Positions 1-64,000 of a DNA stretch of 64,000 nt are shown piece after piece (within the stretch, counting starts at the first letter, position 1; every line of letters begins with the position of its first letter). The notes under the pieces were generated by a model that was not told the origin of the DNA, ran no database searches, and worked only from the letters and a program-made list of their open reading frames with translations. This DNA is from Candidatus Pelagisphaera phototrophica (lineage in GTDB: Bacteria; Verrucomicrobiota; Verrucomicrobiia; Opitutales; Opitutaceae). The stretch is taken from the NCBI RefSeq assembly GCF_014529625.1, contig NZ_CP076039.1, positions 248,001 to 312,000 of the forward strand, given 5' to 3'. The translations under genes were made by a program, and so were the position numbers.

Positions 1-94
1 GCTCAACATCGATAGCTGCGACGTTCCTAGCCTCATGGACGACATTCGATTTGAATTCAATGATCGCCAAAACCTCTTCTCCATGTTGATTTAA
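1..94 (+). CDS. C-terminal end of an unidentified protein (partial)
   Basis: An open plus-strand frame enters from the left edge (codons from base 2) and ends with TAA at 92-94. About 30 residues are visible, acidic and ending in ..NLFSMLI. This is too short to assign a family. Direction and spacing (37 bp before the next gene) suggest it heads the same operon as the exported TPR proteins that follow. The frame could be fortuitous. Confidence 0.45.
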   Translation, partial: LNIDSCDVPSLMDDIRFEFNDRQNLFSMLI

Positions 95-130
95 AACAGA
101 TCAAATTGGGAGGCATAACGCCCAACACCC

Positions 131-2956
131 GTGCGTTCTCAAGCATTCCAGGAAATTCCAACTATTTCTCGATCGCTTAAAATACCTAAAGCGTTGTCAG
201 CATTTCTATCCAAAATGCTAATCGGATTCATAGTCCTGAATCCCAATTGCATAATGTCCCAAAACATCGTGTACGAGACGATGCCGGAATTGATTGAGCG
301 AGGGACGACCGCCTTCTCCCGAGGTGATTATTCGGAGGCCGCAACGGCTTTTCAGAAGCTTCAATCAATCTATTCGAAAGAACCTGAATGGCAGGAAGCA
401 CGACTTAGCGAAAAGCTAATGCCAATCGCTGGATACGCCGCTCTGCGAGCGGGGCTCTACGACCAAGCCATTGAGTCTCTCGGCACCTTTTTGGATCAGG
501 AAAGCCCCGCTTACAGTCAAGAGATTTTCGCTAAGTATACACTAGCCCTTACACTGAAAAAAAAAGGCGAGCATGAGAAGGCGCTAAAGGCCTTTATAGA
601 ATTTAGGGAAAGCACCTCTTCAGCATCGCAGCAGGGAATTGCTCTGATCCACGAAGCGGATATTCACCTTAAATCCGGCCAATCCTCGGTCGCGACCCGC
701 TTGCTACATGGGGTTTCCGAGAGTGGGGTGGCGATTCGAGTGCAAACACAGGCCCGGCTACGGCTACTTCAAGAACAGATTAAATTAGGAGAGCTCAATG
801 AAGCCGCAAAAACGCTACTCAAGAGTCCTTGGCAATCGGATACGATGCCCGAACTGGCACTTCTCGCATTCCTAGCCATCGAATCGGGTGACGCTTTTTT
901 CAAAAACGAATTGTATGATGAAGCTCTCCAAGCCTACCAACTCGTTCCTTCAAAAAGTGTCTTGCTTGAAAAGCAAATTCAGAAACTAGCCGAACTGAAG
1001 AACGTATTTGAAAAACGCAGACGTATTGTCGGCATGGGCGGATTCATGTGGACTAACTTTTATGAACAAGTGATTCAATCAGCCGCATCCCAGCTTGAGG
1101 CCCTAAAAGAGGCTCCTGACTATACCGACCAGCTATTGCTTCGTCGTGGTAGAGCATCTCTTCTGGCGGGACGTCCATTCGAGTCTTGGCTCCTCTTCGA
1201 GCGCTTGGCCCATGACTCGTCTAGCAATTACATGGAGCAAGGCCATTTTAATTGGATACTCGCCGCCAAGGGAATCCATCGATTCAACGCCGCAATCTCA
1301 ATCGCCAAAAACTATCTCCAGCTGTATCCAGGATCTGATTCTGTGGATGATGCACTAATGTTGATCGCTAGCTCGCTAATAGATTCGCAACAATATGATG
1401 AAGCGCTCAAAGCCCTTACCGAACTGTCCGAGAATGCTGGGAACCAAGACTACAGAATCTCATCGCTCTATCAGCGTGGACAATGCCACATGCGGTTAGG
1501 CAATTACCCCGTGGCTAAAGCCGATTTCGACAATGTCGCCCTCATGGCTTCTGAACCGATACTTGCGCAACGAGCAAAACTCTGGTCAGGAATAAGCCAG
1601 TTTCTTGAGAGCGACTTTGAAGAAGCCCTGTCAACTTTCAACGATCTTTACGCCAAAACCAGAAGTAGAGAATTAAAGGGAGAAGCCCTCTATCGGGCCG
1701 CATGCTGCAAGTATTTTCTTTATTCATACGAAGAAGCAATCAAGCTCCTCGTCGAGTATTCCAATCACTTCGCAGGGCATGCCAGAGAATTTGAGGCTCA
1801 ACTGCTTCTTGGAGATAGCTACTATGCCCTAAACAGAATGGAAGACGCCATTTCCCGCTACCAGACCATCCCTTCGGATGTTCCCGATCTAGCCCATCTC
1901 GCTGCCATTCAAACTGCATTTGGCTACGAGCAATTAAACCAATACGAAGACGCCATTCGTACACTGGAAAGACGATCCAGACTGGAACACGATCCCTACA
2001 ACTTTACAGAAGTCCAACTGGTCTATGCCGAAATACAACTAAAGCAGGGTTCCCAAAACGATGCCCTCGACGCGTTGGACCTGGCGGTTGCCAAACACGG
2101 CAACAGCTTAAACACCGAGAATATGCTCGAGGCTATCAAGCAGCTCACTAATCTAAAGAAAGACAACTACACGGTGCTCTACAACCTTGCTTTGGATCAA
2201 CAGAGGTACAGGCTGGCGGCCCGATTGGGATTGCTAAGAGCGCTCGATTTGCGAGATAAGAACCTTCTGTTTCAAAGTAACGAGGCGTTTTTGGAATTGG
2301 CCAACGAAATTCCGATTGAAGAGCTTCCTCCCGAATGCCTCGCCCATATTGGTTTGGAACTCGTCAAACTGGAATTTGAAAATGGCCCTCGGCTCTTAGA
2401 GAGCCTTCTCGTTAAGTACCCGAATAGTAATTACGCAGCGTTCGCTTACTACGGGTTCGCTATATCGGAAGAAGTGGCAGGCCAATTAGGGGCCGCCTTA
2501 GGGTGGCTCAATCGCATAGGAACTCGCGACATCAACTCTCCCATTTATGTTGATACGCTTCAACTAGAAGGCTCAGTAAGAATGCATCTCGGCGAAAACG
2601 CTGCTGCGCAAGTCGCTTTCAATACTATTCTCTCCTTTAGATGGGCGAGCAGCAAACAAAAGGCGACAAGCCTGCTTTCTCTCGCCAGGCTCAAGGATTT
2701 GCAGGGTCACCCCAAACAGGCCGTTGCCTACTGCCAGCGCGTTTTCACTCTTTACCCAGGAATTACGGATGCAGCCGCAAAGGGCTATCTGGCCAGTGCC
2801 GAATATTTGGTCCAGATCAAGGAAAATGCAAAAGCCATCGAGATCCTGGACGAATTTCTAGGAAGTCAGGAATACAGACAGACAGAGCAATTCAAGATAG
2901 CTAAAGACCTTTACTCACGACTTAGTGAAGCTCAGGGAAAGGAACAAAAATTATGA
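131..2956 (+). CDS. Large exported tetratricopeptide-repeat protein
   Basis: A 941-residue protein built almost entirely of helical TPR-like repeats (recurring patterns such as GDYSEAATAF, KKGEHEKALKAF, QQYDEALKAL, NQYEDAIRTL). A hydrophobic stretch near residues 22-42 looks like a signal sequence, so a periplasmic or envelope scaffold is likely. The start used is GTG at 131; an ATG at 215 directly before the hydrophobic segment is an alternative. It ends in a 4-base ATGA overlap with the next gene, which indicates translational coupling. An ExbB-like channel protein follows in the same direction, so it may belong to a Ton/Tol-type energised envelope system. No enzymatic motif is seen. Confidence 0.88.
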   Translation: MRSQAFQEIPTISRSLKIPKALSAFLSKMLIGFIVLNPNCIMSQNIVYETMPELIERGTTAFSRGDYSEAATAFQKLQSIYSKEPEWQEARLSEKLMPIAGYAALRAGLYDQAIESLGTFLDQESPAYSQEIFAKYTLALTLKKKGEHEKALKAFIEFRESTSSASQQGIALIHEADIHLKSGQSSVATRLLHGVSESGVAIRVQTQARLRLLQEQIKLGELNEAAKTLLKSPWQSDTMPELALLAFLAIESGDAFFKNELYDEALQAYQLVPSKSVLLEKQIQKLAELKNVFEKRRRIVGMGGFMWTNFYEQVIQSAASQLEALKEAPDYTDQLLLRRGRASLLAGRPFESWLLFERLAHDSSSNYMEQGHFNWILAAKGIHRFNAAISIAKNYLQLYPGSDSVDDALMLIASSLIDSQQYDEALKALTELSENAGNQDYRISSLYQRGQCHMRLGNYPVAKADFDNVALMASEPILAQRAKLWSGISQFLESDFEEALSTFNDLYAKTRSRELKGEALYRAACCKYFLYSYEEAIKLLVEYSNHFAGHAREFEAQLLLGDSYYALNRMEDAISRYQTIPSDVPDLAHLAAIQTAFGYEQLNQYEDAIRTLERRSRLEHDPYNFTEVQLVYAEIQLKQGSQNDALDALDLAVAKHGNSLNTENMLEAIKQLTNLKKDNYTVLYNLALDQQRYRLAARLGLLRALDLRDKNLLFQSNEAFLELANEIPIEELPPECLAHIGLELVKLEFENGPRLLESLLVKYPNSNYAAFAYYGFAISEEVAGQLGAALGWLNRIGTRDINSPIYVDTLQLEGSVRMHLGENAAAQVAFNTILSFRWASSKQKATSLLSLARLKDLQGHPKQAVAYCQRVFTLYPGITDAAAKGYLASAEYLVQIKENAKAIEILDEFLGSQEYRQTEQFKIAKDLYSRLSEAQGKEQKL

Positions 2957-3867
2957 AAACGTTCACTTGGGCCTCCATTCTAATAACCTTTCTTTCCACG
3001 GCTTTTCCGGCAACCGACTCAATTGAACTAGCGAACGGGAAGACCGTCCATGGTGTATTGTCTGGCCGACAGTCAATCTATGTGACTCTCACTATTTCTG
3101 AAGGCCAGAGCAAAGCAGAAATACGCCTTAATCCGGATGAAATAGCGGGTATCCACTTTTCGGATTCCTATCAGAGAGACGAAGCCATAAAGCAATACCC
3201 GGCCAGCGACCCCTATCAAACGACCATTCTCCTTGAAAGCCTAGTGAGAAAACGTCTACCCTACCTGGAACTTCTTTCACATTCCGACGAAACGCTTTTC
3301 TCTATGCTACTGGAGTCCTACATCCAGTCTGGAAGGGCTTCCGATGCTCTCGACCGAGCTAAACTATGGAGAACCAAACTCCGTGCGAACGAAGTTATAG
3401 ACCAACTTGATGAACTTCAAATTGTGGCGGCTAAAAACGTTGGCGAATTGGATGAAGCGGTGTTTTACAGCAAGCGATGGATCGACTCTGGAAAGTCTGC
3501 TAGTCAAACCGCATTGCCCTGGTGCGTTCTCGCGGAAAAATCCTTGAAAGAGGGTCAAATAGAGGATGCTCTTTGGCTTGCCCTAAATCCGATCGTCTTT
3601 ACAAATCCAAACGCCCCTAGATTCATTGAAAGCGCCTACGAAATTGCTGTATTCTCGGCCTATCAACTCAATGACTACGAATACGCTCTCCAACTTTACA
3701 CCGACATGAAATTTAGAAAACTGAATTGGCCCATTGATTCAGACAAAGTTGATATCCTAACCAAACTTGAAAACCACGAAACGATTCAATCTTCCAACCC
3801 TTCGTTAAAAAAGAGCTCGTCTTCCAACGCTTCAAACGACCTACTCAAAGTAGTCGGCGCACCTTGA
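2953..3867 (+). CDS. Exported protein with helical repeats, unknown function
   Basis: A 304-residue protein with an N-terminal signal peptide (residues 1-20, cleavage near FPATDS). A short beta-rich segment follows (LANGKTVHGVLSG), then helical TPR-like repeats to about residue 265 and a Ser/Lys-rich tail. It overlaps the upstream TPR gene by ATGA and is followed 16 bp later by the ExbB-like gene, so the three probably form one operon. The family is not recognised. A role as a periplasmic partner of the large TPR protein is inferred from coupling only. Confidence 0.82.
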   Translation: MKTFTWASILITFLSTAFPATDSIELANGKTVHGVLSGRQSIYVTLTISEGQSKAEIRLNPDEIAGIHFSDSYQRDEAIKQYPASDPYQTTILLESLVRKRLPYLELLSHSDETLFSMLLESYIQSGRASDALDRAKLWRTKLRANEVIDQLDELQIVAAKNVGELDEAVFYSKRWIDSGKSASQTALPWCVLAEKSLKEGQIEDALWLALNPIVFTNPNAPRFIESAYEIAVFSAYQLNDYEYALQLYTDMKFRKLNWPIDSDKVDILTKLENHETIQSSNPSLKKSSSSNASNDLLKVVGAP

Positions 3868-3883
3868 ACTCGGAATCCAAACC

Positions 3884-4600
3884 ATGCGCACATCAATAAC
3901 ACACACACTGGTCCTTTCTGGCTCCCTGCTTCTTAGCTCAGAGCTATTGGGGCAAGATGACAATGCCACCAAGGTTAAGAGCTCGACTCTGTGGAATATG
4001 ATAGAGCAAGGCGGCTGGGCCATGATTCCTCTTGGGGTCTGTTCATTGGCTCTAACCTATCTTATAATCCACAGCCTTCGAGAGACCAATCCCTCACGTT
4101 TTGGCACAGAATTTTTCGGGACCCGAATGCAATCATTGTGCGGAAGCGGGAAGCTCGAAGAAGCGCTCGCTGCAGCCAAACAGGAACCTACTCTTCTAGG
4201 GAAAGCATTCACCGCGGCACTCCCAAAACTAAACGCGGAAAAGCGCGAGAAGGTAGAGGAGACTATTCAGGAACATTTTGAACTGGAAGAACACAGCATT
4301 GGACAGTGGATACACTACATTAGTGTGATTGCAACGGTTTCCCCCATGATAGGGCTGCTCGGAACGGTTAGCGGAATGATTGGGGCTTTTCAAACAATGT
4401 CCGCTGGCGGCATGGGTCGGCCGGAGCTACTAGCGGGTGACATTGGAGAGGCTCTGATTACAACCGCTACCGGTCTGTGTATTGGTATTCCTGCGATGAT
4501 TGCTCACTCCTATTTCAACAATCGTCTAAATAACCAGCTCGTAGAAAACGCTCAACGGGCCAACGCCATCAGCGAAAGCTTGTTGAGCCCCCCTCGCTAG
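3884..4600 (+). CDS. ExbB/TolQ/MotA-family proton channel protein
   Basis: A 238-residue member of the MotA/TolQ/ExbB family, which forms the inner-membrane proton channel powering TonB or Tol machines. It has an N-terminal signal-like segment (1-24), a first membrane helix near 45-65, a cytoplasmic loop, and the diagnostic pair of C-terminal helices. The first of these contains SPMIGLLGTVSGMIGAF and the second GEALITTATGLCIGIPAMI, as in ExbB. No ExbD/TolR gene follows: rsmD begins 8 bp downstream. The partner must therefore be elsewhere or lie before the window. Adjacent TPR proteins suggest an envelope energy-transduction complex. Confidence 0.88.
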   Translation: MRTSITHTLVLSGSLLLSSELLGQDDNATKVKSSTLWNMIEQGGWAMIPLGVCSLALTYLIIHSLRETNPSRFGTEFFGTRMQSLCGSGKLEEALAAAKQEPTLLGKAFTAALPKLNAEKREKVEETIQEHFELEEHSIGQWIHYISVIATVSPMIGLLGTVSGMIGAFQTMSAGGMGRPELLAGDIGEALITTATGLCIGIPAMIAHSYFNNRLNNQLVENAQRANAISESLLSPPR

Positions 4601-4607
4601 CGTCTCA

Positions 4608-5165
4608 ATGCGTATTTCTGGCGGCAAAGCTCGAGGGGTTGAACTTCGTGTGTCCAAAAAATCTGTCCATCGTCCTGCGATGGATCGATTGCGCCAGGGG
4701 ATTTTTTCGAGCTTAGGACAAACCGTAGTCGATGCTCGCGTTTGCGATCTTTATGCCGGAACCGGTTCTTATGGTCTCGAAGCCCTAAGCCGCAGTAGTG
4801 GCTACTGCTGCTTTATCGAGCTGAGCCGAAACGCCTGCACTATGATCAAGAATAATTTGCGGATTGTCGCCAAGAGTATGGGGGAGCCTACTTTAATCGC
4901 AAAAGTGATTCAGGGCGACGCGGTGAAGACCGTTGGGCAGATAGACGAAAATTACGACATCATTTTCGTGGATCCTCCTTACGATACAATTACCCATTCA
5001 GCCCCAAAACTCTTCGATGCGTTGGATCATGCATTGAGTGATAATGGCCTCGTTGTATTTGAAATGCCAGGGAACCTAGAAATCATTCCCGAAGGCTGGA
5101 TTTTGAAAAAGCGACTCGGAAAGGGAAACAACCAGCCAACTGCATGCCTTTACAAAAGGGCTTGA
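4608..5165 (+). CDS. rsmD: 16S rRNA (guanine966-N2)-methyltransferase RsmD
   Basis: A 185-residue Rossmann-fold methyltransferase matching RsmD in length and motif order. It has an N-terminal RISGGKARG signature, the SAM-binding DLYAGTGSYGLEALSR, and the catalytic VDPPYD typical of N2-guanine/N6-adenine methylases. RsmD methylates G966 of 16S rRNA in the small subunit. ATG at 4608 lies 8 bp after the ExbB-like gene. It converges with rsmE across about 50 bp with no obvious hairpin. Confidence 0.93.
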   Translation: MRISGGKARGVELRVSKKSVHRPAMDRLRQGIFSSLGQTVVDARVCDLYAGTGSYGLEALSRSSGYCCFIELSRNACTMIKNNLRIVAKSMGEPTLIAKVIQGDAVKTVGQIDENYDIIFVDPPYDTITHSAPKLFDALDHALSDNGLVVFEMPGNLEIIPEGWILKKRLGKGNNQPTACLYKRA

Positions 5166-5216
5166 TCAATATTATCGAAACAGCCGGCTCGTAGTGGTAA
5201 ATCACCAAATCGAACT

Positions 5217-5930
5217 CTAGCTTCGCAATCGGTGGTTCAAAAGTGCGAGACCTGCGACTACAGCGGTTTCGGTGCGAAGCGGCCGATCGCCAATATGGGC
5301 CAATTCAAATTCCTCAGCTCTCAGCGCCTTTCTTTCCGAACTCGTCCAACCGCGCTCGGAACCTATGGCAACAACAATAGAGCTTTGAGAAAATGGAATG
5401 TCTGCCAGGTGGTGCTTCGCTTCATAGTTATCTAGGGCAATCCTTTCGCCACCGCAGTCCAATTGAGTGATTGCCTCTTCAAAGGAGATTCCGAATACAA
5501 CGGATGGGATACGAGTGCTGAACGCCTGGGCCGCACCCGCGACAACATGCCGCCTCCATTCTCCTGTCTTCCACAACTTCGAGTTTGCGTAGGAGGGTTC
5601 ACCCCTTTCGGTCGAGACAAAGGTTAGGCTTCGTGCTCCAACCGCAGTGGCCTCTTGCAAGATCTTCCGACTGGTTTGGGGACGCGACAATCCAACGATG
5701 ACGTCAATCGGTGGCAATGGCGGCTCCTCTCTGTCCAGCTCAAATTGTAGCTCAACGGATTTCTCCCTTATTCGAGAGAGAATTGCCTTTCCGCTCTTTC
5801 CATTAACTATTCCGGCATCAAAGCTGTCTCCCTCCTTTCGTCCCAGAATTTCGGTTACGTGATTGATTCGGATGTCGTTTCTTTCGAATCGAGTACCGGT
5901 TTCGTTCTTCTCGAATAAAACGATATTCAT
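5217..5930 (-). CDS. rsmE: 16S rRNA (uracil1498-N3)-methyltransferase RsmE
   Basis: A 237-residue SPOUT-class methyltransferase. RsmE methylates N3 of U1498 in 16S rRNA. Visible hallmarks are the N-terminal RNA-binding part with HVTEILGRKEGDSF and the C-terminal knotted SAM site (AIGSERGW, then LRTETAVVAGLALL). The family usually reads GPEGG where this protein has GSERG, a mild divergence in the SAM loop. The start lies 7 bp after the TRAP permease stop, so it is probably the last gene of the TRAP operon; the link looks positional rather than functional. Confidence 0.9.
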   Translation of the reverse strand: MNIVLFEKNETGTRFERNDIRINHVTEILGRKEGDSFDAGIVNGKSGKAILSRIREKSVELQFELDREEPPLPPIDVIVGLSRPQTSRKILQEATAVGARSLTFVSTERGEPSYANSKLWKTGEWRRHVVAGAAQAFSTRIPSVVFGISFEEAITQLDCGGERIALDNYEAKHHLADIPFSQSSIVVAIGSERGWTSSERKALRAEEFELAHIGDRPLRTETAVVAGLALLNHRLRS

Positions 5931-5937
5931 CGGTACA

Positions 5938-7857
5938 CTACTTGAACAAGCCCGGCAGCCAAGTAGTCAAGAAAGGTACGTAAGTAATCAGCAATACTCC
6001 AATTACAAATACCGCCAATAACGGCAGAGACGCCTTGATCACCTCCGACATCGGTTTGCCAAAGCGGTAGGACGCCAAGAACAAGTTCATCCCGATAGGG
6101 GGCGTCAGGTAGCCCAATTGCAAGTTGGCGAGAAATATGATTCCTAGGTGAATAGGATCGATACCGAAAACAACACCGAGCGGAACGATGAGAGGCACAA
6201 TCACAATGATGGCCGAAAAGATATCCATCAAACAGCCCACTAGTATGAGAGCTCCATTTAGCGCCAAAAGAAAAAGGAGCTTAGATTCAATCGTTGCCTG
6301 AGCCCAGTCGACCATTTGATCAGGAATCATGGCGAAGATGAGATAGTCCGTCAGACCCATAGCCACCCCCAGAATCAGCAACACCCCTCCAACGAGGAGA
6401 CCGCATTCTGACATCATTTGTGGCAATTCATTCCGTATCCGTGCTTTACGGACACATCTTGCATCCACCAAGTAAAGCAGGAACGCGTAGAAGGCTGATA
6501 CCGATGCGGCCTCGATCGGAGTGGCAAAGCCGCTGAACAGGGCAAACAGAGCCACGATGGGTAAGAATAATTCTCCCAACGCGCCGATAAACGCCTTTCG
6601 AATTTCCACCCAATCAAGCGGAGCTCGAACGATATTGGCTTGCGGCTGTTTCCATACACCCCAAGCGATCGTCATTAAGACCAACAGCGCTCCCGGTATC
6701 GCACCCCCCAGAAAGACATCAGTGAGCGAAAGGCTCACAAGCTTGGTGTTGGTGGCCACTACAGCGTACAGAATCAATGGCAGGCAGGGTGGGAAAAGAA
6801 CCCCAAGCGAGCCCGCACCTGTAAGCATGCCAATGCTAGAGCGTTCACTGTATCCAGCAGATTGCAGCACCGGCATCAAAAGTCCTCCGAGCGCCAGGAT
6901 CGTCACTCCTGAGGCTCCGGTAAATGTAGTGAAAAACGCACAGACCAGAACGGTCACGATTACCGCTCCTCCACGGACTCCACCGAATATCGAATGTATC
7001 AGCCTGATCAGGCGCTTCGATGAGTCCCCTTGAGTAAGAAAGTATCCCGCCAAAGTAAAAAGCGGAAGCGTCACCAGTAAAGGGTTACTAATAAATCCGT
7101 AAAGCGTTTGGGACTGGGTTTGGATCGTTATCTCGACTCGCTCTTCTGGGAAATACCCACTCCAACCCCAGTTCATGATCAAGGCCATACCTCCTATCGC
7201 GACATAGAGTGGCGCACCCGCGATCGTGGCCAGAATGAGCAGCACGATCATCGGCCAAACAAATCCCTCAACGTCTTCAAAGGAATGCGTACAAAAAAAG
7301 TACAGAGCGACCCCAGCCATAACCGGGATAAGGCGCAAATGCCACGAGGAACCGCTAAACCAGATTATTCTCAATCCCAGTAGAGCAAACCCCACCGGCA
7401 TAACAGCCATAAATACCCACACTGGAACCCCGAAGAACAAGACTTCATCACCAATGAAACCTGTATTGATAAATTGGTAACACCCTATTCCTATGGAAAA
7501 TGTCACGAAAACGGAGACTGAGGCGCTAAGTGATCGAGCCGCAGTCGCCCAAGGCCCTTTCAGGAATGCGGTAAAAGTGGAGAGAGAAAGCAGCCGATTT
7601 TCTCTCGCCGCGATCGCTCCTCCTGCCATCGCGACAAAAAGGACGAGATGCTGCAGCATTTCAGCTGATCCTGAAACTCCCGAATTGAAACGCCGCAAAG
7701 CAATTTCCAAAAGCGGGAGCACCATCATCACTCCCAAGGCAGTTGAAATCAGCCAATTTTCCGTTGAAGCCCAGATCGCGTGGCTCTTCGTAGCCCATCC
7801 CATAATTTCAGGTTGGCTATTTTGATTCGGGGAAGAGGGGTCGTCCGCATTTTCCAC
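5938..7857 (-). CDS. TRAP transporter fused small/large permease (DctQM)
   Basis: A 639-residue membrane protein. Residues about 35-190 have the four-helix DctQ layout (small subunit). From about 200 to the end is a DctM-type large subunit with many hydrophobic helices and conserved Gly/Pro signatures (FTGASGVTILALGGLLMPVL, GMLTGAGSLGVLFPP, YLTPPIGMNLF). Fused Q-M permeases are known in this family. They drive sodium-coupled uptake of the ligand delivered by the periplasmic receptor, encoded 122 bp upstream. The substrate cannot be read from sequence; organic acids are typical. Confidence 0.92.
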   Translation of the reverse strand: MENADDPSSPNQNSQPEIMGWATKSHAIWASTENWLISTALGVMMVLPLLEIALRRFNSGVSGSAEMLQHLVLFVAMAGGAIAARENRLLSLSTFTAFLKGPWATAARSLSASVSVFVTFSIGIGCYQFINTGFIGDEVLFFGVPVWVFMAVMPVGFALLGLRIIWFSGSSWHLRLIPVMAGVALYFFCTHSFEDVEGFVWPMIVLLILATIAGAPLYVAIGGMALIMNWGWSGYFPEERVEITIQTQSQTLYGFISNPLLVTLPLFTLAGYFLTQGDSSKRLIRLIHSIFGGVRGGAVIVTVLVCAFFTTFTGASGVTILALGGLLMPVLQSAGYSERSSIGMLTGAGSLGVLFPPCLPLILYAVVATNTKLVSLSLTDVFLGGAIPGALLVLMTIAWGVWKQPQANIVRAPLDWVEIRKAFIGALGELFLPIVALFALFSGFATPIEAASVSAFYAFLLYLVDARCVRKARIRNELPQMMSECGLLVGGVLLILGVAMGLTDYLIFAMIPDQMVDWAQATIESKLLFLLALNGALILVGCLMDIFSAIIVIVPLIVPLGVVFGIDPIHLGIIFLANLQLGYLTPPIGMNLFLASYRFGKPMSEVIKASLPLLAVFVIGVLLITYVPFLTTWLPGLFK

Positions 7858-7979
7858 GAGAAATTGCTAGTGTTCGCTTATTGAAACGCAAGGGGAAAGC
7901 TAGCGTGCTAAAACGACCGACGATTCATCCGCGGCAGGAGAGAATGCTAAGACAAAAGCCTATTCTCAGTAAAAGTAGC

Positions 7980-8999
7980 TTAGTTAGCGCCGGCCCGGTA
8001 GTTCGTCAAAATCTGAGTCACTCGATCCCAGATCTCACCCGGTACCGTGTTGTCGCGAATATGACCATAGGCTTCCGTCGAGACGGCCTGCCATTTGCTT
8101 CTTAAGTCATCATTCATTTCCTGACTCTTCAAATTCCAACTATCAACCATGACCCTGATGGATTCTTCACTTTCGTTTCGGCCAGATGCAGTCATCTCCT
8201 TTCCCGCTTCAACCGCAGCGGCTTTCATCGCATTCTGCTCCTCAGGAGAGAATCGATTCCACATTGTCTTCGTAATCACGATCGCCCCCGTTATTGGTGC
8301 ATAGTTAAAATCCAGCATGTAGGGTGCTGTGCTATAAGTCTGGCTAGCGAGCGCATAAAAAGGCGGCATAGGAACGGTGTCTATCAACCCGGTGGTCATA
8401 CTGGAAACGATGTCCGTGCTGTCTATCGCTATAGGACGAAATCCCATTTTTTTTAGGAGATCCGTTTGCTTAGGGTCCCCTGCCCAGGTGAATAATTTCG
8501 ACTCACGCATATCCTCGGGCGTCAAGATGGGCTTCTTGCTGAATATATGCACCCAACCGCTGTCAATCCAGCAAAGTACCACAAACCCTTTACTCAAAAT
8601 TCTCTCCTCAAGCACCGGAGCCATTTTTCCCATTACATGCTCGAGCTCGCCAAAGTCTTGGTACAAGAGCGGAACCTTCTGGAATATTGCCACGCTTTCA
8701 TCGATTTCAGAAAGACCGATTCCTGTGAGCAAGGCCGCGTGCAACCGATTGATCCGCATTTTTTTAATCAATTCGCTCTCGCTTCCCTGGCTTCCACCCG
8801 CATAAACGATCAAGCTTGCCTTGCCATTTGTACCCGCCTTCCAATCTTGTCCCATCTTCCGAAGGGTTTTGTCAAAGGACGTGTCTTTGGGGGCCAAGGT
8901 TGCCAGCCGCAAGGGAGCGCCCAGTCCCGAGAGAGTCGAAAATATCGCCAGTAAAGAACAGACTAGGAGGCTACGTTTGAACGGAGTTGAAAAGGTCAT
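7980..8999 (-). CDS. TRAP transporter periplasmic substrate-binding protein (DctP type)
   Basis: A 339-residue DctP-family receptor. It has a signal peptide (1-27, cleavage near LGAPLRLA), then the family pattern: an LATLAPKDTSF opening, a central WIDSGWVHIFSKKPI strand region, and the hinge segment with DIVSSMTTGLIDTVPMPP. It captures a ligand in the periplasm and hands it to the DctQM permease downstream. The TatT lipoprotein upstream is a known structural partner of some TRAP receptors. A perfect inverted repeat lies about 50-85 bp before the start and may be its operator. Confidence 0.92.
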   Translation of the reverse strand: MTFSTPFKRSLLVCSLLAIFSTLSGLGAPLRLATLAPKDTSFDKTLRKMGQDWKAGTNGKASLIVYAGGSQGSESELIKKMRINRLHAALLTGIGLSEIDESVAIFQKVPLLYQDFGELEHVMGKMAPVLEERILSKGFVVLCWIDSGWVHIFSKKPILTPEDMRESKLFTWAGDPKQTDLLKKMGFRPIAIDSTDIVSSMTTGLIDTVPMPPFYALASQTYSTAPYMLDFNYAPITGAIVITKTMWNRFSPEEQNAMKAAAVEAGKEMTASGRNESEESIRVMVDSWNLKSQEMNDDLRSKWQAVSTEAYGHIRDNTVPGEIWDRVTQILTNYRAGAN

Positions 9000-9047
9000 G
9001 ATGCAGATGTCGTTCTATCGACTTAGAGAAAAGCTCAAGTTCATTGT

Positions 9048-9084
9048 ATAATGAAACACCAGATTGCTAGAATCGTTTCATTAT
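9048..9084. promoter_or_regulatory. 10-bp perfect inverted repeat upstream of dctP, possible operator
   Basis: ATAATGAAAC at 9048-9057 is mirrored exactly by GTTTCATTAT at 9075-9084, with a 17-base spacer. It sits between the TatT stop and the DctP start. The half-site TGAAAC/GTTTCA resembles KdgR-like (IclR family) operators of uronate genes. Those have a much shorter spacer, so the resemblance is weak. It could equally be a hairpin that separates TatT and DctP expression. Confidence 0.4.
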
Positions 9085-9186
9085 TTAAGCAATATCACAA
9101 ACGAATAGGGCCTGCATCCTACTTACTTCGGTTGGAATCATGAATTTTGTAATCCCTTTTCACCAATTCACTTAGGGGCTCAAAAC

Positions 9187-10098
9187 TCAAAAAAACAACC
9201 AGTCCAGTCGGGTTAAGAGCCATTTTGCTCTTCTTTGGTAAATCAAGTTGGAAAGCCGCCAATCGGGACGAGCACCCAAGTCAATTGACAGCGCCTGGTT
9301 CAGCAACGAAACGAACATTTCCTTGTCTTCTTTGGCAACTGCGACGGATTCCGCGTAGGCGACATAGATAGACGCCATATTGCCCCCTGACAGTTGCTTT
9401 GCTTTTCTGAAGTGGCTCGTTGCGCTTTCCATCGGGTTTCCCTCAACTCCGATACGACTCATTTCATAGGTGATAAAAAACCCATGCAATGTCCCAAAAT
9501 CCCAATCTGGATCCAATTCAAACGCACGTTCCATTATGGCTTCCGCCAAAGCCAAATCGCCTAGGGTCGAAGGATCGTCAAGAGAGAGGGAAACCGCAGC
9601 AGCCCATGACAATCCCGTCCAGTAGAGGGTCTCGACGTTTTCTTTCGAGAGACGACTGAGCACCGATTCCGAATCCGCTCTCAAGGCTTCCTCGAATTCC
9701 GGATACGAAACTTCCAGAGCCCGCATTCCATATCGCTTCGCCCTAAAATAAAGCCCCTTTGCACGATCTCTCAGCTCGATCGACCGATCGTACTCCTCTT
9801 CTTCAACCTCATCCGCCTCAAGCTGCACCCATCCATATCCGTATTGCGTGAAACCGCTTGATAGAGCAATCAGGAGACTTTCATGCTCTGGCGTTTCAGC
9901 GAGGACGCTCTCCATCAGTTTTAGACTGAAAGGCAGCGCATCTCCAACCAGTTCAGGGTCTTCGTCTGATGTAAAGACTGTGCCAACGCCCGAGAGGGCG
10001 TCGCCAAGCTGATTCATTGCCATTTTCTTAATCGAGCAACCACTCGAAAAGACTAGGAGTGCGAATGCAATGCCGCTGTGTGTCAGGACAGGCTTCAT
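9187..10098 (-). CDS. TatT-family lipoprotein (TRAP transporter T-component)
   Basis: About 303 residues from ATG at 10098; an upstream in-frame ATG at 10119 would add seven residues before the signal sequence. The signal peptide ends in a lipobox (FSSGC), giving an outer- or inner-membrane lipoprotein. The rest is all-helical with TatT-like features (ALPFSLKLMESVLAETPEH, GFTQYGYGWVQ, AKGLYFRAKRYGMRAL). In Treponema, TatT trimers bind the TRAP receptor TatP. Here it precedes dctP and dctQM in the same direction, so it is likely part of the same uptake system. Confidence 0.88.
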   Translation of the reverse strand: MKPVLTHSGIAFALLVFSSGCSIKKMAMNQLGDALSGVGTVFTSDEDPELVGDALPFSLKLMESVLAETPEHESLLIALSSGFTQYGYGWVQLEADEVEEEEYDRSIELRDRAKGLYFRAKRYGMRALEVSYPEFEEALRADSESVLSRLSKENVETLYWTGLSWAAAVSLSLDDPSTLGDLALAEAIMERAFELDPDWDFGTLHGFFITYEMSRIGVEGNPMESATSHFRKAKQLSGGNMASIYVAYAESVAVAKEDKEMFVSLLNQALSIDLGARPDWRLSNLIYQRRAKWLLTRLDWLFF

Positions 10099-10200
10099 TT
10101 CCGTGGCACTTTGATGCACGAATAGGAATTTGCAACTACTCAGTACTCAAGGAACTTGGATTATCCGAATTCGATCAGAGATTAGAGGTAATGCGAAAGA

Positions 10201-11073
10201 CTAAATACCGCTCAAAACGATCCTTCCTTCTGGCTGGGGAGGTTTTTGTTCAGACTCCTCTGTTACAAAAAAGGATATTATCTCATCCATGTCCTTAATA
10301 GCCTCATTGGACGAGAGATCAACGAAAGCGAGTCGGCTACCTGCCTCCCCTTGCTTCAGCGTTCCCGCCCAAACGGGTTCACTATCCGGCGATGCTTTCG
10401 CCCACACATTGTAGAATTTCCCCAATCGGCTTTCGGGTATGTTTTCGATTCCTATAACGCCGATCTTGATCTTCCGGTCATAGATAGAAAAACCGCCGGC
10501 AAACGCTTCGGTATCCACTCCCCCCTCTGACTCGGGAGGAAGTCCCTCTCTCGAAAACCAGTACGCTTCAGCCAGCCCAGTCAGTTCCAAAAGGCGATCC
10601 TGGAACTCGTCCTGGTCCTGATTGCCCGCAAAGGTCGCTTTTTGCTCCGGATTCCCCAAGTCACTCAATACAATATCGCTCTCTGAACCATCCGCTAGCC
10701 TCGCCACTTGGCTGATCTCGCTGCGGTCTTCAGGATTCACGGTGAACGCAAAGAGTACCGCGATACAAGCAGCGGCAACCCAGCCACCCCACGATAGAAA
10801 ATTCACGATCGGGGTCTTTTTAGAATCGCTGCCAGTCACCGCCTTTGCACGACTTGTATCCAGGTGCGACATGACATTCGAATAGATCTGGAACGAGGGT
10901 TCGAGTTGCTCGCATTCAAGTGCGTCGGCTTCATTCACCCGCTGCCACTCGTGAACCGCGGTCTGCAACTCGCGATCCGACAACACTTGGGACTCCATTT
11001 CCGAGAGTTCCGTTTCCGGAAGAGTCCCTAAAGCGTACTGTAGAGCCTTCTCTTGTAATTCTTCCTTATTCAT
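10201..11073 (-). CDS. Anti-sigma factor (RskA-like, zinc-independent)
   Basis: A 290-residue anti-sigma factor. It has an N-terminal helical sigma-binding region (LQYALGTLPETELSEMESQV), one membrane helix (WGGWVAAACIAVLFAFTV, about residues 95-112) and an extracytoplasmic beta-rich domain resembling the anti-sigma-K C-terminal fold (YNVWAKASPDSEPVWAGTL). The start overlaps the sigma gene by 8 bp, the classic sigma/anti-sigma arrangement. It should hold the ECF sigma factor inactive until an envelope signal releases it, probably by proteolysis. Confidence 0.9.
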   Translation of the reverse strand: MNKEELQEKALQYALGTLPETELSEMESQVLSDRELQTAVHEWQRVNEADALECEQLEPSFQIYSNVMSHLDTSRAKAVTGSDSKKTPIVNFLSWGGWVAAACIAVLFAFTVNPEDRSEISQVARLADGSESDIVLSDLGNPEQKATFAGNQDQDEFQDRLLELTGLAEAYWFSREGLPPESEGGVDTEAFAGGFSIYDRKIKIGVIGIENIPESRLGKFYNVWAKASPDSEPVWAGTLKQGEAGSRLAFVDLSSNEAIKDMDEIISFFVTEESEQKPPQPEGRIVLSGI

Positions 11074-11644
11074 AACAATGTGACATTAACTGTTTAAGAC
11101 GCTGCATCCCTCGCCTCATGGACGTTTTTACCGTGCCTAGGGGCATTCCTAGGGCGTCTGAAATTTCCTGTTGCGTGAGTCCTTTGCTAATCGCTAGCGA
11201 AAGACTGTCTTTCTGGGCTTGAGGCAGCTTATCCAGCATTGAGCGCAATCTAACGATCTCCTCCTTGACCGCTACCGATTCTGAAGGGGATCTTTGATGC
11301 GAAAGGACTGCCTCATTTGATTGAAGTGCCGTTGGATCTTCCACAACAGACTCTGGCTTCATCCGACGCAGACGATCAATGCAAAGCCGCTTCGTTACTA
11401 AAACCGCCCAGCTAAAGGGACGAGACAACGCCGGGTTGTATCGCGGAGACGTTCTCCAAATCTTGACGAACGCATCTTGAAGCACCTCCTCGGCGACCAT
11501 TCGATCGTGCAAGAACTTGAACGCGTAAGAAAAGAGAGGCCGCGAGTAGCGAGAGTAGAGCTCATCAAACGCTCCACGCTCACCGGCTGCGATACGCCGT
11601 ATCAACTCAGCCTCAATGCTGGCATCATCCCTCGGTCCACTCAT
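11066..11644 (-). CDS. ECF RNA polymerase sigma factor
   Basis: A 192-residue group IV sigma factor. Region 2 is visible at FDELYSRYSRPLFSYAFKFL and VLQDAFVKIWR. Region 4 is the C-terminal helix-turn-helix (SKGLTQQEISDALGMPLGTVKTSMRR). The overlap with the downstream anti-sigma gene indicates co-expression. An exported protein is encoded 8 bp upstream and may belong to the same operon. Targets are unknown; no matching promoter pair was identified. Confidence 0.94.
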   Translation of the reverse strand: MSGPRDDASIEAELIRRIAAGERGAFDELYSRYSRPLFSYAFKFLHDRMVAEEVLQDAFVKIWRTSPRYNPALSRPFSWAVLVTKRLCIDRLRRMKPESVVEDPTALQSNEAVLSHQRSPSESVAVKEEIVRLRSMLDKLPQAQKDSLSLAISKGLTQQEISDALGMPLGTVKTSMRRGMQRLKQLMSHCYE

Positions 11645-11652
11645 ACCTCAAA

Positions 11653-12234
11653 TCATTGGTCCGGCACCGGCGTGCCTAGGCTTGAAGGCAGTGAAGTCCC
11701 GCCCAAACCCGAGTCATCGAACTCCAGCTCAAAATGATCGTTCAATTCCCCGATCAGCTTAATTAAAGCCATCCGAAGCACCTCGTTATACTTGGCCGTG
11801 GTCCTTGTCTGCGACATCATCGGAAACCCCCCATCGGCGTACCTAAAGTACCCCAACTTATTCCTGCTTCGGCCCAGGGAAGTCTCCTTCAGCGACGCAT
11901 TTAGCCGAACCTCGATCTCTCCGAGTCCATTGCTTCCCCACTTATGCACAAATAACTGCATTTCCGGCTGATCCTTGGGCACCCTCGCTCCAAACCGGAC
12001 GATCTTGTAGGCCATCGGAAACTCCGCCAAATCCAGAACTTCGATCAAGGTCTCCTCAATATCGTAAAACCGGTCCGCCACATTTCCCTCATCATAAACA
12101 TTATCGATTACGGTAATGTAGAGTACCTGATCCTGGCTCAGGTATATGAAGGGGATTTCCTTGGCGGCCTTGAGATTCGCGAGGGCCAAACCCGGTAAAA
12201 CCAGGAACACCAATATGAGTCTCATTGTTTTCAT
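11653..12234 (-). CDS. Exported protein of unknown function, upstream of sigma factor
   Basis: A 193-residue protein with a clear Sec signal peptide (MKTMRLILVFLVLPGLALA). The mature part is mixed alpha/beta with no recognised family. One stretch (residues about 30-110) alternates charged and hydrophobic residues in a way that suggests a compact soluble domain. Its stop is 8 bp from the sigma factor start, so it probably heads the sigma/anti-sigma operon and could be a sensed or regulated envelope component. That role is inference from position. Confidence 0.75.
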   Translation of the reverse strand: MKTMRLILVFLVLPGLALANLKAAKEIPFIYLSQDQVLYITVIDNVYDEGNVADRFYDIEETLIEVLDLAEFPMAYKIVRFGARVPKDQPEMQLFVHKWGSNGLGEIEVRLNASLKETSLGRSRNKLGYFRYADGGFPMMSQTRTTAKYNEVLRMALIKLIGELNDHFELEFDDSGLGGTSLPSSLGTPVPDQ

Positions 12235-12345
12235 TGTCGTTAGTCTAGCCGGAAACGACCTTAATCGGAATCGATTCTAGCAAAAATGAGTTCGTTGACC
12301 AGTATTCTTTGGATTCACTTTTCAAGGTGTCCACTCAACGAACTT

Positions 12346-13140
12346 CTAGGACAATCGATCCAAGCGAAGTCTTTGCCTCTCATCAAAGAGTCGCATTTCT
12401 AGCAATTTGAGGGCTGCTGCCATCCCAAACCCCACGCCTCCTGCGATAAAGAACCAAATGATAATCTGGTACTTAACCGCTTCCGTCGGCAAGGCCCCTG
12501 CCAAAATCTGTCCGGTCATCATTCCGGGCAGGGAAACAATTCCCGCCGTCGCCATCGAATTAACCACTGGCATGATACCCGTTCGGATGCAGTCCCGGAG
12601 ATAGGGCAATATCGCCTCTCGAGACGTTTCGCCCAAAGCCAATCGCTGCTCGATGATCGCCCGATTGTCGTGCAGTGCCGACGTCAGACGATCCATGGAA
12701 AGGCTGATCGCGCTCATCGTATTGCTCATGATCATCCCAAGCAATGGGATAGCATATTGAGGTAGGTACCAGGGATCAGGCTTCACCACAACCAGAAGCC
12801 CAAAAAGCGCGATCGCGAATGAAGATACGAAAAGCGTAGAGGCCCCCAGCCCAAAAGACCTCCAGCCTTTGAGCCGCCTTTTTTGCCGGGCCATGATTTC
12901 GCTGGAGGCAACGATCAGCATAATAACCGCCATGATCGCCACATACGACAGCTCACCTTCTGCAAAGAGAAATTTTAGAACATAGCCGATCGCGAACAGC
13001 TGTACCACCAGTCGAACTGAAGCGATCGACAACGTACGAGTAACCCCCAATCGATAGTAGGCCAACAGTATTCCCAGTCCCACTACAATGGCAGCGGCGA
13101 ATCCAATATCCCAAAAATCAAGTTCTATCGCGCCATTCAT
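12346..13140 (-). CDS. fetB: ABC transporter permease, FetB/YbbM family (UPF0014)
   Basis: A 264-residue polytopic membrane protein with about seven hydrophobic helices. It shows UPF0014 signatures LGMIMSNTMSAISLSMDRL, ALGETSREAILPYLRDCIRTG and LPGMMTGQILAGA. The E. coli homologue FetB pairs with FetA as an iron exporter protecting against oxidative stress. The start overlaps the ATPase gene by 4 bp. Physiology in this organism is inferred from the family. Confidence 0.92.
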   Translation of the reverse strand: MNGAIELDFWDIGFAAAIVVGLGILLAYYRLGVTRTLSIASVRLVVQLFAIGYVLKFLFAEGELSYVAIMAVIMLIVASSEIMARQKRRLKGWRSFGLGASTLFVSSFAIALFGLLVVVKPDPWYLPQYAIPLLGMIMSNTMSAISLSMDRLTSALHDNRAIIEQRLALGETSREAILPYLRDCIRTGIMPVVNSMATAGIVSLPGMMTGQILAGALPTEAVKYQIIIWFFIAGGVGFGMAAALKLLEMRLFDERQRLRLDRLS

Positions 13141-13766
13141 TTCGCCAACACCGCCCTATCCAATTCCTTTAGCGACTGGTTCTTCATTTCCAAAATACGA
13201 TGCCCCAGTCTGCCAGCCTGATCTTTACTATGCGTAACCCAAAGAGTTGGGGCTGACTCTTCCCCGATATAATCCAGTAACACTTTTTCCACTACACTCG
13301 AGCTATTTTCATCCAAATTGGCCGTTGGTTCGTCCAGCAAAAGGACCTCTGGAGATCGATCCAGCATTCTTAGAATTCCCAATCGCTGCCGTTCCCCCAT
13401 CGACAGGCGGCTCGGGGCCCATTCACCCGCATCATGGGGTAAGTTTACCTTGTCTAAATCTTCTCGGCTCAGGGGTTTTGAGAAGTGAAGATCCACGGTT
13501 TCCTCCCACCATAGGACCTCAGCAGCCAAATATCCCACCCGCTTTCTCCATTCCGGAGGACTAAAACTCTCTCGTCCCTTTCCCCAAAGAGAAACCTCGC
13601 CTTCATTGACGATCAAATCCGCGATCGCTCTCAATAAAAGTGACTTCCCCGATCCCGAATCACCGAGAAGGCAGACCACCTCACTTTCAGCGACGGATAA
13701 ATCTAGATGCTCCCATTCGATGAAACTCAAATTTTGAATGTTCAACCCCTCCATCTCGCTAGTCAT
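13137..13766 (-). CDS. fetA: ABC transporter ATP-binding protein, FetA/YbbL family
   Basis: About 209 residues from ATG at 13766, chosen because a GGAG sequence lies 10 bases upstream and because the family starts close to its first beta strand. The longer frame reaching 13886 would run into the divergent gene. Walker A is GDSGSGKS, the ABC signature is RLSMGERQR, Walker B is EVLLLDEPTANLDE, and an H-loop follows (WVTHSKDQ). It energises the FetB permease encoded immediately downstream with a 4-bp overlap. Confidence 0.9.
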   Translation of the reverse strand: MTSEMEGLNIQNLSFIEWEHLDLSVAESEVVCLLGDSGSGKSLLLRAIADLIVNEGEVSLWGKGRESFSPPEWRKRVGYLAAEVLWWEETVDLHFSKPLSREDLDKVNLPHDAGEWAPSRLSMGERQRLGILRMLDRSPEVLLLDEPTANLDENSSSVVEKVLLDYIGEESAPTLWVTHSKDQAGRLGHRILEMKNQSLKELDRAVLAK

Positions 13767-13849
13767 CTCTATCGTACTCCAAACAGTCGAACCCATCTGT
13801 GGCAAGGGATAGTTGCCAATCTGAAAAGATCTCTTTCTAATCCAGCCCA

Positions 13850-14926
13850 ATGAGCAATTCCATACGACTAGGCATCGCAGGAGCACGATTCGGCGAAAAG
13901 CATGCCGCGGCTTTCAGCAAAATCGAAGGAATCGAATTGACGGGTATCGCTGATTTGGACGAAGAAAAACGTAACTCGTTATTCAATACATACGGCTTCA
14001 AACGGCAATTCGAGTCTTACCAATCCCTAATCGAGTCCGAAAGCCTAGACGCCATTGTTATCTGCCTACCCTCCCATCTGCATGAACGGGCGATCAGCAC
14101 TGCCTTCGACGCTGACATACATGTTCTATGCGAAAAGCCGCCAGCGGTCAACGAAAGTGAAATGTCCCGCATCGTTTCTTCAGCCGGGTTTTGTGGAAAG
14201 ACATTCATGTGGGCACGGCAGCAACGCTTTTCGCCTGAAATCAAAACGGCTCGCGAGCTAGTCGCTGAAGGGGCGCTGGGAGATGTCTATCGAGGTGAAG
14301 CCTCATGGCACTGGGGTTGGTGGCCCTTTGCTAACAACAACTGGAGAGGCAGCCGCGAAGAAGGAGGGGGAGCACTTTTGGAACTTGGTATCCACATGAT
14401 CGATTCACTTTGGTACGTAATGGGATGTCCTGATCCAGTAGAAGCGATGGCCTCAAGCCACAGTCTCTTTCTCAAAGATCACGTACCCGATCCCGACTTC
14501 GTCGCAGAGGATTCCGTTTTCGGAATGGTCCGTTTCAAGAACGGCGCTAGCCTCAATTTCTCGTCCATGTTCTTTGGGCATGTCGAAGGTCCAAAATCAC
14601 ACTGGGGTGCTCCTACCGAACAATCCATCCGGCTTTTCGGCACCAAAGGATCCGTTGATCTGGTCCAAGGGGAACTCACACAGGCCGCGAAACCCGAAGC
14701 CTTGGTCAAGTCCTACGCCAGCCCCACAAGCGAAGCTGAGTGGTTCATCCTCCAAGCCCAAGAATTCCTCGATTCAATCATAGAATCACGGGAGCCTGAG
14801 AACAATGGCAAGCAGGGTCTCACCTTGATGAGGGTGCTCGATGCCCTCGCTCAGTCCGCAAAGGAAAAAAGAGCGGTCCCTATCAAAGCCACCCGTTCGC
14901 TCGAGGATCTTTTTGGCGGGCTCTAG
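13850..14926 (+). CDS. Gfo/Idh/MocA family oxidoreductase (cytoplasmic)
   Basis: A 358-residue NAD(P)-dependent sugar or polyol dehydrogenase. The N-terminal Rossmann domain has RLGIAGARFGEKHAAAF, and HVLCEKPPA carries the conserved E-K-P motif. The C-terminal beta-sheet domain has GGGALLELGIHMIDSLWYVMG, with the catalytic-site histidine. No signal peptide is present, unlike the Tat-exported homologue at 61.5 kb. It is divergent from fetA. The substrate is not predictable. Confidence 0.92.
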   Translation: MSNSIRLGIAGARFGEKHAAAFSKIEGIELTGIADLDEEKRNSLFNTYGFKRQFESYQSLIESESLDAIVICLPSHLHERAISTAFDADIHVLCEKPPAVNESEMSRIVSSAGFCGKTFMWARQQRFSPEIKTARELVAEGALGDVYRGEASWHWGWWPFANNNWRGSREEGGGALLELGIHMIDSLWYVMGCPDPVEAMASSHSLFLKDHVPDPDFVAEDSVFGMVRFKNGASLNFSSMFFGHVEGPKSHWGAPTEQSIRLFGTKGSVDLVQGELTQAAKPEALVKSYASPTSEAEWFILQAQEFLDSIIESREPENNGKQGLTLMRVLDALAQSAKEKRAVPIKATRSLEDLFGGL

Positions 14927-14948
14927 CGATAACCCGCCCTCCCCAAAC

Positions 14949-16250
14949 TCATTCAACCACGAACAGCTCGATAAGCCCCACACCTTCGGTGTCACCGACC
15001 CCAGAGAGCTGGAACGTGTACACGCCCTCGTTAAGGGTCAGCAACAGAGCAGCGTCTTTTGATCCGGCCGCAAGCGGCTTGTTGAGAGAGATTAATGCAG
15101 CTTCCAGTTCAACAGCGTTGCTGTCTTCCTCCCAATTGTCATTGGTCACAAGCATTTGGCTTCTGATGGGCGTTTCATCAAAGAGCGTCTGAAATACCCT
15201 GAGTTCAGGATCTGCGAGGGCACCCGGCACACCTTCCGCCGCAAGCTGAGGACCTAGACCGCGGACAAGCACCGTCTTGGTCGAGCCACCGAGTACCGTA
15301 AGCCCTCCAATCATGATGTCGCCGCCCGCGCCAACCAGTCCACGAGTAGCTAAATTGACCAAATCAGCTGACGCATCGTCGATCGTTAGGGCCCCGCCGC
15401 CTGAAGTCGCAGTGCCTGCGCTATTTCCAACTCTCACTGAATAAACACCTTCGTCGGCCGCTGACACGTTTTGAATGATCAAAGTCATACCCGTCTCACC
15501 AGCTAGCTCGACGTTATCTTTTAACCATTGAACGGAATCAACCACTCCACTCGATTCAAAGAAGAACTGAGCACGACCGCCTACAGGAACACGCGTTGCA
15601 ACTGGATCACGCACAATTTCGGGGAGAACTAGCGGCACCTCGATGCTGATTGTGTACCATCCACCTTCACTGGAACCTTGGGCGTCATAAGCCTTTACGC
15701 CCAATACATTTTGATTCGAGTAGAACCCATCAGGCTCCAGAGTTGCGATTCGGCTGGGGGTGGTTGGGGCACCTGTCAAAATCAAAAACTGGCTCTTAAT
15801 ACGGTAGAATTTATTAACTCCCCCTGGACCACCCACTCGCTCAAATGGACCTTCAAAAATCTCTCCTGGCTTATCGCTTACAAAATCCAGCCCATCTACA
15901 AGATCGCTGGCAAAATCAATTTCCCAATAGTCAACCAGCGCCCCTTCTAGTTGAACAGATAGACTTACTGGTTCGCCAACTTCTACATTTTTAAAATCGA
16001 CATTATTTGTGGAAGATCCCGAGTCTCTGCTGGTGACTAAGCCAGTCGCTCCTGCCGTCGCATGAAAAACCCCCATGGCCGTGGCTACATACGTCGTCAG
16101 CCTGACAACCTGGGAAAAGGGTTGGCTTAGAGCCTTCTCCAATACCACCAATAATCGAACCGCTGGCGAACGCTGCAAGAGCATACCCAGCATCAGGATA
16201 GCGAACTGGGCACGGACAAGTCTCACTTTTAGGTTAAAGATGTTCAACAT
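14949..16250 (-). CDS. Ig-like domain surface/exoprotein with LQR(S/T)P leader, copy 1
   Basis: A 433-residue protein. The N-terminal ~65 residues form a leader with two hydrophobic segments and a conserved pattern (LVRAQFAILMLGMLLQRSP ... TTYVATAMGVFHATAGAT). An Ig-like/I-set domain follows at about 215-300 (VPVGGRAQFFFES, QWLKDN, DEGVYSVRVGNSAG). The C-terminal ~130 residues (TRGLVGAGGDIMIGGLTVL to the end) are nearly identical to the paralogue encoded next. The middle part differs between copies. Function is likely adhesion or envelope structure, inferred from the Ig fold. It arose by duplication with a swapped central segment. Confidence 0.83.
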   Translation of the reverse strand: MLNIFNLKVRLVRAQFAILMLGMLLQRSPAVRLLVVLEKALSQPFSQVVRLTTYVATAMGVFHATAGATGLVTSRDSGSSTNNVDFKNVEVGEPVSLSVQLEGALVDYWEIDFASDLVDGLDFVSDKPGEIFEGPFERVGGPGGVNKFYRIKSQFLILTGAPTTPSRIATLEPDGFYSNQNVLGVKAYDAQGSSEGGWYTISIEVPLVLPEIVRDPVATRVPVGGRAQFFFESSGVVDSVQWLKDNVELAGETGMTLIIQNVSAADEGVYSVRVGNSAGTATSGGGALTIDDASADLVNLATRGLVGAGGDIMIGGLTVLGGSTKTVLVRGLGPQLAAEGVPGALADPELRVFQTLFDETPIRSQMLVTNDNWEEDSNAVELEAALISLNKPLAAGSKDAALLLTLNEGVYTFQLSGVGDTEGVGLIELFVVE

Positions 16251-16358
16251 ATTCGAGCGTTGCTCCGACTCATTTAGTAAGGGCTAAACAGAAAAGAGAC
16301 AAAATAGGTGATGTAAGTTAACAACCGCTGTTATCAATAAATGCGCAAAGTTCAGATC

Positions 16359-17570
16359 CTAAAGACTAATCTCTTCAACCACAAAGAGCTCGATGAGTCC
16401 AACCCCTTCCGTACCGCCAGCCCCGGAGAGCTGGAACGTGTACACGCCCTCGTTAAGGGTCAGTAGCAGCGCGGCGTCCTTCGAATCGGCTACCAGAGGC
16501 TTGTTTTGTGCCGTCAATGCCGTTGCCAGCTCATCAGCATTGGAACCATCTTCCCAATCGTCATTGGTCACAAGCAACTGGCTTCGAATGGGCGTCTCAT
16601 CAAAGAGTGTCTGAAAGACCTTTAGTTCCGGATCAGCCAAAGCTCCCGGCACACCATCTGCAGTCAATTGTGGTCCAAGACCGCGTACCAGCACAGTCTT
16701 AGTCGAGCCCCCAAGCACCGTAAGGCCTCCAATCATTATGTCGCCACCCGCCCCAACCAATCCACGTGTTGCCAGATTCACCAAATCCGCAGTGGCCGCG
16801 TCATCGATCGTCAGGCTCCCTCCCTCAGATTTCGCTGATCCTGCAGCATTAGAGACTTGAACCGAATAGACCCCTTCAACAGTGGGGGAAGCATCCTTAA
16901 TAATTAGCGTCTGACCCGTCTCGCCCGCGAGAGCGACATCGTCTTTGAGCCATTGGACGGAGTCCACCACTCCGCTCGACTCGAAGAAGAACTGTGCACG
17001 ACCTCCCATAGGCACCCGTGTCGAACTGGGTTTGCGCAAAATTGTTGGAGGATCAGGAAGCGGGGATTCGGCAACTACAATGGTAATGGTAGTGGCGGTA
17101 GTCGTTTGACGCGTCTGGTTTGAGCCATTCCAAGCCTGGGCGATAACATTATACGTTCCCGCCGTCGTCGGCGTTCCCACAATCGCCACGGAATCCTCGG
17201 TATTTATATTGTTACCGACCAATCCGGGAATGCTTAGACCTGGGGGGATATCCCCTGTGACGCGCCATGACGACGCTGCGGATGGCGTTCCCGTTATATC
17301 AAAAACTAGAGAGAACCCCTCACCGACAGTCGCAACCGCAGGCGAAGCAGGATTAATCTGATAAGTGGTCGCTCCCGCCGTCGCGTGGAACAGCCCCATA
17401 CTGGTCGCTACCCAGGTAGTCATCTTTACTATTTTCGCAACGGGGGCCGAAAGGGCCCGCTCGAACTGTAGTACGTATTTAACGACTGGTGTGCGCTGGA
17501 GTAGAGCGACTAGGATAAAAATGCCCAGCTGAGCACGAGCGAGTTTCATTTGGATCCACATTAGATTCAT
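16359..17570 (-). CDS. Ig-like domain surface/exoprotein with LQR(S/T)P leader, copy 2
   Basis: A 403-residue paralogue of the gene 109 bp downstream. The leader at 1-66 shares the pattern (LARAQLGIFILVALLQRTP ... TTWVATSMGLFHATAGATT). Residues about 68-165 look like a putative-Ig/cadherin-like (He_PIG) domain (VATVGEGFSLVFDITGTP, GTPTTAGTYNVIAQAWNG). An I-set-like Ig domain and the shared C-terminal region follow. The last 130 residues differ from copy 1 at only scattered positions, so duplication is recent or maintained by conversion. It lies directly downstream of the DUF4266 gene in the same direction. Confidence 0.83.
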   Translation of the reverse strand: MNLMWIQMKLARAQLGIFILVALLQRTPVVKYVLQFERALSAPVAKIVKMTTWVATSMGLFHATAGATTYQINPASPAVATVGEGFSLVFDITGTPSAASSWRVTGDIPPGLSIPGLVGNNINTEDSVAIVGTPTTAGTYNVIAQAWNGSNQTRQTTTATTITIVVAESPLPDPPTILRKPSSTRVPMGGRAQFFFESSGVVDSVQWLKDDVALAGETGQTLIIKDASPTVEGVYSVQVSNAAGSAKSEGGSLTIDDAATADLVNLATRGLVGAGGDIMIGGLTVLGGSTKTVLVRGLGPQLTADGVPGALADPELKVFQTLFDETPIRSQLLVTNDDWEDGSNADELATALTAQNKPLVADSKDAALLLTLNEGVYTFQLSGAGGTEGVGLIELFVVEEISL

Positions 17571-17607
17571 ATCGTATCTTTATTTAAGGGTTCGACGAAA
17601 ATCAATG

Positions 17608-17838
17608 CTAGTTACAACCGCAACCGCCGCCGCCTACACCTTCGCCGCCCGTTGAGGCTTCGCGAGAAAATTGTATATGGGAATTCATTACGGATGCCAG
17701 CTCATCACGATCGGAACGCATCGTATAGTCCGACAGATTCCCTTTCTGATAGGGTTCAACCGTGGTGCAACCCACGCTAAAAACGATGAGGGCAACAAAG
17801 GTGGCCCAAGCGGAAATCTTTTTGAATATCTGTTTCAT
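17608..17838 (-). CDS. DUF4266 small lipoprotein ending in GGGGCGCN
   Basis: 76 residues from ATG at 17838, chosen because it gives a signal peptide with lipobox (FSVGC) and a 4-bp ATGA overlap with the thioredoxin gene. The mature chain is about 50 residues (YQKGNLSDYTMRSDRDEL ...) and ends in a Gly-rich, two-cysteine tail, the hallmark of DUF4266. From memory, this family co-occurs with ApbE and DUF3570; its function is not established. The terminal CGC could bind metal, receive a modification or act as a thiol pair served by the TlpA-like protein. All of these are inference. Confidence 0.85.
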   Translation of the reverse strand: MKQIFKKISAWATFVALIVFSVGCTTVEPYQKGNLSDYTMRSDRDELASVMNSHIQFSREASTGGEGVGGGGCGCN

Positions 17839-18335
17839 TCTGCTAATAGTGCTTGAATTTGATGGGTCAAATTTTCTGCCGACTTCTTGCCATGCCACCC
17901 CTCATGCGCAAATCGGATAACGCCTTTGCGATCCACTAAAAAGGAAGACGGCATAACACTGATTTCTGCCGCTTTCACCAACTGCTGCCCGGCATCGTGC
18001 GGCGTCGCAAAGCTCGGCTTTTGCTTGTCAAGGAAACGTTGCATCTGATTTGCCTTTTGGTCCACGCTCACGGCGACTATTTGGAACCCCTCATCCTTGA
18101 AGTTCTGGTACAATTTCTCCATTTCCGGGAAAGCCGCTTTGCAAGGAGCACACCAGGAAGCCCAGAAGTCCACGAGCGTCACTTTTCCCTCCATTTCCGG
18201 CACTTCCCCTTCGAGAGCGAAACCTTCCAAAGTTGACGGTAAATCCGTACCCGAACCCCACCCTTCGGCTTGGACCCACGACACACAGGACAAAGCGGCT
18301 ATTGCCGTCAGACTAATTTTCAACCAGATTTTCAT
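17835..18335 (-). CDS. TlpA/ResA-like periplasmic thioredoxin
   Basis: A 166-residue protein with a signal peptide (residues 1-23, ending SWVQA) and a thioredoxin fold of the AhpC/TSA-TlpA class. It has VTLVDFWASWCAPCKAAFPEM with the WCAPC active site, and a cis-Pro near MPSSFLVDRKG. It should act as a thiol-disulfide reductase in the periplasm. The gene overlaps both neighbours in the DUF3570-ApbE-TlpA-DUF4266 operon. A likely client is the two-cysteine tail of the DUF4266 lipoprotein. Confidence 0.92.
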   Translation of the reverse strand: MKIWLKISLTAIAALSCVSWVQAEGWGSGTDLPSTLEGFALEGEVPEMEGKVTLVDFWASWCAPCKAAFPEMEKLYQNFKDEGFQIVAVSVDQKANQMQRFLDKQKPSFATPHDAGQQLVKAAEISVMPSSFLVDRKGVIRFAHEGWHGKKSAENLTHQIQALLAE

Positions 18336-19302
18336 AGAATTTAGATGTTTGCTGTATCCCAGAATTCATGACAATGCACCCTTCTGCGCCAAAAGTTCCT
18401 TCCACCAGTTTCAACCCTTCTTCCTCGCCCAAGACAAATACCGTGGTGGAAAGGACTCCTGCCTCTAGACAGGAATTTGCGGTGATAGTTACCGCTAAAA
18501 TGCCATTGATAACCGGCCGGCCAGAGCGAGGATCTAAAATATGCCCGAACCGTTGCCCGCTATGCTCAAAGAAACGGCGATAGTCCCCAGAGGTCGCAAT
18601 CCCCAAATTAATGGCGGCCAGACTGCCCCACGAGGATCCGGGGATTTCCGGATTCTCTAGACCAATGTGCCAGGCTGGGCCGTTAGGAGGCCTTCCGATT
18701 GCGTGAATGTCTCTGCCAAAGTCCACGAGGCAACCCGTCAAGCCATTTCCCACCGCGATGGCCGCCACTTTATCCACGGCATACTCCTTGCCGAAGCCTC
18801 CCAAATCCAATGACATCCCTTTTTCCGGTAGAAATACACCTCCTGGCTTTCGTTCAACCTTTCTCCATCCCACCAGAGACCGCACGCTTTCGACCTCGGT
18901 ATCGGATGGCAGTTGTGTGTGGGTTCTCCGGTAGTCCCATAGATGAATGAGCGGCAGCATCGTGGGGTCCAAAACTCCTTGAGTCATGAAGTGCAAATCG
19001 TCGCAAATCGCGAAAATAGACTCTACTTCTGTATCGATCTCAGTCCACGCAACGCCCGCATTCCGGTTGATCTCACTAATGAGACTATTATCCCTAAACC
19101 GTGAATACTTGGTTTCAAAATTAGCTACCCATTGCACCGCCTCTTTTGAAAAAGCTGCAGCCTGGTCATTGCTTCTCGCGGAAAACTGTACCCTACAATC
19201 CGTTCCCAAGGCCTTGAATCGCAAATCGTACAAGCTACGCTTCGGGTCGAATGAAACCCGAGCATCAACTTTCATTGCCGCTGGTTTCTCCATTAGAACC
19301 AT
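18313..19302 (-). CDS. apbE: FAD:protein FMN transferase (ApbE family)
   Basis: A 329-residue ApbE homologue. Family motifs are visible: FKALGTDCRVQF at the start, SRFRDNSLISEINRNAG, MSLDLGGFGKEYAVDK, and the Mg/FAD site IATSGDYRRFF followed by HILDPRSGRPV. ApbE transfers FMN from FAD onto Ser/Thr of redox proteins. ApbE is normally exported, yet no signal peptide or lipobox is evident here. Two starts are possible: ATG at 19302, or ATG at 19293 sharing the TAATG junction with DUF3570. A flavinylation target with the usual DGxTGAT-type site was not found in the operon. Confidence 0.93.
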   Translation of the reverse strand: MVLMEKPAAMKVDARVSFDPKRSLYDLRFKALGTDCRVQFSARSNDQAAAFSKEAVQWVANFETKYSRFRDNSLISEINRNAGVAWTEIDTEVESIFAICDDLHFMTQGVLDPTMLPLIHLWDYRRTHTQLPSDTEVESVRSLVGWRKVERKPGGVFLPEKGMSLDLGGFGKEYAVDKVAAIAVGNGLTGCLVDFGRDIHAIGRPPNGPAWHIGLENPEIPGSSWGSLAAINLGIATSGDYRRFFEHSGQRFGHILDPRSGRPVINGILAVTITANSCLEAGVLSTTVFVLGEEEGLKLVEGTFGAEGCIVMNSGIQQTSKFYENLVEN

Positions 19303-20456
19303 AGTGACGCACCCAACGTTATAATATCCGCATCTGCAAAAGCAGACTGCGGCGTTTCATCTTTTCCTTCCATCTCATAACGCTCAAAAGCCGCATCGAC
19401 ACTAAAGCGATCCCCAAAATTGTAGATCACTTTCACCCCGTAAGTGTGGGTGTCGAACTTCGCCAGCCGGTAGTCTGCGGAATAAAAGGGGGCTACACCT
19501 TTGAGGGAGGCACGAGGGTCAATTACGGTTCCAGTCAAATCAAGCGTGTAGAAATCCGCTGAATTTTGGGTATAGTAACGGTATTTCGGGCGAATAATCA
19601 GATTCTCCCCAATTTTCTGATACCACTCCAGGTCAAAGGTACTGCTCTCCACTCCCCAGCTGTCATTGAAATAACGATAATCGAAATCCAGACTGCCTCC
19701 CGCTTGATCGAAAAAGCGCTTTACGTTGAGAAACCATATATGCCGCGTTCGGTCTGTAGGTCGGTTCTCCGCGAACGTCAGAGGTAGGGAGAGACCTGGG
19801 AGAATTTCCGTTTCCCGCCGGATAATTTTATAAGGATCACTCAAGTATCCGCTGACATCACTGTATGTGTAATTTAGAGCTACAATCGTGTTCGGATCGA
19901 CTACCTGGCTTATCCCGAGAAAATAGTCGTAGCTCTCTTTTTCCCGATGCTCGCTAAAGAAGGTCGGTCGAACATCGTCGTCAATGAACGATATGCCATA
20001 GCTTAGACCCGTGTTGCGCTTGTTGTACTCAGACGTTTGCGAATACGCGTAACCTCTAGATAGAAAGTCGCTTTCCGAACTATGCGAATACTGAAAGGTC
20101 GATTTGTGGATTCCCCGGGTCCAGTCCAAGTCGATCACTCCTGCTTCTCGAACATCGGTGAGATTGGAAAGCGGAACGTTAACGCCATCATCCGCAGGAG
20201 CGCCACTTGGCGTCGCCCCCGATATCGCATCGTGAACCCCGTGACCTTTGAGAGTGATCTGGTTGCTCACCTTCTTCTCAAAACCCATGTAACGAGAGAT
20301 CACCCGAATTCGGTCATTGTCCTCGCTGTAGTCCTGCCACTTGACTGAAATGTGGTCTTCGGCATTCGAAACTCTGGCCCCGAACAAGTACAGATAGCCC
20401 GCAAAAACGAAAATTCGCACAGATCGGGGGAGAGAAAGAAAGATTGGTCGGCTCAT
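19293..20456 (-). CDS. DUF3570 outer-membrane beta-barrel-like protein
   Basis: A 387-residue protein with a signal sequence (ends near ARVSNA). Long alternating beta strands are rich in aromatic residues (DYRYFNDSWGVESSTFDLEW, YTYSDVSGYLSD) and the chain ends in LGASLWF, a typical outer-membrane C-terminal aromatic. The opening part has ISGATPSGAPADDG, characteristic of DUF3570. It is first in the operon with apbE, the TlpA-like thioredoxin and DUF4266, and is probably the outer-membrane component. Transport or electron-transfer roles are unproven. Confidence 0.9.
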   Translation of the reverse strand: MSRPIFLSLPRSVRIFVFAGYLYLFGARVSNAEDHISVKWQDYSEDNDRIRVISRYMGFEKKVSNQITLKGHGVHDAISGATPSGAPADDGVNVPLSNLTDVREAGVIDLDWTRGIHKSTFQYSHSSESDFLSRGYAYSQTSEYNKRNTGLSYGISFIDDDVRPTFFSEHREKESYDYFLGISQVVDPNTIVALNYTYSDVSGYLSDPYKIIRRETEILPGLSLPLTFAENRPTDRTRHIWFLNVKRFFDQAGGSLDFDYRYFNDSWGVESSTFDLEWYQKIGENLIIRPKYRYYTQNSADFYTLDLTGTVIDPRASLKGVAPFYSADYRLAKFDTHTYGVKVIYNFGDRFSVDAAFERYEMEGKDETPQSAFADADIITLGASLWF

Positions 20457-20700
20457 GACGAGTCAATTGATAAGAGAAAAGCGATATCGAGCTTCTACGC
20501 GCGGGCAAGAGGCCCCGGTTTCAGCAAATGCTATGGAATCTGCAAAAAGCATCAGCTGTGACGAGCCTGATACACTCGCGGTTCCACTGTTTACGGCCTT
20601 TTAAAAAATTTATAGCGGGACATTACTCGGGCCTCCATGCCAATATCCTTACGCTTACCAGGGCAACCCGTTCCTGCTACGGTATCTGTCGCGAGTAACT

Positions 20701-21204
20701 GTGGATTCTCCTAAAAACCAATACCTGTTTGTCTACGGCACCCTTCGAAGTGACCAACCAGAGCACCGAACCCATAGTCCACGGTCCCTATCTCGCTCGA
20801 TCGCCTCCGTCACGGGAACGCTTTACGAGCTAGACGAAGGTTATCCCCTATTAATCGTGCCTGCTACTTCAATCGTTTTGCCCGCTAGCCGAGACTGGCT
20901 AAGAGACTGGAATCAGGCTACTATGTTCGACTTGGCAACCATTCCGGACCCTTCCCAAGAACGATCTTCCCACATCTGGGGAGAATTGATCGAAATACCC
21001 CTCGAGCCAGATGCCTTGACCAAACCTGACAAGTGGGAAGGGTTCAGTCTCGATCGTCCAAGCATCTATCAACGGGTAATCATCCCGGCAGCTCTCGCAG
21101 ATGGGAGGATGGTGGCCGCCTGGGCTTATGTCACGACACAAATCCCAACCACCGCTAAACTCATTCCGGATGGATTTTGGGAGCGCCCTGAGAAGCTCCG
21201 TTGA
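20701..21204 (+). CDS. Gamma-glutamylcyclotransferase-like (AIG2/GGCT) protein
   Basis: A 167-residue protein starting with GTG. The N-terminal YLFVYGTLRSDQPEH carries the YGTLR motif that forms the GGCT substrate loop; later WGELIEI and a C-terminal AWAYV strand fit the BtrG/AIG2 fold. The chain is longer than minimal members because of an insertion around residues 55-90. Members cyclise gamma-glutamyl amines or peptides. The specific substrate is unknown. It stands alone, convergent with the DUF3127 gene. Confidence 0.82.
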   Translation: MDSPKNQYLFVYGTLRSDQPEHRTHSPRSLSRSIASVTGTLYELDEGYPLLIVPATSIVLPASRDWLRDWNQATMFDLATIPDPSQERSSHIWGELIEIPLEPDALTKPDKWEGFSLDRPSIYQRVIIPAALADGRMVAAWAYVTTQIPTTAKLIPDGFWERPEKLR

Positions 21205-21219
21205 AACAGGGGCCAATGA

Positions 21220-21564
21220 TTAGAAGGGAGATTCTTCCAGGTCGTCTAGATTACCGTCACCAGATTCGCCAGTTACCTGAGCGAGATTGCTGTCCACTTC
21301 ACCGCCACCGTTCTCAATACGCCAAGCCTGCAGGTTCACGTAATACTTCCCTTTGTATTCGTTTCCTCGAATGTTAAAGCTGACTTTTACGCGGTCACCA
21401 GTGCGAACTTTTTCGAGAAGTTCGATTTTGTCCTTCGTACACTCGAATTTTACGTCTTGAGGAAATTTCTCTTCAGATGTGACCACAAATTCGCGTTTTT
21501 GAAACCCACTTCCGAAGGTTTGCGTGTCCTCTATCAATTTAACGGTGCCTTCCAATTCGTACAT
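21220..21564 (-). CDS. DUF3127 small protein
   Basis: 114 residues from ATG at 21564. Two upstream in-frame ATGs (21576, 21585) exist, but the family begins with the [11 protein letters not shown] strand, and no convincing Shine-Dalgarno separates the options. The core ([32 protein letters not shown]-like region, [15 protein letters not shown]) matches the OB-fold-like DUF3127 family, followed by an acidic tail ending DDLEESPF. This tail resembles those of SSB-type OB proteins, which suggests nucleic-acid or partner binding; that is inference. Confidence 0.82.
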
Positions 21565-21762
21565 GAGAATTATCATGCAACTCATTCAATCGATGTTAAG
21601 CAAAAAGTAGCCAGGTAACTCATCTAATCTTGATCGCTTTTGCCCGGCCACCTGAACTTCCATCATATCCATAGGCTTCCGCTGGATGTCTGGCTGGGGC
21701 TTTAGGGGACCTCGAAACGCTGATCTCCAAACAAAGATCGAGGGTGGGCACCCCACGCTTAT

Positions 21763-23031
21763 TTAGTAAACCGTATTGACTAGGGAGGAAAGTCTAACGC
21801 TCTCGCTCAATGCGTCGCTAGAATCCAAATACGAATGCACTTTTTCAGGAGCGATCACAGACCAGCCCTGCAGTGCTCCAAACAATGCCGCCTCGCGATC
21901 TAAGCTGGCGACTCCATAGGCCAATTCCGCAAAGCGAACCGTACTATCAAAGTCGTCGTGTCCTATCTCGTAAAGGGAATCGTAATACGCATCATATCTT
22001 GAAGCGGATGACTCTATCGTGGCGAGCCAGGAAATGGAGACGTCCGGATTCCGTCGCGCAAACAATCGAGCACTTTCCGAAGCAACGGAGTCACGCTTAA
22101 AGGGACTCTGAAGATTCGAATGAAATCGCTCAAGATCCTGGTACACCTCATTCAAAATGAGGTCTTTCGCTATGAAGCGTGCCCCTTTACTGGTGACTTG
22201 ATCCTGATTCTCCAATGTCCAAGTCATCGCTCCTCTTGAATCCCGCTGTGCCCATTCGTCGATGACTGCATCCATGATCGCAGAGTCCACTAGGTCGTCG
22301 CTGGTAAAGTCGAGCTGGTTTAGGGTCTGAGCAGGATTTTCCGATACAACGTGAAACGCAATCAAGCTCGCAAGTTCCAATCTAAGTCCCGGCTCCATCA
22401 CCGTTTTCAACAAGTCCGCAGCGAGCTGGTAATTTCGCTGTTCCGACAAGACCACTTCAAGCGTTCCGTGAAACATCTCATTCTGCAAATCGCGGTCGAT
22501 GTATTCACCGCTGTCGTCGATCCAAGCAGAATCAATCCAGTCCCAGGCAGACACGGCATCATATTTCGCCCAACCACCGGAAAGAGCGGTGGCCAGACGG
22601 GCTTTTTCAGAGGGAGTCAGGGAATAGAGCAACTCCAGAGCCCTTCTTGGGTCTTGGGATGCAATGGATTGCAGAGCCAGACCCGCAGCCTCAAAGGCGC
22701 GGCGATCCTCCAGATCAAATGAAAGCGCCTCGATATAAAATTCCTCCAGCTCGTCCAGGCTTAGAGCCGATAGCTTTCTCCCAAGAGTAAAGCCGCCTTC
22801 CTTTTCCTGCGATTCTAGAAACGAGCCAACAATCGCCTCCATCTGCCCAACGATCGGGCGCTCAGGAATCTCATCAACAGGGCTCAAGTCCTCTACCGGC
22901 TCAGCGGATTGAGCCACGAACGAACGTTTAGTCCGTGTATCCTGAACCAGCTGGTCTGCCCAACGGGCAAGCAGAAAGCCGATCGAGCTAACTCCCAGAA
23001 AAGCGATAACTACTTTGATAAAATTCAGCAC
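21763..23031 (-). CDS. Membrane-anchored helical-repeat protein in the hflKC operon
   Basis: A 422-residue protein with one N-terminal transmembrane helix (about residues 5-23) and a long periplasmic helical domain. Loose repeats of a W-A-x-x-D-x-x-x-A-x-x-W type recur (GGWAKYDAVSAWDWIDS, DEWAQRDSRGAMTWTLEN, ARRNPDVSISWLATI). I have seen such repeats in Verrucomicrobiota hypothetical proteins, but no function is known to me. It lies 30 bp downstream of hflC in the same direction and may be an accessory factor of the HflKC membrane complex. Confidence 0.8.
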   Translation of the reverse strand: MLNFIKVVIAFLGVSSIGFLLARWADQLVQDTRTKRSFVAQSAEPVEDLSPVDEIPERPIVGQMEAIVGSFLESQEKEGGFTLGRKLSALSLDELEEFYIEALSFDLEDRRAFEAAGLALQSIASQDPRRALELLYSLTPSEKARLATALSGGWAKYDAVSAWDWIDSAWIDDSGEYIDRDLQNEMFHGTLEVVLSEQRNYQLAADLLKTVMEPGLRLELASLIAFHVVSENPAQTLNQLDFTSDDLVDSAIMDAVIDEWAQRDSRGAMTWTLENQDQVTSKGARFIAKDLILNEVYQDLERFHSNLQSPFKRDSVASESARLFARRNPDVSISWLATIESSASRYDAYYDSLYEIGHDDFDSTVRFAELAYGVASLDREAALFGALQGWSVIAPEKVHSYLDSSDALSESVRLSSLVNTVY

Positions 23032-23061
23032 CGCTACCCTCCGGCAAGAATTTAAAATAAA

Positions 23062-24027
23062 CTACTGGTTTGGCTCAATTTCTTTGAGAAACTTAAAGAG
23101 GTCGCTGTTGGTTGAAAGGATTAAAGTCGTTTCGCGATCAAACATCTGCTCGTAAGTCTCGAGCGTCTTTATAAACTCGTAGTACTCAACAGACTTTGCA
23201 CTTTTGTTGAATGCACTCGCATAAATCTCAGTTGCCTTAGCATCTGCCTCTCCTCGAATCGTCTGCACTTGTTTGTACGCTACCGATTCAATTTCCTGCA
23301 GGTCTTTCTCCCGCTTACCTGTGATCTTAGCTGCTTCACCAGCACCTTCTGAACGGAAACGCTCCGCGATTTGCTGACGCTCGCTGATCATGCGCTGAAA
23401 GATGTTCTGCTGTACGCTGTTGTTGTAATTAATGCGCTTGAATCGCACATCCAAAAGTTCGATACCGAAGTCCGTCAATTTCGAGGCCGCGTTTTCAAAG
23501 ATCTCCTTTTCGATCATTGCCCGGCCCGATGTAATGGGGTTTAGAATCCCAATATTCCCCGGAGCGTCCGCCAAAGTAGCGTCTTGGTTAGGCTCGCGAT
23601 CTTTGGTCGTGCGAATAACTTCTATCAGCTCGTGCTTGGCGATGGCGTTAAGGGTTTCGCTTCGCAGAATATCGTTCAGTCTAGACTGGGCGCTACGCTC
23701 GTCTCTCAAGCGTAGAAAATATTGCTTAGCATCACTGATCCGCCAGCGACCGAAAGTGTCTACCGAAATATAGGTTTTATCCTTGGTCGGCATTTCCGTG
23801 GGAATCCCGTCCCACTCGAGTATCCGCTTTTCGATCATGTTAACCTCCTGAACGAAGGGAGTCCGAAAATGGAGACCCGCTTCGGTGATCGGCTCTCCAA
23901 CTGGTTTTCCGAACTGCGTGATGATCGCCTGTTTGGTCTCTGGCACGGTGTAAGCCGATGCGAAGAGAACTACCAATGCAGCGAGTGCGCCGACAATAAT
24001 TAATAGACCTGCTAATTTTTTCATCAT
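23062..24027 (-). CDS. hflC: HflC, SPFH-domain subunit of the HflKC complex
   Basis: About 321 residues from ATG at 24027, one base after the hflK stop; the longer open frame overlapping hflK is unlikely. It has an N-terminal membrane anchor (LAGLLIIVGALAALVVLFAS), an SPFH/band-7 domain (VPETKQAIITQFGKPVGEPI, AGLHFRTPFVQEV) and a helical coiled-coil (ERFRSEGAGEAAKITGKREK, IRGEADAKATEIYA). HflC with HflK forms a large periplasmic cage around the FtsH protease and modulates membrane-protein quality control. Confidence 0.94.
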   Translation of the reverse strand: MMKKLAGLLIIVGALAALVVLFASAYTVPETKQAIITQFGKPVGEPITEAGLHFRTPFVQEVNMIEKRILEWDGIPTEMPTKDKTYISVDTFGRWRISDAKQYFLRLRDERSAQSRLNDILRSETLNAIAKHELIEVIRTTKDREPNQDATLADAPGNIGILNPITSGRAMIEKEIFENAASKLTDFGIELLDVRFKRINYNNSVQQNIFQRMISERQQIAERFRSEGAGEAAKITGKREKDLQEIESVAYKQVQTIRGEADAKATEIYASAFNKSAKSVEYYEFIKTLETYEQMFDRETTLILSTNSDLFKFLKEIEPNQ

Positions 24028-24028
24028 T

Positions 24029-25021
24029 CTAGCGATTCTGAGTGTTCTCGTTGAGCTGCAAAAGCGGAAGGATTTGCTGAGCCTCCGCATCGATCACTAT
24101 CTTTTTCCCCAGACTGGGGACTACGCTCTGCATAGTTTCGAGGTATAGGCGACGCTTCGTCACTTCCGGAGCTTTAAGATACTCCCTTAAAATGGCGTTA
24201 AAACGGGCGACATCCCCTTCGGCTTCATTCACTCGCTTGAGCGCGTACCCTTCGGCTGCCTGGATCTTTTGGTCCGCTTCTCCGCGTGCTCGAGGAATCA
24301 CCTTGTTGTATTCACCGTTGGCAATGTTGATCATCTGCTCACGCTCCTGCTGTGCCTGATTGACTTCGTTAAATGAATTCTGGACCGGCTGCGGCGGATT
24401 CACGTTGTTGAGCTGGACCTGGTCTACGTTCAAACCGAGCTCGTACTTGTCCACCAGCGTCTGCATCTCGATAAGGGCCTCGCTCGCAATCTCCTGCCGG
24501 CCAATAGTAATGACCTCATCGACCGTCCGGTCACCAATGACCGTCCGCATGACCGACTCTGATATATCTCGAAGCGTCCCTTTAGGCTCCCTGACCTTGA
24601 AAAGAAAAAGCTGGGGATCCTCGACACGATACTGGACGCTCCATTCGACTGTCGCGGCATTGAGATCTCCCGTCACCATGCTGCGCTCAAAGCTTCGTTC
24701 CGTCTGCGAAGGATTGAACTGACTCGGATCGTTCGCCCCTCTAGTCGCGAATCCAAACTCCTGCTTGAGCTGACGCTCGACCTGGACAATTTCGTAAGTG
24801 TCGATCCCGAACGGTAGCTTTATATGCAGACCGGGATCAACCGTCTTGATGTACTTGCCAAAGCGAAGAACGACTCCCTGCGACTCGGCCTGTATGGTGT
24901 ACAGCATGGAGTAAGCTGCCGTTATCACTATAATCGCTACAAGGATCCATAGGATTGAACCCACTTTAGCCCGAAACTCCTTCAAACTGTTTGGTATCTG
25001 AAACTCTATATTCTCGCCCAT
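24029..25021 (-). CDS. hflK: HflK, SPFH-domain subunit of the HflKC complex
   Basis: A 330-residue partner of HflC. It has a single N-terminal membrane helix (VGSILWILVAIIVITAAYSM), the SPFH domain (ESQGVVLRFGKYIKTVDPGL, HIKLPFGIDTYEIV) and a C-terminal helical region (PQPVQNSFNEVNQAQQERE, ARGEADQKIQAAEGYAL). The order hflK-hflC follows other bacteria. It shares the operon with a helical-repeat membrane protein downstream. Confidence 0.94.
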   Translation of the reverse strand: MGENIEFQIPNSLKEFRAKVGSILWILVAIIVITAAYSMLYTIQAESQGVVLRFGKYIKTVDPGLHIKLPFGIDTYEIVQVERQLKQEFGFATRGANDPSQFNPSQTERSFERSMVTGDLNAATVEWSVQYRVEDPQLFLFKVREPKGTLRDISESVMRTVIGDRTVDEVITIGRQEIASEALIEMQTLVDKYELGLNVDQVQLNNVNPPQPVQNSFNEVNQAQQEREQMINIANGEYNKVIPRARGEADQKIQAAEGYALKRVNEAEGDVARFNAILREYLKAPEVTKRRLYLETMQSVVPSLGKKIVIDAEAQQILPLLQLNENTQNR

Positions 25022-25534
25022 TCCCCGATACTTCAGCTAAGACGTCTCAACGCAACGCGAATCTCAACGTTCCGAGAAAAGCCTACAGCAACCTACTTTC
25101 TTGAGGGAAACCAGTTCTTTTCTAGCCGCCTTAGAGCTCAATCCAGCCCTCCAGATACAAGAAGAGCCGGCGATTTGAGATCGCCGGCCTAGGAATCCAA
25201 CTCTTGTGTGTGAGAAAAAGTCCCCAAAGAATTTAGCCTGCTATTACCCTAGCTGTCTCCGAGGAGACGATTCAATGGTTTCTTAACTCCATTATCAACC
25301 TACACTAGCCTAGAATTTTGTCTATCAGTGCCGCTGGCGCTTCATCCTAGTAATTAGTACGTAGGACTTAATTCAATACCCTCCACAGGGCATATTGGGC
25401 AATAAGAGAGTCGCCTGAAAGCGATCACTTGCTTGGAAATCACTCTTTCCCTCCTTCGTCCGAATCCAAAACTCCCCTCGAAAAGGACTTGACCTAAGCA
25501 AAATCAGATCGATGTTTGACCACTCGATTCTATC
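25022..25534. other. Non-coding gap between hflK and tRNA-Gly
   Basis: No supportable gene. It contains a perfect 9-bp inverted repeat, GCCGGCGAT (25166-25174) and ATCGCCGGC (25180-25188), with a 5-base loop. Read on the minus strand the stem is followed by a T-rich TCTTCTTG, so it could be a weak terminator, although no minus-strand gene ends just upstream. The hflK promoter should lie in the first 150 bp of this gap; no confident -35/-10 was picked. Confidence 0.5.
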
Positions 25535-25608
25535 GCGGGTGTAGTTTAGTGGTAGAACCCCAGCCTTCCAAGCTGGTTGCGTCAGTTCGATTCTGTCCAC
25601 CCGCACCA
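25535..25608 (+). tRNA. tRNA-Gly (anticodon UCC)
   Basis: A 74-nt cloverleaf with encoded CCA. The acceptor stem GCGGGTG (25535-25541) pairs with CACCCGC (25598-25604). The D-arm is GTTT/GAAC. The anticodon stem CCAGC/GCTGG encloses loop CTTCCAA with anticodon TCC. The T-arm GTCAG-TTCGATT-CTGTC has one T-T mismatch at its second pair. The discriminator is A. The stem-loop mismatch is mild and the gene is probably functional. Confidence 0.95.
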
Positions 25609-25734
25609 TTTTTCGCTCCAGCGGAAAAAGATACTCTTGCTAACCAAGCCGAGAATTGGGCAGCGACCTTCTGATAGCCAAGCCCGTCCTCACCGAGCGA
25701 ACGCGAGAACTCGCTAAGCGAGCAACCAAGCGGT

Positions 25735-27465
25735 TCACTCCCAATGTATTCCAGCTAGCTTAACTGCCAGCTCCCGTTCATCGCCATTGTCGTCGCGATC
25801 GTTCGGTCTAAACCAATAATTACTGTCGATTTTCAATTGAACGAGTTCTTTACTGCTCTCCTTTAACGTAATAGGAATCCTAAGGCTTGACCTGCCTGCA
25901 AAACGAAAATCGCCCAGTTCGATTCCTTGCAACGCCACCCTAAATCTAAAGTCATCCCCATGAGGAAGCGGGGGGGCTTCAATCTCTAAAATGAGTCCTT
26001 CCGACCCTTCGGGGACCCAAAGCCATTCCCGATAATTTGGGACAATCCATCCGTCTCCGTAGCGACCGTTAAAGCTGCTTGCACGGTCGCCCTTGCTCCG
26101 CAGTGCGTTCCAGATAGACCTAGCCAGCGGCGGTGATTTCAATGCGGCTACGAGCAATGCGACCAGTCCCGATAACGATTTCCCCGCTCGCAAACTGCGC
26201 TCGCTAACCATTCCCCAGTGCCTAGTAGACTCACATCGGCTGTTAGTCTTGGCTAAACGGCTACTTTCCAGCGGAGTCGGATCCAGTCCACAGGTTTTCC
26301 GATAGAGATCATAGGTTTGGCGGGCAATCGCTTCGCTCGAGAACCGCGTCAACTGTGCTTCGCCTTTTGCCCGCAAACTCTCCAACAACCGATCGTCCCC
26401 AAGCACCGATAACACTTTGTCAGCAATATCCTTAGAACTACAGGGATCAAAGGTGACAACCGCCTCACCTCCAATTTCAACCAAGGGCTCGATATCGGAG
26501 CAAACAACCGGCGCCCCGGATTCGATCGCTTCCGCCACGGGCATCCCGAAGCCTTCAAATAGCGACGGGTAAACGAGCGCTTTCGCACGCTCGTACAGAC
26601 AACGAATTTCGGTGGGAGTACGGTATCCTATGTGCAGGATGAACTCCTCTAAACCAAGCGATCTAATCTTCTTTGCTGCAGGGTGTTCCTGGTCAAACTT
26701 GCCGCCCGTAAAGATCATTCTCAAATTAGGCATCGACTCCTGGATGAAGGGGAAAGCCTCAACGAGTTTGAGATGGTTCTTATGGGGCCAGCCATGGGAG
26801 GGGAAAAACAAATACTCGAAATCGATCCCCATTTTTCGGAGGATTCTATCCTCTTTGGATTTGGACAATCGATCCGTAGGGCTTCCACTGGGTATATTCC
26901 AAATTGAGGTTACGCTCTCCGGCTTCAAGCCATATTGGGCTATAATATCACGTTTCACGAAACCCGATACGCTGATTACTGCTTCGGAAGCATGGATCGA
27001 CGTCAGGTACCTCGCATTCCGCGCAGCAATTTCCACCTCGTCAAAGTGATGCGGCAAATGGATGTGCTGCAAATCATGAATCGTGAGAATATTCCGATAG
27101 TCCAGTAACTCGTCATGCACATAGCCCCCAATTGAATGGACGAGATCGACGTTCAAGGTTCGCGGGGGGTGCTCAGATCCATCAAGAGCCACAACCCCTA
27201 GTCTTCCCAGTTTCCCGCTAGGCCGACCTTCCGATCGGTCATAACTGACTCGCTCAGGAACCAGAGCAAACCGGTCGCTGTCGATCAGCACCATATTCAG
27301 TTCTGACTCGAACAGCCAATCTTGAAAAGCTCTATCGGGGCAGTATAGGTAGAACGTGTCCTTACGGCTAACCTTCGCAAGAGCTGCAACCAGCTCATAG
27401 GCCATTTGTTCCAATCCACCGGCATGGCCCAATACCATCCAGCGCAAATCGAGAAGTATATCCAT
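25735..27465 (-). CDS. GT4-family glycosyltransferase with extra C-terminal domain
   Basis: A 576-residue protein. Residues 1-395 form a GT-B glycosyltransferase: HDLQHIHLPHHF, then PSHGWPHKNHLKLVEAFP in the middle and the donor-site EGFGMPVAEAIESGAPVVCS. This is typical of family GT4 mannosyl/glucosyl transferases making capsule, O-antigen or glycolipid. Residues about 400-576 are an unusual addition with a beta-rich segment (LILEIEAPPLPHG, FRFRVALQGIEL) resembling a small carbohydrate- or lipid-associated module. No other glycan genes are adjacent. Confidence 0.88.
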   Translation of the reverse strand: MDILLDLRWMVLGHAGGLEQMAYELVAALAKVSRKDTFYLYCPDRAFQDWLFESELNMVLIDSDRFALVPERVSYDRSEGRPSGKLGRLGVVALDGSEHPPRTLNVDLVHSIGGYVHDELLDYRNILTIHDLQHIHLPHHFDEVEIAARNARYLTSIHASEAVISVSGFVKRDIIAQYGLKPESVTSIWNIPSGSPTDRLSKSKEDRILRKMGIDFEYLFFPSHGWPHKNHLKLVEAFPFIQESMPNLRMIFTGGKFDQEHPAAKKIRSLGLEEFILHIGYRTPTEIRCLYERAKALVYPSLFEGFGMPVAEAIESGAPVVCSDIEPLVEIGGEAVVTFDPCSSKDIADKVLSVLGDDRLLESLRAKGEAQLTRFSSEAIARQTYDLYRKTCGLDPTPLESSRLAKTNSRCESTRHWGMVSERSLRAGKSLSGLVALLVAALKSPPLARSIWNALRSKGDRASSFNGRYGDGWIVPNYREWLWVPEGSEGLILEIEAPPLPHGDDFRFRVALQGIELGDFRFAGRSSLRIPITLKESSKELVQLKIDSNYWFRPNDRDDNGDERELAVKLAGIHWE

Positions 27466-27760
27466 ACGGTCGATCTTAATAACTACCTAGGCCAGTATCG
27501 TATTATTCCAAAAGTGGATCATAGAGAATATTCTGCAATGCCGTGAAAAAGGTCGGATTGAAATTTCGACCGCAAGTATCCAAACCCCCATAAAACCATG
27601 CAATTGCGAACAAACAAGGCAAGCCTCCGCTCGCCCATCCGTCCTGATTGAAAGCCAACGACATCATGGATAGTTCCATGTGCCAGGCTTCTAAAAATCG
27701 AATTCAAACCGAACTTCCCGCTTTTCATTCCTCGTCCGGCCTTGCACCTTAAGCCCTAAC

Positions 27761-28993
27761 ATGCCCACGCCTGACAGAATCGGCCGACTTCCTGTGACTC
27801 CCCTATCCGGGTTTCTCGGCGCCGGCAAAACCACTTTGCTCAACCACCTCGTACGAAATGCCGCTGGGGAGCGGATCGCCATCATCGTCAACGATATCGG
27901 CGAGGTAAACATTGATGCCTCGCTCATCCGGTCAGAAGTCCGCCAGCTAGATGGAGCCATCGACCAGGTTGTGGAACTCAGCGGAGGTTGCATCTGTTGC
28001 TCCATCCAAGATGATCTCGTCGCCGCCCTCTGGGAGCTCACCCAAAACCGCCAGATCGACCGACTCGTCATTGAGTCAACCGGTGTTGCCGAGCCGTTAT
28101 CCATCGCCCAGACCTTCTTTGCCGACGACATCACAGGTCGCCCTCTTGAGGACAGTGCCTGTATAGACTCTCTTGTTACTATCGTAGATTCTCCTTTTTT
28201 CCTGTGCGAGTGGAAGGCCCACGATGAAAAAGGAACCCAGCGAACGCTCCTTCGCCAAGAGGACGATCGCCCAATTTTCGAACTACTCATCGAGCAGGTA
28301 GAATGTGCCGACATCCTCGTAGCCAATAAGATCGACCTACTAGACGGACAGGAACTCCATGAGCTCGAAGCTATTCTATCTAGCCTCAACGATCGGGCCG
28401 AAATGATAAAAGCGACCCAAGGAAAGGTCGACACAGAGAAAATTCTTGGAAGGCAGCAGTTCAATCCGAAGAGCACGCTATCAGGAGCGAACTGGCTGCG
28501 CTACCTCGAAACCAGCGAGCCAGAGAAGCCTGACATCGCCCGATTCCGCAAAACGGAGATTTCTCCGTCCACCCTTATTCAACCTCGCCTCAGCGCCGCG
28601 ATCGGGGACAAAGAACATGCGGCCCGACTGGTGGATACTTACGTTTATCGAGCACGCAAGCCTCTGAACGCCGATCGTTTTGCCCACGTAATCAACAAAT
28701 CGATACCGGGTCTGCTAAGGGCCAAAGGCTATTGCTGGATCGAAGGACAGGATGATGCCGTCGGCTTTCTCTCGATTACCGGTTCCACGAGCCGTTGCGA
28801 CTTTCTCGGAAAATGGTGGGCCGCTGCTCTCGAGAACGGCAAAATCGACCGTTCCCAAATTCCCCCAGAAGTTGAACGCAAATGGGAACCCCCTTATGGA
28901 GACCGCCGACAGGAACTTGTCTTCATCGGCATCAATCTGGACGGGCCTTCAATCAAGAACCAGATAGACAACTGCCTGATTGAGTGTAGTTGA
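27761..28993 (+). CDS. CobW/COG0523-family GTPase (metal chaperone)
   Basis: A 410-residue G3E GTPase. Walker A is SGFLGAGKTTLLNHL. The metal-binding GGCICCSI contains the CxCC signature. A Walker B-like ESTGVAEP and the guanine-specificity motif ANKID follow. The C-terminal CobW domain is residues ~300-400. The family loads zinc, cobalt or other metals into client proteins. No Zur-like operator was recognised upstream and no client gene is adjacent, so the metal is undetermined. A large antisense open frame over this gene is a shadow. Confidence 0.92.
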   Translation: MPTPDRIGRLPVTPLSGFLGAGKTTLLNHLVRNAAGERIAIIVNDIGEVNIDASLIRSEVRQLDGAIDQVVELSGGCICCSIQDDLVAALWELTQNRQIDRLVIESTGVAEPLSIAQTFFADDITGRPLEDSACIDSLVTIVDSPFFLCEWKAHDEKGTQRTLLRQEDDRPIFELLIEQVECADILVANKIDLLDGQELHELEAILSSLNDRAEMIKATQGKVDTEKILGRQQFNPKSTLSGANWLRYLETSEPEKPDIARFRKTEISPSTLIQPRLSAAIGDKEHAARLVDTYVYRARKPLNADRFAHVINKSIPGLLRAKGYCWIEGQDDAVGFLSITGSTSRCDFLGKWWAAALENGKIDRSQIPPEVERKWEPPYGDRRQELVFIGINLDGPSIKNQIDNCLIECS

Positions 28994-29449
28994 AACGTCC
29001 CGAGAGCTGGCTTCTCCATCCCGTTCTCACTCAAAGTTCATACTCTCTTCAATTTGCTGATTTAGGATCAGTAAAGCGTCTAGTTGAGGAGTAGATGCTT
29101 TAGAATTTAATTATCTTATTATCAGGTATATAAATTTTTTATCACCAGACCTTATGTCGTTCAATCCGTGATATTGCAGATAAAATGCTCCAGTAGTACT
29201 CCACTAAAACCCGCGCTGTGAACGTTGCATTCCAAAGAAGGCAGCTGACTTGAGCCGCTGGAGTGCCACAACCGACAGGTCGGGGCGGCGGCTGTATCGC
29301 AATGTATATTCATCAACTACCCCAGAAAATTTACTGGCCTCACGACCAACCCCTACGCTTCGCAAGCTAGTAAGGACAGTTGTTGCTCTCGTGCTTTTTT
29401 ACTCGACGGCCAAAACTTAGCGTGCCCGAATGTTTAGATTCTTTCAAAA
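28994..29449. other. AT-rich intergenic region carrying the left 22-bp repeat
   Basis: No gene seen. The stretch 29100-29180 is strongly AT-rich. Near 29240-29295 is a GC-rich block with short dyads (ACCGACAGGTCGG). At 29311-29332 lies a 22-bp sequence that recurs at 30582-30603 with one mismatch. The promoter for the FabZ-like gene should lie in the last 100 bp. Confidence 0.5.
29311..29332. repeat. 22-bp direct repeat, left copy
   Basis: CATCAACTACCCCAGAAAAT plus TT. It matches the copy at 30582-30603 at 21 of 22 positions and in the same orientation. The two bracket about 1.25 kb holding the FabZ-like gene and a gene remnant, suggesting insertion-element ends or attachment-like recombination sites. 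Confidence 0.7.
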
Positions 29450-29944
29450 ATGAAGTACTACCAGCACCAGTTTGATAAAGTAACGAAGTACCTCCATCAC
29501 CGCCCTCCTTATTTGCTTGTCGATAAAGTTGTCTCAATCACGACGAAAGAGGTAGTAACTCAAAAAACGGTAATCGGCGAAGAAGAATTCATCCAGGGGC
29601 ACTTTCCCGGAGCTCCGGTTTTTCCCGGTGCGATGATGCACGAGTTAACGACGCAATCGGCAGGCATATTGATAGCATCCCAATACAATCCGATGAGAGA
29701 CTTCGACACCGAGGATCCTGACCACAACGAGTACGCTTTAGGGGTCCTTGTGAAAACCGATTATGCAAGATACAGGGGATTTGCGAGACTAGGTGATGTA
29801 CTAGTGGCGACGGTCTGGCTGAATGATCAAGTTAGCGAGATGTTTGATTTTTCTGGGAAAGTATCGGTTAATGGAAAAACGATCATGAAGAATCGCTTCC
29901 GCTTGATGAATATCAAGTCTTCCGCCCTCCAAAAACCCGATTGA
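29450..29944 (+). CDS. FabZ-like 3-hydroxyacyl-ACP dehydratase
   Basis: A 164-residue hotdog-fold protein. It has the FabZ active-site histidine region HRPPYLLVDKV and the second catalytic segment GHFPGAPVFPGAMMHEL with the Glu, followed by TTQSAG. FabZ dehydrates 3-hydroxyacyl-ACP in fatty-acid synthesis. Sequence outside these motifs is divergent and the gene is not near other fab genes. It sits between two copies of a 22-bp repeat in an accessory-looking stretch. A specialised dehydratase for a secondary lipid is possible. Confidence 0.85.
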   Translation: MKYYQHQFDKVTKYLHHRPPYLLVDKVVSITTKEVVTQKTVIGEEEFIQGHFPGAPVFPGAMMHELTTQSAGILIASQYNPMRDFDTEDPDHNEYALGVLVKTDYARYRGFARLGDVLVATVWLNDQVSEMFDFSGKVSVNGKTIMKNRFRLMNIKSSALQKPD

Positions 29945-30231
29945 TCGCAGTTAGCGACATCCCTGCACCGCCAGGCGTATCTTGCAAAATCTTCAAAGCT
30001 GCCATTCTTTCGTTTGTGGTTTTCGCATTCAAAGCACTTCTTATTCTTTCACTTAATGGCTAGTCGGCTGCTCAAAAACCTCAGCGGAGCCGAAGATAGA
30101 GGAGCCAATGCTCACGCCCATTGAAGACTTGGGCTTCTCCCAAGACGTTGAGGAGGACGATGGCGAGTGGAATGATTGAGAGAGAGACTTGTCCAGCTTC
30201 ACTCTCTCAAATGATTTGTTGAAGCTTGCCG
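29945..30231. other. Degenerate intergenic sequence with one tiny open frame
   Basis: No convincing gene. A 23-codon open frame (30108-30179, reading MLTPIEDLGFSQDVEE...) has a GAGGAG Shine-Dalgarno-like sequence just upstream and may be a start-end remnant of a lost gene. Antisense frames here lack any recognisable feature. Confidence 0.4.
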
Positions 30232-30462
30232 GTGGAGCCAATACCCAACTTCAGCAAGGCGCCTTACGTGCATCCGCTCATTATGAAGGATTTTGTCGGA
30301 TGGGTAAGCGACAAGTGTGTCGTCATTCAATCTGTGGATTTGCTCAACGTTCAGAACAGCAGCCGTTACTCCAGAGACATCGAGCCGAGGCAGGACGGAG
30401 AAACCTTTTGGGTTTCAACCCAAGAAGACGGAGGCGGGGGGGTCTTGTCAGTGACGCCCTAG
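30232..30462 (+). pseudogene. Remnant of a conserved hypothetical protein
   Basis: The open frame from GTG at 30232 encodes about 76 residues with PYVHPLIMKDFVGWVSDK and VVIQSVDLLNVQNSSRY. These resemble, from memory, a Verrucomicrobiota hypothetical family with a YVHPxI..DL.GWLSD opening and a Gly-rich C-terminus. Here the C-terminal half is missing or garbled after a Gly run. It could be a short intact protein, but truncation is more likely given the decayed surroundings. Confidence 0.35.
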
Positions 30463-30768
30463 GATATGATTATACATCGATAAACCCCTAAAAAATTATT
30501 ATGCTTATGGTTTTCCAATGGGATAGAGAAAGCCCATTGGTACCTTATTAGTGCCCCCTAAAAGGAAATTGGGTGCTAATACATCAACTGCCCCAGAAAA
30601 TTTTTCGTCCTAAGAGGCTCTGAAGCTAGAAATTGCTTACCCCAACCTGGTTACCATTGAAGTGGGCGCTCGTTGCCTGGTTTATTCGAAACTGCTCAAT
30701 ACTTCGCGGGTGATAGTCAGACAAATTTTCTATACTTTGGATAGCGTCTGAAATAGCTTGCTCGGCCG
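30463..30768. other. Intergenic region before radD, with the right 22-bp repeat
   Basis: No gene seen. It includes imperfect short dyads around 30530-30580 and the second 22-bp repeat at 30582-30603. The radD promoter is expected between about 30640 and 30760 but was not assigned. Confidence 0.45.
30582..30603. repeat. 22-bp direct repeat, right copy
   Basis: CATCAACTGCCCCAGAAAAT plus TT, differing from the copy at 29311-29332 by one base (G for A at position 9). Outside these 22 bases the flanks diverge quickly, so this is a short conserved boundary rather than a long duplication. Confidence 0.7.
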
Positions 30769-32505
30769 ATGTACAAACTCAGGACCTACCAACAGGAAGC
30801 GGTTGATCGCACCCTTTACCACTTTCGGAGGCAACGGACCCCAGCGGTCATCGTTTTGCCTACGGGGGCAGGGAAGAGTTTGGTAATCGCTGAATTGGCC
30901 AAAATTGCTAAGGGGCGAGTCCTCATACTCGCTCACGTCAAAGAGCTGGTCGAGCAAAATCACTTGAAGTACGAGAGCTATGGTTTGCAAGCGGGGGTCT
31001 ATTCCGCGGGCTTGAATCAAAAGGACCGCGGGAGGAAGGTGATCTTCGGCAGCATCCAGTCCGTCGCGAATGCGGACGACGACTTCTTTAAGGACTTTAC
31101 GCTCCTCGTGATCGATGAGTGCCACCGCGCCGGGCTGGAGCCTGACAGTCAGTACGCTAAGGTAATCAAACGGCTGAAGCAGAACAATGAGCGTATTTGT
31201 ATTTTGGGCCTTACCGCCACCCCTTTTCGGCTAGGAATCGGATGGATCTATAACTACGCGATCCGTGGAGAGTTGAAGACGCAGGAAATGCGCTTCTTTA
31301 AGCAATGCATCTACGACCTACCCCTTGAGTACATGATACGGAACCAATACCTTACGCCTCCAGTTAAGGTAGATATTCCAGTGACGTCGTATGACTTCTC
31401 TGAGCTGACTGAAGGGGGCATTACCTATACGATGGCCCAACTGGAGGAAGTGCTCCATCAGCAAAGACGCCTGACGCCCCTGATTATCAAAAATATCATT
31501 GATATCACCGATAGCTACAAGCGTCAGGGCGTGATGATCTTTAGCTCCACGGTGAAACATGCCCAAGAGGTGATGGAGAGCCTTCCGAAGGGACAGGCGC
31601 GGCTCGTCCTGGGAGAAACTGAGGCCAGCGAGCGGGATCAGATTATCGATGATTTCAAGAGGAGAGCGTTTAAGTATTTAGTCAATGTATCTGTCCTGAC
31701 AACCGGGTTCGATGCCGCCCATGTCGATGTGATCGCTATTCTACGTCCCACAGAGTCGATTAGCTTGTATCAGCAAATCATCGGCCGTGGTTTACGTTTG
31801 GATACGGATAAAAAAGATTGTCTAGTCTTAGACTATACCGGAATGGGGTATAACATTTTCAGCCCAGAGGTTGGCGAAAAGAAAACCGTATCCGAATCGG
31901 TCGCCGTGCAGGTGCCCTGCCCTGAATGCGGTTTCGTGAATGACTTTTGGGGTATCGTCGACTTTGATGGAAATATCATCGAGCACTTCGGTCGCAAGTG
32001 TCGCGGCGGGCATCACAATCCGGATACCTACGAGTTTAGGCCCTGTGGATATCGGTTTCGCTTTAAGGTCTGCGACCAGTGCTCAGCTCAAAACGACCTC
32101 ACTGCTCGCGAGTGCCGCAGATGCGGCAATATACTGATTGATCCTGACACAAAACTGAAACAGGCCAGGCTTTCAAAAAACGCTCACGTGCTTACGCCAG
32201 ATTCGATCGAGATGCTCGAGCGCTTCGACAAAAACGGGACCCCCTACCTACAGGTAAAGTACTACGACTATGATGCGCGACACCTAGCGGAGATTCATTA
32301 CCTCGACAATCAAACCAGCCTTAAGAAGTTTAATGTCAATTTCTTGAGATCGCATCTAAAACGGCCCGAAATGACCCTCAACATCCATTCGGTCAGCGAA
32401 GTAGTTGAAATGCAATCACAGATCAGGATGCCTGCCTTTTTAATTGGTCGCAAGCAGGGCAAGTTCTGGAAGATTACTGAAAAAATATTCCGCGAGGAAC
32501 TTTAA
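30769..32505 (+). CDS. radD: RadD (YejH) DEAD/DEAH-box DNA repair helicase
   Basis: A 578-residue SF2 helicase very similar to E. coli RadD. Motif I is [16 protein letters not shown], motif II is VIDECHRAG, motif III is [11 protein letters not shown] and motif VI is [10 protein letters not shown]. The C-terminal part has a zinc-finger-like cysteine set ([22 protein letters not shown]) as in RadD. RadD acts in double-strand break repair and limits crossover-associated rearrangements with SSB and RecA. Its closeness to gammaproteobacterial sequences and its setting among pseudogenes suggest acquisition by transfer. Confidence 0.93.
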
Positions 32506-32853
32506 CTCTACTTTACTAGATTTCGAAATGTTTTTACTAGATAGGGCAATCGCTTCGCAAGCAGAACCCCCGCCGTTTCCTGCATGTTAAGGTAGGGCTG
32601 ACTATCCCTAGTCATCCGGTTTTCCCTACAGTAATCTGTTGCTGCTTAAGGACAATCTACCCTACCTTCGGGAGTCACTCAGAGCCATATGAACTTGGTG
32701 CTAATGACCGCTACTCACCTCCACGGTCAACGACCCTGCACGAGCCCAATGGGCGTCCATCTGTATTCAAAATACACCGCAAGAAGACTGACGCTACACT
32801 GTAGACCCTCTGCTCTTAACAGCCGTCCTTCAGGTGCGCTCAGAGTTCGGTGA
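32506..32853. other. Non-coding gap after radD
   Basis: No gene seen. A 9-bp perfect inverted repeat (AAGGTAGGG at 32589-32597, CCCTACCTT at 32660-32668) spans 62 bases and could be a remnant or long hairpin. The rest shows no structure I can name. Confidence 0.45.
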
Positions 32854-33447
32854 TTATGTCGTCGGCTTCTTTGGCGATATCGATGTTTCCACAAAGACTA
32901 CGTCCATTATTTCGACTGCGATCAGCTTCTCTTCCTCCGGCGACAGCTCCCAATAGGGCTCACCGACAATCTTCAGCTCGTAGCTCGCCGTCTCGATGAC
33001 CACTCGACCGTTTGATTGGCTGAACCATTCTAAATACAGAGCATTGCCCCAATTTCAGGGAAACGGTTTCTTCGCCAATTAGTAATCGCCGATTTCGTCC
33101 AGCAGGATATCGGGAACCTTGACTTTTCGTGACGCGGTTATGTCGCCCACCATTCCTTGCTTTTCGGCCGTCAGTCCATCGCGATCCATGTGTTTCGGTT
33201 CTGGATTCGTGAACTTCAATAGCTGCCCGGCTAGGTCACGCCAGCAGTCGCCTGCTAGATAGAGCTCTATCGGCTAAACTCGACTCGAAAGCCAAAGCCG
33301 ACCCACCACGTGCCCACCCTCACGATTGTCAATTTCTCCCCGAATCACCTGTCCGTCGGTACACCATGCCTTTTCCCATTGTTGGCCGATTCTGCCCTCC
33401 GTGACGAGTATCGAAAAAGGAGATAAGCCGTACAACTCGTCAGTCTC
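32854..33447 (-). pseudogene. Verrucomicrobiota-type hypothetical protein, stopped three times in one frame
   Basis: Reading the minus strand in a single frame from 33447 gives a continuous protein: DELYGLSPFSILVTEGRIG, then KAWCTDGQVIRGEIDNREGG, later GDITASRKVKVPDILLDE, NALYLEWFSQSNGRVVIET, and a TAA at 32854-32856. The frame is interrupted by TAG (33274-33276), TAA (33079-33081) and TGA (33055-33057), all in phase, with another TAG bounding it at 33448. From memory the residues match a hypothetical family common in Verrucomicrobiota (IRGEIDNR..., VVGD(I/M)TASRKV, ALYLEWFS..NGRVVIE). No frameshift is needed. All three stop types occur, so recoding is unlikely and decay by substitution is the simplest reading. 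Confidence 0.8.
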
Positions 33448-33499
33448 CTAACGCCTATCTTTTTCCACTGTTTGGCATCTGACCTAATTCAGATAAGGC

Positions 33500-33530
33500 G
33501 GTGCATTTGCACTAACAGTGCAAATGCACC
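33500..33530. repeat. Perfect 13-bp inverted repeat (hairpin)
   Basis: GGTGCATTTGCAC (33500-33512), loop TAACA (33513-33517), GTGCAAATGCACC (33518-33530). There is no T-tract after it in either direction, so it is not a standard intrinsic terminator. It lies just upstream, on the coding-strand side, of the pseudogene that ends at 32854. It may be a mobile-element end, protein-binding palindrome or recombination site. Confidence 0.85.
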
Positions 33531-33663
33531 CAAGTCATCTCTACCTTCTTTCATAAAGCACCATCGCACATTAGGCACAACGGTGCACATGTCACATCAG
33601 AAACCGCACTCCTGTCAGAAATCATTACCTGCAAACCGTATTTTTATGGTTTACGGTTTAAGC

Positions 33664-33807
33664 ATGAATTTTGATCAGATAGATGAGAAAACGGCCGTAT
33701 TGGATACACACCGACCACTGGGGCTTTGTCTAGCCGAGAACTTAAATGCGCGGTTCCACATCGAGCTGAACTATACGAGCAATGCCTTCGTGGGCAGTAA
33801 AACTTAG
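33664..33807 (+). CDS. Possible small protein, 47 residues, uncertain
   Basis: An open frame from ATG at 33664 (MNFDQIDEKTAVLDTHRP...) ending SNAFVGSKT. In-frame ATG at 33646 is also possible. No homology or Shine-Dalgarno is recognised. It lies between the hairpin and a methyltransferase gene in decayed sequence and may be chance. Confidence 0.22.
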   Translation: MNFDQIDEKTAVLDTHRPLGLCLAENLNARFHIELNYTSNAFVGSKT

Positions 33808-33870
33808 TCGTCTCCCCTGCTCTATTCCGACACTTGCCACCGAGGATTGACTAGTCTGTGCTGCGTTCCA

Positions 33871-34572
33871 ATGAAGCCCAATGTAACGCTCGCTGAAACC
33901 ATGACGCCCAACGGCGCCCGGATGACCCTCGTCGAGCACGACGGCAGCTTTTGTATTCGGGTGAACGGCCAGCAGCTCATGCATTCCAAGGTAACGACCT
34001 CCGAGATCAAGCTTGGTACTCTTGGTTGCGAACGGCATTCGGCGGAAGATCTTCAGCCCAAAGTACTGATCGGCGGACTCGGCTTGGGGTTTACCTTGAA
34101 AAGTGTCCTTCAAACGGCCGGGCCAACGGCGACGGTTCACGTCGTCGAACTATTTCCAGAGATTGTAGAGTGGAACCGCACTTTTATGGCCGGTCTCAAT
34201 GGCGACGCCCTCAAAGACGAACGCGTGAAAGTACTCACGGAAGATGTACGCTCCGTGATATCGCGCTCGGTGCAGACGCCTTATGATGTCATCGCACTCG
34301 ATATCGACAACAACACAACGGCCATGGTGAAGGTTGAAAATCATCTGCTCTATAAGAAAGGTGGGGTGCAACAAATCTGGGAAGCGCTGCGCCCCGGCGG
34401 CCGTGCGGCGATCTGGTTCGCAACCGCCGATGTCGCGATTGAACGACTCCTGAAGAAGGTGGGCTTTAACGTTCAAGCAATCCCGGCCAAGCTCTGCGGA
34501 TCCTCCAAGCGTGAAACCTACATGATCTACGTCGCCGACAAGCCACTGGCAGCAGCGATGGAGACGAAATAA
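33871..34572 (+). CDS. Spermidine synthase-like SAM-dependent methyltransferase-fold protein
   Basis: About 233 residues from ATG at 33871. The fold is that of the spermidine-synthase/MnmC superfamily: a small N-terminal beta region, then VLIGGLGLGFTLKSVL (SAM/dcSAM loop), HVVELFPEIVEWNR (acidic residue binding the cofactor), EDVRSVI and DVIALDIDNN. It lacks the longer C-terminal part and clear polyamine-site residues of true spermidine synthases, so the product is uncertain. It is isolated, with long non-coding gaps on both sides. Confidence 0.8.
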   Translation: MKPNVTLAETMTPNGARMTLVEHDGSFCIRVNGQQLMHSKVTTSEIKLGTLGCERHSAEDLQPKVLIGGLGLGFTLKSVLQTAGPTATVHVVELFPEIVEWNRTFMAGLNGDALKDERVKVLTEDVRSVISRSVQTPYDVIALDIDNNTTAMVKVENHLLYKKGGVQQIWEALRPGGRAAIWFATADVAIERLLKKVGFNVQAIPAKLCGSSKRETYMIYVADKPLAAAMETK

Positions 34573-34755
34573 CGGTATCCAAATTAGTTCACTATCCTAA
34601 ATCGAGCGTGATCTAAAAAATTTGGAACACGTAGCCAATTAGACAATACGGCATGGCGTAAACGCTAACCCTGCGAAGAAGACTCCGCGGGCCTGATGTG
34701 GGCCAGCAAACTAAGTCCTAGCCAAGACTTGATGGTTCGGACGATGACTGGATTT

Positions 34756-35541
34756 CTACACCAGAGCCGGCACTTCTTTACCGAGAGGTACGCTTAGAAT
34801 TTCCGGGCCGTCTTTATTGATGATGACGGTGTGCTCAAAATGCGCGGACCGGCTGCCATCAGCGCTTAAGGCGGTCCACCCATCGGACGCCATTTTTACG
34901 GAGTACTTGCCCATGTTCACCATGGGTTCGATGCAAACGACACAGCCTTCGCGGAGCTTGGGTCCATTGCCCGGCTTTCCAAAATTGGGAATTTGCGGTT
35001 CCTCGTGAAGGTTTCGCCCTACACCGTGTCCCACGAAATCTCGGATCACCGAAAAACCGCCCTTCTCAACCACTCGTTGCACCGCATGGGAAATCTTGCC
35101 CACACGATTACCGAGACGAGCCGCTTTGATTCCTTCGTACATCGAAGCTTCGGTAACGTCGAGGAGTCGTTGCACATCGGGAGCGACGCGAGCTACCGGC
35201 ATCGTACGGCAATTGTCGCCGATGTATCCGTTGTACCGCGTGCAGACGTCGACGCTAATGATATCGCCTTCGCGCAATACGCGGTCGAGACTTCCGATGC
35301 CATGGACGACCTCGTCGTTTACTGACAGACAAGTGTAGGCGGGATAAATCCGCGAGCCGACTTGGTACTTGTAGCAAGCGCTCTCAGCTTCCAGTTCATC
35401 GATAAAGCGACGCCCCGCCTGATCTAGGTCATAGGTGTTCATACCCGGAGTTACAAGCGCACACATTTTGTCCAATACGGTTGCGGCGACCTGTGCCGCC
35501 TCGCGTATCGATTTCATCTGTTGCGCATTCCTGACAATCAT
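34756..35541 (-). CDS. map: Type I methionine aminopeptidase
   Basis: About 261 residues from ATG at 35541, selected because family members begin near IVRNAQQMKSIREA and an AGGGG sequence lies just upstream; a longer frame to 35586 is less likely. Metal ligands are visible: the Asp pair in SVDVCTRYNGYIGDNCRT, His in FVGHGVGRNLHEEPQ, Glu in CIEPMV and Glu in HFEHTVII. It removes the initiator Met from nascent proteins. No secY-type neighbour, so it is probably a second or stand-alone map copy. Confidence 0.93.
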   Translation of the reverse strand: MIVRNAQQMKSIREAAQVAATVLDKMCALVTPGMNTYDLDQAGRRFIDELEAESACYKYQVGSRIYPAYTCLSVNDEVVHGIGSLDRVLREGDIISVDVCTRYNGYIGDNCRTMPVARVAPDVQRLLDVTEASMYEGIKAARLGNRVGKISHAVQRVVEKGGFSVIRDFVGHGVGRNLHEEPQIPNFGKPGNGPKLREGCVVCIEPMVNMGKYSVKMASDGWTALSADGSRSAHFEHTVIINKDGPEILSVPLGKEVPALV

Positions 35542-35896
35542 ACTTCCCCTAGAACAATCGGTGATCTCCCTACCAACAATAGCCAACTTTTATTGATTAC
35601 AATAAAATCCTTCTAAACCACCCGATTTAGTAAGTGTGAAACAAAAGGGTAAGCTCTTAAAATGCGGTGTTCCATCCTTCGCGAACGCTGCGAAGGACTG
35701 AAAGAAAGCGGCTCTGACGGCTACAAATAGCCAATGACTGCTAGACGGCTCAGGGATCGTTCCGCTCGAGAGATTGCTTCTGAAAGACGCGTCACCTCAG
35801 GCCTGTGTCGGAGGAGCATCGCAGAGACGGTAGGTCATTGCTCTACCCTCTTGATACGTGCCATGGCGTAAGCGCCCGCCCTACGGGTTCGACACA
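35542..35896. other. Non-coding gap between map and rmuC with a short hairpin
   Basis: No gene seen. TCCTTCGC (35675-35682) and GCGAAGGA (35690-35697) form an 8-bp perfect stem with a 7-base loop, without a T-run. It could be a terminator-like structure for rmuC read from the minus strand or an unrelated repeat. Confidence 0.45.
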
Positions 35897-37276
35897 TTAA
35901 TTACTCTCGTCGGTGCGCTCTTCCAAGAGAGAGTCTTCGACAGCATCAGGAGGGAGCGCCTTCCTTGCTTTCGCCCCCAGCGTCTTGATATCTTCCACGC
36001 TTTTGACGAGGTTTCCTCTCCCTGTTTTGAGTTTGCTAAAGGCGGCATCGTAGGCCTCTTGGCTTTTGCCCAGGCGTTTCCCGATCTCCTCCATATCGGC
36101 GTAGAAGCCCACAAACTTGTCGTACAATGCCCCACTGCGGCGGGCGATCTCCAGCACGTTTCTGGTCTGCTTTTCCTGTCTCCAAATATTGGCAACGGTC
36201 CGCAGCGTAGCGAGTAGCGTGGATGGCGTCACAATGACTACACCTTGACCAAAGGCGAAGTCAAAAAGGGCGTCGTCGGCCTGCATGGCCATGGTAAAGG
36301 CCGGTTCGATCGGAACGAACATGAGAGCAAAATCGGGCGAGTTGATCCCGTACAACGATTCGTAGCTCTTCTTGCTTAGACCGGTGACATGAGTCCGGAT
36401 ACTAAGAACGTGCTCCTTAAGTCGCTGTTCCGATTTTTCCTTATCCTCCTCATTTGCGCAAGCCTCGTAAGCAACCAGGCTAACCTTTGAATCAACGATG
36501 AGATGACGCTCTTCCGGCAAGCGTACAAGCACATCAGGATGATATCGTCGCCCCTCTTCGTCGGTTAGATGAGCTTGCGTAATGTACTCCTGTCCCGCAA
36601 CCAGTCCTGACTTTTCCAATACGCGCTCAAGAATCATCTCACCCCAATTCCCTTGCGACTTAACCTGCCCTTTTAATGCCGTCGTGAGATTTTGGGCCTC
36701 TTCCGTCATTTTGCGGTTCAGCAGGTGCAAGTTCTTGAGCTGCTCATTCAGAGCGGCCCGGTCCTTGATCCCCTCTTCGTGAACTTTATCCACTCGTTCG
36801 CGAAATTCCTTTATCCGTTCACTGAATGGGTTGAGCAGCTTGTCTATGGTCTCTTTATTCTGAACGACAAATTTCTTGCTCTTCTCGTCCAGAATTCGGT
36901 TGGCCAGGTTTTCAAATTCAGTAGTGAGCTTCTTCTGAATCGCAGCGAGCTCCTCCTTTTGCTCAGCGAGTCGTTTCTCTTGCGATTCGGCCCGCTGTCC
37001 CGCGGCCGCCAGTTTTCCATGAAGGCCTGTATTCTCTTCCCGCAATACCTCCACTTCGCCTTGGGCTTTGGACAAGGACTGGTCTAGATTTTCCGCGCGC
37101 TCCTTTAGTCGGGCCACCGCTTCAGTTTCTGCCGTCCGCTCGCGCTCCGATTCTTCCAGTTCCTCAGGAGTCGGCATCTTTGCCATGCTCAAACGGTACT
37201 GCTGTGTTACCCAAGCCGCTACAAAACCAAGCAGTAGAGCGACCGCCCAGTCAAAATCTCCCAAGGACTCAATCAC
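35897..37276 (-). CDS. rmuC: RmuC family DNA recombination limiting protein
   Basis: A 459-residue protein with an N-terminal membrane helix (VALLLGFVAAWVTQQY), a long coiled coil (residues about 30-170) and the RmuC nuclease-like core (LKGQVKSQGNWGEMILERVL, HPDVLVRLPEERHLIVDSKV, PDFALMFVPIEPAF). RmuC is thought to restrain inverted-repeat-mediated rearrangements. The DtxR-family regulator gene overlaps its start by 8 bp, so they are co-transcribed. Confidence 0.93.
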   Translation of the reverse strand: MIESLGDFDWAVALLLGFVAAWVTQQYRLSMAKMPTPEELEESERERTAETEAVARLKERAENLDQSLSKAQGEVEVLREENTGLHGKLAAAGQRAESQEKRLAEQKEELAAIQKKLTTEFENLANRILDEKSKKFVVQNKETIDKLLNPFSERIKEFRERVDKVHEEGIKDRAALNEQLKNLHLLNRKMTEEAQNLTTALKGQVKSQGNWGEMILERVLEKSGLVAGQEYITQAHLTDEEGRRYHPDVLVRLPEERHLIVDSKVSLVAYEACANEEDKEKSEQRLKEHVLSIRTHVTGLSKKSYESLYGINSPDFALMFVPIEPAFTMAMQADDALFDFAFGQGVVIVTPSTLLATLRTVANIWRQEKQTRNVLEIARRSGALYDKFVGFYADMEEIGKRLGKSQEAYDAAFSKLKTGRGNLVKSVEDIKTLGAKARKALPPDAVEDSLLEERTDESN

Positions 37277-37937
37277 GGCGTTCTACCTGAATTTTTCGAG
37301 CAGCAGGAAACCCCATAGTGCATTGGCTACCGTCTGCGAATTGCACCGACAAGATCCCTGCATGTCCGGCCCGAGCCAACACCAAGACTCCGATGCCCGG
37401 AGTCAAGCCGTTCGATTCGAGGTACTGGAGAAAGCCCTCCCCTTGGTCCTCGATCCGGCTTATGATAACCACTTGACCCTGATCGCACTGATCCAAGGGA
37501 ATCAGGTCACGCTTGGCGATCTTGCCGCTTGCCGACGGGATCGAGTCCCCATGCGGGTCCACTTTAGGATTTCCGAGCAAGTTATCGATCCGCTCGAGAA
37601 GGCGGTCGGAAATCGCGTGCTCCAAGGTTTCCGCTTCCTCATGAATCTCGTGCCACTCCATCCCCAGGATTTCTACGAGAAACAGCTCGACCAATCGGTG
37701 TCTTCGCAAAACTAGAAGGGCCAGTTTCTCACCAGGCTCCAACAACTTGACACCTACGCGAGGGATGTACTCCACATGATTGGATTTCGCGAGAGACTTG
37801 ACCATTGAGGTCGCCGTACCCGGTGTTACTCCCAGCGAAGCTGCCAAATCACCCATGCCAACGATCCCCCCTTCGCCCTGTTCAAACTGAAGGGCATAAA
37901 CTTGTTTAATATAGTTCTCGACGGTACTGGATGCCAT
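37269..37937 (-). CDS. DtxR/MntR-family metal-dependent transcriptional regulator
   Basis: A 222-residue repressor. The winged helix is near residues 5-65 (MGDLAASLGVTPGTATSMVKSLAK). The dimerisation and metal domain has RRHRLVELFLVEILGMEWHE and EEAETLEHAISDRL. A C-terminal FeoA/SH3-like domain follows (about 140-220). Members sense Fe or Mn and repress uptake or export genes. Which metal cannot be fixed from the sequence. A short palindrome lies directly before its start and could be an autoregulatory site. Confidence 0.92.
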   Translation of the reverse strand: MASSTVENYIKQVYALQFEQGEGGIVGMGDLAASLGVTPGTATSMVKSLAKSNHVEYIPRVGVKLLEPGEKLALLVLRRHRLVELFLVEILGMEWHEIHEEAETLEHAISDRLLERIDNLLGNPKVDPHGDSIPSASGKIAKRDLIPLDQCDQGQVVIISRIEDQGEGFLQYLESNGLTPGIGVLVLARAGHAGILSVQFADGSQCTMGFPAARKIQVERRD

Positions 37938-37944
37938 GGGAGCC

Positions 37945-37957
37945 TAGCGAATCGCTA
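37945..37957. promoter_or_regulatory. Palindrome at the DtxR-family gene start
   Basis: TAGCGA-A-TCGCTA is a perfect 6+1+6 palindrome 8 bp upstream of the start codon, overlapping where the ribosome-binding site would be. Its placement fits a repressor operator for autoregulation, but it does not match a DtxR or MntR consensus that I know. Confidence 0.35.
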
Positions 37958-38120
37958 TTGGTGGCGAATTAAGTTCCAGATTGAAAGCCTTTATGTAGAA
38001 AACCGTGATCAATCTGCACCGAAACGGAACAGGAGCCGGCTACGTTCAACGAGCGATCCAATTGGAAAAATGTTGTAAATAGGGGAAGCAGAAAAGCGGC
38101 CGATTCACAGAGGGTAAATC

Positions 38121-38756
38121 ATGCCGATGTACTCTTTTAGCACTATGAGCCAAAACTTGATAGTTCACATCGTAGAGGACGATCCCTCGACCCGTCGTCT
38201 CCTCGAAAATCTCACCAGCTTGCTCGGCTATGAAACTGCCGGATATGACAATGGTGACGAGGCTTGGGACGCCTTTGCCGTCGAGAGCCCTCAGATCGTA
38301 ATCAGCGACTGGAAAATGCCCGGAAAGGACGGGCTCGAGCTTTGCCGGCGTCTCCGTCAGATGCGTGCGGAAAACTATACCTACTTTATTCTCGTGACGG
38401 CTCAAAGAAGATCGCGGGCGAATCTTGAGCTAGCCCTAGATGCGGGGGTCGACGACTTTCTAAAAAAGCCGATTGGATCAGACGAAATCTGGAATCGCTT
38501 GCGAGTCGCCGAGCGCATACTTGGTTTTAACAGGCAGGTTAAGACCCTCGAAAGCTTAATACCCATTTGCTCCTACTGCAAAAAGGTCCGTAACGAGACC
38601 GACCTTTGGGAGCAAATCGAGCAGTATGTCAATCAGCGTACCGGAGCGGACTTCACGCATTCCATCTGCCCCCCTTGCATCGAAAAGCATGTTCGGCCCC
38701 AGATGGACGCCTACAAGAAGGAGCAAAAAGCGAAACGAGCCTTATCAGAGCCCTAG
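38121..38756 (+). CDS. Response regulator with C-terminal cysteine-rich signalling domain
   Basis: A 211-residue protein. The receiver domain (residues ~13-130) has acidic HIVEDDPSTR, the phospho-acceptor Asp in VISDWKMPGKDG, and the conserved KKP lysine. The C-terminus has LIPICSYCKKVRNETDLWEQ and SICPPCIEKH, a Cys pair module often fused to receiver or PAS domains. ATG at 38121 has an AGAGGG seven bases upstream; a second ATG at 38145 is possible. There is no DNA-binding domain, so it acts by protein contact. Confidence 0.92.
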   Translation: MPMYSFSTMSQNLIVHIVEDDPSTRRLLENLTSLLGYETAGYDNGDEAWDAFAVESPQIVISDWKMPGKDGLELCRRLRQMRAENYTYFILVTAQRRSRANLELALDAGVDDFLKKPIGSDEIWNRLRVAERILGFNRQVKTLESLIPICSYCKKVRNETDLWEQIEQYVNQRTGADFTHSICPPCIEKHVRPQMDAYKKEQKAKRALSEP

Positions 38757-38778
38757 CCTCCTATGCTCCCCAAGGAAT

Positions 38779-39051
38779 CTACTTGAGCCGGACCAAGGTC
38801 GCGCCCCAGCTACCCGAACCTTCGTCACCCAGCCTAAAGCCCTCCACGCGATCTGACTTTCGCAAAAGGGCATGCACGGTCTCCCGAAGCGTTCCCGTTC
38901 CCTTGCCATGAATCACCCTGACCTGACGGATGCCCTTCTTTTCACAGGCATCGAAATAGTCCTCTAGTAGATACTTCACATCAGAGGGCCGAAACGTATG
39001 CAAATCAAGTTCTCCGTTTATTGGTATTTCAATGGGGTCCGGCTCTTCCAC
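38779..39051 (-). CDS. Smr-domain protein (MutS2 C-terminal type)
   Basis: A 90-residue stand-alone Smr domain. LDLHTFRPSDVKYLLEDYF and RVIHGKGTGTLRETVHALL contain the LDLHG-like and HGKGTG motifs of the family, whose members nick DNA or cleave RNA. The second motif is intact; the first has T where G is usual. It converges with the response regulator gene. Confidence 0.9.
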   Translation of the reverse strand: MEEPDPIEIPINGELDLHTFRPSDVKYLLEDYFDACEKKGIRQVRVIHGKGTGTLRETVHALLRKSDRVEGFRLGDEGSGSWGATLVRLK

Positions 39052-39186
39052 TACTCTCTTCTCTCCCTTGATTCTATCATAGCTGAAACTTTCTTAAATA
39101 GCTCGTTAAACTGTCGAACTACACGCAAGCACCCGTGCATTTTAAATTGCTTGGCTGTAAATTGACGCCCTTCAATTCATCGACTC

Positions 39187-39888
39187 ATGAAATTCTGGAA
39201 AACATCGATCACTCTAGCGACTACGATTCTAGCCGCAACGATGGTTTTTTCCGATCAGGGGGAAAACCGCAACCTGCTTCCCCCGGTTCCGATTTACAAA
39301 GTGTCGCCCAAACACCCGGACGACCTCTACGCTAGAGCAATCGAGGGTAAAGCAGTAATCGCGGTTACCGTGGATATATTTGGCGGCGCGACAAAACCGA
39401 AAGTGGAAACCGCGACCCATCCGGATTTCGGGATCGCCGCATCTCAAGCCGCATCCGAATGGATCTTCGAGCCAGCGACAAAGGACGGCGTTCCGATCGA
39501 ATCACGCGTCAAGCTGCCTTTTGCGTTCGAAATCGCGTTCGAACACAAATTCAACGTTGAGATGGGTCGCGAGATATTCGTCAAACTAAACCATACCGTT
39601 GTGCCTTCGTCAGAGCTCGACAAGGATCCACTGCCTAACTACGTGCCTCCTTTCTCCAACTTTTATCCGGAAAATTTCCGGAATAGCGGGAAGTCCGCCG
39701 CCGTAAATCTCGAGTTCGTCATCGCGCCTAACGGTGAAGTTCTGAATCCCCGTATCCTCTCGATCACTACGTATGGGTTTGAAAAAGCGGCCCTCCAAGC
39801 AATTAGCAGCATGAAGTACCGCCCTGTAGTCGTGGATGGCAAACCAGCTTATGTATCCATGATTCGCCCAATCCAGCTTACGGAGTGA
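39187..39888 (+). CDS. Periplasmic TonB-C-like protein with two repeat domains
   Basis: A 233-residue protein with a signal peptide (residues 1-22). It has two TonB C-terminal-like domains: residues ~35-115 (YKVSPKHPDDLYARAIEGKA, AASQAASEWIFEPATKDG) and ~150-230 (AAVNLEFVIAPNGEVLNPRI, KAALQAISSMKYRPVVVDGK). Both carry the G-x-(A/V)-x-(V/L)-x-(V/F) pattern. It lacks an N-terminal membrane anchor and Pro-rich spacer, so it is not a classical TonB. It may be a soluble accessory to a Ton/Tol system. Confidence 0.82.
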   Translation: MKFWKTSITLATTILAATMVFSDQGENRNLLPPVPIYKVSPKHPDDLYARAIEGKAVIAVTVDIFGGATKPKVETATHPDFGIAASQAASEWIFEPATKDGVPIESRVKLPFAFEIAFEHKFNVEMGREIFVKLNHTVVPSSELDKDPLPNYVPPFSNFYPENFRNSGKSAAVNLEFVIAPNGEVLNPRILSITTYGFEKAALQAISSMKYRPVVVDGKPAYVSMIRPIQLTE

Positions 39889-40009
39889 GGCGGAAGGTGT
39901 AGCATCTAGTCGGTGATCTCCAAGTGATCATTGAGCGAATCATTTTGGGTGTTAGAAATGTATCTGCTAAGCCTAGCGAAGAAGTGAGATCGCCCGCTCC
40001 CTTTCCACG

Positions 40010-41209
40010 TTAGACATCAACGAATACGGCCACTGAAGACGTGTATCCATGAACAAAGTTCCGCCCACCCACCGGTCCGAATTCTCCGTTTCCGAAAAAC
40101 CCGACCTGAGCTTGTGGCGTTATGAGTGGGTAGATGCTCGCCGCATCGCGGTTTTCAACGCCAAACAATCCCATGCCGCGGCCTGAACAACTGCTCAAGC
40201 AGGCCCCATAGATCCGCTTCCCTTCCAGTTCCTGACGGAAGACTGCAATCAATTCCTCAAGCTCTTCGCTAGCGCCCTTTCCATCGCGGATTTGAAACTG
40301 CACGGATTGCCCAACACGAGGGAACGCCCCGACCGCTAGCGAGCCCTTTGACGGATCGGCAGCCAATAGATTGCGTGCCAAAAAATCGCCCCGTTTGAAT
40401 TCCTCCAAATACTCGTCGACCGCAAGCCCCACAAAAACGTGCCCTCGACTCCTCCGGTGCATCTCTTCGCCAATGCCCTGGAAAGTCTCTTCGAGAATGG
40501 TCGCGGCAGGTCGGTTGCCGATCCTCTCAAGAACGTTGCCATTGGCTTTGGTCACCGTCCAGGCATCACCGATCGGTGTGCAACCCTGCGCCGTGACGCC
40601 TAACAGCTTAACACCACCGCCAAAACCCACCGCAACGCCGCCATCAGCGATAACTGAGTCGTTCCAAATCACGGCACTTGTTCTCGCTTCGCTATCGAAA
40701 TGGGCCAATCCACCGTAGATCGGGGCATTGGGGAAATCTCGCTCCCAGGACTTGATCAAGTCCTCAACACTTAAGTGTAACGGCTCAGCAAATACAATCC
40801 AACCATTTATTCCTTCGCTCCCAGGATCAAATTGCCTTCGCCAGAATCCGGGCTCATCGCATGTGATTCCCTTTTGCGACTCTTTCGCTGAAAATCCTAA
40901 ATCTACGATACGCCCACCTGGGAGGCAGAAAAGCCCAAGGGCAATGCCGCCTGTCCTCTCGAACTCAAACTGATTGGAAATCACCCCATTGGAAACGCAT
41001 CCCGCCAAGGTGGGTATACCCAAGGACGACCGAAGTACATCCACAATATCTTCCGCAAAATCGATCCAGTCAGAAGAAATGAATACAAGCCCCAAGTTTA
41101 CCTCTCTTGGCAAAAGAGCGCGACGCAGCCTCAAGGCCCAACGCTTGAATTCCAATTTGTCCCACGGCTCGTTCCATCGATCCGCGATGCTGTAAAACGG
41201 TTCATCCAC
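40010..41209 (-). CDS. FIST domain sensory protein
   Basis: About 399 residues. The start is set at GTG 41209, one base after the oleC stop (GATTGAGGTG), with AGGA five bases upstream. The ATG-led frame reaching 41278 would overlap oleC by 68 bp. FIST-N is visible at LGIPTLAGCVSNGVISNQFE and GIALGLFCLPGG. FIST-C is visible at SLAVGAFPRVGQSVQFQIRD and CSGRGMGLFG. FIST proteins bind small ligands such as amino acids in signalling. Here it is tightly coupled to oleC, an unusual pairing that may reflect lipid-linked sensing. Confidence 0.87.
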   Translation of the reverse strand: MDEPFYSIADRWNEPWDKLEFKRWALRLRRALLPREVNLGLVFISSDWIDFAEDIVDVLRSSLGIPTLAGCVSNGVISNQFEFERTGGIALGLFCLPGGRIVDLGFSAKESQKGITCDEPGFWRRQFDPGSEGINGWIVFAEPLHLSVEDLIKSWERDFPNAPIYGGLAHFDSEARTSAVIWNDSVIADGGVAVGFGGGVKLLGVTAQGCTPIGDAWTVTKANGNVLERIGNRPAATILEETFQGIGEEMHRRSRGHVFVGLAVDEYLEEFKRGDFLARNLLAADPSKGSLAVGAFPRVGQSVQFQIRDGKGASEELEELIAVFRQELEGKRIYGACLSSCSGRGMGLFGVENRDAASIYPLITPQAQVGFFGNGEFGPVGGRNFVHGYTSSVAVFVDV

Positions 41210-41210
41210 C

Positions 41211-42866
41211 TCAATCCTGTTGCTCGTTGATTCTCTTCGCCAAAACCAGTCGGTTGATTTTGGCATTGTGTCGCACATCCACCGGAAACGCTCGATCGAA
41301 CAGGAAAGTTTTTATGTCGCTCGTAACCGATGTCTTCGCCGCTGCCTCTTGCAGATCCTCGATAAACTGGGAACGTTCCTTTTCGGTTTGAGGAAACGCG
41401 CTTTTAAGTGGCTCCACCACCATCGCCGGAATCGTGCGGCTGTTTTGCCGCAAACCAATCAGAGCCGACCGAAATACCTGAGGCACCGCATTGAAAACAC
41501 CTTCACAGCAATCCGTATGGTACGTCTTGCCTCCAGATTCAACTCGCTCCGCTTTTCTGCCACAGAACCAGATTCTTCCCTGATCATCGAAATATCCCAA
41601 GTCCCCCATTCGATGCCAAATTTGTCCCCCAGAGTCGATCTTCGTCTCACGGGTTGCTTTCGACAATCCATCGTATTCCCGCGTCACGCTCGGTCCTGTG
41701 GCGACAATTTCGCCGATTTCTTCGCAGGCTGCGGGCTTCTCGAGAGCCGATGCATCCAAGGGTTCGTCACTGACCGGGATAATCTTAACTTCCACCCCCG
41801 GCAGCGGACGCCCCACACAGGTCCCTTTACCCTGGGTCGTTAAATGGGCGGATTCACCCAAGACTTCGCCATCAGAGATTGAGGAAACGGGCAGAACCTC
41901 GGTCGCTCCGTAGGGCGAATGCACCTGCCCTTGATCCAGGATTTTTCGAAACTGCCCCATGAGCGGCGGGGGAACGGACGCTCCGGCCATGAGAATTCGC
42001 TTCAAGCTAGGCAAGGTTTCCCCTCTCTCGACGCAGTAGGCCCCAATCTTCTTCCATAAAACGGGTGAGCCAAAGGAATTGGTTACTCCGCACTGCTGGA
42101 TAGCTTGAACGATCTTTGCCGGGTCGACCGTCGCCGGTTTACTCGGGTTGATCTCTGGCACGACCGTCGTCATGCCCAAGGCGGGATTGAAAAGCGCAAA
42201 TATAGGCAGCATAGGAAGATCCACTTCCCCTTCAGAGATTCCGTACTGCTCCCGAATCGCGGAGACCTGGGCTTCGAACATTCCGTGCTCGTAGCACACC
42301 CCCTTTGGAGGACCGGTCGAGCCGGAAGTGAACAGGATCGCGGCCAGATCGCGGGCCGTGGTTTCGGCTGCTGCAATCTCTCCCGAGCCCTTTGATAAAG
42401 GGGCTCTCGAAAGCGCTCCCCCCGCCTTGACTCGCGTGCGGAGTGACTTGAAGGAACCCCGGAAAATCCGGGAAACCCAAATCGCCAAGGATATACCAAC
42501 CAAAGCATCAGGCCTGGATCGTCGGACACAGGAAAGAAACGAACGAAGCCCCATACCCGGATCGATCACGATCGGGACCGCACCGATTTTAAAAAGGGCG
42601 AAGCAGAGAGAGATCAAGGGCAGTCCAGGTCGAGCCATAAGAAGTACACGAGATCCTCGACCGATTCCCCGCCTAATGAGGTGGCGGCCCCAGTTGTCCT
42701 GCTCTTGGGTGAGTTCACGGAAGGAGAGAACCAAATAGTCGATTCGCCCGCTCGCGTCCCGCCCTCGAGGGATTTTCAGGGCTTCTCTTTCGCCCATTTT
42801 CTCCGCCGTCTCATCGAGATAACGTGAAACGTTGGAAACCAATGATTTCGAAACGCTGTTTCCCAC
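41211..42866 (-). CDS. oleC: OleC-type beta-lactone synthetase (AMP-dependent acyl ligase superfamily)
   Basis: A 551-residue ANL-superfamily enzyme with the OleC pattern: LIRRGIGRGSRVLLMARPGL, FKIGAVPIVIDPGMG, the ATP loop LFTSGSTGPPKGVCYEH, and DLPMLPIFALFNPALGMTTV. OleC converts beta-hydroxy acids made by OleA and OleD into beta-lactones, which OleB decarboxylates to long-chain olefins. It is the first gene of the pair with the FIST protein. oleD lies about 8 kb away; no OleA- or OleB-like gene is in the window. An acyl-CoA ligase with another role is the alternative. Confidence 0.85.
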   Translation of the reverse strand: MGNSVSKSLVSNVSRYLDETAEKMGEREALKIPRGRDASGRIDYLVLSFRELTQEQDNWGRHLIRRGIGRGSRVLLMARPGLPLISLCFALFKIGAVPIVIDPGMGLRSFLSCVRRSRPDALVGISLAIWVSRIFRGSFKSLRTRVKAGGALSRAPLSKGSGEIAAAETTARDLAAILFTSGSTGPPKGVCYEHGMFEAQVSAIREQYGISEGEVDLPMLPIFALFNPALGMTTVVPEINPSKPATVDPAKIVQAIQQCGVTNSFGSPVLWKKIGAYCVERGETLPSLKRILMAGASVPPPLMGQFRKILDQGQVHSPYGATEVLPVSSISDGEVLGESAHLTTQGKGTCVGRPLPGVEVKIIPVSDEPLDASALEKPAACEEIGEIVATGPSVTREYDGLSKATRETKIDSGGQIWHRMGDLGYFDDQGRIWFCGRKAERVESGGKTYHTDCCEGVFNAVPQVFRSALIGLRQNSRTIPAMVVEPLKSAFPQTEKERSQFIEDLQEAAAKTSVTSDIKTFLFDRAFPVDVRHNAKINRLVLAKRINEQQD

Positions 42867-42966
42867 CCCCTATAAACAATCCAAAGTAATCTTGCCTTGG
42901 GGCACTGGTTGCAAAACTAACGGGCCCCTGGCTGGAAACTCGGTTCGGAAAACGGGGTTGAGAGGC

Positions 42967-43215
42967 TCAATCGTCCGCAATTGTGAAAAGCCCCCAAAGA
43001 AAACGCACCCGTCCGCCACTGGTATTCTTTCGCGGCACCAACTCAGAAGTTTTCACTCCGATGGTCATCGGACCCGTTTTGCTGTAGGTTTTATTTTCCA
43101 CCGTAACCCACCCAGCAACGGTCGCTTCAGAGGAACCGTACTTCGTGGTCGCGCAGCCTGAGAACAAAGCGGCAAACAGAAAAATGACTAGAATCGATGC
43201 GAGTTTCGTTTTCAT
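42967..43215 (-). CDS. Small lipoprotein of unknown function
   Basis: 82 residues. The signal peptide ends in a lipobox (FSGCATTKYG), so the mature ~62 residues are lipid-anchored. The C-terminus GGRVRFLWGLFTIADD recalls TRL-like lipoproteins, but the match is short. It is isolated between oleC and rnd. Confidence 0.78.
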   Translation of the reverse strand: MKTKLASILVIFLFAALFSGCATTKYGSSEATVAGWVTVENKTYSKTGPMTIGVKTSELVPRKNTSGGRVRFLWGLFTIADD

Positions 43216-43323
43216 AGCGACAGCAGGGGTTAGTAAATTTTTAACAATCCATTAAGACTATCAACGAGACCCCTGAATGCATCAAGGCAATAATCCAAGC
43301 CGAAATGGGCTTTTTAGCCCCCA

Positions 43324-44454
43324 TTAATCTCCTGCAGGAGGATCATTAGATTCCGCCGACTCGATAATCTGTCCCAGATGCTCTTTCTGCCAGTCGAGCA
43401 GACCTTCCATCGCATTGGAGTCGCGGGCTAGCTGGGCCACATGGCTCCTTGTGGCAATCAAAGTAGGATCGATACCCAGCTCCTCAGCCACTCTATTTCG
43501 GTGCAGCTTGATCTTTTCCTGCCGATCCAGCTCTACCTGGCTCAGGGGACCTTTTGATTCTTCGCGGGGAGGCAACTTCGGAAGTGAACTCGCATCGCGG
43601 GCCTCCCCTCGCTTCAAGGCATCCACGAGGCCTTGCTTTTTACGACGCCGAATCCCGGGAGGAAGCGACTCGAAAACGAACTCCCAGTTCCCCTCGGAAA
43701 CCGCCTCAGCGAGCTTCAGCATGTACTCGTTGCCTAGCACTTTGAAAGGGGGGCGGTCCAGTCGGCGGGCCAAGTCGTCTCGCCAATGCCACAGCTCATA
43801 GAGGGCCGCCTTCCCTTTGCCATCCAATTTGTTCGCCCGGGATATTCGCCAGGAATGCTCGCTGCCTTCGGGAAATCCGCTCTGAGCGGTCTCAATCTGA
43901 TATTCACAGCGTTGCTCGAGCCAAGCATTGCGACCGTGTTCACGGATCCGCTCCATGAGGAGATCCCTGAGTCGGTGCAAGTAAAGGACGTCATTGGCCG
44001 CGTATTTCAGCATCTTCTCCGTTAATGGACGCTGTGACCAGTCACTCTTCTGACTGTCTTTGGGCATTTTGACCTCGAAAAACTCTTCCAGCAAAGCGGC
44101 CAATCCAAACTTCTTAATCCCGAGGAGTTGGGACGCTAGCATCGAGTCAAATATACTCGTAGCCCTAAAATTGGCGAATTCCTTAAACAGGCGCAAATCG
44201 AAGTCGCTACCATGCATGATGAGATGTATTCCATTGAGCGTCTCCCAGAATCCGGAGTATTCAATCTCCGCGAGCATGTCCAAAAGATAGGTTCGATCGT
44301 CGAATCTCAGTTGAAGCAAGCAAAGCTGCGTGGCATAGTGATGGAGATTGTCCGCCTCGCTATCCAAAGCGATTTCAGTTTGCGAATCCAGCCGGTCACA
44401 CAGATAGTTGAGGCCTTCTTGGGTATCGATGTATTCAAATGATTCGTCTTCCAT
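43324..44454 (-). CDS. rnd: Ribonuclease D (DEDD 3'-exonuclease with HRDC domain)
   Basis: A 376-residue RNase D. The exonuclease acidic residues are in ALDSEADNLHHY (D-x-E), MHGSDFDLRLF and KYAANDVLYLHRL. An HRDC domain near residues 215-290 (ALYELWHWRDDLARRLDR) binds RNA. It trims tRNA and other structured RNA 3' ends. A short GGGGGC/GCCC dyad follows its stop without a clear T-run. Confidence 0.93.
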   Translation of the reverse strand: MEDESFEYIDTQEGLNYLCDRLDSQTEIALDSEADNLHHYATQLCLLQLRFDDRTYLLDMLAEIEYSGFWETLNGIHLIMHGSDFDLRLFKEFANFRATSIFDSMLASQLLGIKKFGLAALLEEFFEVKMPKDSQKSDWSQRPLTEKMLKYAANDVLYLHRLRDLLMERIREHGRNAWLEQRCEYQIETAQSGFPEGSEHSWRISRANKLDGKGKAALYELWHWRDDLARRLDRPPFKVLGNEYMLKLAEAVSEGNWEFVFESLPPGIRRRKKQGLVDALKRGEARDASSLPKLPPREESKGPLSQVELDRQEKIKLHRNRVAEELGIDPTLIATRSHVAQLARDSNAMEGLLDWQKEHLGQIIESAESNDPPAGD

Positions 44455-44472
44455 GCTCGGTTGCGAGAGCGA

Positions 44473-45330
44473 CTAAGATCGATTCCAGCCTTTCAGGAAA
44501 GCCTCAACAAGCAAGGGTAAATCATCGCTGTATCCTCCTTCCAACGTCGCTGCCACTGGTATCTTCGCCTCAGCAAGCCAACTCCCTAATGCCTCAAAAT
44601 CAATCGATCTCAATCTCATGTCCGTCAAGGGATCGAGTTCGTAGGCGTCGAATCCCGCGGATACAAGAACGAGCCCTGGTTCAAAATCGAGAATAGCCTC
44701 CCAAGATTTCGCCAAAACTTCCAAGTGGACTTCTGGCAAAGTTCCTGGTCTAACCGGAAAGTTCCTCGCATTGCCGCGTGAAATCGTCCCCGTTCCCGGA
44801 TAACAGGGGTGTTGATGAACGGAAACATATAAAGCTCCCTCCACCCCTTCCAGAATCGCTTCGGTACCGTTCCCATGATGCGCGTCAAAATCCCACACAG
44901 CCACTTTTTCAATTCCGGTTTCCAAGGCCTCCAAAGCCGATATCGCTATATGGTTGAGATAGCAAAACCCCATTGCCTGGGTCTGCTCCGCGTGATGCCC
45001 TGGCGGACGCATGAGTGAAAATGCCTTCTCTCCACTTAGGGCAGACTCCATCGCAGCAAGCGTGCTGCTCGTGCCCAATCGAGCGATTTCAAAAATGTCA
45101 TTGTGAAAGGCGGTATCCGCGTCAAACGCTCGCTCTTCCTGGAGGCGATCCAAATGAGAACGAGGGTGCACCCTCAACAGTGACAGTTCCGAGGCCACTT
45201 CAAAGGGTTCCCAAGTCCACTCGGGTTGCCTTTCCTTTAACCAAGCTACGGTTGCTGCAACTCTTGTCGGTCGTTCCGGGTGTCCTGGGGAATGATAGGT
45301 CAAGCACTTTGGGTCGGAGTAAATTTTCAT
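44473..45330 (-). CDS. Histone deacetylase-family (HDAC-like) hydrolase
   Basis: A 285-residue class II-type deacetylase fold. LMRPPGHHAEQTQAMGFCY has the His-His pair. Zinc ligands sit in VAVWDFDAHHGNGTEAI (Asp, His) and in VLVSAGFDAYELDP (Asp). A GGY motif (LEGGYSDD) closes the site. Bacterial homologues deacetylate acetylpolyamines or acetylated proteins. It lies 18 bp upstream of rnd in the same direction and is possibly co-transcribed. Confidence 0.92.
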   Translation of the reverse strand: MKIYSDPKCLTYHSPGHPERPTRVAATVAWLKERQPEWTWEPFEVASELSLLRVHPRSHLDRLQEERAFDADTAFHNDIFEIARLGTSSTLAAMESALSGEKAFSLMRPPGHHAEQTQAMGFCYLNHIAISALEALETGIEKVAVWDFDAHHGNGTEAILEGVEGALYVSVHQHPCYPGTGTISRGNARNFPVRPGTLPEVHLEVLAKSWEAILDFEPGLVLVSAGFDAYELDPLTDMRLRSIDFEALGSWLAEAKIPVAATLEGGYSDDLPLLVEAFLKGWNRS

Positions 45331-45372
45331 GAAATTCGATGTCCGCCTGTTAAGTTAGACCTAATACCCCTT

Positions 45373-46011
45373 CTAGGCAAACGGAATATTATGCCGACTG
45401 CCGATGCGACGCTCGAGCCCAACTCGAGCGAAAAAACTTTTATTGTCCAAATCGAAAACGCCGCCCGCGACCAGCGCCGAATCCACGTCGTCGTTCCAAG
45501 TAAGTCGCGTTCCAAAGAAAAATCTCGATTCAAGGGATTGAATGCGTTTGAACCTCGGGAATCGAAGTGGCCCTCTAAAAGAAACCCCGCATCAATTGTG
45601 CTGCCTCCGATGCCGTAAAGCGTGTATTCAAATCCTACCACCATGGCACTGTATTTTTCCGACGGGGTGTCCCCGGCGATTCCCTCAAACTTTAATAGCC
45701 AGCCTTCGTTCGCGTACTGGAGGTCGAGTCCGACTTGGTCCATCTGCTCATAGTAAGGTCGAAAGATCGAATTCCCATCAACGTCTAAACTCGGAACCAA
45801 TAACGGGTCGCCCGTGTCCCACGGAAGCAGTGTAGACCCACGTCGAAGTCGACGATAATGTTAGACCAGCGAATAGCCCCATCAATATGGCTCTCTTCCA
45901 CTGATGGCTCATATAGGGGCCTATCTGTATCCACCCATCGGCACTACGCAATCGGCCTTCGCTTCCAGAAAAAGGCGAGCTCCTCAAGAAGGGCTGTAAT
46001 ATTTTGGAGCG
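45373..46011 (-). pseudogene. Outer-membrane beta-barrel protein remnant with three frameshifts
   Basis: Reading the minus strand, protein sequence continues through four frames. PFLRSSPFSGSEGRLRSA comes first. DRPLYEPSVEESHIDGAIRW to VDFDVGLHCFRG follows a shift near 45930-45940. TGDPLLVPSLDVDGNSIFRP and YANEGWLLKFEGIAGD follow a shift near 45815-45825. GTRLTWNDDVDSALVAGG to GSRHNIPFA-stop (TAG at 45373-45375) follows a lost T in a five-T run at 45518-45522. From memory it matches the C-terminal half of a family of hypothetical outer-membrane proteins (GRLR..., DTD.PLYE, GLDLQ, LNDVQ.T...). The N-terminal half is not found upstream. Confidence 0.8.
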
Positions 46012-46213
46012 AGCCCAAGACCTATCAATTCTACCCGAAAATCATTTCTACCCGAAGGTCTACCAGCCCCCTATTTGTATGGCCAAAAAAGTTTAGAACC
46101 TTCTAAAATTTTACGGCCTTAAGGGTATTCTGCGAAGTTCTGGTTTTTTGATCGGAGCGACGGAAGCGAGGAAGGCACATCCTTATCTTTTATAGTCGAT
46201 CGGTCGGACTCGC

Positions 46214-47359
46214 TCAATACACATCTCGGCCGTAGCGCTTATCCTTTTGCATCTGCTTCACGTAAGCTGCGGCTGCGGCCTCGGCCATTCCGCCCTGCTC
46301 AGCCACGATGTCAATGAGCGCTTGATTGACGTCCTTGGCCATCCGGCTGGCGTCACCACATACGTAAAAATATCCACCTGCATTGATCCACTCCCAGATT
46401 TGAGCGGCGTTCTCGCGCATTCGATCCTGAACATATATCTTCTCTGCTTGGTCCCTCGAAAAAGCCAGATCCACTTTGTATAAGTACCCGGATTCGAGGT
46501 ACTTCTCCCATTCAGGTTGATACAGGTAGTCGGTTGCTTGGTGCTGGTCCCCAAAGAACAGCCAGTTTTTTCCGGTGGCTCCTTTTGCGATTCGTTCCTC
46601 TATAAAGGCTCGAAAGGGAGCGATTCCCGTTCCGGGTCCAATCATGATGATCGGAAGCGATCCGTCTTTGGGCAGCTTGAAGTTGGGGTTGTGGTGGAAA
46701 TAAACCCCAGCGGTCGCTCCTTCATCCCACATATCAGAAATGAAAGTCGAGCATACCCCTTTTTTTGGTCTTCCAAAAGCCTCGTAGCGCACCGTCCCTA
46801 CGGTCAAATGAACCTCATTGGGATGAGCGTTTATACTGGAGGCGATGGAATACAAACGGGCCGCCAGCGGACGTAGAAATCCGGCGTAGTCGCTCGCGCA
46901 AAGGGAACTCGGTGGGTACTCTTTCACCACGTCCACCCAATCTCTCCCCCAAATATATTCCTTTACCCATTCCCTGTCCGCACACTTTTCCAGAAGCTCA
47001 TCGAGTCCAGCCGCTTTTGCGAACTTCGTGAGGACTACTTTTGTCACAACACGTAAATCGAATTTGTCTCGAAGCGCCTCTCCGAAAGAGAAAACCTCTT
47101 CGCCAATGGTAAGCTCATCCGCGGCGTCGATTCCTGTCGCCGCGAGGAACGCCTCGACGAGATCAGGCGAATTCTGAGGAACCACCGCCAAAGCGTCCCC
47201 CGCGTCGTAGCTAAGTCCCGAACCTTCGATGGAGACCTCCGCGTGGATAGTCTCTTTGGCAGAGCCCTCAACATTGAGGTTGTACTTTTTAAGTAGAGGA
47301 GCGGGGAAAGGGTTGCTCTTCCCGAACACGGATTGCGTAGATTCAGCAGCTTCGCTCAT
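46214..47359 (-). CDS. FNR-type flavoprotein reductase (CysJ-like, no flavodoxin domain)
   Basis: A 381-residue protein. It has an FAD-binding barrel (RLYSIASS, GVCSTFISD), then an NADPH domain with IGPGTGIAPFRAFIEER and LFFGDQHQATDYLYQPEW, ending KDKRYGRDVY. This resembles the reductase half of sulfite reductase CysJ or cytochrome P450 reductase, and the order of motifs is complete. The N-terminal flavodoxin domain is missing, so it likely passes electrons to a partner hemoprotein or sulfite reductase encoded elsewhere. Confidence 0.9.
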   Translation of the reverse strand: MSEAAESTQSVFGKSNPFPAPLLKKYNLNVEGSAKETIHAEVSIEGSGLSYDAGDALAVVPQNSPDLVEAFLAATGIDAADELTIGEEVFSFGEALRDKFDLRVVTKVVLTKFAKAAGLDELLEKCADREWVKEYIWGRDWVDVVKEYPPSSLCASDYAGFLRPLAARLYSIASSINAHPNEVHLTVGTVRYEAFGRPKKGVCSTFISDMWDEGATAGVYFHHNPNFKLPKDGSLPIIMIGPGTGIAPFRAFIEERIAKGATGKNWLFFGDQHQATDYLYQPEWEKYLESGYLYKVDLAFSRDQAEKIYVQDRMRENAAQIWEWINAGGYFYVCGDASRMAKDVNQALIDIVAEQGGMAEAAAAAYVKQMQKDKRYGRDVY

Positions 47360-47538
47360 TGAATAGTTGATAGGAATTTTCTCGCCTGACGCCTCCTGCT
47401 TCGGCCGTCAACAACGAAGGAAAAAGCCAAAGCCGCCCACTGAACGCAAGAACAGAAACACAGAAGTGGGTTAACACTCGATCCGACCAAAATGGGGGTT
47501 CCCTGAAGTTCGCTCCTAGGAGGCAACCACAGAGGCAT

Positions 47539-47943
47539 CTACGACTCTTCAAGATTGCTAAATTCCTTCAGGAATCCTTCCGCGTCACGGTAACCAATGA
47601 ATCGAGAAACCTCGTTCCCGTTTCCATCTACGAAGATAACTGTAGGCAACGAATGAATACTATATTTTGCGGCGAGCTCGCTGTTCTCATCGACGTCCAC
47701 TTTAACAGCTACTGCCTTGTCTTTCAAAGTCGAAATAACGTTTTCGTCCTTCCAAGTGGTCCGGTCCAGCATTTTGCAAGGGCCACACCACTCTGCCTTG
47801 AAGTCGATCATAACCAACTTTCTTGTCGATTTCGCTACTTTCTGCGCAGCCATTAGGTCTCCCTCGAAAAACAGATCTTCCGCCCAAAGGACCGGCGTTA
47901 AGAAAATTCCTGCGAGAAAGGAGATAAGAGCAAGTGATTTCAT
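47539..47943 (-). CDS. Exported thioredoxin-family protein
   Basis: A 134-residue protein with a signal peptide (residues 1-21) and one thioredoxin domain: LVMIDFKAEWCGPCKMLD with the WCGPC active site, and SLPTVIFVDGNGNEV holding the cis-Pro. It acts in the periplasm as a disulfide reductase or isomerase, similar to DsbD-gamma-like or DsbE-like proteins. It is unlike the TlpA-type protein at 18 kb, being shorter and closer to classical thioredoxin. It diverges from the phosphate transporter gene. Confidence 0.9.
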   Translation of the reverse strand: MKSLALISFLAGIFLTPVLWAEDLFFEGDLMAAQKVAKSTRKLVMIDFKAEWCGPCKMLDRTTWKDENVISTLKDKAVAVKVDVDENSELAAKYSIHSLPTVIFVDGNGNEVSRFIGYRDAEGFLKEFSNLEES

Positions 47944-48140
47944 AGTGTGCTCAATGTTTTTACACCAAAAGACGCGCCAAAACGCCTCATAAGTTCAATA
48001 AAATGTTCTGGCAATCCCCCTGTTTTTGCAAACCAATTCCCAAAAAGCAACAATTCGGTCGTATCAGGACCCCGCTCCGTATTTTTGTGATTAGTCCTCG
48101 AATCCCCGTTTCGAGGTCTCCTCCAGTAATCACAAAGTCC

Positions 48141-49835
48141 ATGTCCTTATTCTTCATGATATTAGGCAGCTTGAGCGTGTTCCTATTTGGTATGCGCCTC
48201 ATGAGCGAGTCGATCCAACAATTTTCAGGTGAGCGGCTTCGTAGGATCATGCGCTCGATGACCGGAAACCGATTTGCCGGTGTTATGACTGGATTCCTCG
48301 TCACCTGTCTAGTCCAGTCCTCCTCGGCCACCACAGTCATGGTCGTTAGTTTCGTCCACGCCCGCCTCCTGACCCTAATCCAGTCGATCGGCGTCATCAT
48401 GGGGGCTAATCTCGGCACAACGACAACGTTTTGAATCATCTCGTTTCTGGGTTTTAAGTTTAGCCTCTCAAATATCGCCATTCCCGTAATCGGCGTTGGG
48501 GTTGCAATGACTTTCTTGAAGACCGCTCGCCTCAAGGAGGTCGGCAACTTCTGCACAGGATTCGGATTGCTTTTCCTCGGCCTTAGCCTTCTCAAAAACT
48601 CGGTTCCCGATATCAAGAGCAATCCAGAAGCCTTGGAATGGATCGCCTCTTTGAGTAACTACGGGTTTGGTTCGATCCCCATCTTTCTCGCGGTCGGTGT
48701 GGTTCTCACCATTGTCGTGCAGTCCTCCTCGGTCGCTGGTGCAATAACGCTAACCATGGCGTACAAGGGCTGGATCGACTTTCCTCAAGCTGCCGCGGTC
48801 ATTCCAGGGGAAAATATTGGCACCACAATCACCGCCTACCTCGCATGGCTAACGGCCAACACGGCTGCTAAACGAGCGGCTCGAGCGCATTTCATATTCA
48901 ATATGCTCGGTGTGCTTTGGATGTTCGCCGTATTCTTCCCCTTTATTTCTATGGTCGACTGGCTGATGCCCGGTCCACCAGAAGCTCTTATCGTAGATGG
49001 TCAAGGACGGGCTGACGCGAATCCGGATCTACCAAACCACATGGCGCTTTATCACACGCTCTTCAACTTGCTTAACATCCTTCTACTGATCGGTTTTGTA
49101 CCCAAGATCGCCCAACTCGTCGAATGGTTGGTCAAAGAAAAACCCACTACTGCCCACCTTCCCACCTTCCGGTATCTCGACACTATGTCATGGGGCTCCG
49201 GGGAACTGAATTTCTCCGAAGGCAAGCAAGCGATTCGGAAACTCGGTGATCTAAGCAAGCAGATGTTTGAGCAGTTCCTTTTTGTATATAACAATCCGCA
49301 GGAAGACCTTTCCGAAAAAGTGAAAGAGATCAACCGGATGGAAGAGGAGAGTAACGAAATCACCTCAGAGCTGTACGATTTCCTCATTCATTACTCCTCC
49401 GACCATGTAAGCAACGAAACCCGACAAGAGGCTACGCGGTACCTCCGAGTGATCGCAGAGCTCGAGGAAATCTGCGACTGCTGCCACCGAATCACGAACC
49501 GGGCTGCAAAACGCTATCGGAAAAACCGCTTTATCAATAAAGAGATTGAGGACGACATTGTCCAATTCGGTGAAAACGTTGAACGATTTATAGACTTCTA
49601 CCAATCCCGAATTCAGTCGAAAGTATCAGCGGCTGATATGGAAGTTGCGATCGATCTCGAAGATATGATCAACGAAAAGAGGCGGAAGCTGCGAAAACGT
49701 TCTGTCAATCGGATGACCAATAATAGTGCAGAGGTGCACTCTGAGCTCATCTATATTGAGATTGTGAACAATTTCGAACGTATCGCAAATCATTCGAAAA
49801 ACATCATTCAGTCATTGCCGAAAGAGACAACCTAG
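48141..49835 (+). pseudogene. Na+/phosphate cotransporter with one in-frame TGA (possible nonsense mutation or readthrough)
   Basis: A single frame from ATG 48141 encodes an NptA/YjbB-type Na/Pi transporter of about 565 residues: FLFGMRLMSESIQQFSGERL, then VQSSSATTVMVVSF and GANLGTTTTF. A stop TGA at 48432-48434 follows, then the same frame resumes with IISFLGFKFSLSNIAIPV and continues through VQSSSVAGAITLTM, GENIGTTITAYLAWLTA and a PhoU-like helical domain to 49835. No frameshift exists. Relatives carry Trp (TGG) at this point, from memory. Everything else looks intact, so the lesion is recent, an error, or translated by readthrough. No selenocysteine element is obvious. Confidence 0.85.
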
Positions 49836-49869
49836 CTACTGAAGGGAGAAACGCTAAGATTATCCTTTG

Positions 49870-50577
49870 CTAGCTTAGCGACAAGACGTCCTTCATCACC
49901 TCGACCGAGGCCAGCTTGCCCGCCATGGCTCGATAGGCCTGAATGATTTGACGGGGCAATCCATAACGACGAAATCGAATTTCCAATGATGCAGAATCGA
50001 ACCGAAAAACCGGTTCCAGTCCTTCGATCCGAGTTTCGCAATACTCGCAGGTAGATGGGTAGTCTACCGTTACTTCGCTCCCTTTGCAGTCTTCGATTCC
50101 GTCTATCATAGACTCCACGGAAACGTCGCGCCTGAACAGGCAGCACATTCGCTCGAACAGCGGCCCTGTCGCTTGATTGAAAGACTCGCACTCGAGCAAC
50201 TCTAGGCCGCTCGCGTTCATAAGCTCCGTTTCGACTAGGTAACTGTCCGGACTGTCTTGATTCAACGAATACCGCCGCTCCAGAATGAAATCCTTGCTCT
50301 CGATCCGAGCTACCCCTCCCTCAACGAGGGACGAAATGTCTTTCCGCCTATAATCCATCGCCTCTCTATAAGCGGCGAAAAGCGATTCGCTCCATTCCAC
50401 TAGTTCCGGCTCCGCAAGTCGTGCCAGGAACTGCTGGGCCCGATCGCTGGCGTACTTCGGCACGGTGTGCCGGGATTTGTCGAAACCATCGAAACGCTTC
50501 ACCATGCCTTGGTGCTCCCCTACTAGGGTAAGTTGGCTGATAAGCCTTTTGTCAGCAACTTTCTCAGTTTCGTCCAT
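49870..50577 (-). CDS. Protein of unknown function divergent from oleD
   Basis: About 235 residues from ATG 50577; a longer frame to 50643 would overlap the oleD start and is less likely. It is a mixed-charge soluble protein with several cysteines (MCCLFRRDVS, TCEYCETRIEG) that could bind a metal. No family is recognised. The C-terminal part is helical. It lies close to oleD with divergent starts, so the two may share a promoter region. Confidence 0.7.
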   Translation of the reverse strand: MDETEKVADKRLISQLTLVGEHQGMVKRFDGFDKSRHTVPKYASDRAQQFLARLAEPELVEWSESLFAAYREAMDYRRKDISSLVEGGVARIESKDFILERRYSLNQDSPDSYLVETELMNASGLELLECESFNQATGPLFERMCCLFRRDVSVESMIDGIEDCKGSEVTVDYPSTCEYCETRIEGLEPVFRFDSASLEIRFRRYGLPRQIIQAYRAMAGKLASVEVMKDVLSLS

Positions 50578-50641
50578 CGAGATTGCAGGAGATGCCGGCA
50601 GATACTTGACACTACTCAGCGACACGCAAGCCTCTGTTCCC

Positions 50642-51694
50642 ATGCCGATGCCAGAGAAAGCCCTTACCTTTCAATCCTTGGCACCTCGACGCGTACTTGT
50701 CACCGGCGCAAGTGGATTTCTCGGCGGGAATCTCATTCAACGGCTTCTAGATCAAGGTTGCGCGGTAAAAGGGCTCTGCCGACGACCTCAGCCTAAACTG
50801 GAAGCGCTCGGAGTAAAAATGTTCTATGTCGATCTGGCTGACGCAAAATCGGTTCGAAACGCATGCCAAGAAGCCGATACCGTGTTTCATACCGCGGCTA
50901 AAGTTGGCATCTGGGGAGAGTACCGTGAGTTTCATGATGCGAACGTAATTGGAACCCAGTCGATCGTTAACGGGTGCCGCGACTTTGAAGTAAGCAAACT
51001 GATCTATACCAGTACTCCGAGTGTCGTTTTTAATGCCGAGGCTATTTCAGGAGCCAATGAATCGTTGCCCTATGGCGATGGCATTCCCTGTCATTATCCA
51101 ACGACGAAAGTAATCGCGGAAAAAGCGGTCCTCGCCGCACACGGGCTTCCTCCAGGGAACCTCAAGACAGTCGCCCTCCGACCCCATCTCATCTGGGGCC
51201 CAGGAGACCCAAATCTTATACCTCGAGTACTGGATCGAGGAAGAAAAGGGAAGCTGCGCATTGTTGGGGAGGGGAACAATCGAGTCGACCTGAGCTACAT
51301 CGACAATATCGTCGATGCCCACCTCTCCGCGGAGGCGGCCCTTGACAAACTCGAAAACAACCCAGGGGGGAAAGCGTATTTCATAAGTAATGACGAACCC
51401 GTTCTACTCTGGGAATGGATCAATGGTCTTCTGAACCGAAACGGTATTTCCACAATAAAAAAGAAGATCAGCCTCGCCCAAGCTCAAAGAGCGGGAGCGG
51501 TATTGGAACTGATATGGAAAGCGCTACGCCTGCGTGGGGAACCCCCGATGACCCGGTTCGTCGCTTCGGAGCTAGCCAAAGACCATTGGTTCGATATCGC
51601 GGCGGCCAAACGCGACCTCGACTATCATCCACGTGTTTCCATGGCAGAAGGGATGAACCGACTCCTAAAAGCCAGCGCCCTCGCATCAGACTAA
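50642..51694 (+). CDS. oleD: OleD-type 2-alkyl-3-ketoalkanoate reductase (SDR)
   Basis: About 350 residues from ATG 50642 (or 50648). An extended SDR fold: VLVTGASGFLGGNLIQRLL, then a catalytic YTSTPSVVF and HYPTTKVIAEKA (Y-x-x-x-K), VALRPHLIWGPGDPNLIPR and YFISNDEPVLLWEWIN. This matches OleD, which reduces the OleA condensation product to a 2-alkyl-3-hydroxyalkanoate, the substrate of OleC. It is first in an operon with sixA, an RmlD-like SDR and an LplA-like gene (gaps 19, 9 and 12 bp). A 3-beta-hydroxysteroid dehydrogenase role is the main alternative. Confidence 0.88.
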   Translation: MPMPEKALTFQSLAPRRVLVTGASGFLGGNLIQRLLDQGCAVKGLCRRPQPKLEALGVKMFYVDLADAKSVRNACQEADTVFHTAAKVGIWGEYREFHDANVIGTQSIVNGCRDFEVSKLIYTSTPSVVFNAEAISGANESLPYGDGIPCHYPTTKVIAEKAVLAAHGLPPGNLKTVALRPHLIWGPGDPNLIPRVLDRGRKGKLRIVGEGNNRVDLSYIDNIVDAHLSAEAALDKLENNPGGKAYFISNDEPVLLWEWINGLLNRNGISTIKKKISLAQAQRAGAVLELIWKALRLRGEPPMTRFVASELAKDHWFDIAAAKRDLDYHPRVSMAEGMNRLLKASALASD

Positions 51695-51713
51695 CGATAA
51701 AGCCAAATTTAAG

Positions 51714-52199
51714 ATGGAACAGACCCTATATCTCGTTCGGCACGCCCACGCTGGAGCCTTTCAGCCTGATTCCGAGCGTCCCCTCAGCGTTAAAGGTAAG
51801 AAACAGATTGAAAGAATATCTAGTGCCCTCCGAGAGAAAGGACTTATCGAGCCTTCAGCCATATGGCACAGTCCGTACCTTCGAGCGATTGAGACGGCAA
51901 CCCTGCTCCACGAGGGTCTCGGGCTTTCAGTGGGATTGGAAACCATTGACGGAATCACTCCTTTCGACGACCCATCAAAGATTGCTGAATGCATCGACCC
52001 GTCCAACGAAGATATCATGGTGGTCGGTCACGAGCCGAACCTATCAAGCCTCGCATCTCTTCTCCTTTCAGGATCGCAATCTTTCCAATGTATCGTTTTT
52101 CCCAAGACATCGATTCTGAGTTTGACTCGACTCAAGGTCAGCGACCAATCCACTCCCTGGCAAATCAACTGGCATATTAGCCATAGACACTTCAAGTAG
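51714..52199 (+). CDS. sixA: SixA-like phosphohistidine phosphatase
   Basis: A 161-residue histidine-phosphatase with the RHG-type motif LYLVRHAHAG (here RHA), a central WHSPYLRAIETATLL and VVGHEPNLSSLASLLL. SixA removes phosphate from His of signalling proteins such as phosphotransferase components. It sits 19 bp after oleD and is likely co-transcribed. Confidence 0.88.
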   Translation: MEQTLYLVRHAHAGAFQPDSERPLSVKGKKQIERISSALREKGLIEPSAIWHSPYLRAIETATLLHEGLGLSVGLETIDGITPFDDPSKIAECIDPSNEDIMVVGHEPNLSSLASLLLSGSQSFQCIVFPKTSILSLTRLKVSDQSTPWQINWHISHRHFK

Positions 52200-52208
52200 C
52201 AGATTTGT

Positions 52209-53126
52209 ATGAAAATTATCCTGACAGGAGCTTCGGGATTGCTAGGGCACGCGTTCGCTCAAGCCGCAAAACGGCGCAAGCATGAAGTTATCGGCATCGT
52301 AGGATCTTATGCCGTGCCAATCGCTGGACTGAGTCAGCAGAAGGCAATAGACCTCAATGATCTCGCCGTACTTGAGCGTTTCGTTTTGGAGCAATTCCCC
52401 GATGCGATTGTGAATTGCGCGGCAATGTCTATTCCCGCCTTATGCGAATCCGATCCCAGCGCGAGCGAACGTATCAATGTTCTCGTTCCCGAAAAGCTGG
52501 CTTTGCTTTCCCGGCATTTGTTTGCTCGGTTTATCCATATTTCTACAGATCAGGTATTCGATGGAGCTTCCGTGCCTTACTTCATTGGAGATCCTCCCAA
52601 CCCTTCCAGTATCTACTCGATGCATAAAGCGGAGTCAGAAAAGCGAGCCCTAGACATGGCATCCGAATTCGCATCTATTATTAGAATACCTATTCTCAAT
52701 GGAAACAGCCCACGTGGAAATCGAAGCCTGCACGAGCAACTTATTGCCGCCTGGAGTCGAGGCGAGAAAGCCCACCTGTTTACAGACGAGTATCGCCAAC
52801 CTTGTCTTTCCGATAACTTGGCCGACGCCATGGTCGAACTGTGTGAACGCAATGACCTCCAAGGCCTTCTTCATTGGGCTGGAGCCGACCCGCTCTCTCG
52901 TTTTGAGATCGGCCAACAGATACTGGACCACTTTGGGCTTTCGCCCGATTTAATATCAAAATCCAATCGAGGCAACCACCCCGAACATTCCCGACGCCAA
53001 GAAAACCTGACCCTAGACCTTCAACCTTTGGCAGGCAGATTGAAAACGCGTCCTCAACCATTCTCAGAACAACTGGAGTCGCTGATCGTACCCAAGCAAT
53101 TTCGAGTGTGGTACAACTCCATTTGA
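52209..53126 (+). CDS. RmlD-like SDR (dTDP-4-dehydrorhamnose reductase family)
   Basis: A 305-residue Rossmann protein: ILTGASGLLGHAFAQAA, VNCAAMSIPALCESDP, FIHISTDQVFDGASVPY and the YSMHKAE motif (Y-x-x-x-K). The family reduces nucleotide-sugar intermediates or acts as a regulatory subunit in methionine adenosyltransferase complexes. No other rhamnose genes are adjacent. It is in the oleD operon, which suggests a lipid or envelope role instead. Confidence 0.86.
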   Translation: MKIILTGASGLLGHAFAQAAKRRKHEVIGIVGSYAVPIAGLSQQKAIDLNDLAVLERFVLEQFPDAIVNCAAMSIPALCESDPSASERINVLVPEKLALLSRHLFARFIHISTDQVFDGASVPYFIGDPPNPSSIYSMHKAESEKRALDMASEFASIIRIPILNGNSPRGNRSLHEQLIAAWSRGEKAHLFTDEYRQPCLSDNLADAMVELCERNDLQGLLHWAGADPLSRFEIGQQILDHFGLSPDLISKSNRGNHPEHSRRQENLTLDLQPLAGRLKTRPQPFSEQLESLIVPKQFRVWYNSI

Positions 53127-53138
53127 TAAAACAAGTCC

Positions 53139-53843
53139 ATGACTCCACAAGAACTCCACGTTCTCCCCGATTCCACTCAAACCGCAGCCCAAAACATGGC
53201 TCACGATTTTCTGCTGCTCAATCGCTACCCGGACGTGAACGCGCTAAGGATCCGTCACTATGACTGGATTCGCCCTGCATTTACTTTTGGAATGAGCCAA
53301 ACTTACAACTATGCCTTGTCTGAAGTCTCGGATTCCAGCGCTGAGATCTGCCGGCGTCCTACTGGGGGCGGTGTGGTCAATCACCTTGAGGACTGGACCT
53401 ATTCACTCGTGATACCAGCAAGCCACCCACTTGCCCGGTCGCAACCCTCTGAAAGCTACCGCTCTGTCCACGACTGCATCGTGTCCTCCATGCATGAGCA
53501 AGGAGTGGAAGTAATTTTGAATTTCGCCTCGCCGGAACATACGGCGCCCAGCGTATGCTTCGAAAAGCCCGAGGTATACGACATCGTCCTTAGAAACCTT
53601 CCCACAAAAGTAGCGGGCGCCGCCCAAAAACGCTCCAAAAAGGGCTATCTGCTGCAAGGCTCCATCTGTAGACCCGCATTGCCAGATCTCGACTGGACCC
53701 AATTTTACAACGACTTTATCCAGTCGCTTTCTCGTCTCGCTGGCGCAGAAACCCAATTTAGATCATGGCCTGATTGGGACGAGTTGGAGGAAGAACAGCT
53801 CATCGAGCGTTTCGAGTCGGAAGAATGGAACCAGAGGCGTTGA
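53139..53843 (+). CDS. Lipoate-protein ligase A-like (BPL/LPL catalytic domain)
   Basis: A 234-residue protein with the BPL/LPL fold: ICRRPTGGGVVNHLEDWTYS carries the RRxxGGG lipoate-binding signature, and KVAGAAQKRSKKGYLLQGS has the lysine-containing loop. The length fits a short LplA or LipB-like protein that lacks the C-terminal accessory domain. It ends the oleD operon. Confidence 0.87.
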   Translation: MTPQELHVLPDSTQTAAQNMAHDFLLLNRYPDVNALRIRHYDWIRPAFTFGMSQTYNYALSEVSDSSAEICRRPTGGGVVNHLEDWTYSLVIPASHPLARSQPSESYRSVHDCIVSSMHEQGVEVILNFASPEHTAPSVCFEKPEVYDIVLRNLPTKVAGAAQKRSKKGYLLQGSICRPALPDLDWTQFYNDFIQSLSRLAGAETQFRSWPDWDELEEEQLIERFESEEWNQRR

Positions 53844-54371
53844 TCTAGCTGCCTCATCCGTTGCCTTCCAATCCACGTTGAACAATGCCTGGCCTATTTC
53901 CTCGCCACCCCAAAAAGACGAAAATTCGGTGAATCAACGGCAAGAGCCTATTCAACAAATGAATGGGTTTGGGCGAAAGAACGCTCGATCACCTTCATCG
54001 GCCATCACTCGGATCTGTCGGCCATACGCAAAATAGGGACATAATCGGTCACGGTAACTAAACCAGCCCCTGGATGTCCCGATCTACTTACCTAGTTAAA
54101 TAGATTCTCCTAAGTAAAAACCATAATACCCGAAAAGCGGCTTGCCGGCAGTTCCTAACGGGAAGACATTCGATTTGCCATGCCACGTCCCTTATTGACT
54201 CGATCTGGTCAAGCAAGCAGCAATAAATAGTACATACTGTAACGAACGCATCGAGATATTTGAATTAAGCTCCGCCATCTCATGCGGGTGTTCCTCCGTA
54301 TCAAATCGGTTCAATTGTACCGAACGAAGAGACACATTCATTCCTATCAACATCCACCTTAACTCCTTTCT
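53844..54371. other. Intergenic region before the catabolic island
   Basis: No gene found. Open frames on both strands are short with no recognisable motif. At 54291-54317 a partial copy of the 54-63 kb dispersed repeat appears (CCTCCGTATCAAATCGG then TTCAATTG), with a TTCCTATCAAC half at 54341-54351. The hydrolase promoter should lie in the last 150 bp. Confidence 0.5.
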
Positions 54372-55247
54372 ATGCGATACTCCCTCCTTTTTTCACTCCT
54401 TCTTCCTTTAATCGCTTCAGCCTCAATAGACCCCCACATTCCCTCCCACTGGACCGAGGGCTACGTCGTAGCCAACAACATCCGTATCCATTACTGGCGC
54501 ACAGGCGGAGACAAGCCTCCCATGGTTCTAGCCCACGGTTACTCCGATGATGGACTGTGCTGGACAGCGGTAGCGCAAGAGCTGGAAGACCAGTATGATG
54601 TGATTTTGCCTGATGCACGAGGCTTTGGACGCACGGATCCACCCTCCCAAACGGAACCGGCCGATGTGCAGGTAGAGGATCTAGCGGGATTCATATCGGC
54701 TCTTGAACTGGAGAAGCCAATCCTCATGGGCCACTCCATGGGAAGTTCTTCAGTGGCCTGGTTTTCAGCACGTTATCCGGATATCCCCCGAGCATCCATA
54801 TTGGTCGACCCTCGACTAGTGCCACGTACACCGAAAGCGCAAGCTGCACGCAACTCTGTGCCCATGGAGAATCGGGTTCAGGCTATTCTAAATAGAAACA
54901 ACACCAACTACCGAGAACTCTTCGACTCTCAAAAGGTGCGCAATCCCCACTTTAGTTTTCTAGAGCTCCACTTCTGGGCATTGTCCAAACAACAGTACCA
55001 TCCCAACACCGCTTATCGAAGTCTAGACGACCGTCCTCAAGCGAGCGACCTCTTTGCCAAGACCTCCTGCCCGACGCTAATTCTGAAAGCAGACGATCAA
55101 GGAGAGCTTCGTGCAGGCAACGAATCGGTTGCCTCGAACCTGAAGAATGGCGAACTTGTCCACATAGAGGGTGCTGGCCACAGCGTCCACCGAGATCAGC
55201 CAGAAAGGTTTCACCTAGCCCTGAACGCATTCCTCTCAAAACTTTAA
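54372..55247 (+). CDS. Exported alpha/beta-hydrolase
   Basis: A 291-residue protein with a signal peptide (residues 1-18) and the alpha/beta-hydrolase fold: VLAHGYSDDGLCWTAVAQEL (oxyanion HG), a nucleophile elbow GHSMGSSS, an acid in LILKADDQGELRAGN (weak) and the His in EGAGHSVHRDQPERF. Likely an esterase or lactonase in the periplasm. It is flanked by copies of the dispersed intergenic repeat. Confidence 0.88.
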   Translation: MRYSLLFSLLLPLIASASIDPHIPSHWTEGYVVANNIRIHYWRTGGDKPPMVLAHGYSDDGLCWTAVAQELEDQYDVILPDARGFGRTDPPSQTEPADVQVEDLAGFISALELEKPILMGHSMGSSSVAWFSARYPDIPRASILVDPRLVPRTPKAQAARNSVPMENRVQAILNRNNTNYRELFDSQKVRNPHFSFLELHFWALSKQQYHPNTAYRSLDDRPQASDLFAKTSCPTLILKADDQGELRAGNESVASNLKNGELVHIEGAGHSVHRDQPERFHLALNAFLSKL

Positions 55248-55323
55248 GGGAATTGGTAAAAGGGGCAACCCAATCTCACCATTTAGTATCCATGTATCAA
55301 ATACAGTATTCGCCTAAGGCAAG

Positions 55324-55386
55324 CAATTGAACTTCCTATCAACCTGCCCTCCGTATCTAATCGGAACAGTTGAATTTCCTATCAAC
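55324..55386. repeat. Dispersed intergenic repeat, copy A
   Basis: CAATTGAACTTCCTATCAAC (55324-55343) followed by CCCTCCGTATCTAATCGG and a second TGAATTTCCTATCAAC ending at 55386. This is the same two-part layout as the copy at 59294-59354. It lies between convergent genes. Confidence 0.75.
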
Positions 55387-55461
55387 AACTTTGGTTTTGG
55401 CCAGTACATTAGAGATTAAGATATGATTTCCACAAAATACAAATGTATCTATATTCAAATT

Positions 55462-58400
55462 TCATTCTATAACCTTCATAACACCACGCATTACTAAGTG
55501 ATGACCTGGGAAGGTACAAACATACTCATAATCTCCCACCGTTGAAGGTGCTTTGAATTCGATTAGTTGCTCTTCATTCTGCTCAAGGAGCCTCGAGGCA
55601 AAAATAACTTTTTCGCTTTCTGGAATATAACCGAGTTCAAGGCCAGATGCACCCATCGCAATCGCAGCTGAACCAACCTCATCTGCTGCTCCCGGTGCTA
55701 CCATGACCAAATTATGATTCATCATATCGGGGTTCGAAAATATGAGCCTAATATTTGCTGCTCTCTTCACGGCAAATTCATCCAAATCGAATCTCATCTC
55801 ACCCGCTACGGCAGATATTCTAATTTCGTCATTAACGACCAAAGTCTCTGGCTTCCCCCAAAAATCAGTAAAGCTTGGTCCTATCACTCTTTTAAGCTGA
55901 CGAGCTTCGCGCTCAGATATATCCGATCGTTCAATCTTGCCTGCTCGCAACGCTGCGAATAACGTCATCGCACCGCTCCTTTCAGTGCCTAGGATTTTTA
56001 CCGCAATATCTTTTTCCAATTCATTAAAATGGTCGTATCGTTTTATTATTTCCTCGGATCGGCTTTCATTCTCGTAAAACGCAACCGTTGTTAGGGCAAC
56101 TTCTCTCAAGGCTGGATCGTCAAGTGCGTCGACTATTGTCTTGTATGCAGGCCGATATAAGTCCCTGCCGAATCCTTTGAGAATTTCTCTCCTTTCTTCG
56201 AAACCTGTCTCTTCCTGAACATACTGTGCAAGACGAGCTTGGCCAACCTTAACACTGCCAAATAATTCTGCGAGAGCCATCGCTAGTTTGCGTTCTTTTA
56301 CATCCCCAGATTTCATTAGCTTCTCTTCAATAGAAGCCCATTGCCTAGGAGATTCAGAATACATATGACCTTTGAGGCCTTCGTGAAATCCCTCAAGAAG
56401 CTGTACCCTCCTTTCCGAGTTATCCGATCTTTCGATTGCAGCAACCACAAGATCTGCAGCTCCAGCCGCGATTGCTCGCCGTGCAATAAATTTTGAAACC
56501 ATCGGAATCTCACTTTCCAGAGCTAGATTCAATGCCACCTCAGCGGAGCTTTCCACGCCTCCCTCTAACCCGTACCAAATCATTTTTGGCAAGTTATGAT
56601 CATCCGAATCCCCCGCGTGGCTCAGCAATCCTTCCGCAACTTTCCATACGCGATTAGACGGGATGCGTTGCAGAGCGGATGCCAAATACAAGCGGACCAC
56701 CGGCGAAGGATCCTCTACCGCCATGGTCTCAAACCGATTTAATGCCATTTGACCTGGATTGAAATCCTCGCAGAGCAGTTGAATAGCCCAAGCTCGAATG
56801 TGTGCATCCTTGTGATCCAACAAATGCGTTAGCTGGTTTCGATTTAACCCGTTGGTAACATGCAATGCCCATAGTGAACGCAACTTTCGCCCTTCGTCGG
56901 GCCCAGCTTCGAATTGATCCCACAATTTATCATGAATATGTTCTGACAACTTTCCTTCGAATGCCCGTTCCTGCAGGATTACGCGTGCCCTCCGCACATA
57001 CCAATCGTTGCGATGCATTTGCAATTCGACCAACTTATCGTCAGAATATGTAGCAATATCGAATCCTACTGGGGTTCTTGTTCCTGGGGGAGCTACTCTG
57101 TAAATACGCCCCGTATCTTTGTAGAGCACTTCCCCTCCGCAAATATCCGGGTCGTGCCAATCGAGCATGTAAACCGCTCCCTCAGGGCCAATCTCTATGC
57201 TAAACCCCACCCATTGCGGGTCGTTGGCCATTACAGTCTCATCGCCATCCCTACCGATGAATCCAGAACCGCTCGGCTCCAGTATGTCCGTCAGAAGTGC
57301 ATGCTCATGGATATTGGCCATGAATACACGATTATGATACCTTTCCGGGAACGTATCCGCTAAATATATACGAGCTCCGCCATGGGCAGAACGATGCCTG
57401 TGATCCGCTATCGTCTTTATGTCCGAATAGACATGAGGATTGATATGCCGGCCACCCTGACGATGATAAATTCCTCCAGGAATGACGTGCCACAAATGCG
57501 GGATCACACAAGCCGTAATGAAAGCTTGTCCGTGATCATCAAAATCGACTCCCCAAGGATTACTAAACCCGTGGGCAACCACCTCGAAACGGTCTTTTAT
57601 TGGGTGATAACGCCAGACGCCTCCATCGATATAGGTTGGATCTTCCGCCTCGAATTCTGCGGGGAAAGCTTCCCCATGCTGATAGATCCGCCCTCCGCCT
57701 GCTGGTTTACCCACCATCGAGGGTGTAGCGAAGCCCTGGCAACCGTAAAGCCACCCATCGGGCCCCCAGATAAAGCTATTAAGAACTTCATGACGATCGC
57801 GAATACCCCAACCACTCAAGCGGATCTCGATATTATCTATATCCGCCTTGTCGTCGCCATCTCGATCCGGAACAAAAAGTAGATTCGGTGGAGCACCAAG
57901 CCACAAACCGTTGAATCCCCATGCCATGGCAGCTGGGAAAGGAATGTTTTCCATAAAGACTTTCTTAGAATCCATGACACCATCACCGTCTTCATCCTCT
58001 AGTATCAAGATCCGGCTGTTTCCATCTGCTGAGAACCCCGTTCGACGCGTTTCGTAATCACGGTTTTCCGCAACCCACAAACGGCCTCGGTCATCCCAGC
58101 AAAAAGCCATTGGCTGAGTGATTTCGGGCTCCGATGCGTAAAGGTTGACTGCCAATCCATCTGCTACAGTCATTTTCTCGACCGCTTCCGGACCCGACAA
58201 AAACTCCGCGTTGCGACCCTCTTGCTTGGCGAGATTCCAAAGTGCCCAGTTACCTCCTTGACCAGTGTAGGTTTTCCACTGATCGTTGACCGTAATGCTA
58301 TCGAACTCACCACCGTATACGACAAGCTGATGCTTAAAAGTTTCTTTTTCGCCCTTCTTAATACTCCAATTTCCCATACGAGAGGGAGCCGGACCAATTC

Positions 58401-59142
58401 CTAACTGTCGATCAACTCGCCACTTTTGCGGAAAATTACGGTTTTCTGGATGATCGAAAATTGCAATGTGCCCCCAGTCATCGCGTCCCTCGATTTCCAT
58501 GCCTACATCCACCCACACTGATCTTTGTCCCTCGGCACGCTCATTTTTCTGACGAGAGCTGTTTACTGCCATTCCATCGGTTTCCCCTCGCTTGTATGGC
58601 ATTCTTAGGAAAAGACCTCCGTAGTTGTATTCGTCAAAATCGAGATCGACTAAGGCCTCGCCCGTCCAAGTCAAATCGATGAAATACTGTTTGTTGTTAT
58701 CTCGCATCGACCAGATCTGTGATTCTCGCATAATCGATTTCCCAGACTCGTCGAGTAGAACGTACACGGTCTCCCACTCAACCACATTTCCCTCGCTGGC
58801 AATGATCCGACTGCTCTCCCGCTTCCAATATCCATTCGCTGGATTATGAAAGAAATCCCGTCCATTGATGCGAGTAAACCCCCAATACAAACCAGTTTGA
58901 TGCGGATGATGACCAGGACTGTATTCTGTTAGAACGCCCTGGCCATCAGGTGATACGATCGGATGAATGTAAGGACGATGATCATCTCTGCTATGCTGAA
59001 TCAAAATCGCATCCGAACTCCCGTCGCGAAAAACAGACAAAGTTTGTCCATCTTCTTCTTGGACAACGTGTAAAGCGTCCGCACACAAATGACGGCTGAA
59101 AGCTAGTATTACCAGATATGCAATTATTCGAGAGGTTCTCAT
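55462..59142 (-). CDS. DUF6807/PVC-propeller/HEAT/cupredoxin fusion, exported
   Basis: A 1226-residue protein. It has a signal peptide (1-22). Residues ~25-300 have a DUF6807 (PmoA-like) pattern, YIHPIVSPDGQGVLTEYS and HHPHQTGLYWGFTRI. Residues ~325-700 are a PVC-type sorbosone-dehydrogenase-like beta-propeller (MAFCWDDRGRLWVAENRDY, EDEDGDGVMDSKKVF, WGVDFDDHGQAFITACV). Residues ~700-1080 are HEAT-like helices. The last ~140 residues form a cupredoxin with MMNHNLVMVAPG and VCTFPGHHLVMRG, giving the copper ligands His, Cys, His, Met. Relatives usually end in a cytochrome c domain, so electrons here probably leave through copper. Likely a periplasmic carbohydrate oxidase. Confidence 0.9.
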   Translation of the reverse strand: MRTSRIIAYLVILAFSRHLCADALHVVQEEDGQTLSVFRDGSSDAILIQHSRDDHRPYIHPIVSPDGQGVLTEYSPGHHPHQTGLYWGFTRINGRDFFHNPANGYWKRESSRIIASEGNVVEWETVYVLLDESGKSIMRESQIWSMRDNNKQYFIDLTWTGEALVDLDFDEYNYGGLFLRMPYKRGETDGMAVNSSRQKNERAEGQRSVWVDVGMEIEGRDDWGHIAIFDHPENRNFPQKWRVDRQLGIGPAPSRMGNWSIKKGEKETFKHQLVVYGGEFDSITVNDQWKTYTGQGGNWALWNLAKQEGRNAEFLSGPEAVEKMTVADGLAVNLYASEPEITQPMAFCWDDRGRLWVAENRDYETRRTGFSADGNSRILILEDEDGDGVMDSKKVFMENIPFPAAMAWGFNGLWLGAPPNLLFVPDRDGDDKADIDNIEIRLSGWGIRDRHEVLNSFIWGPDGWLYGCQGFATPSMVGKPAGGGRIYQHGEAFPAEFEAEDPTYIDGGVWRYHPIKDRFEVVAHGFSNPWGVDFDDHGQAFITACVIPHLWHVIPGGIYHRQGGRHINPHVYSDIKTIADHRHRSAHGGARIYLADTFPERYHNRVFMANIHEHALLTDILEPSGSGFIGRDGDETVMANDPQWVGFSIEIGPEGAVYMLDWHDPDICGGEVLYKDTGRIYRVAPPGTRTPVGFDIATYSDDKLVELQMHRNDWYVRRARVILQERAFEGKLSEHIHDKLWDQFEAGPDEGRKLRSLWALHVTNGLNRNQLTHLLDHKDAHIRAWAIQLLCEDFNPGQMALNRFETMAVEDPSPVVRLYLASALQRIPSNRVWKVAEGLLSHAGDSDDHNLPKMIWYGLEGGVESSAEVALNLALESEIPMVSKFIARRAIAAGAADLVVAAIERSDNSERRVQLLEGFHEGLKGHMYSESPRQWASIEEKLMKSGDVKERKLAMALAELFGSVKVGQARLAQYVQEETGFEERREILKGFGRDLYRPAYKTIVDALDDPALREVALTTVAFYENESRSEEIIKRYDHFNELEKDIAVKILGTERSGAMTLFAALRAGKIERSDISEREARQLKRVIGPSFTDFWGKPETLVVNDEIRISAVAGEMRFDLDEFAVKRAANIRLIFSNPDMMNHNLVMVAPGAADEVGSAAIAMGASGLELGYIPESEKVIFASRLLEQNEEQLIEFKAPSTVGDYEYVCTFPGHHLVMRGVMKVIE

Positions 59143-59533
59143 GATTTTAAAGTCGGTTAGCGAGCTACGAGTCTCTATTATGGACTATAAAACCGATGTC
59201 TTGGGTCAACAGCTTTGTAATTCGAATTTGTCGGTAAATTTTTAGATTTCCTGATTCCCGCTTTCTGTCAGCTTGCTTTGCATAATTACCGACGGAACAA
59301 TTTTCCTATCAACCCCCTCCGAATCAAATCGGAACAATTGAATTTCCAATCAACAACGGAAGACGAAAAGCACCGCATCCGCGGGCGGGCCGAACAAGGA
59401 ATCGGAATTCGATTAAGTTGAGGGTGGTATTTAAACAACGCTCGCTTAGCTCACTTGATCCGGGCGATATCCGGGCAGGATCCGCTCCAGAGTCGCGGGT
59501 AGGATTTTATAATATCAACCACAGCCTTATGCC
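59143..59533. other. Intergenic region with repeat copy B
   Basis: No gene. The promoter of the 1226-residue fusion gene should lie near 59150-59250. The repeat copy at 59294-59354 is the only structure noted; the rest is featureless. Confidence 0.5.
59294..59354. repeat. Dispersed intergenic repeat, copy B
   Basis: GGAACAATTTTCCTATCAAC (59294-59313), then CCCCTCCGAATCAAATCGG and AACAATTGAATTTCCAATCAAC ending at 59354. It shares the core CTCCG-N-ATCAAATCGGAACAATTGAATTTCC with copies A and C. Confidence 0.8.
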
Positions 59534-60427
59534 TTAGTCCTCATTGCCCTTGTTCGTCAAAGTCCGAATGAAAAACGCTTCCCGAGAGCGGCGCGACTCT
59601 TGCAGATGCTGCACATAAGCGCCGTGGCCGGTGCCGTCGTCATATCGTACATAGGTGATGTCTTTGGTGCCAATTTCTCGCAAGGCCTTAACGTATTCAT
59701 CCAACTGTGACACAGGAGCCATTCTCGTGTCGGCAGAACCGTGTATAAAGAAAAGGGGCGGTGTATCCGCACTGACGTAGCTCATCGCATGCAGCTTCGT
59801 CACGTCTTGACCGCCCCCTTTCCCTCTCCTAAAACGGGGCTTCGTCGGTGTTGAACTGCAATGGGCTGACTGGACCCGACTCGAAAACTCCTGATAGGGA
59901 CCGTCGCCTTCGAGCCCTGCAGATTTGGGACAAATTGCCAGCAGCAAGGCCAAGTGAGCCCCAGCGGAGTTTCCGGCTGCGCCAATGCGGTTGGGATCGA
60001 CGTTGTACTGTTCCGCGTGAGCCCGCAACCAGCGGACCGCGCACTTCACATCCTCGACGCAAGCGATCTTGTCCAAATCAAGCCGGTAGTTTAGGGAAAT
60101 GGAAACGAAGCCTTTCGTAGCGTACCCTAATGAGGTTTCAATGCCCTGGCCGCGCTTGTCACCTCTAACCCACCCACCTCCATGGATATATATGATGGCC
60201 GGCAGTCGTCCATCGCGACGATCTTCCGGCATGGCAAGGTCAAGCTTCCATGCGTCATTTCCTTCTCGATACGAGATATCTGGAAAAACAATCACACCCT
60301 CTGGAGCCAGCTCCACAAGCTCTTCGTCCGAAATCGGCTGATTGACGGCCGCAGGCGACTGCCCATGACCCGTTTCAGAAAAAATAACGCACAGCAATGA
60401 AACAAGAAGCACCAGGTGAACCTTCAT
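59534..60427 (-). CDS. Exported alpha/beta-hydrolase (BD-FAE-like esterase)
   Basis: About 297 residues from ATG 60427, which places the signal peptide at the start (VHLVLLVSLLCVIFSETGHG); a longer frame to 60457 adds ten residues. AIIYIHGGGWVRGDKRG is the oxyanion HGGGW, RIGAAGNSAGAHLALLLA the nucleophile elbow, HGSADTRMAPV the acid and TGHGAYVQH the His. The stretch SSTPTKPRFRRGKGGG is oddly basic and shorter than usual; a small deletion is possible. Bifunctional acetylxylan/feruloyl esterases have this fold. Confidence 0.87.
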   Translation of the reverse strand: MKVHLVLLVSLLCVIFSETGHGQSPAAVNQPISDEELVELAPEGVIVFPDISYREGNDAWKLDLAMPEDRRDGRLPAIIYIHGGGWVRGDKRGQGIETSLGYATKGFVSISLNYRLDLDKIACVEDVKCAVRWLRAHAEQYNVDPNRIGAAGNSAGAHLALLLAICPKSAGLEGDGPYQEFSSRVQSAHCSSTPTKPRFRRGKGGGQDVTKLHAMSYVSADTPPLFFIHGSADTRMAPVSQLDEYVKALREIGTKDITYVRYDDGTGHGAYVQHLQESRRSREAFFIRTLTNKGNED

Positions 60428-60506
60428 GACGTCCCAATACAGTCTCTGTTCGATCATAGAAAAATTAGCTTTTTATTAAATCAAATTTAGAACCGTCTCA
60501 ATATTC

Positions 60507-61043
60507 TCATTCAGGCCAACTTTCCGCACTCTCAATGAGTTTCCATGAGGTCAGGGTGGCATCCGTATCGCTCAGCCTTCCCAATCTCATATCTCTTCTT
60601 AAATGACTGGGGCCACCCGCCTTTGAGCCTTCGCCGCCGGCTACTGAAAACCCCAATTCAGGGTTATCGACCAGGACAAGCGCACCTTCTTTGGTAAGTT
60701 TAAAGCGCTGCAAAGGGGAGTCGCTCGGCTCTTTGAGTAATAGAGTAGCGCCCTGCTTCGCGCTTGCCGCTTGGATACAAAGTCCGTACTCGCTGGCGTA
60801 GATTTGCCCTTTAGATGGGTAATCCATGGTCCACATTTCATCAGCTGATCCAAATCGCTTCAGCGTGTGAGCCATCAACGGCGCCTGCAGCTGTACGTTT
60901 TGCCGAAAACCTGGTATATCCACGCAATAGAACTCTGGCTCGTCAAGCGGGTCCACCAATCGGATCATCACCGGATCCGGTTCTGCAACGATATTGTTTG
61001 TGAATGAAAGTAGTATCGGGAGCAGGGATAAGATCGGTCTCAT
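60507..61043 (-). CDS. Exported small protein, possible beta-trefoil lectin-like
   Basis: About 178 residues from ATG 61043, with a signal peptide (PILSLLPILLSFTNNIVA). The mature chain has repeated short beta strands with Leu/Ser/Glu turns (QGATLLLKEPSDSPLQRFKL, EGALVLVDNPELGFSV, RLGRLSDTDATLTSWKLIES), like a ricin-B type trefoil. The Q-x-F/W repeat pattern is weak, so family assignment is tentative. It lies 79 bp upstream of the esterase gene in the same direction. Confidence 0.65.
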   Translation of the reverse strand: MRPILSLLPILLSFTNNIVAEPDPVMIRLVDPLDEPEFYCVDIPGFRQNVQLQAPLMAHTLKRFGSADEMWTMDYPSKGQIYASEYGLCIQAASAKQGATLLLKEPSDSPLQRFKLTKEGALVLVDNPELGFSVAGGEGSKAGGPSHLRRDMRLGRLSDTDATLTSWKLIESAESWPE

Positions 61044-61109
61044 AAGTAGATACTGACATTCTTTCCCAATCAATCAAGCTCAGTTACAAAAACTAGCCGC
61101 ATCTAAACG

Positions 61110-61381
61110 ACTGTCCGATAAATCAGAATGTGCCTCCGAGCTAGCATTTTTCTTTTCGGCAAGGCGTAGGCGAGGTGCCAATGCCTGCAGGGCCTTGGCC
61201 TTCGGCTGCAACACAGCCATAAACGGAAAAGGACGCTGCCCCTAGTGGGTTTCCAACCAGACGGGACCGCGTCGCGTTGAACGCATAGCGGATAGCCATT
61301 CCATGGATACCCCGCAATGTACACGCCTTGCGACAGACTAATCTGGACGAAAACGACCCAAAATCTGATTTGTTGGACAGT
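61110..61381. mobile_element. MITE-like element with 18-bp terminal inverted repeats
   Basis: Left end ACTGTCCGATAAATCAGA (61110-61127) and right end TCTGATTTGTTGGACAGT (61364-61381) match as inverted repeats at 15 of 18 positions. CTAA lies just outside each end (61103-61106 and 61384-61387), compatible with a target-site duplication. The ~270-bp interior has no intact transposase gene; a 100-codon minus-strand frame across it is Arg/Pro/Cys-rich and looks non-coding. It probably moves in trans by a related IS. Confidence 0.6.
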
Positions 61382-61543
61382 CTCTAAGACTTCTAAAGAC
61401 CACAAAGAAGCCAGAGCCTTAACTGTGCCAACTATCTAATTTAGGATCCTGAGAACCTACAGGACCTTCCTTTTAGATCGCCATCCGGCTAGCAGGGTTC
61501 TAAAACGAGCCCTATCTAATTTTTAAAAAACCAATAATATCCC

Positions 61544-62857
61544 ATGAAACAGAGCCGCATCAGCAGACGCGAATTTATAACAAAGGCAACAGGTGCCGCA
61601 TTGGCCTTCCCTACGATCCTTCCCGCTTCGGCACTGGGCCGTGACGGTAAGGTGGCTCCAAGCGAGCGGATAAATATGGGCATGCTGGGAGTCGGAGCCC
61701 GCGGCCTCGGCAATACCAGGAATTTCCTTGGCCTTGACGACGTTCGCATCGGTGCCATCTGCGACGTCAACCAGACGCATTTAAGCCGGGCAAGTCAGGC
61801 TATTTCAGAGCAAAGCGAAAGCAACGACCTCAGATCCTACACGGACTTTCGCGAGCTAAATGCAGACCCGTCCATCGACGCGATCATGATGGCCCTGCCC
61901 GTCCACTGGCACACCATTCCCTCGCTGGATGCGATCGCCCAAGGCAAGCACATCTACTACGAGAAACCCATGGCACTCTCTCTCAAAGAAGCCCAGATGG
62001 TCCGTGCCGCTGTAAAAAAGCACAATATCATCTTTCAGTTTGGCACACAGCAACGGTCTAGCATTTATTTCCGGTGGGCCTCCGAGCTAGCCATGAACGG
62101 ACGACTAGGAGAGATTCAGAAGATCGAAGTGGGGGTACCGGGCGGCGAAGTGTCCGAAGAGTTTCCTGAGGAGCCGATCCCGGAATGGGTCGACTGGGAG
62201 CGTTGGTCCGGTCCCGCTCCATCGGCACCATTCAATGAAAAACGCCTAAAGCGCTCTTTTCACGAACTCATCGCTGACTATTCCCTCGGCATGATCTCTT
62301 GTTGGGGTATCCATCATATGGATATAGCCAATTGGGGTAACGGAACGGACAGCACTGGACCCGTAAGCGTCGAGGGAACGGGAAATTTCCCCAAAACGGG
62401 TACCTGCGATACGGTTTTGGATTGGCGGGTCCGTTTTGAGTTTGAGAAAGCGCCCCCCATCGAATTCAGCGATCAGGGCCACCACCGCATGGGGGTGAAC
62501 TACGTGGGCGACCAGAGTTCTCTCCACGTCACCCGTGGAGCCATCAATCCCGAAAGTAAAGGATTTCTTCGCGATCCTAATAACAAAGAGGACGCCCTAC
62601 CCACTCGTCTACTGGTAAGTGCGAATCATTATCGTAATTTCATCGATGCTATCAGGAACGGGAGCCAACCGATTGCCCCGATCGATTCCGCCGTACGTTC
62701 CGACACGCTCTGCCAACTCGCCCTCATCGCCATCAAATGCGGCCGCAAACTGCAATGGGATCCCAAAAAGGAACAGTTCGTCAACGACGCCCGAGCTAAT
62801 GGAATGCTGCAGCCCCGAAAGCCCCGCAGCCCATGGAAGCTCCCCCAGATTGCCTGA
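61544..62857 (+). CDS. Tat-exported Gfo/Idh/MocA family oxidoreductase
   Basis: A 437-residue dehydrogenase with a twin-arginine signal (SRREFITKATGAALAFPTI). Rossmann part: GMLGVGARGLGNTRNFLG and ALPVHWHTIPSLDAIAQG, with YYEKPMAL as the conserved EKP. The catalytic His region is in SCWGIHHMDIANWGNG. Verrucomicrobia and Planctomycetes encode many such exported oxidoreductases for sugar or cyclitol oxidation. It is in the catabolic island with the esterases and the cupredoxin fusion. Confidence 0.92.
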   Translation: MKQSRISRREFITKATGAALAFPTILPASALGRDGKVAPSERINMGMLGVGARGLGNTRNFLGLDDVRIGAICDVNQTHLSRASQAISEQSESNDLRSYTDFRELNADPSIDAIMMALPVHWHTIPSLDAIAQGKHIYYEKPMALSLKEAQMVRAAVKKHNIIFQFGTQQRSSIYFRWASELAMNGRLGEIQKIEVGVPGGEVSEEFPEEPIPEWVDWERWSGPAPSAPFNEKRLKRSFHELIADYSLGMISCWGIHHMDIANWGNGTDSTGPVSVEGTGNFPKTGTCDTVLDWRVRFEFEKAPPIEFSDQGHHRMGVNYVGDQSSLHVTRGAINPESKGFLRDPNNKEDALPTRLLVSANHYRNFIDAIRNGSQPIAPIDSAVRSDTLCQLALIAIKCGRKLQWDPKKEQFVNDARANGMLQPRKPRSPWKLPQIA

Positions 62858-62943
62858 GTACAATTATACACGATTGGTAACCGTGTAAATAGATTAGGAT
62901 GTTTTTTAATACCACATGCAAAAAGATTTGATACAGTGGTGCT

Positions 62944-63033
62944 AGTCGAAACGAAAGTAGCGCAAGGCGGCGAATCGCTTGCTCAGCGAGTGTCTGACGC
63001 GATTCACCAACGCCGCGAACTCTCGTTTCGGCT
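62944..63033. repeat. Long imperfect hairpin preceding repeat copy C
   Basis: Left arm AGTCGAAACGAAAGTAGCG... (62944-62978) and right arm ...CTCTCGTTTCGGCT (62999-63033) pair at about 23 of 35 positions, with strong outer 15-bp and inner GAATCGC/GCGATTC blocks. It ends a few bases before the dispersed repeat copy. It could be a structured RNA, a terminator-like stem for the upstream oxidoreductase or part of a composite repeat. Confidence 0.55.
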
Positions 63034-63037
63034 GCAT

Positions 63038-63077
63038 CCCTCCGCATCAAATCGGAACAATTGAATTTCCTATCAAT
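63038..63077. repeat. Dispersed intergenic repeat, copy C
   Basis: CCCTCCGCATCAAATCGGAA followed by CAATTGAATTTCCTATCAAT. It has the single CTCCG-led half but no upstream TTCCTATCAAC half, unlike copies A and B. It lies directly before the last hydrolase gene. Confidence 0.78.
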
Positions 63078-63103
63078 CAAATTCATTCTATTCCTCTAAT
63101 TAT

Positions 63104-64000
63104 ATGATCTTCAAACACGCATCGATCCTCTTTTTTACCATTGTAGCTTTATCTCATGCAGTCGTGGCCGAGAAGCCTGTCCCTACCCATGCGGATGTTT
63201 CCTATGGCGCACACGAAAGGCACGTATTCGATATTTGGATAACACCATCAGATAACACCACACCGCTCGTCATCTACATTCACGGCGGAGGCTTTCGCAA
63301 AGGAAACAAAAATACCATCACGGAAGACTCATTGAAACGATTTCAAGAAGCCGGTCTATCCGTAGCAGCTATTCATTATCGCTTATCCGGGACAGGACCC
63401 TACCCGATCATGATGGAAGATGCCGCTCGTTGTTTGCAGACAATCCGCAGCCGAGCCAAGGAGTGGAATTTAGATGCCGACAAAGTTGCCTGCTATGGTG
63501 GTTCGGCCGGAGCCGGCATCTCACTTTGGCTAGGTTTTCATGAAGACCTGGCCGATCCCAAAAGCGATGATCCGATCTCACGACAATCAACCCGGATTAC
63601 CGCGGTGGCTACCAGGAACGGACAATCGACTTACGATCTTCGCGACTTCCGCAAAATCTTCAATGTCCCCGAACTGCCAGCCGAAGAGGCCCTCTTCCCC
63701 ATGTTTGCTGTTACCGATGCGACGGAATGGAACTATCCGCATGTAGAGGAACTCATGGAGGATGCATCACCCATTAATCACCTGACAAAAGACGACGCTC
63801 CCGTTTACATGAACTATACGCGAGGAAACCTGTTTGTGAATCGAGAAACAAAAGCAGGAGCTTGGGTTCATCATGTAAAACTGGGGCTGCACCTGCAAAA
63901 AGCCATGAAGAAGCTCGGGGTGGAATGCTCGGTGGTTTCTCCTGAACATGCTGAGACTCGTTACGGAAGCTTCGAAGCGTTTTTGATCGAGAAACTGACT
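63104..64000 (+). CDS. Exported alpha/beta-hydrolase (partial, runs off the right edge)
   Basis: Starts at ATG 63104; at least 299 residues are visible with no stop by 64000. It has a signal peptide (KHASILFFTIVALSHAVVA), then VSYGAHERHVFDIWITPS, oxyanion LVIYIHGGGFRKGNK and nucleophile elbow ACYGGSAGAGISLWLGF, typical of the BD-FAE/esterase_lipase fold. The visible part stops shortly after EAFLIEKLT. It belongs to the catabolic island and follows repeat copy C. Confidence 0.88.
   Translation, partial: MIFKHASILFFTIVALSHAVVAEKPVPTHADVSYGAHERHVFDIWITPSDNTTPLVIYIHGGGFRKGNKNTITEDSLKRFQEAGLSVAAIHYRLSGTGPYPIMMEDAARCLQTIRSRAKEWNLDADKVACYGGSAGAGISLWLGFHEDLADPKSDDPISRQSTRITAVATRNGQSTYDLRDFRKIFNVPELPAEEALFPMFAVTDATEWNYPHVEELMEDASPINHLTKDDAPVYMNYTRGNLFVNRETKAGAWVHHVKLGLHLQKAMKKLGVECSVVSPEHAETRYGSFEAFLIEKLT

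Follow-up and report, generated by a model that had tools for sequence, protein, structure and literature searches.

Introduction

Na/Pi symporters of the NptA type exist with and without a PhoU domain, as stated in an excerpt of PMC13170248, according to which the PhoU domain of the S. aureus protein acts in phosphate control. This S. aureus type with a C-terminal PhoU-like domain, covered by the families PF02690 and PF01895 and by the models NF037997 and TIGR00704, is on the strength of that excerpt the closest described system to the gene studied here. For the Verrucomicrobia, the excerpted text of PMC12872454 describes an isolate with two Pst systems next to three NptA symporters, a type that it regards as low affinity. 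More distant is the solute carrier family 34 member 2a (PDB 9z60-9z64, 9z66), which matches residues 4-101 of the open orthologue of our gene in G001, a related genome (E 4e-16), the match stopping short of the PhoU tail. In-frame stops, in turn, are presented in the excerpted part of Belinky et al. 2021 (PMC7918605) as widespread in bacterial genes, as tending to be short-lived and as able to accompany dN/dS <1.

Here we analysed a stretch of 64,000 nucleotides of the Candidatus Pelagisphaera phototrophica chromosome, termed the window, in which a preliminary description had noticed a Na/Pi transporter gene interrupted by one TGA and had listed a recent stop, a sequencing error, or readthrough or decoding of UGA as Trp or selenocysteine as possible causes. 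Our data make it likely that the TGA is a recent nonsense allele (Trp98 to UGA) in a dispensable transporter gene that is recurrently lost.

Results

The host genome (G000) is a single contig of 4,086,264 bases, 97.87% complete, with Opitutales and Opitutaceae MAGs as its nearest named relatives. The gene of interest is a 564-codon Na/Pi symporter-PhoU gene on the plus strand (48141-49835), open apart from the TGA at codon 98 (Table 1). Re-reading the frame confirmed the absence of any shift: it runs from ATG 48141 as MSLFF...GANLGTTTTF into the TGA, continues with IISFLGFKFSL... and closes with TAG 49833-49835, the first ATG past the TGA lying at 48507 and opening an ORF of 442 aa. The motifs that the preliminary description had called preserved were all located, with QSSS at residues 59 and 194, GANLGTT at residue 88 and GENIGTT at residue 223, followed by the PhoU-like tail. 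Both pieces score above the PF02690 cut-off of 29.1 bits and the second also above that of PF01895 (23.5 bits), while the open orthologue in the related genome G001 exceeds the cut-offs of NF037997 (177.2 vs 50) and TIGR00704 (249.5 vs 210.1). Judged by these matches, the chromosomal gene codes for an NptA-type Na/Pi symporter to which a PhoU-like domain is fused. The window copy has PF02690 and the two QSSS motifs, distributed over two pieces, as well as the C-terminal PhoU domain, and departs from the type in that its reading frame is not continuous, owing to the TGA at codon 98.

Table 1 Coordinates of the interrupted symporter gene and of the insert carrying a second symporter
Feature	Position	Strand	Remarks
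N-terminal piece, 97 codons	48141..48431	+	Na/Pi cotransporter domain start, first QSSS, GANLGTT; PF02690 114 bits
In-frame TGA, codon 98	48432..48434	+	Trp in 33/33 relatives covering the site
In-frame remainder of the transporter	48435..49835	+	Second QSSS, GENIGTT, PhoU-like tail; PF02690 72 bits, PF01895 52.5 bits
Insert, 5,532 bp	L157:9685-15216 = G000:C1:687684-693215		Carries the PhoU-less symporter

The expectation that TGG had stood at the position of the TGA was borne out by alignment with relatives, as residue 98 is Trp in every one of the 33 related loci spanning the site. Of the 34 loci entered in the alignment, L032 starts after the site; G003 and G002, both with a deletion that takes out the site, are outside this count. 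The closest copies, those of G009 and G001 (96% and 93% identity over the 442-aa tail), are both syntenic with the window and both open. As in a pseudogene, the disabling lesion is missing from the sister-species orthologues. Comparison of the window with 42 G001 genes (13,827 residues, taking the best segment of each at ≥75% identity to the window) covered 240 Trp positions, and the interruption at codon 98 is not attributable to chance, since it is the sole stop among them.

Within the genus, we could examine the gene in 10 of 11 genomes, leaving out G008, whose copy ends at a contig end. Six of them (G001, G004, G005, G006, G007 and G009) give full-length alignments free of stops. The TGA at codon 98 is seen in G000 only. 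Three further genomes, which were beyond the view of the preliminary description, carry different lesions in the same syntenic gene. In the one-contig genome G010, 1 nt is deleted near codon 66; in G003, the start ATG is changed to ATT, 139 nt are deleted and a TAG stands at Trp167; and in G002, a large internal deletion fuses nine start codons to the final ~75, out of frame. All three genomes retain the neighbouring genes, with the exception of the homologue of window gene 49870-50643, which in G010 (L113:11177-11898) is itself broken over three frames with one stop. The G003 match to the window gene at 50465 also contains one stop, at residue 51, which we judge to lie ahead of the true start of that homologue.

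In a tree of two flanking proteins, G002 and G003 are joined with support of 100 and G010 stands apart, the deep branches being weak (43–64). Because of this pairing and separation, at least three independent losses would have occurred in the genus, or four in the case of separate losses in G002 and G003. Broken copies thus amount to 4 of the 10 testable genus members, compared to one of the 29 near-full-length orthologues outside the genus (Fisher one-sided, p = 0.011; p = 0.035 for 3/9 vs 1/29), p values that are to be read as indicative, since the comparison group was picked after the genus had been seen. The second test omits G002, as its type of lesion would escape the search outside the genus. 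The outside orthologues are the near-full-length rows obtained from a family sample of 150 genomes, 58 of which had any match, the window's own counted; not included among the 29 are G043, whose copy is divided between contig ends, an incomplete second copy of G118 that lies at a contig end, and matches that are short or distant. The only broken outside copy, in G020 of another genus (L135:791-2431), is interrupted by an internal TGA at a different place, the residue corresponding to Gly118. Among the literature matches listed, none reports loss of this gene in Opitutales, and we make no claim beyond those.

We then turned to the remainder of the gene, for which the preliminary description had concluded that nothing else had decayed. 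Relative to G009 and G001, its own branch carries 13 nonsynonymous and 22 synonymous changes, a ratio of rates of ~0.18. Given this constraint over most of the branch, reading the gene as a pseudogene requires the stop to be recent. The statement stands for the frame and the motifs, which are kept, but is weakened for the protein as a whole, as seven own-branch missense residues are absent from every aligned relative. These include G12S (Gly in 28/28 relatives), L222P (Leu in 32/33), S236W (Ala or Ser in 33/33) and C418Y (Cys in 32/34). As signs of decay they are only suggestive, because the open copy of G001 likewise has seven unique residues; that of G009 has none. Raised N/S as proof of decay was tested and is not significant, neither against the other two branches (p = 0.27) nor against the neighbouring genes of G000 (p = 0.54). 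A profile-based severity measure, applied to 15 own-branch changes including two in codons with three different states, rated these as milder than random missense (P = 0.03). The G009 and G001 changes were milder more clearly (all 4000 simulated means were higher), and the difference in missense severity between the own branch and the other two gave p = 0.07. With N/S not significantly raised and the severity difference only suggestive, the stop is probably young.

An error of assembly or sequencing, or a consensus base taken from a minority allele, with the population gene reading TGG, appears unlikely to us, even though a single base decides and the own branch shows constraint otherwise. The TGA arose by a substitution; G010, G003 and G002 show lesions of other types, and in two of these genomes large deletions are involved. 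Nor did sequencing errors turn up in numbers: 43 of 66 G001 ORFs match the window, and besides the symporter gene only a doubtful 109-aa ORF and one of 554 residues with a stop at 552 were flagged as interrupted. The search for other TGA-interrupted genes proposed in the preliminary description hence yielded no other clear interruption among these 43.

Comparison with G001 revealed further differences between the two genomes. The window ORF at 54372-55247 (291 aa) is open here, and its G001 counterpart is divided by a change of frame. Five window stretches longer than 300 bases have no match in the otherwise collinear G001 contig, namely 12647-13380, 27561-28978, 29513-30642, 32660-34515 and 39489-40671.

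UGA is the leakiest of the stop codons, and low-level or conditional readthrough by the ordinary tRNA-Trp could make the stop a throttle on a transporter that is still under selection. The stretch past the stop, with 17 synonymous and 11 nonsynonymous own-branch changes, has the low N/S that this would predict, and values of dN/dS <1 for in-frame stops are also found in the excerpt of Belinky et al. 2021 (PMC7918605), who make the case for such a role in general terms. A young mutation predicts a low dN/dS equally, however, and the stop is present in one genome only, with no sign of retention, while relatives have lost the gene outright. In the tRNA-Trp of G000, which has A at position 9 and G at position 24, the anticodon stem comprises five pairs topped by G-U, unlike the 4-bp type described in the excerpted text of PMC13092985. 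We thus give readthrough little credence. Alteration of the tRNA-Trp in this lineage was rejected, as the stem is normal and the tRNA is identical in G001, G002, G003 and G006; in G004, G005, G007, G009 and G010 it is 97–99% identical, and none was found in G008 in the same comparison. G001 and G006, despite a tRNA-Trp identical to that of G000, keep a Trp codon at the site.

Recoding of UGA, either to Trp throughout the genome or to selenocysteine, would account for a TGA in frame at a Trp codon position and was among the causes listed at the outset; we regard it as highly improbable. UGA serves as a stop: TGA ends 13 of the 37 window ORFs whose end matches that of the G001 partner, 12 of the 13 also being TGA in G001. 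The gene prfB for RF2 scores above its cut-off in G000 (498 bits), in a frame containing SPF and GGQ, which we take to be the RF2 motifs. Conserved use of UGA as gene end and the presence of RF2 contradict a genome-wide UGA=Trp code. Among the 40 tRNA matches listed, all of them typed (150 of 216 candidates scored), there is one tRNA-Trp, with anticodon CCA, and none with anticodon UCA; as this list is incomplete, lacking tRNA-Ile(GAT), an unusual or suppressor tRNA could have escaped. Selenocysteine at codon 98 is very unlikely, and the suggested check for its machinery turned out negative in G000: the profile search for selA gave no match, and all matches for selB and tRNA-Sec were below cut-off. 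The best selB match lies within a 399-aa frame, and these matches are taken to be other GTPases, judged by frame length; the best eight for tRNA-Sec are Ser, Leu, Cys and His tRNAs. Moreover, the homologues have neither Cys nor Sec at the site, and we know of no precedent for selenocysteine replacing Trp. Of the three options listed in the preliminary description, the recent stop is accordingly the best supported. A split into two cooperating genes, a 97-aa piece and the 442-aa piece from ATG 48507, is just as improbable as recoding: both pieces are open with family motifs kept, but the cut falls inside the first repeat, 24 in-frame codons separate the TGA from this ATG, and all 33 loci covering the site lack the split.

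Regarding other routes of phosphate uptake, PstC is found above cut-off in 11/11 genus genomes. A Pit-type transporter as replacement was rejected, with 0/11 above cut-off and one weak match, in G002. G000 itself encodes a second Na/Pi symporter, which is PhoU-less, open and 442 aa long (G000:C1:689706-691031; NF037997 127.5 bits, cut-off 50). Together with genes for a sulfatase, a VPDSG-CTERM protein and an alpha/beta hydrolase, it resides on an insert with the 3' end of tRNA-Leu(UAA) on one side and an exact 10-bp repeat of this end on the other; no integrase was present among the five ORFs scanned. The insert is missing in G001, where the tRNA-Leu end joins directly to the sequence right of it, and likewise in G009, on a contig that holds only 30 bases of the tRNA end. 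Elsewhere in the genus, strong matches to the PhoU-less symporter were obtained in G003 and G006, the weak ones falling in the PhoU-fused gene. The G003 copy (L158:3914-5185) lies in an unrelated neighbourhood and encodes a protein 90.5% identical to that of G000, a closer match than between syntenic genes of G000 and G003 (53–79%). From this pattern we infer that the PhoU-less symporter was gained laterally.

These observations raise the tentative idea of a replacement in progress, in which the PhoU-less symporter was gained, the resident PhoU-fused symporter became dispensable and the nonsense mutation followed. It fits with the uninserted site and open resident gene of the sisters and with the 90.5% copy held by the broken G003, and is weakened by G010 and G002, which lost the gene without having a PhoU-less symporter, and by G006, which has both genes. 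The PhoU-less symporter is present in two of four genomes with a broken gene (G000, G003) and one of six with an open one (G006), and its role as a general compensation is unsupported. If the replacement were true, the species would be swapping a transporter with its own regulatory domain for one without that domain.

Discussion

The explanation we favour, a nonsense allele of recent origin in a gene prone to recurrent loss, would involve the following steps. A nonsense mutation turned Trp98 of the Na/Pi symporter-PhoU gene into UGA, which RF2 would read as stop, leaving a 97-residue fragment that misses the greater share of the membrane region. As the first repeat is absent from the ORF downstream, a working transporter would not be expected from it. 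The loss may be tolerated owing to the retained Pst system, represented by pstC, and to the PhoU-less symporter present on the tRNA-Leu insert. Separate breakage of the same syntenic gene in other members of the genus points to a dispensable gene undergoing recurrent loss.

A possible case of recoding is hereby settled as most likely an ordinary nonsense allele, ordinary also in its mechanism, the deciding checks being the sister genomes, stop usage, RF2 and the tRNA. Beyond the single allele, a PhoU-fused Na/Pi symporter appears to have been broken repeatedly within one Opitutales-type genus, in contrast to pstC, which is present in 11/11 genomes searched. This contrast bears on the question of which phosphate uptake route these bacteria need, a point that is open to testing.

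Compared to the NptA-PhoU type, the window gene shows the same Na_Pi_cotrans matches, two QSSS motifs and a PhoU-like tail, and differs by the break at codon 98. The lineage has a UGA at a Trp position in common with that with the 4-bp tRNA-Trp stem, as excerpted from PMC13092985, and differs from it in that UGA is a used stop here and the stem has five pairs. With an in-frame stop together with dN/dS under 1, the gene agrees with the excerpted description in PMC7918605. It resembles bacterial nonsense pseudogenes in its in-frame stop, in being open in sister genomes and in that no recoding machinery was found in G000, and among these would stand at an early stage, as most of its sequence still looks constrained.
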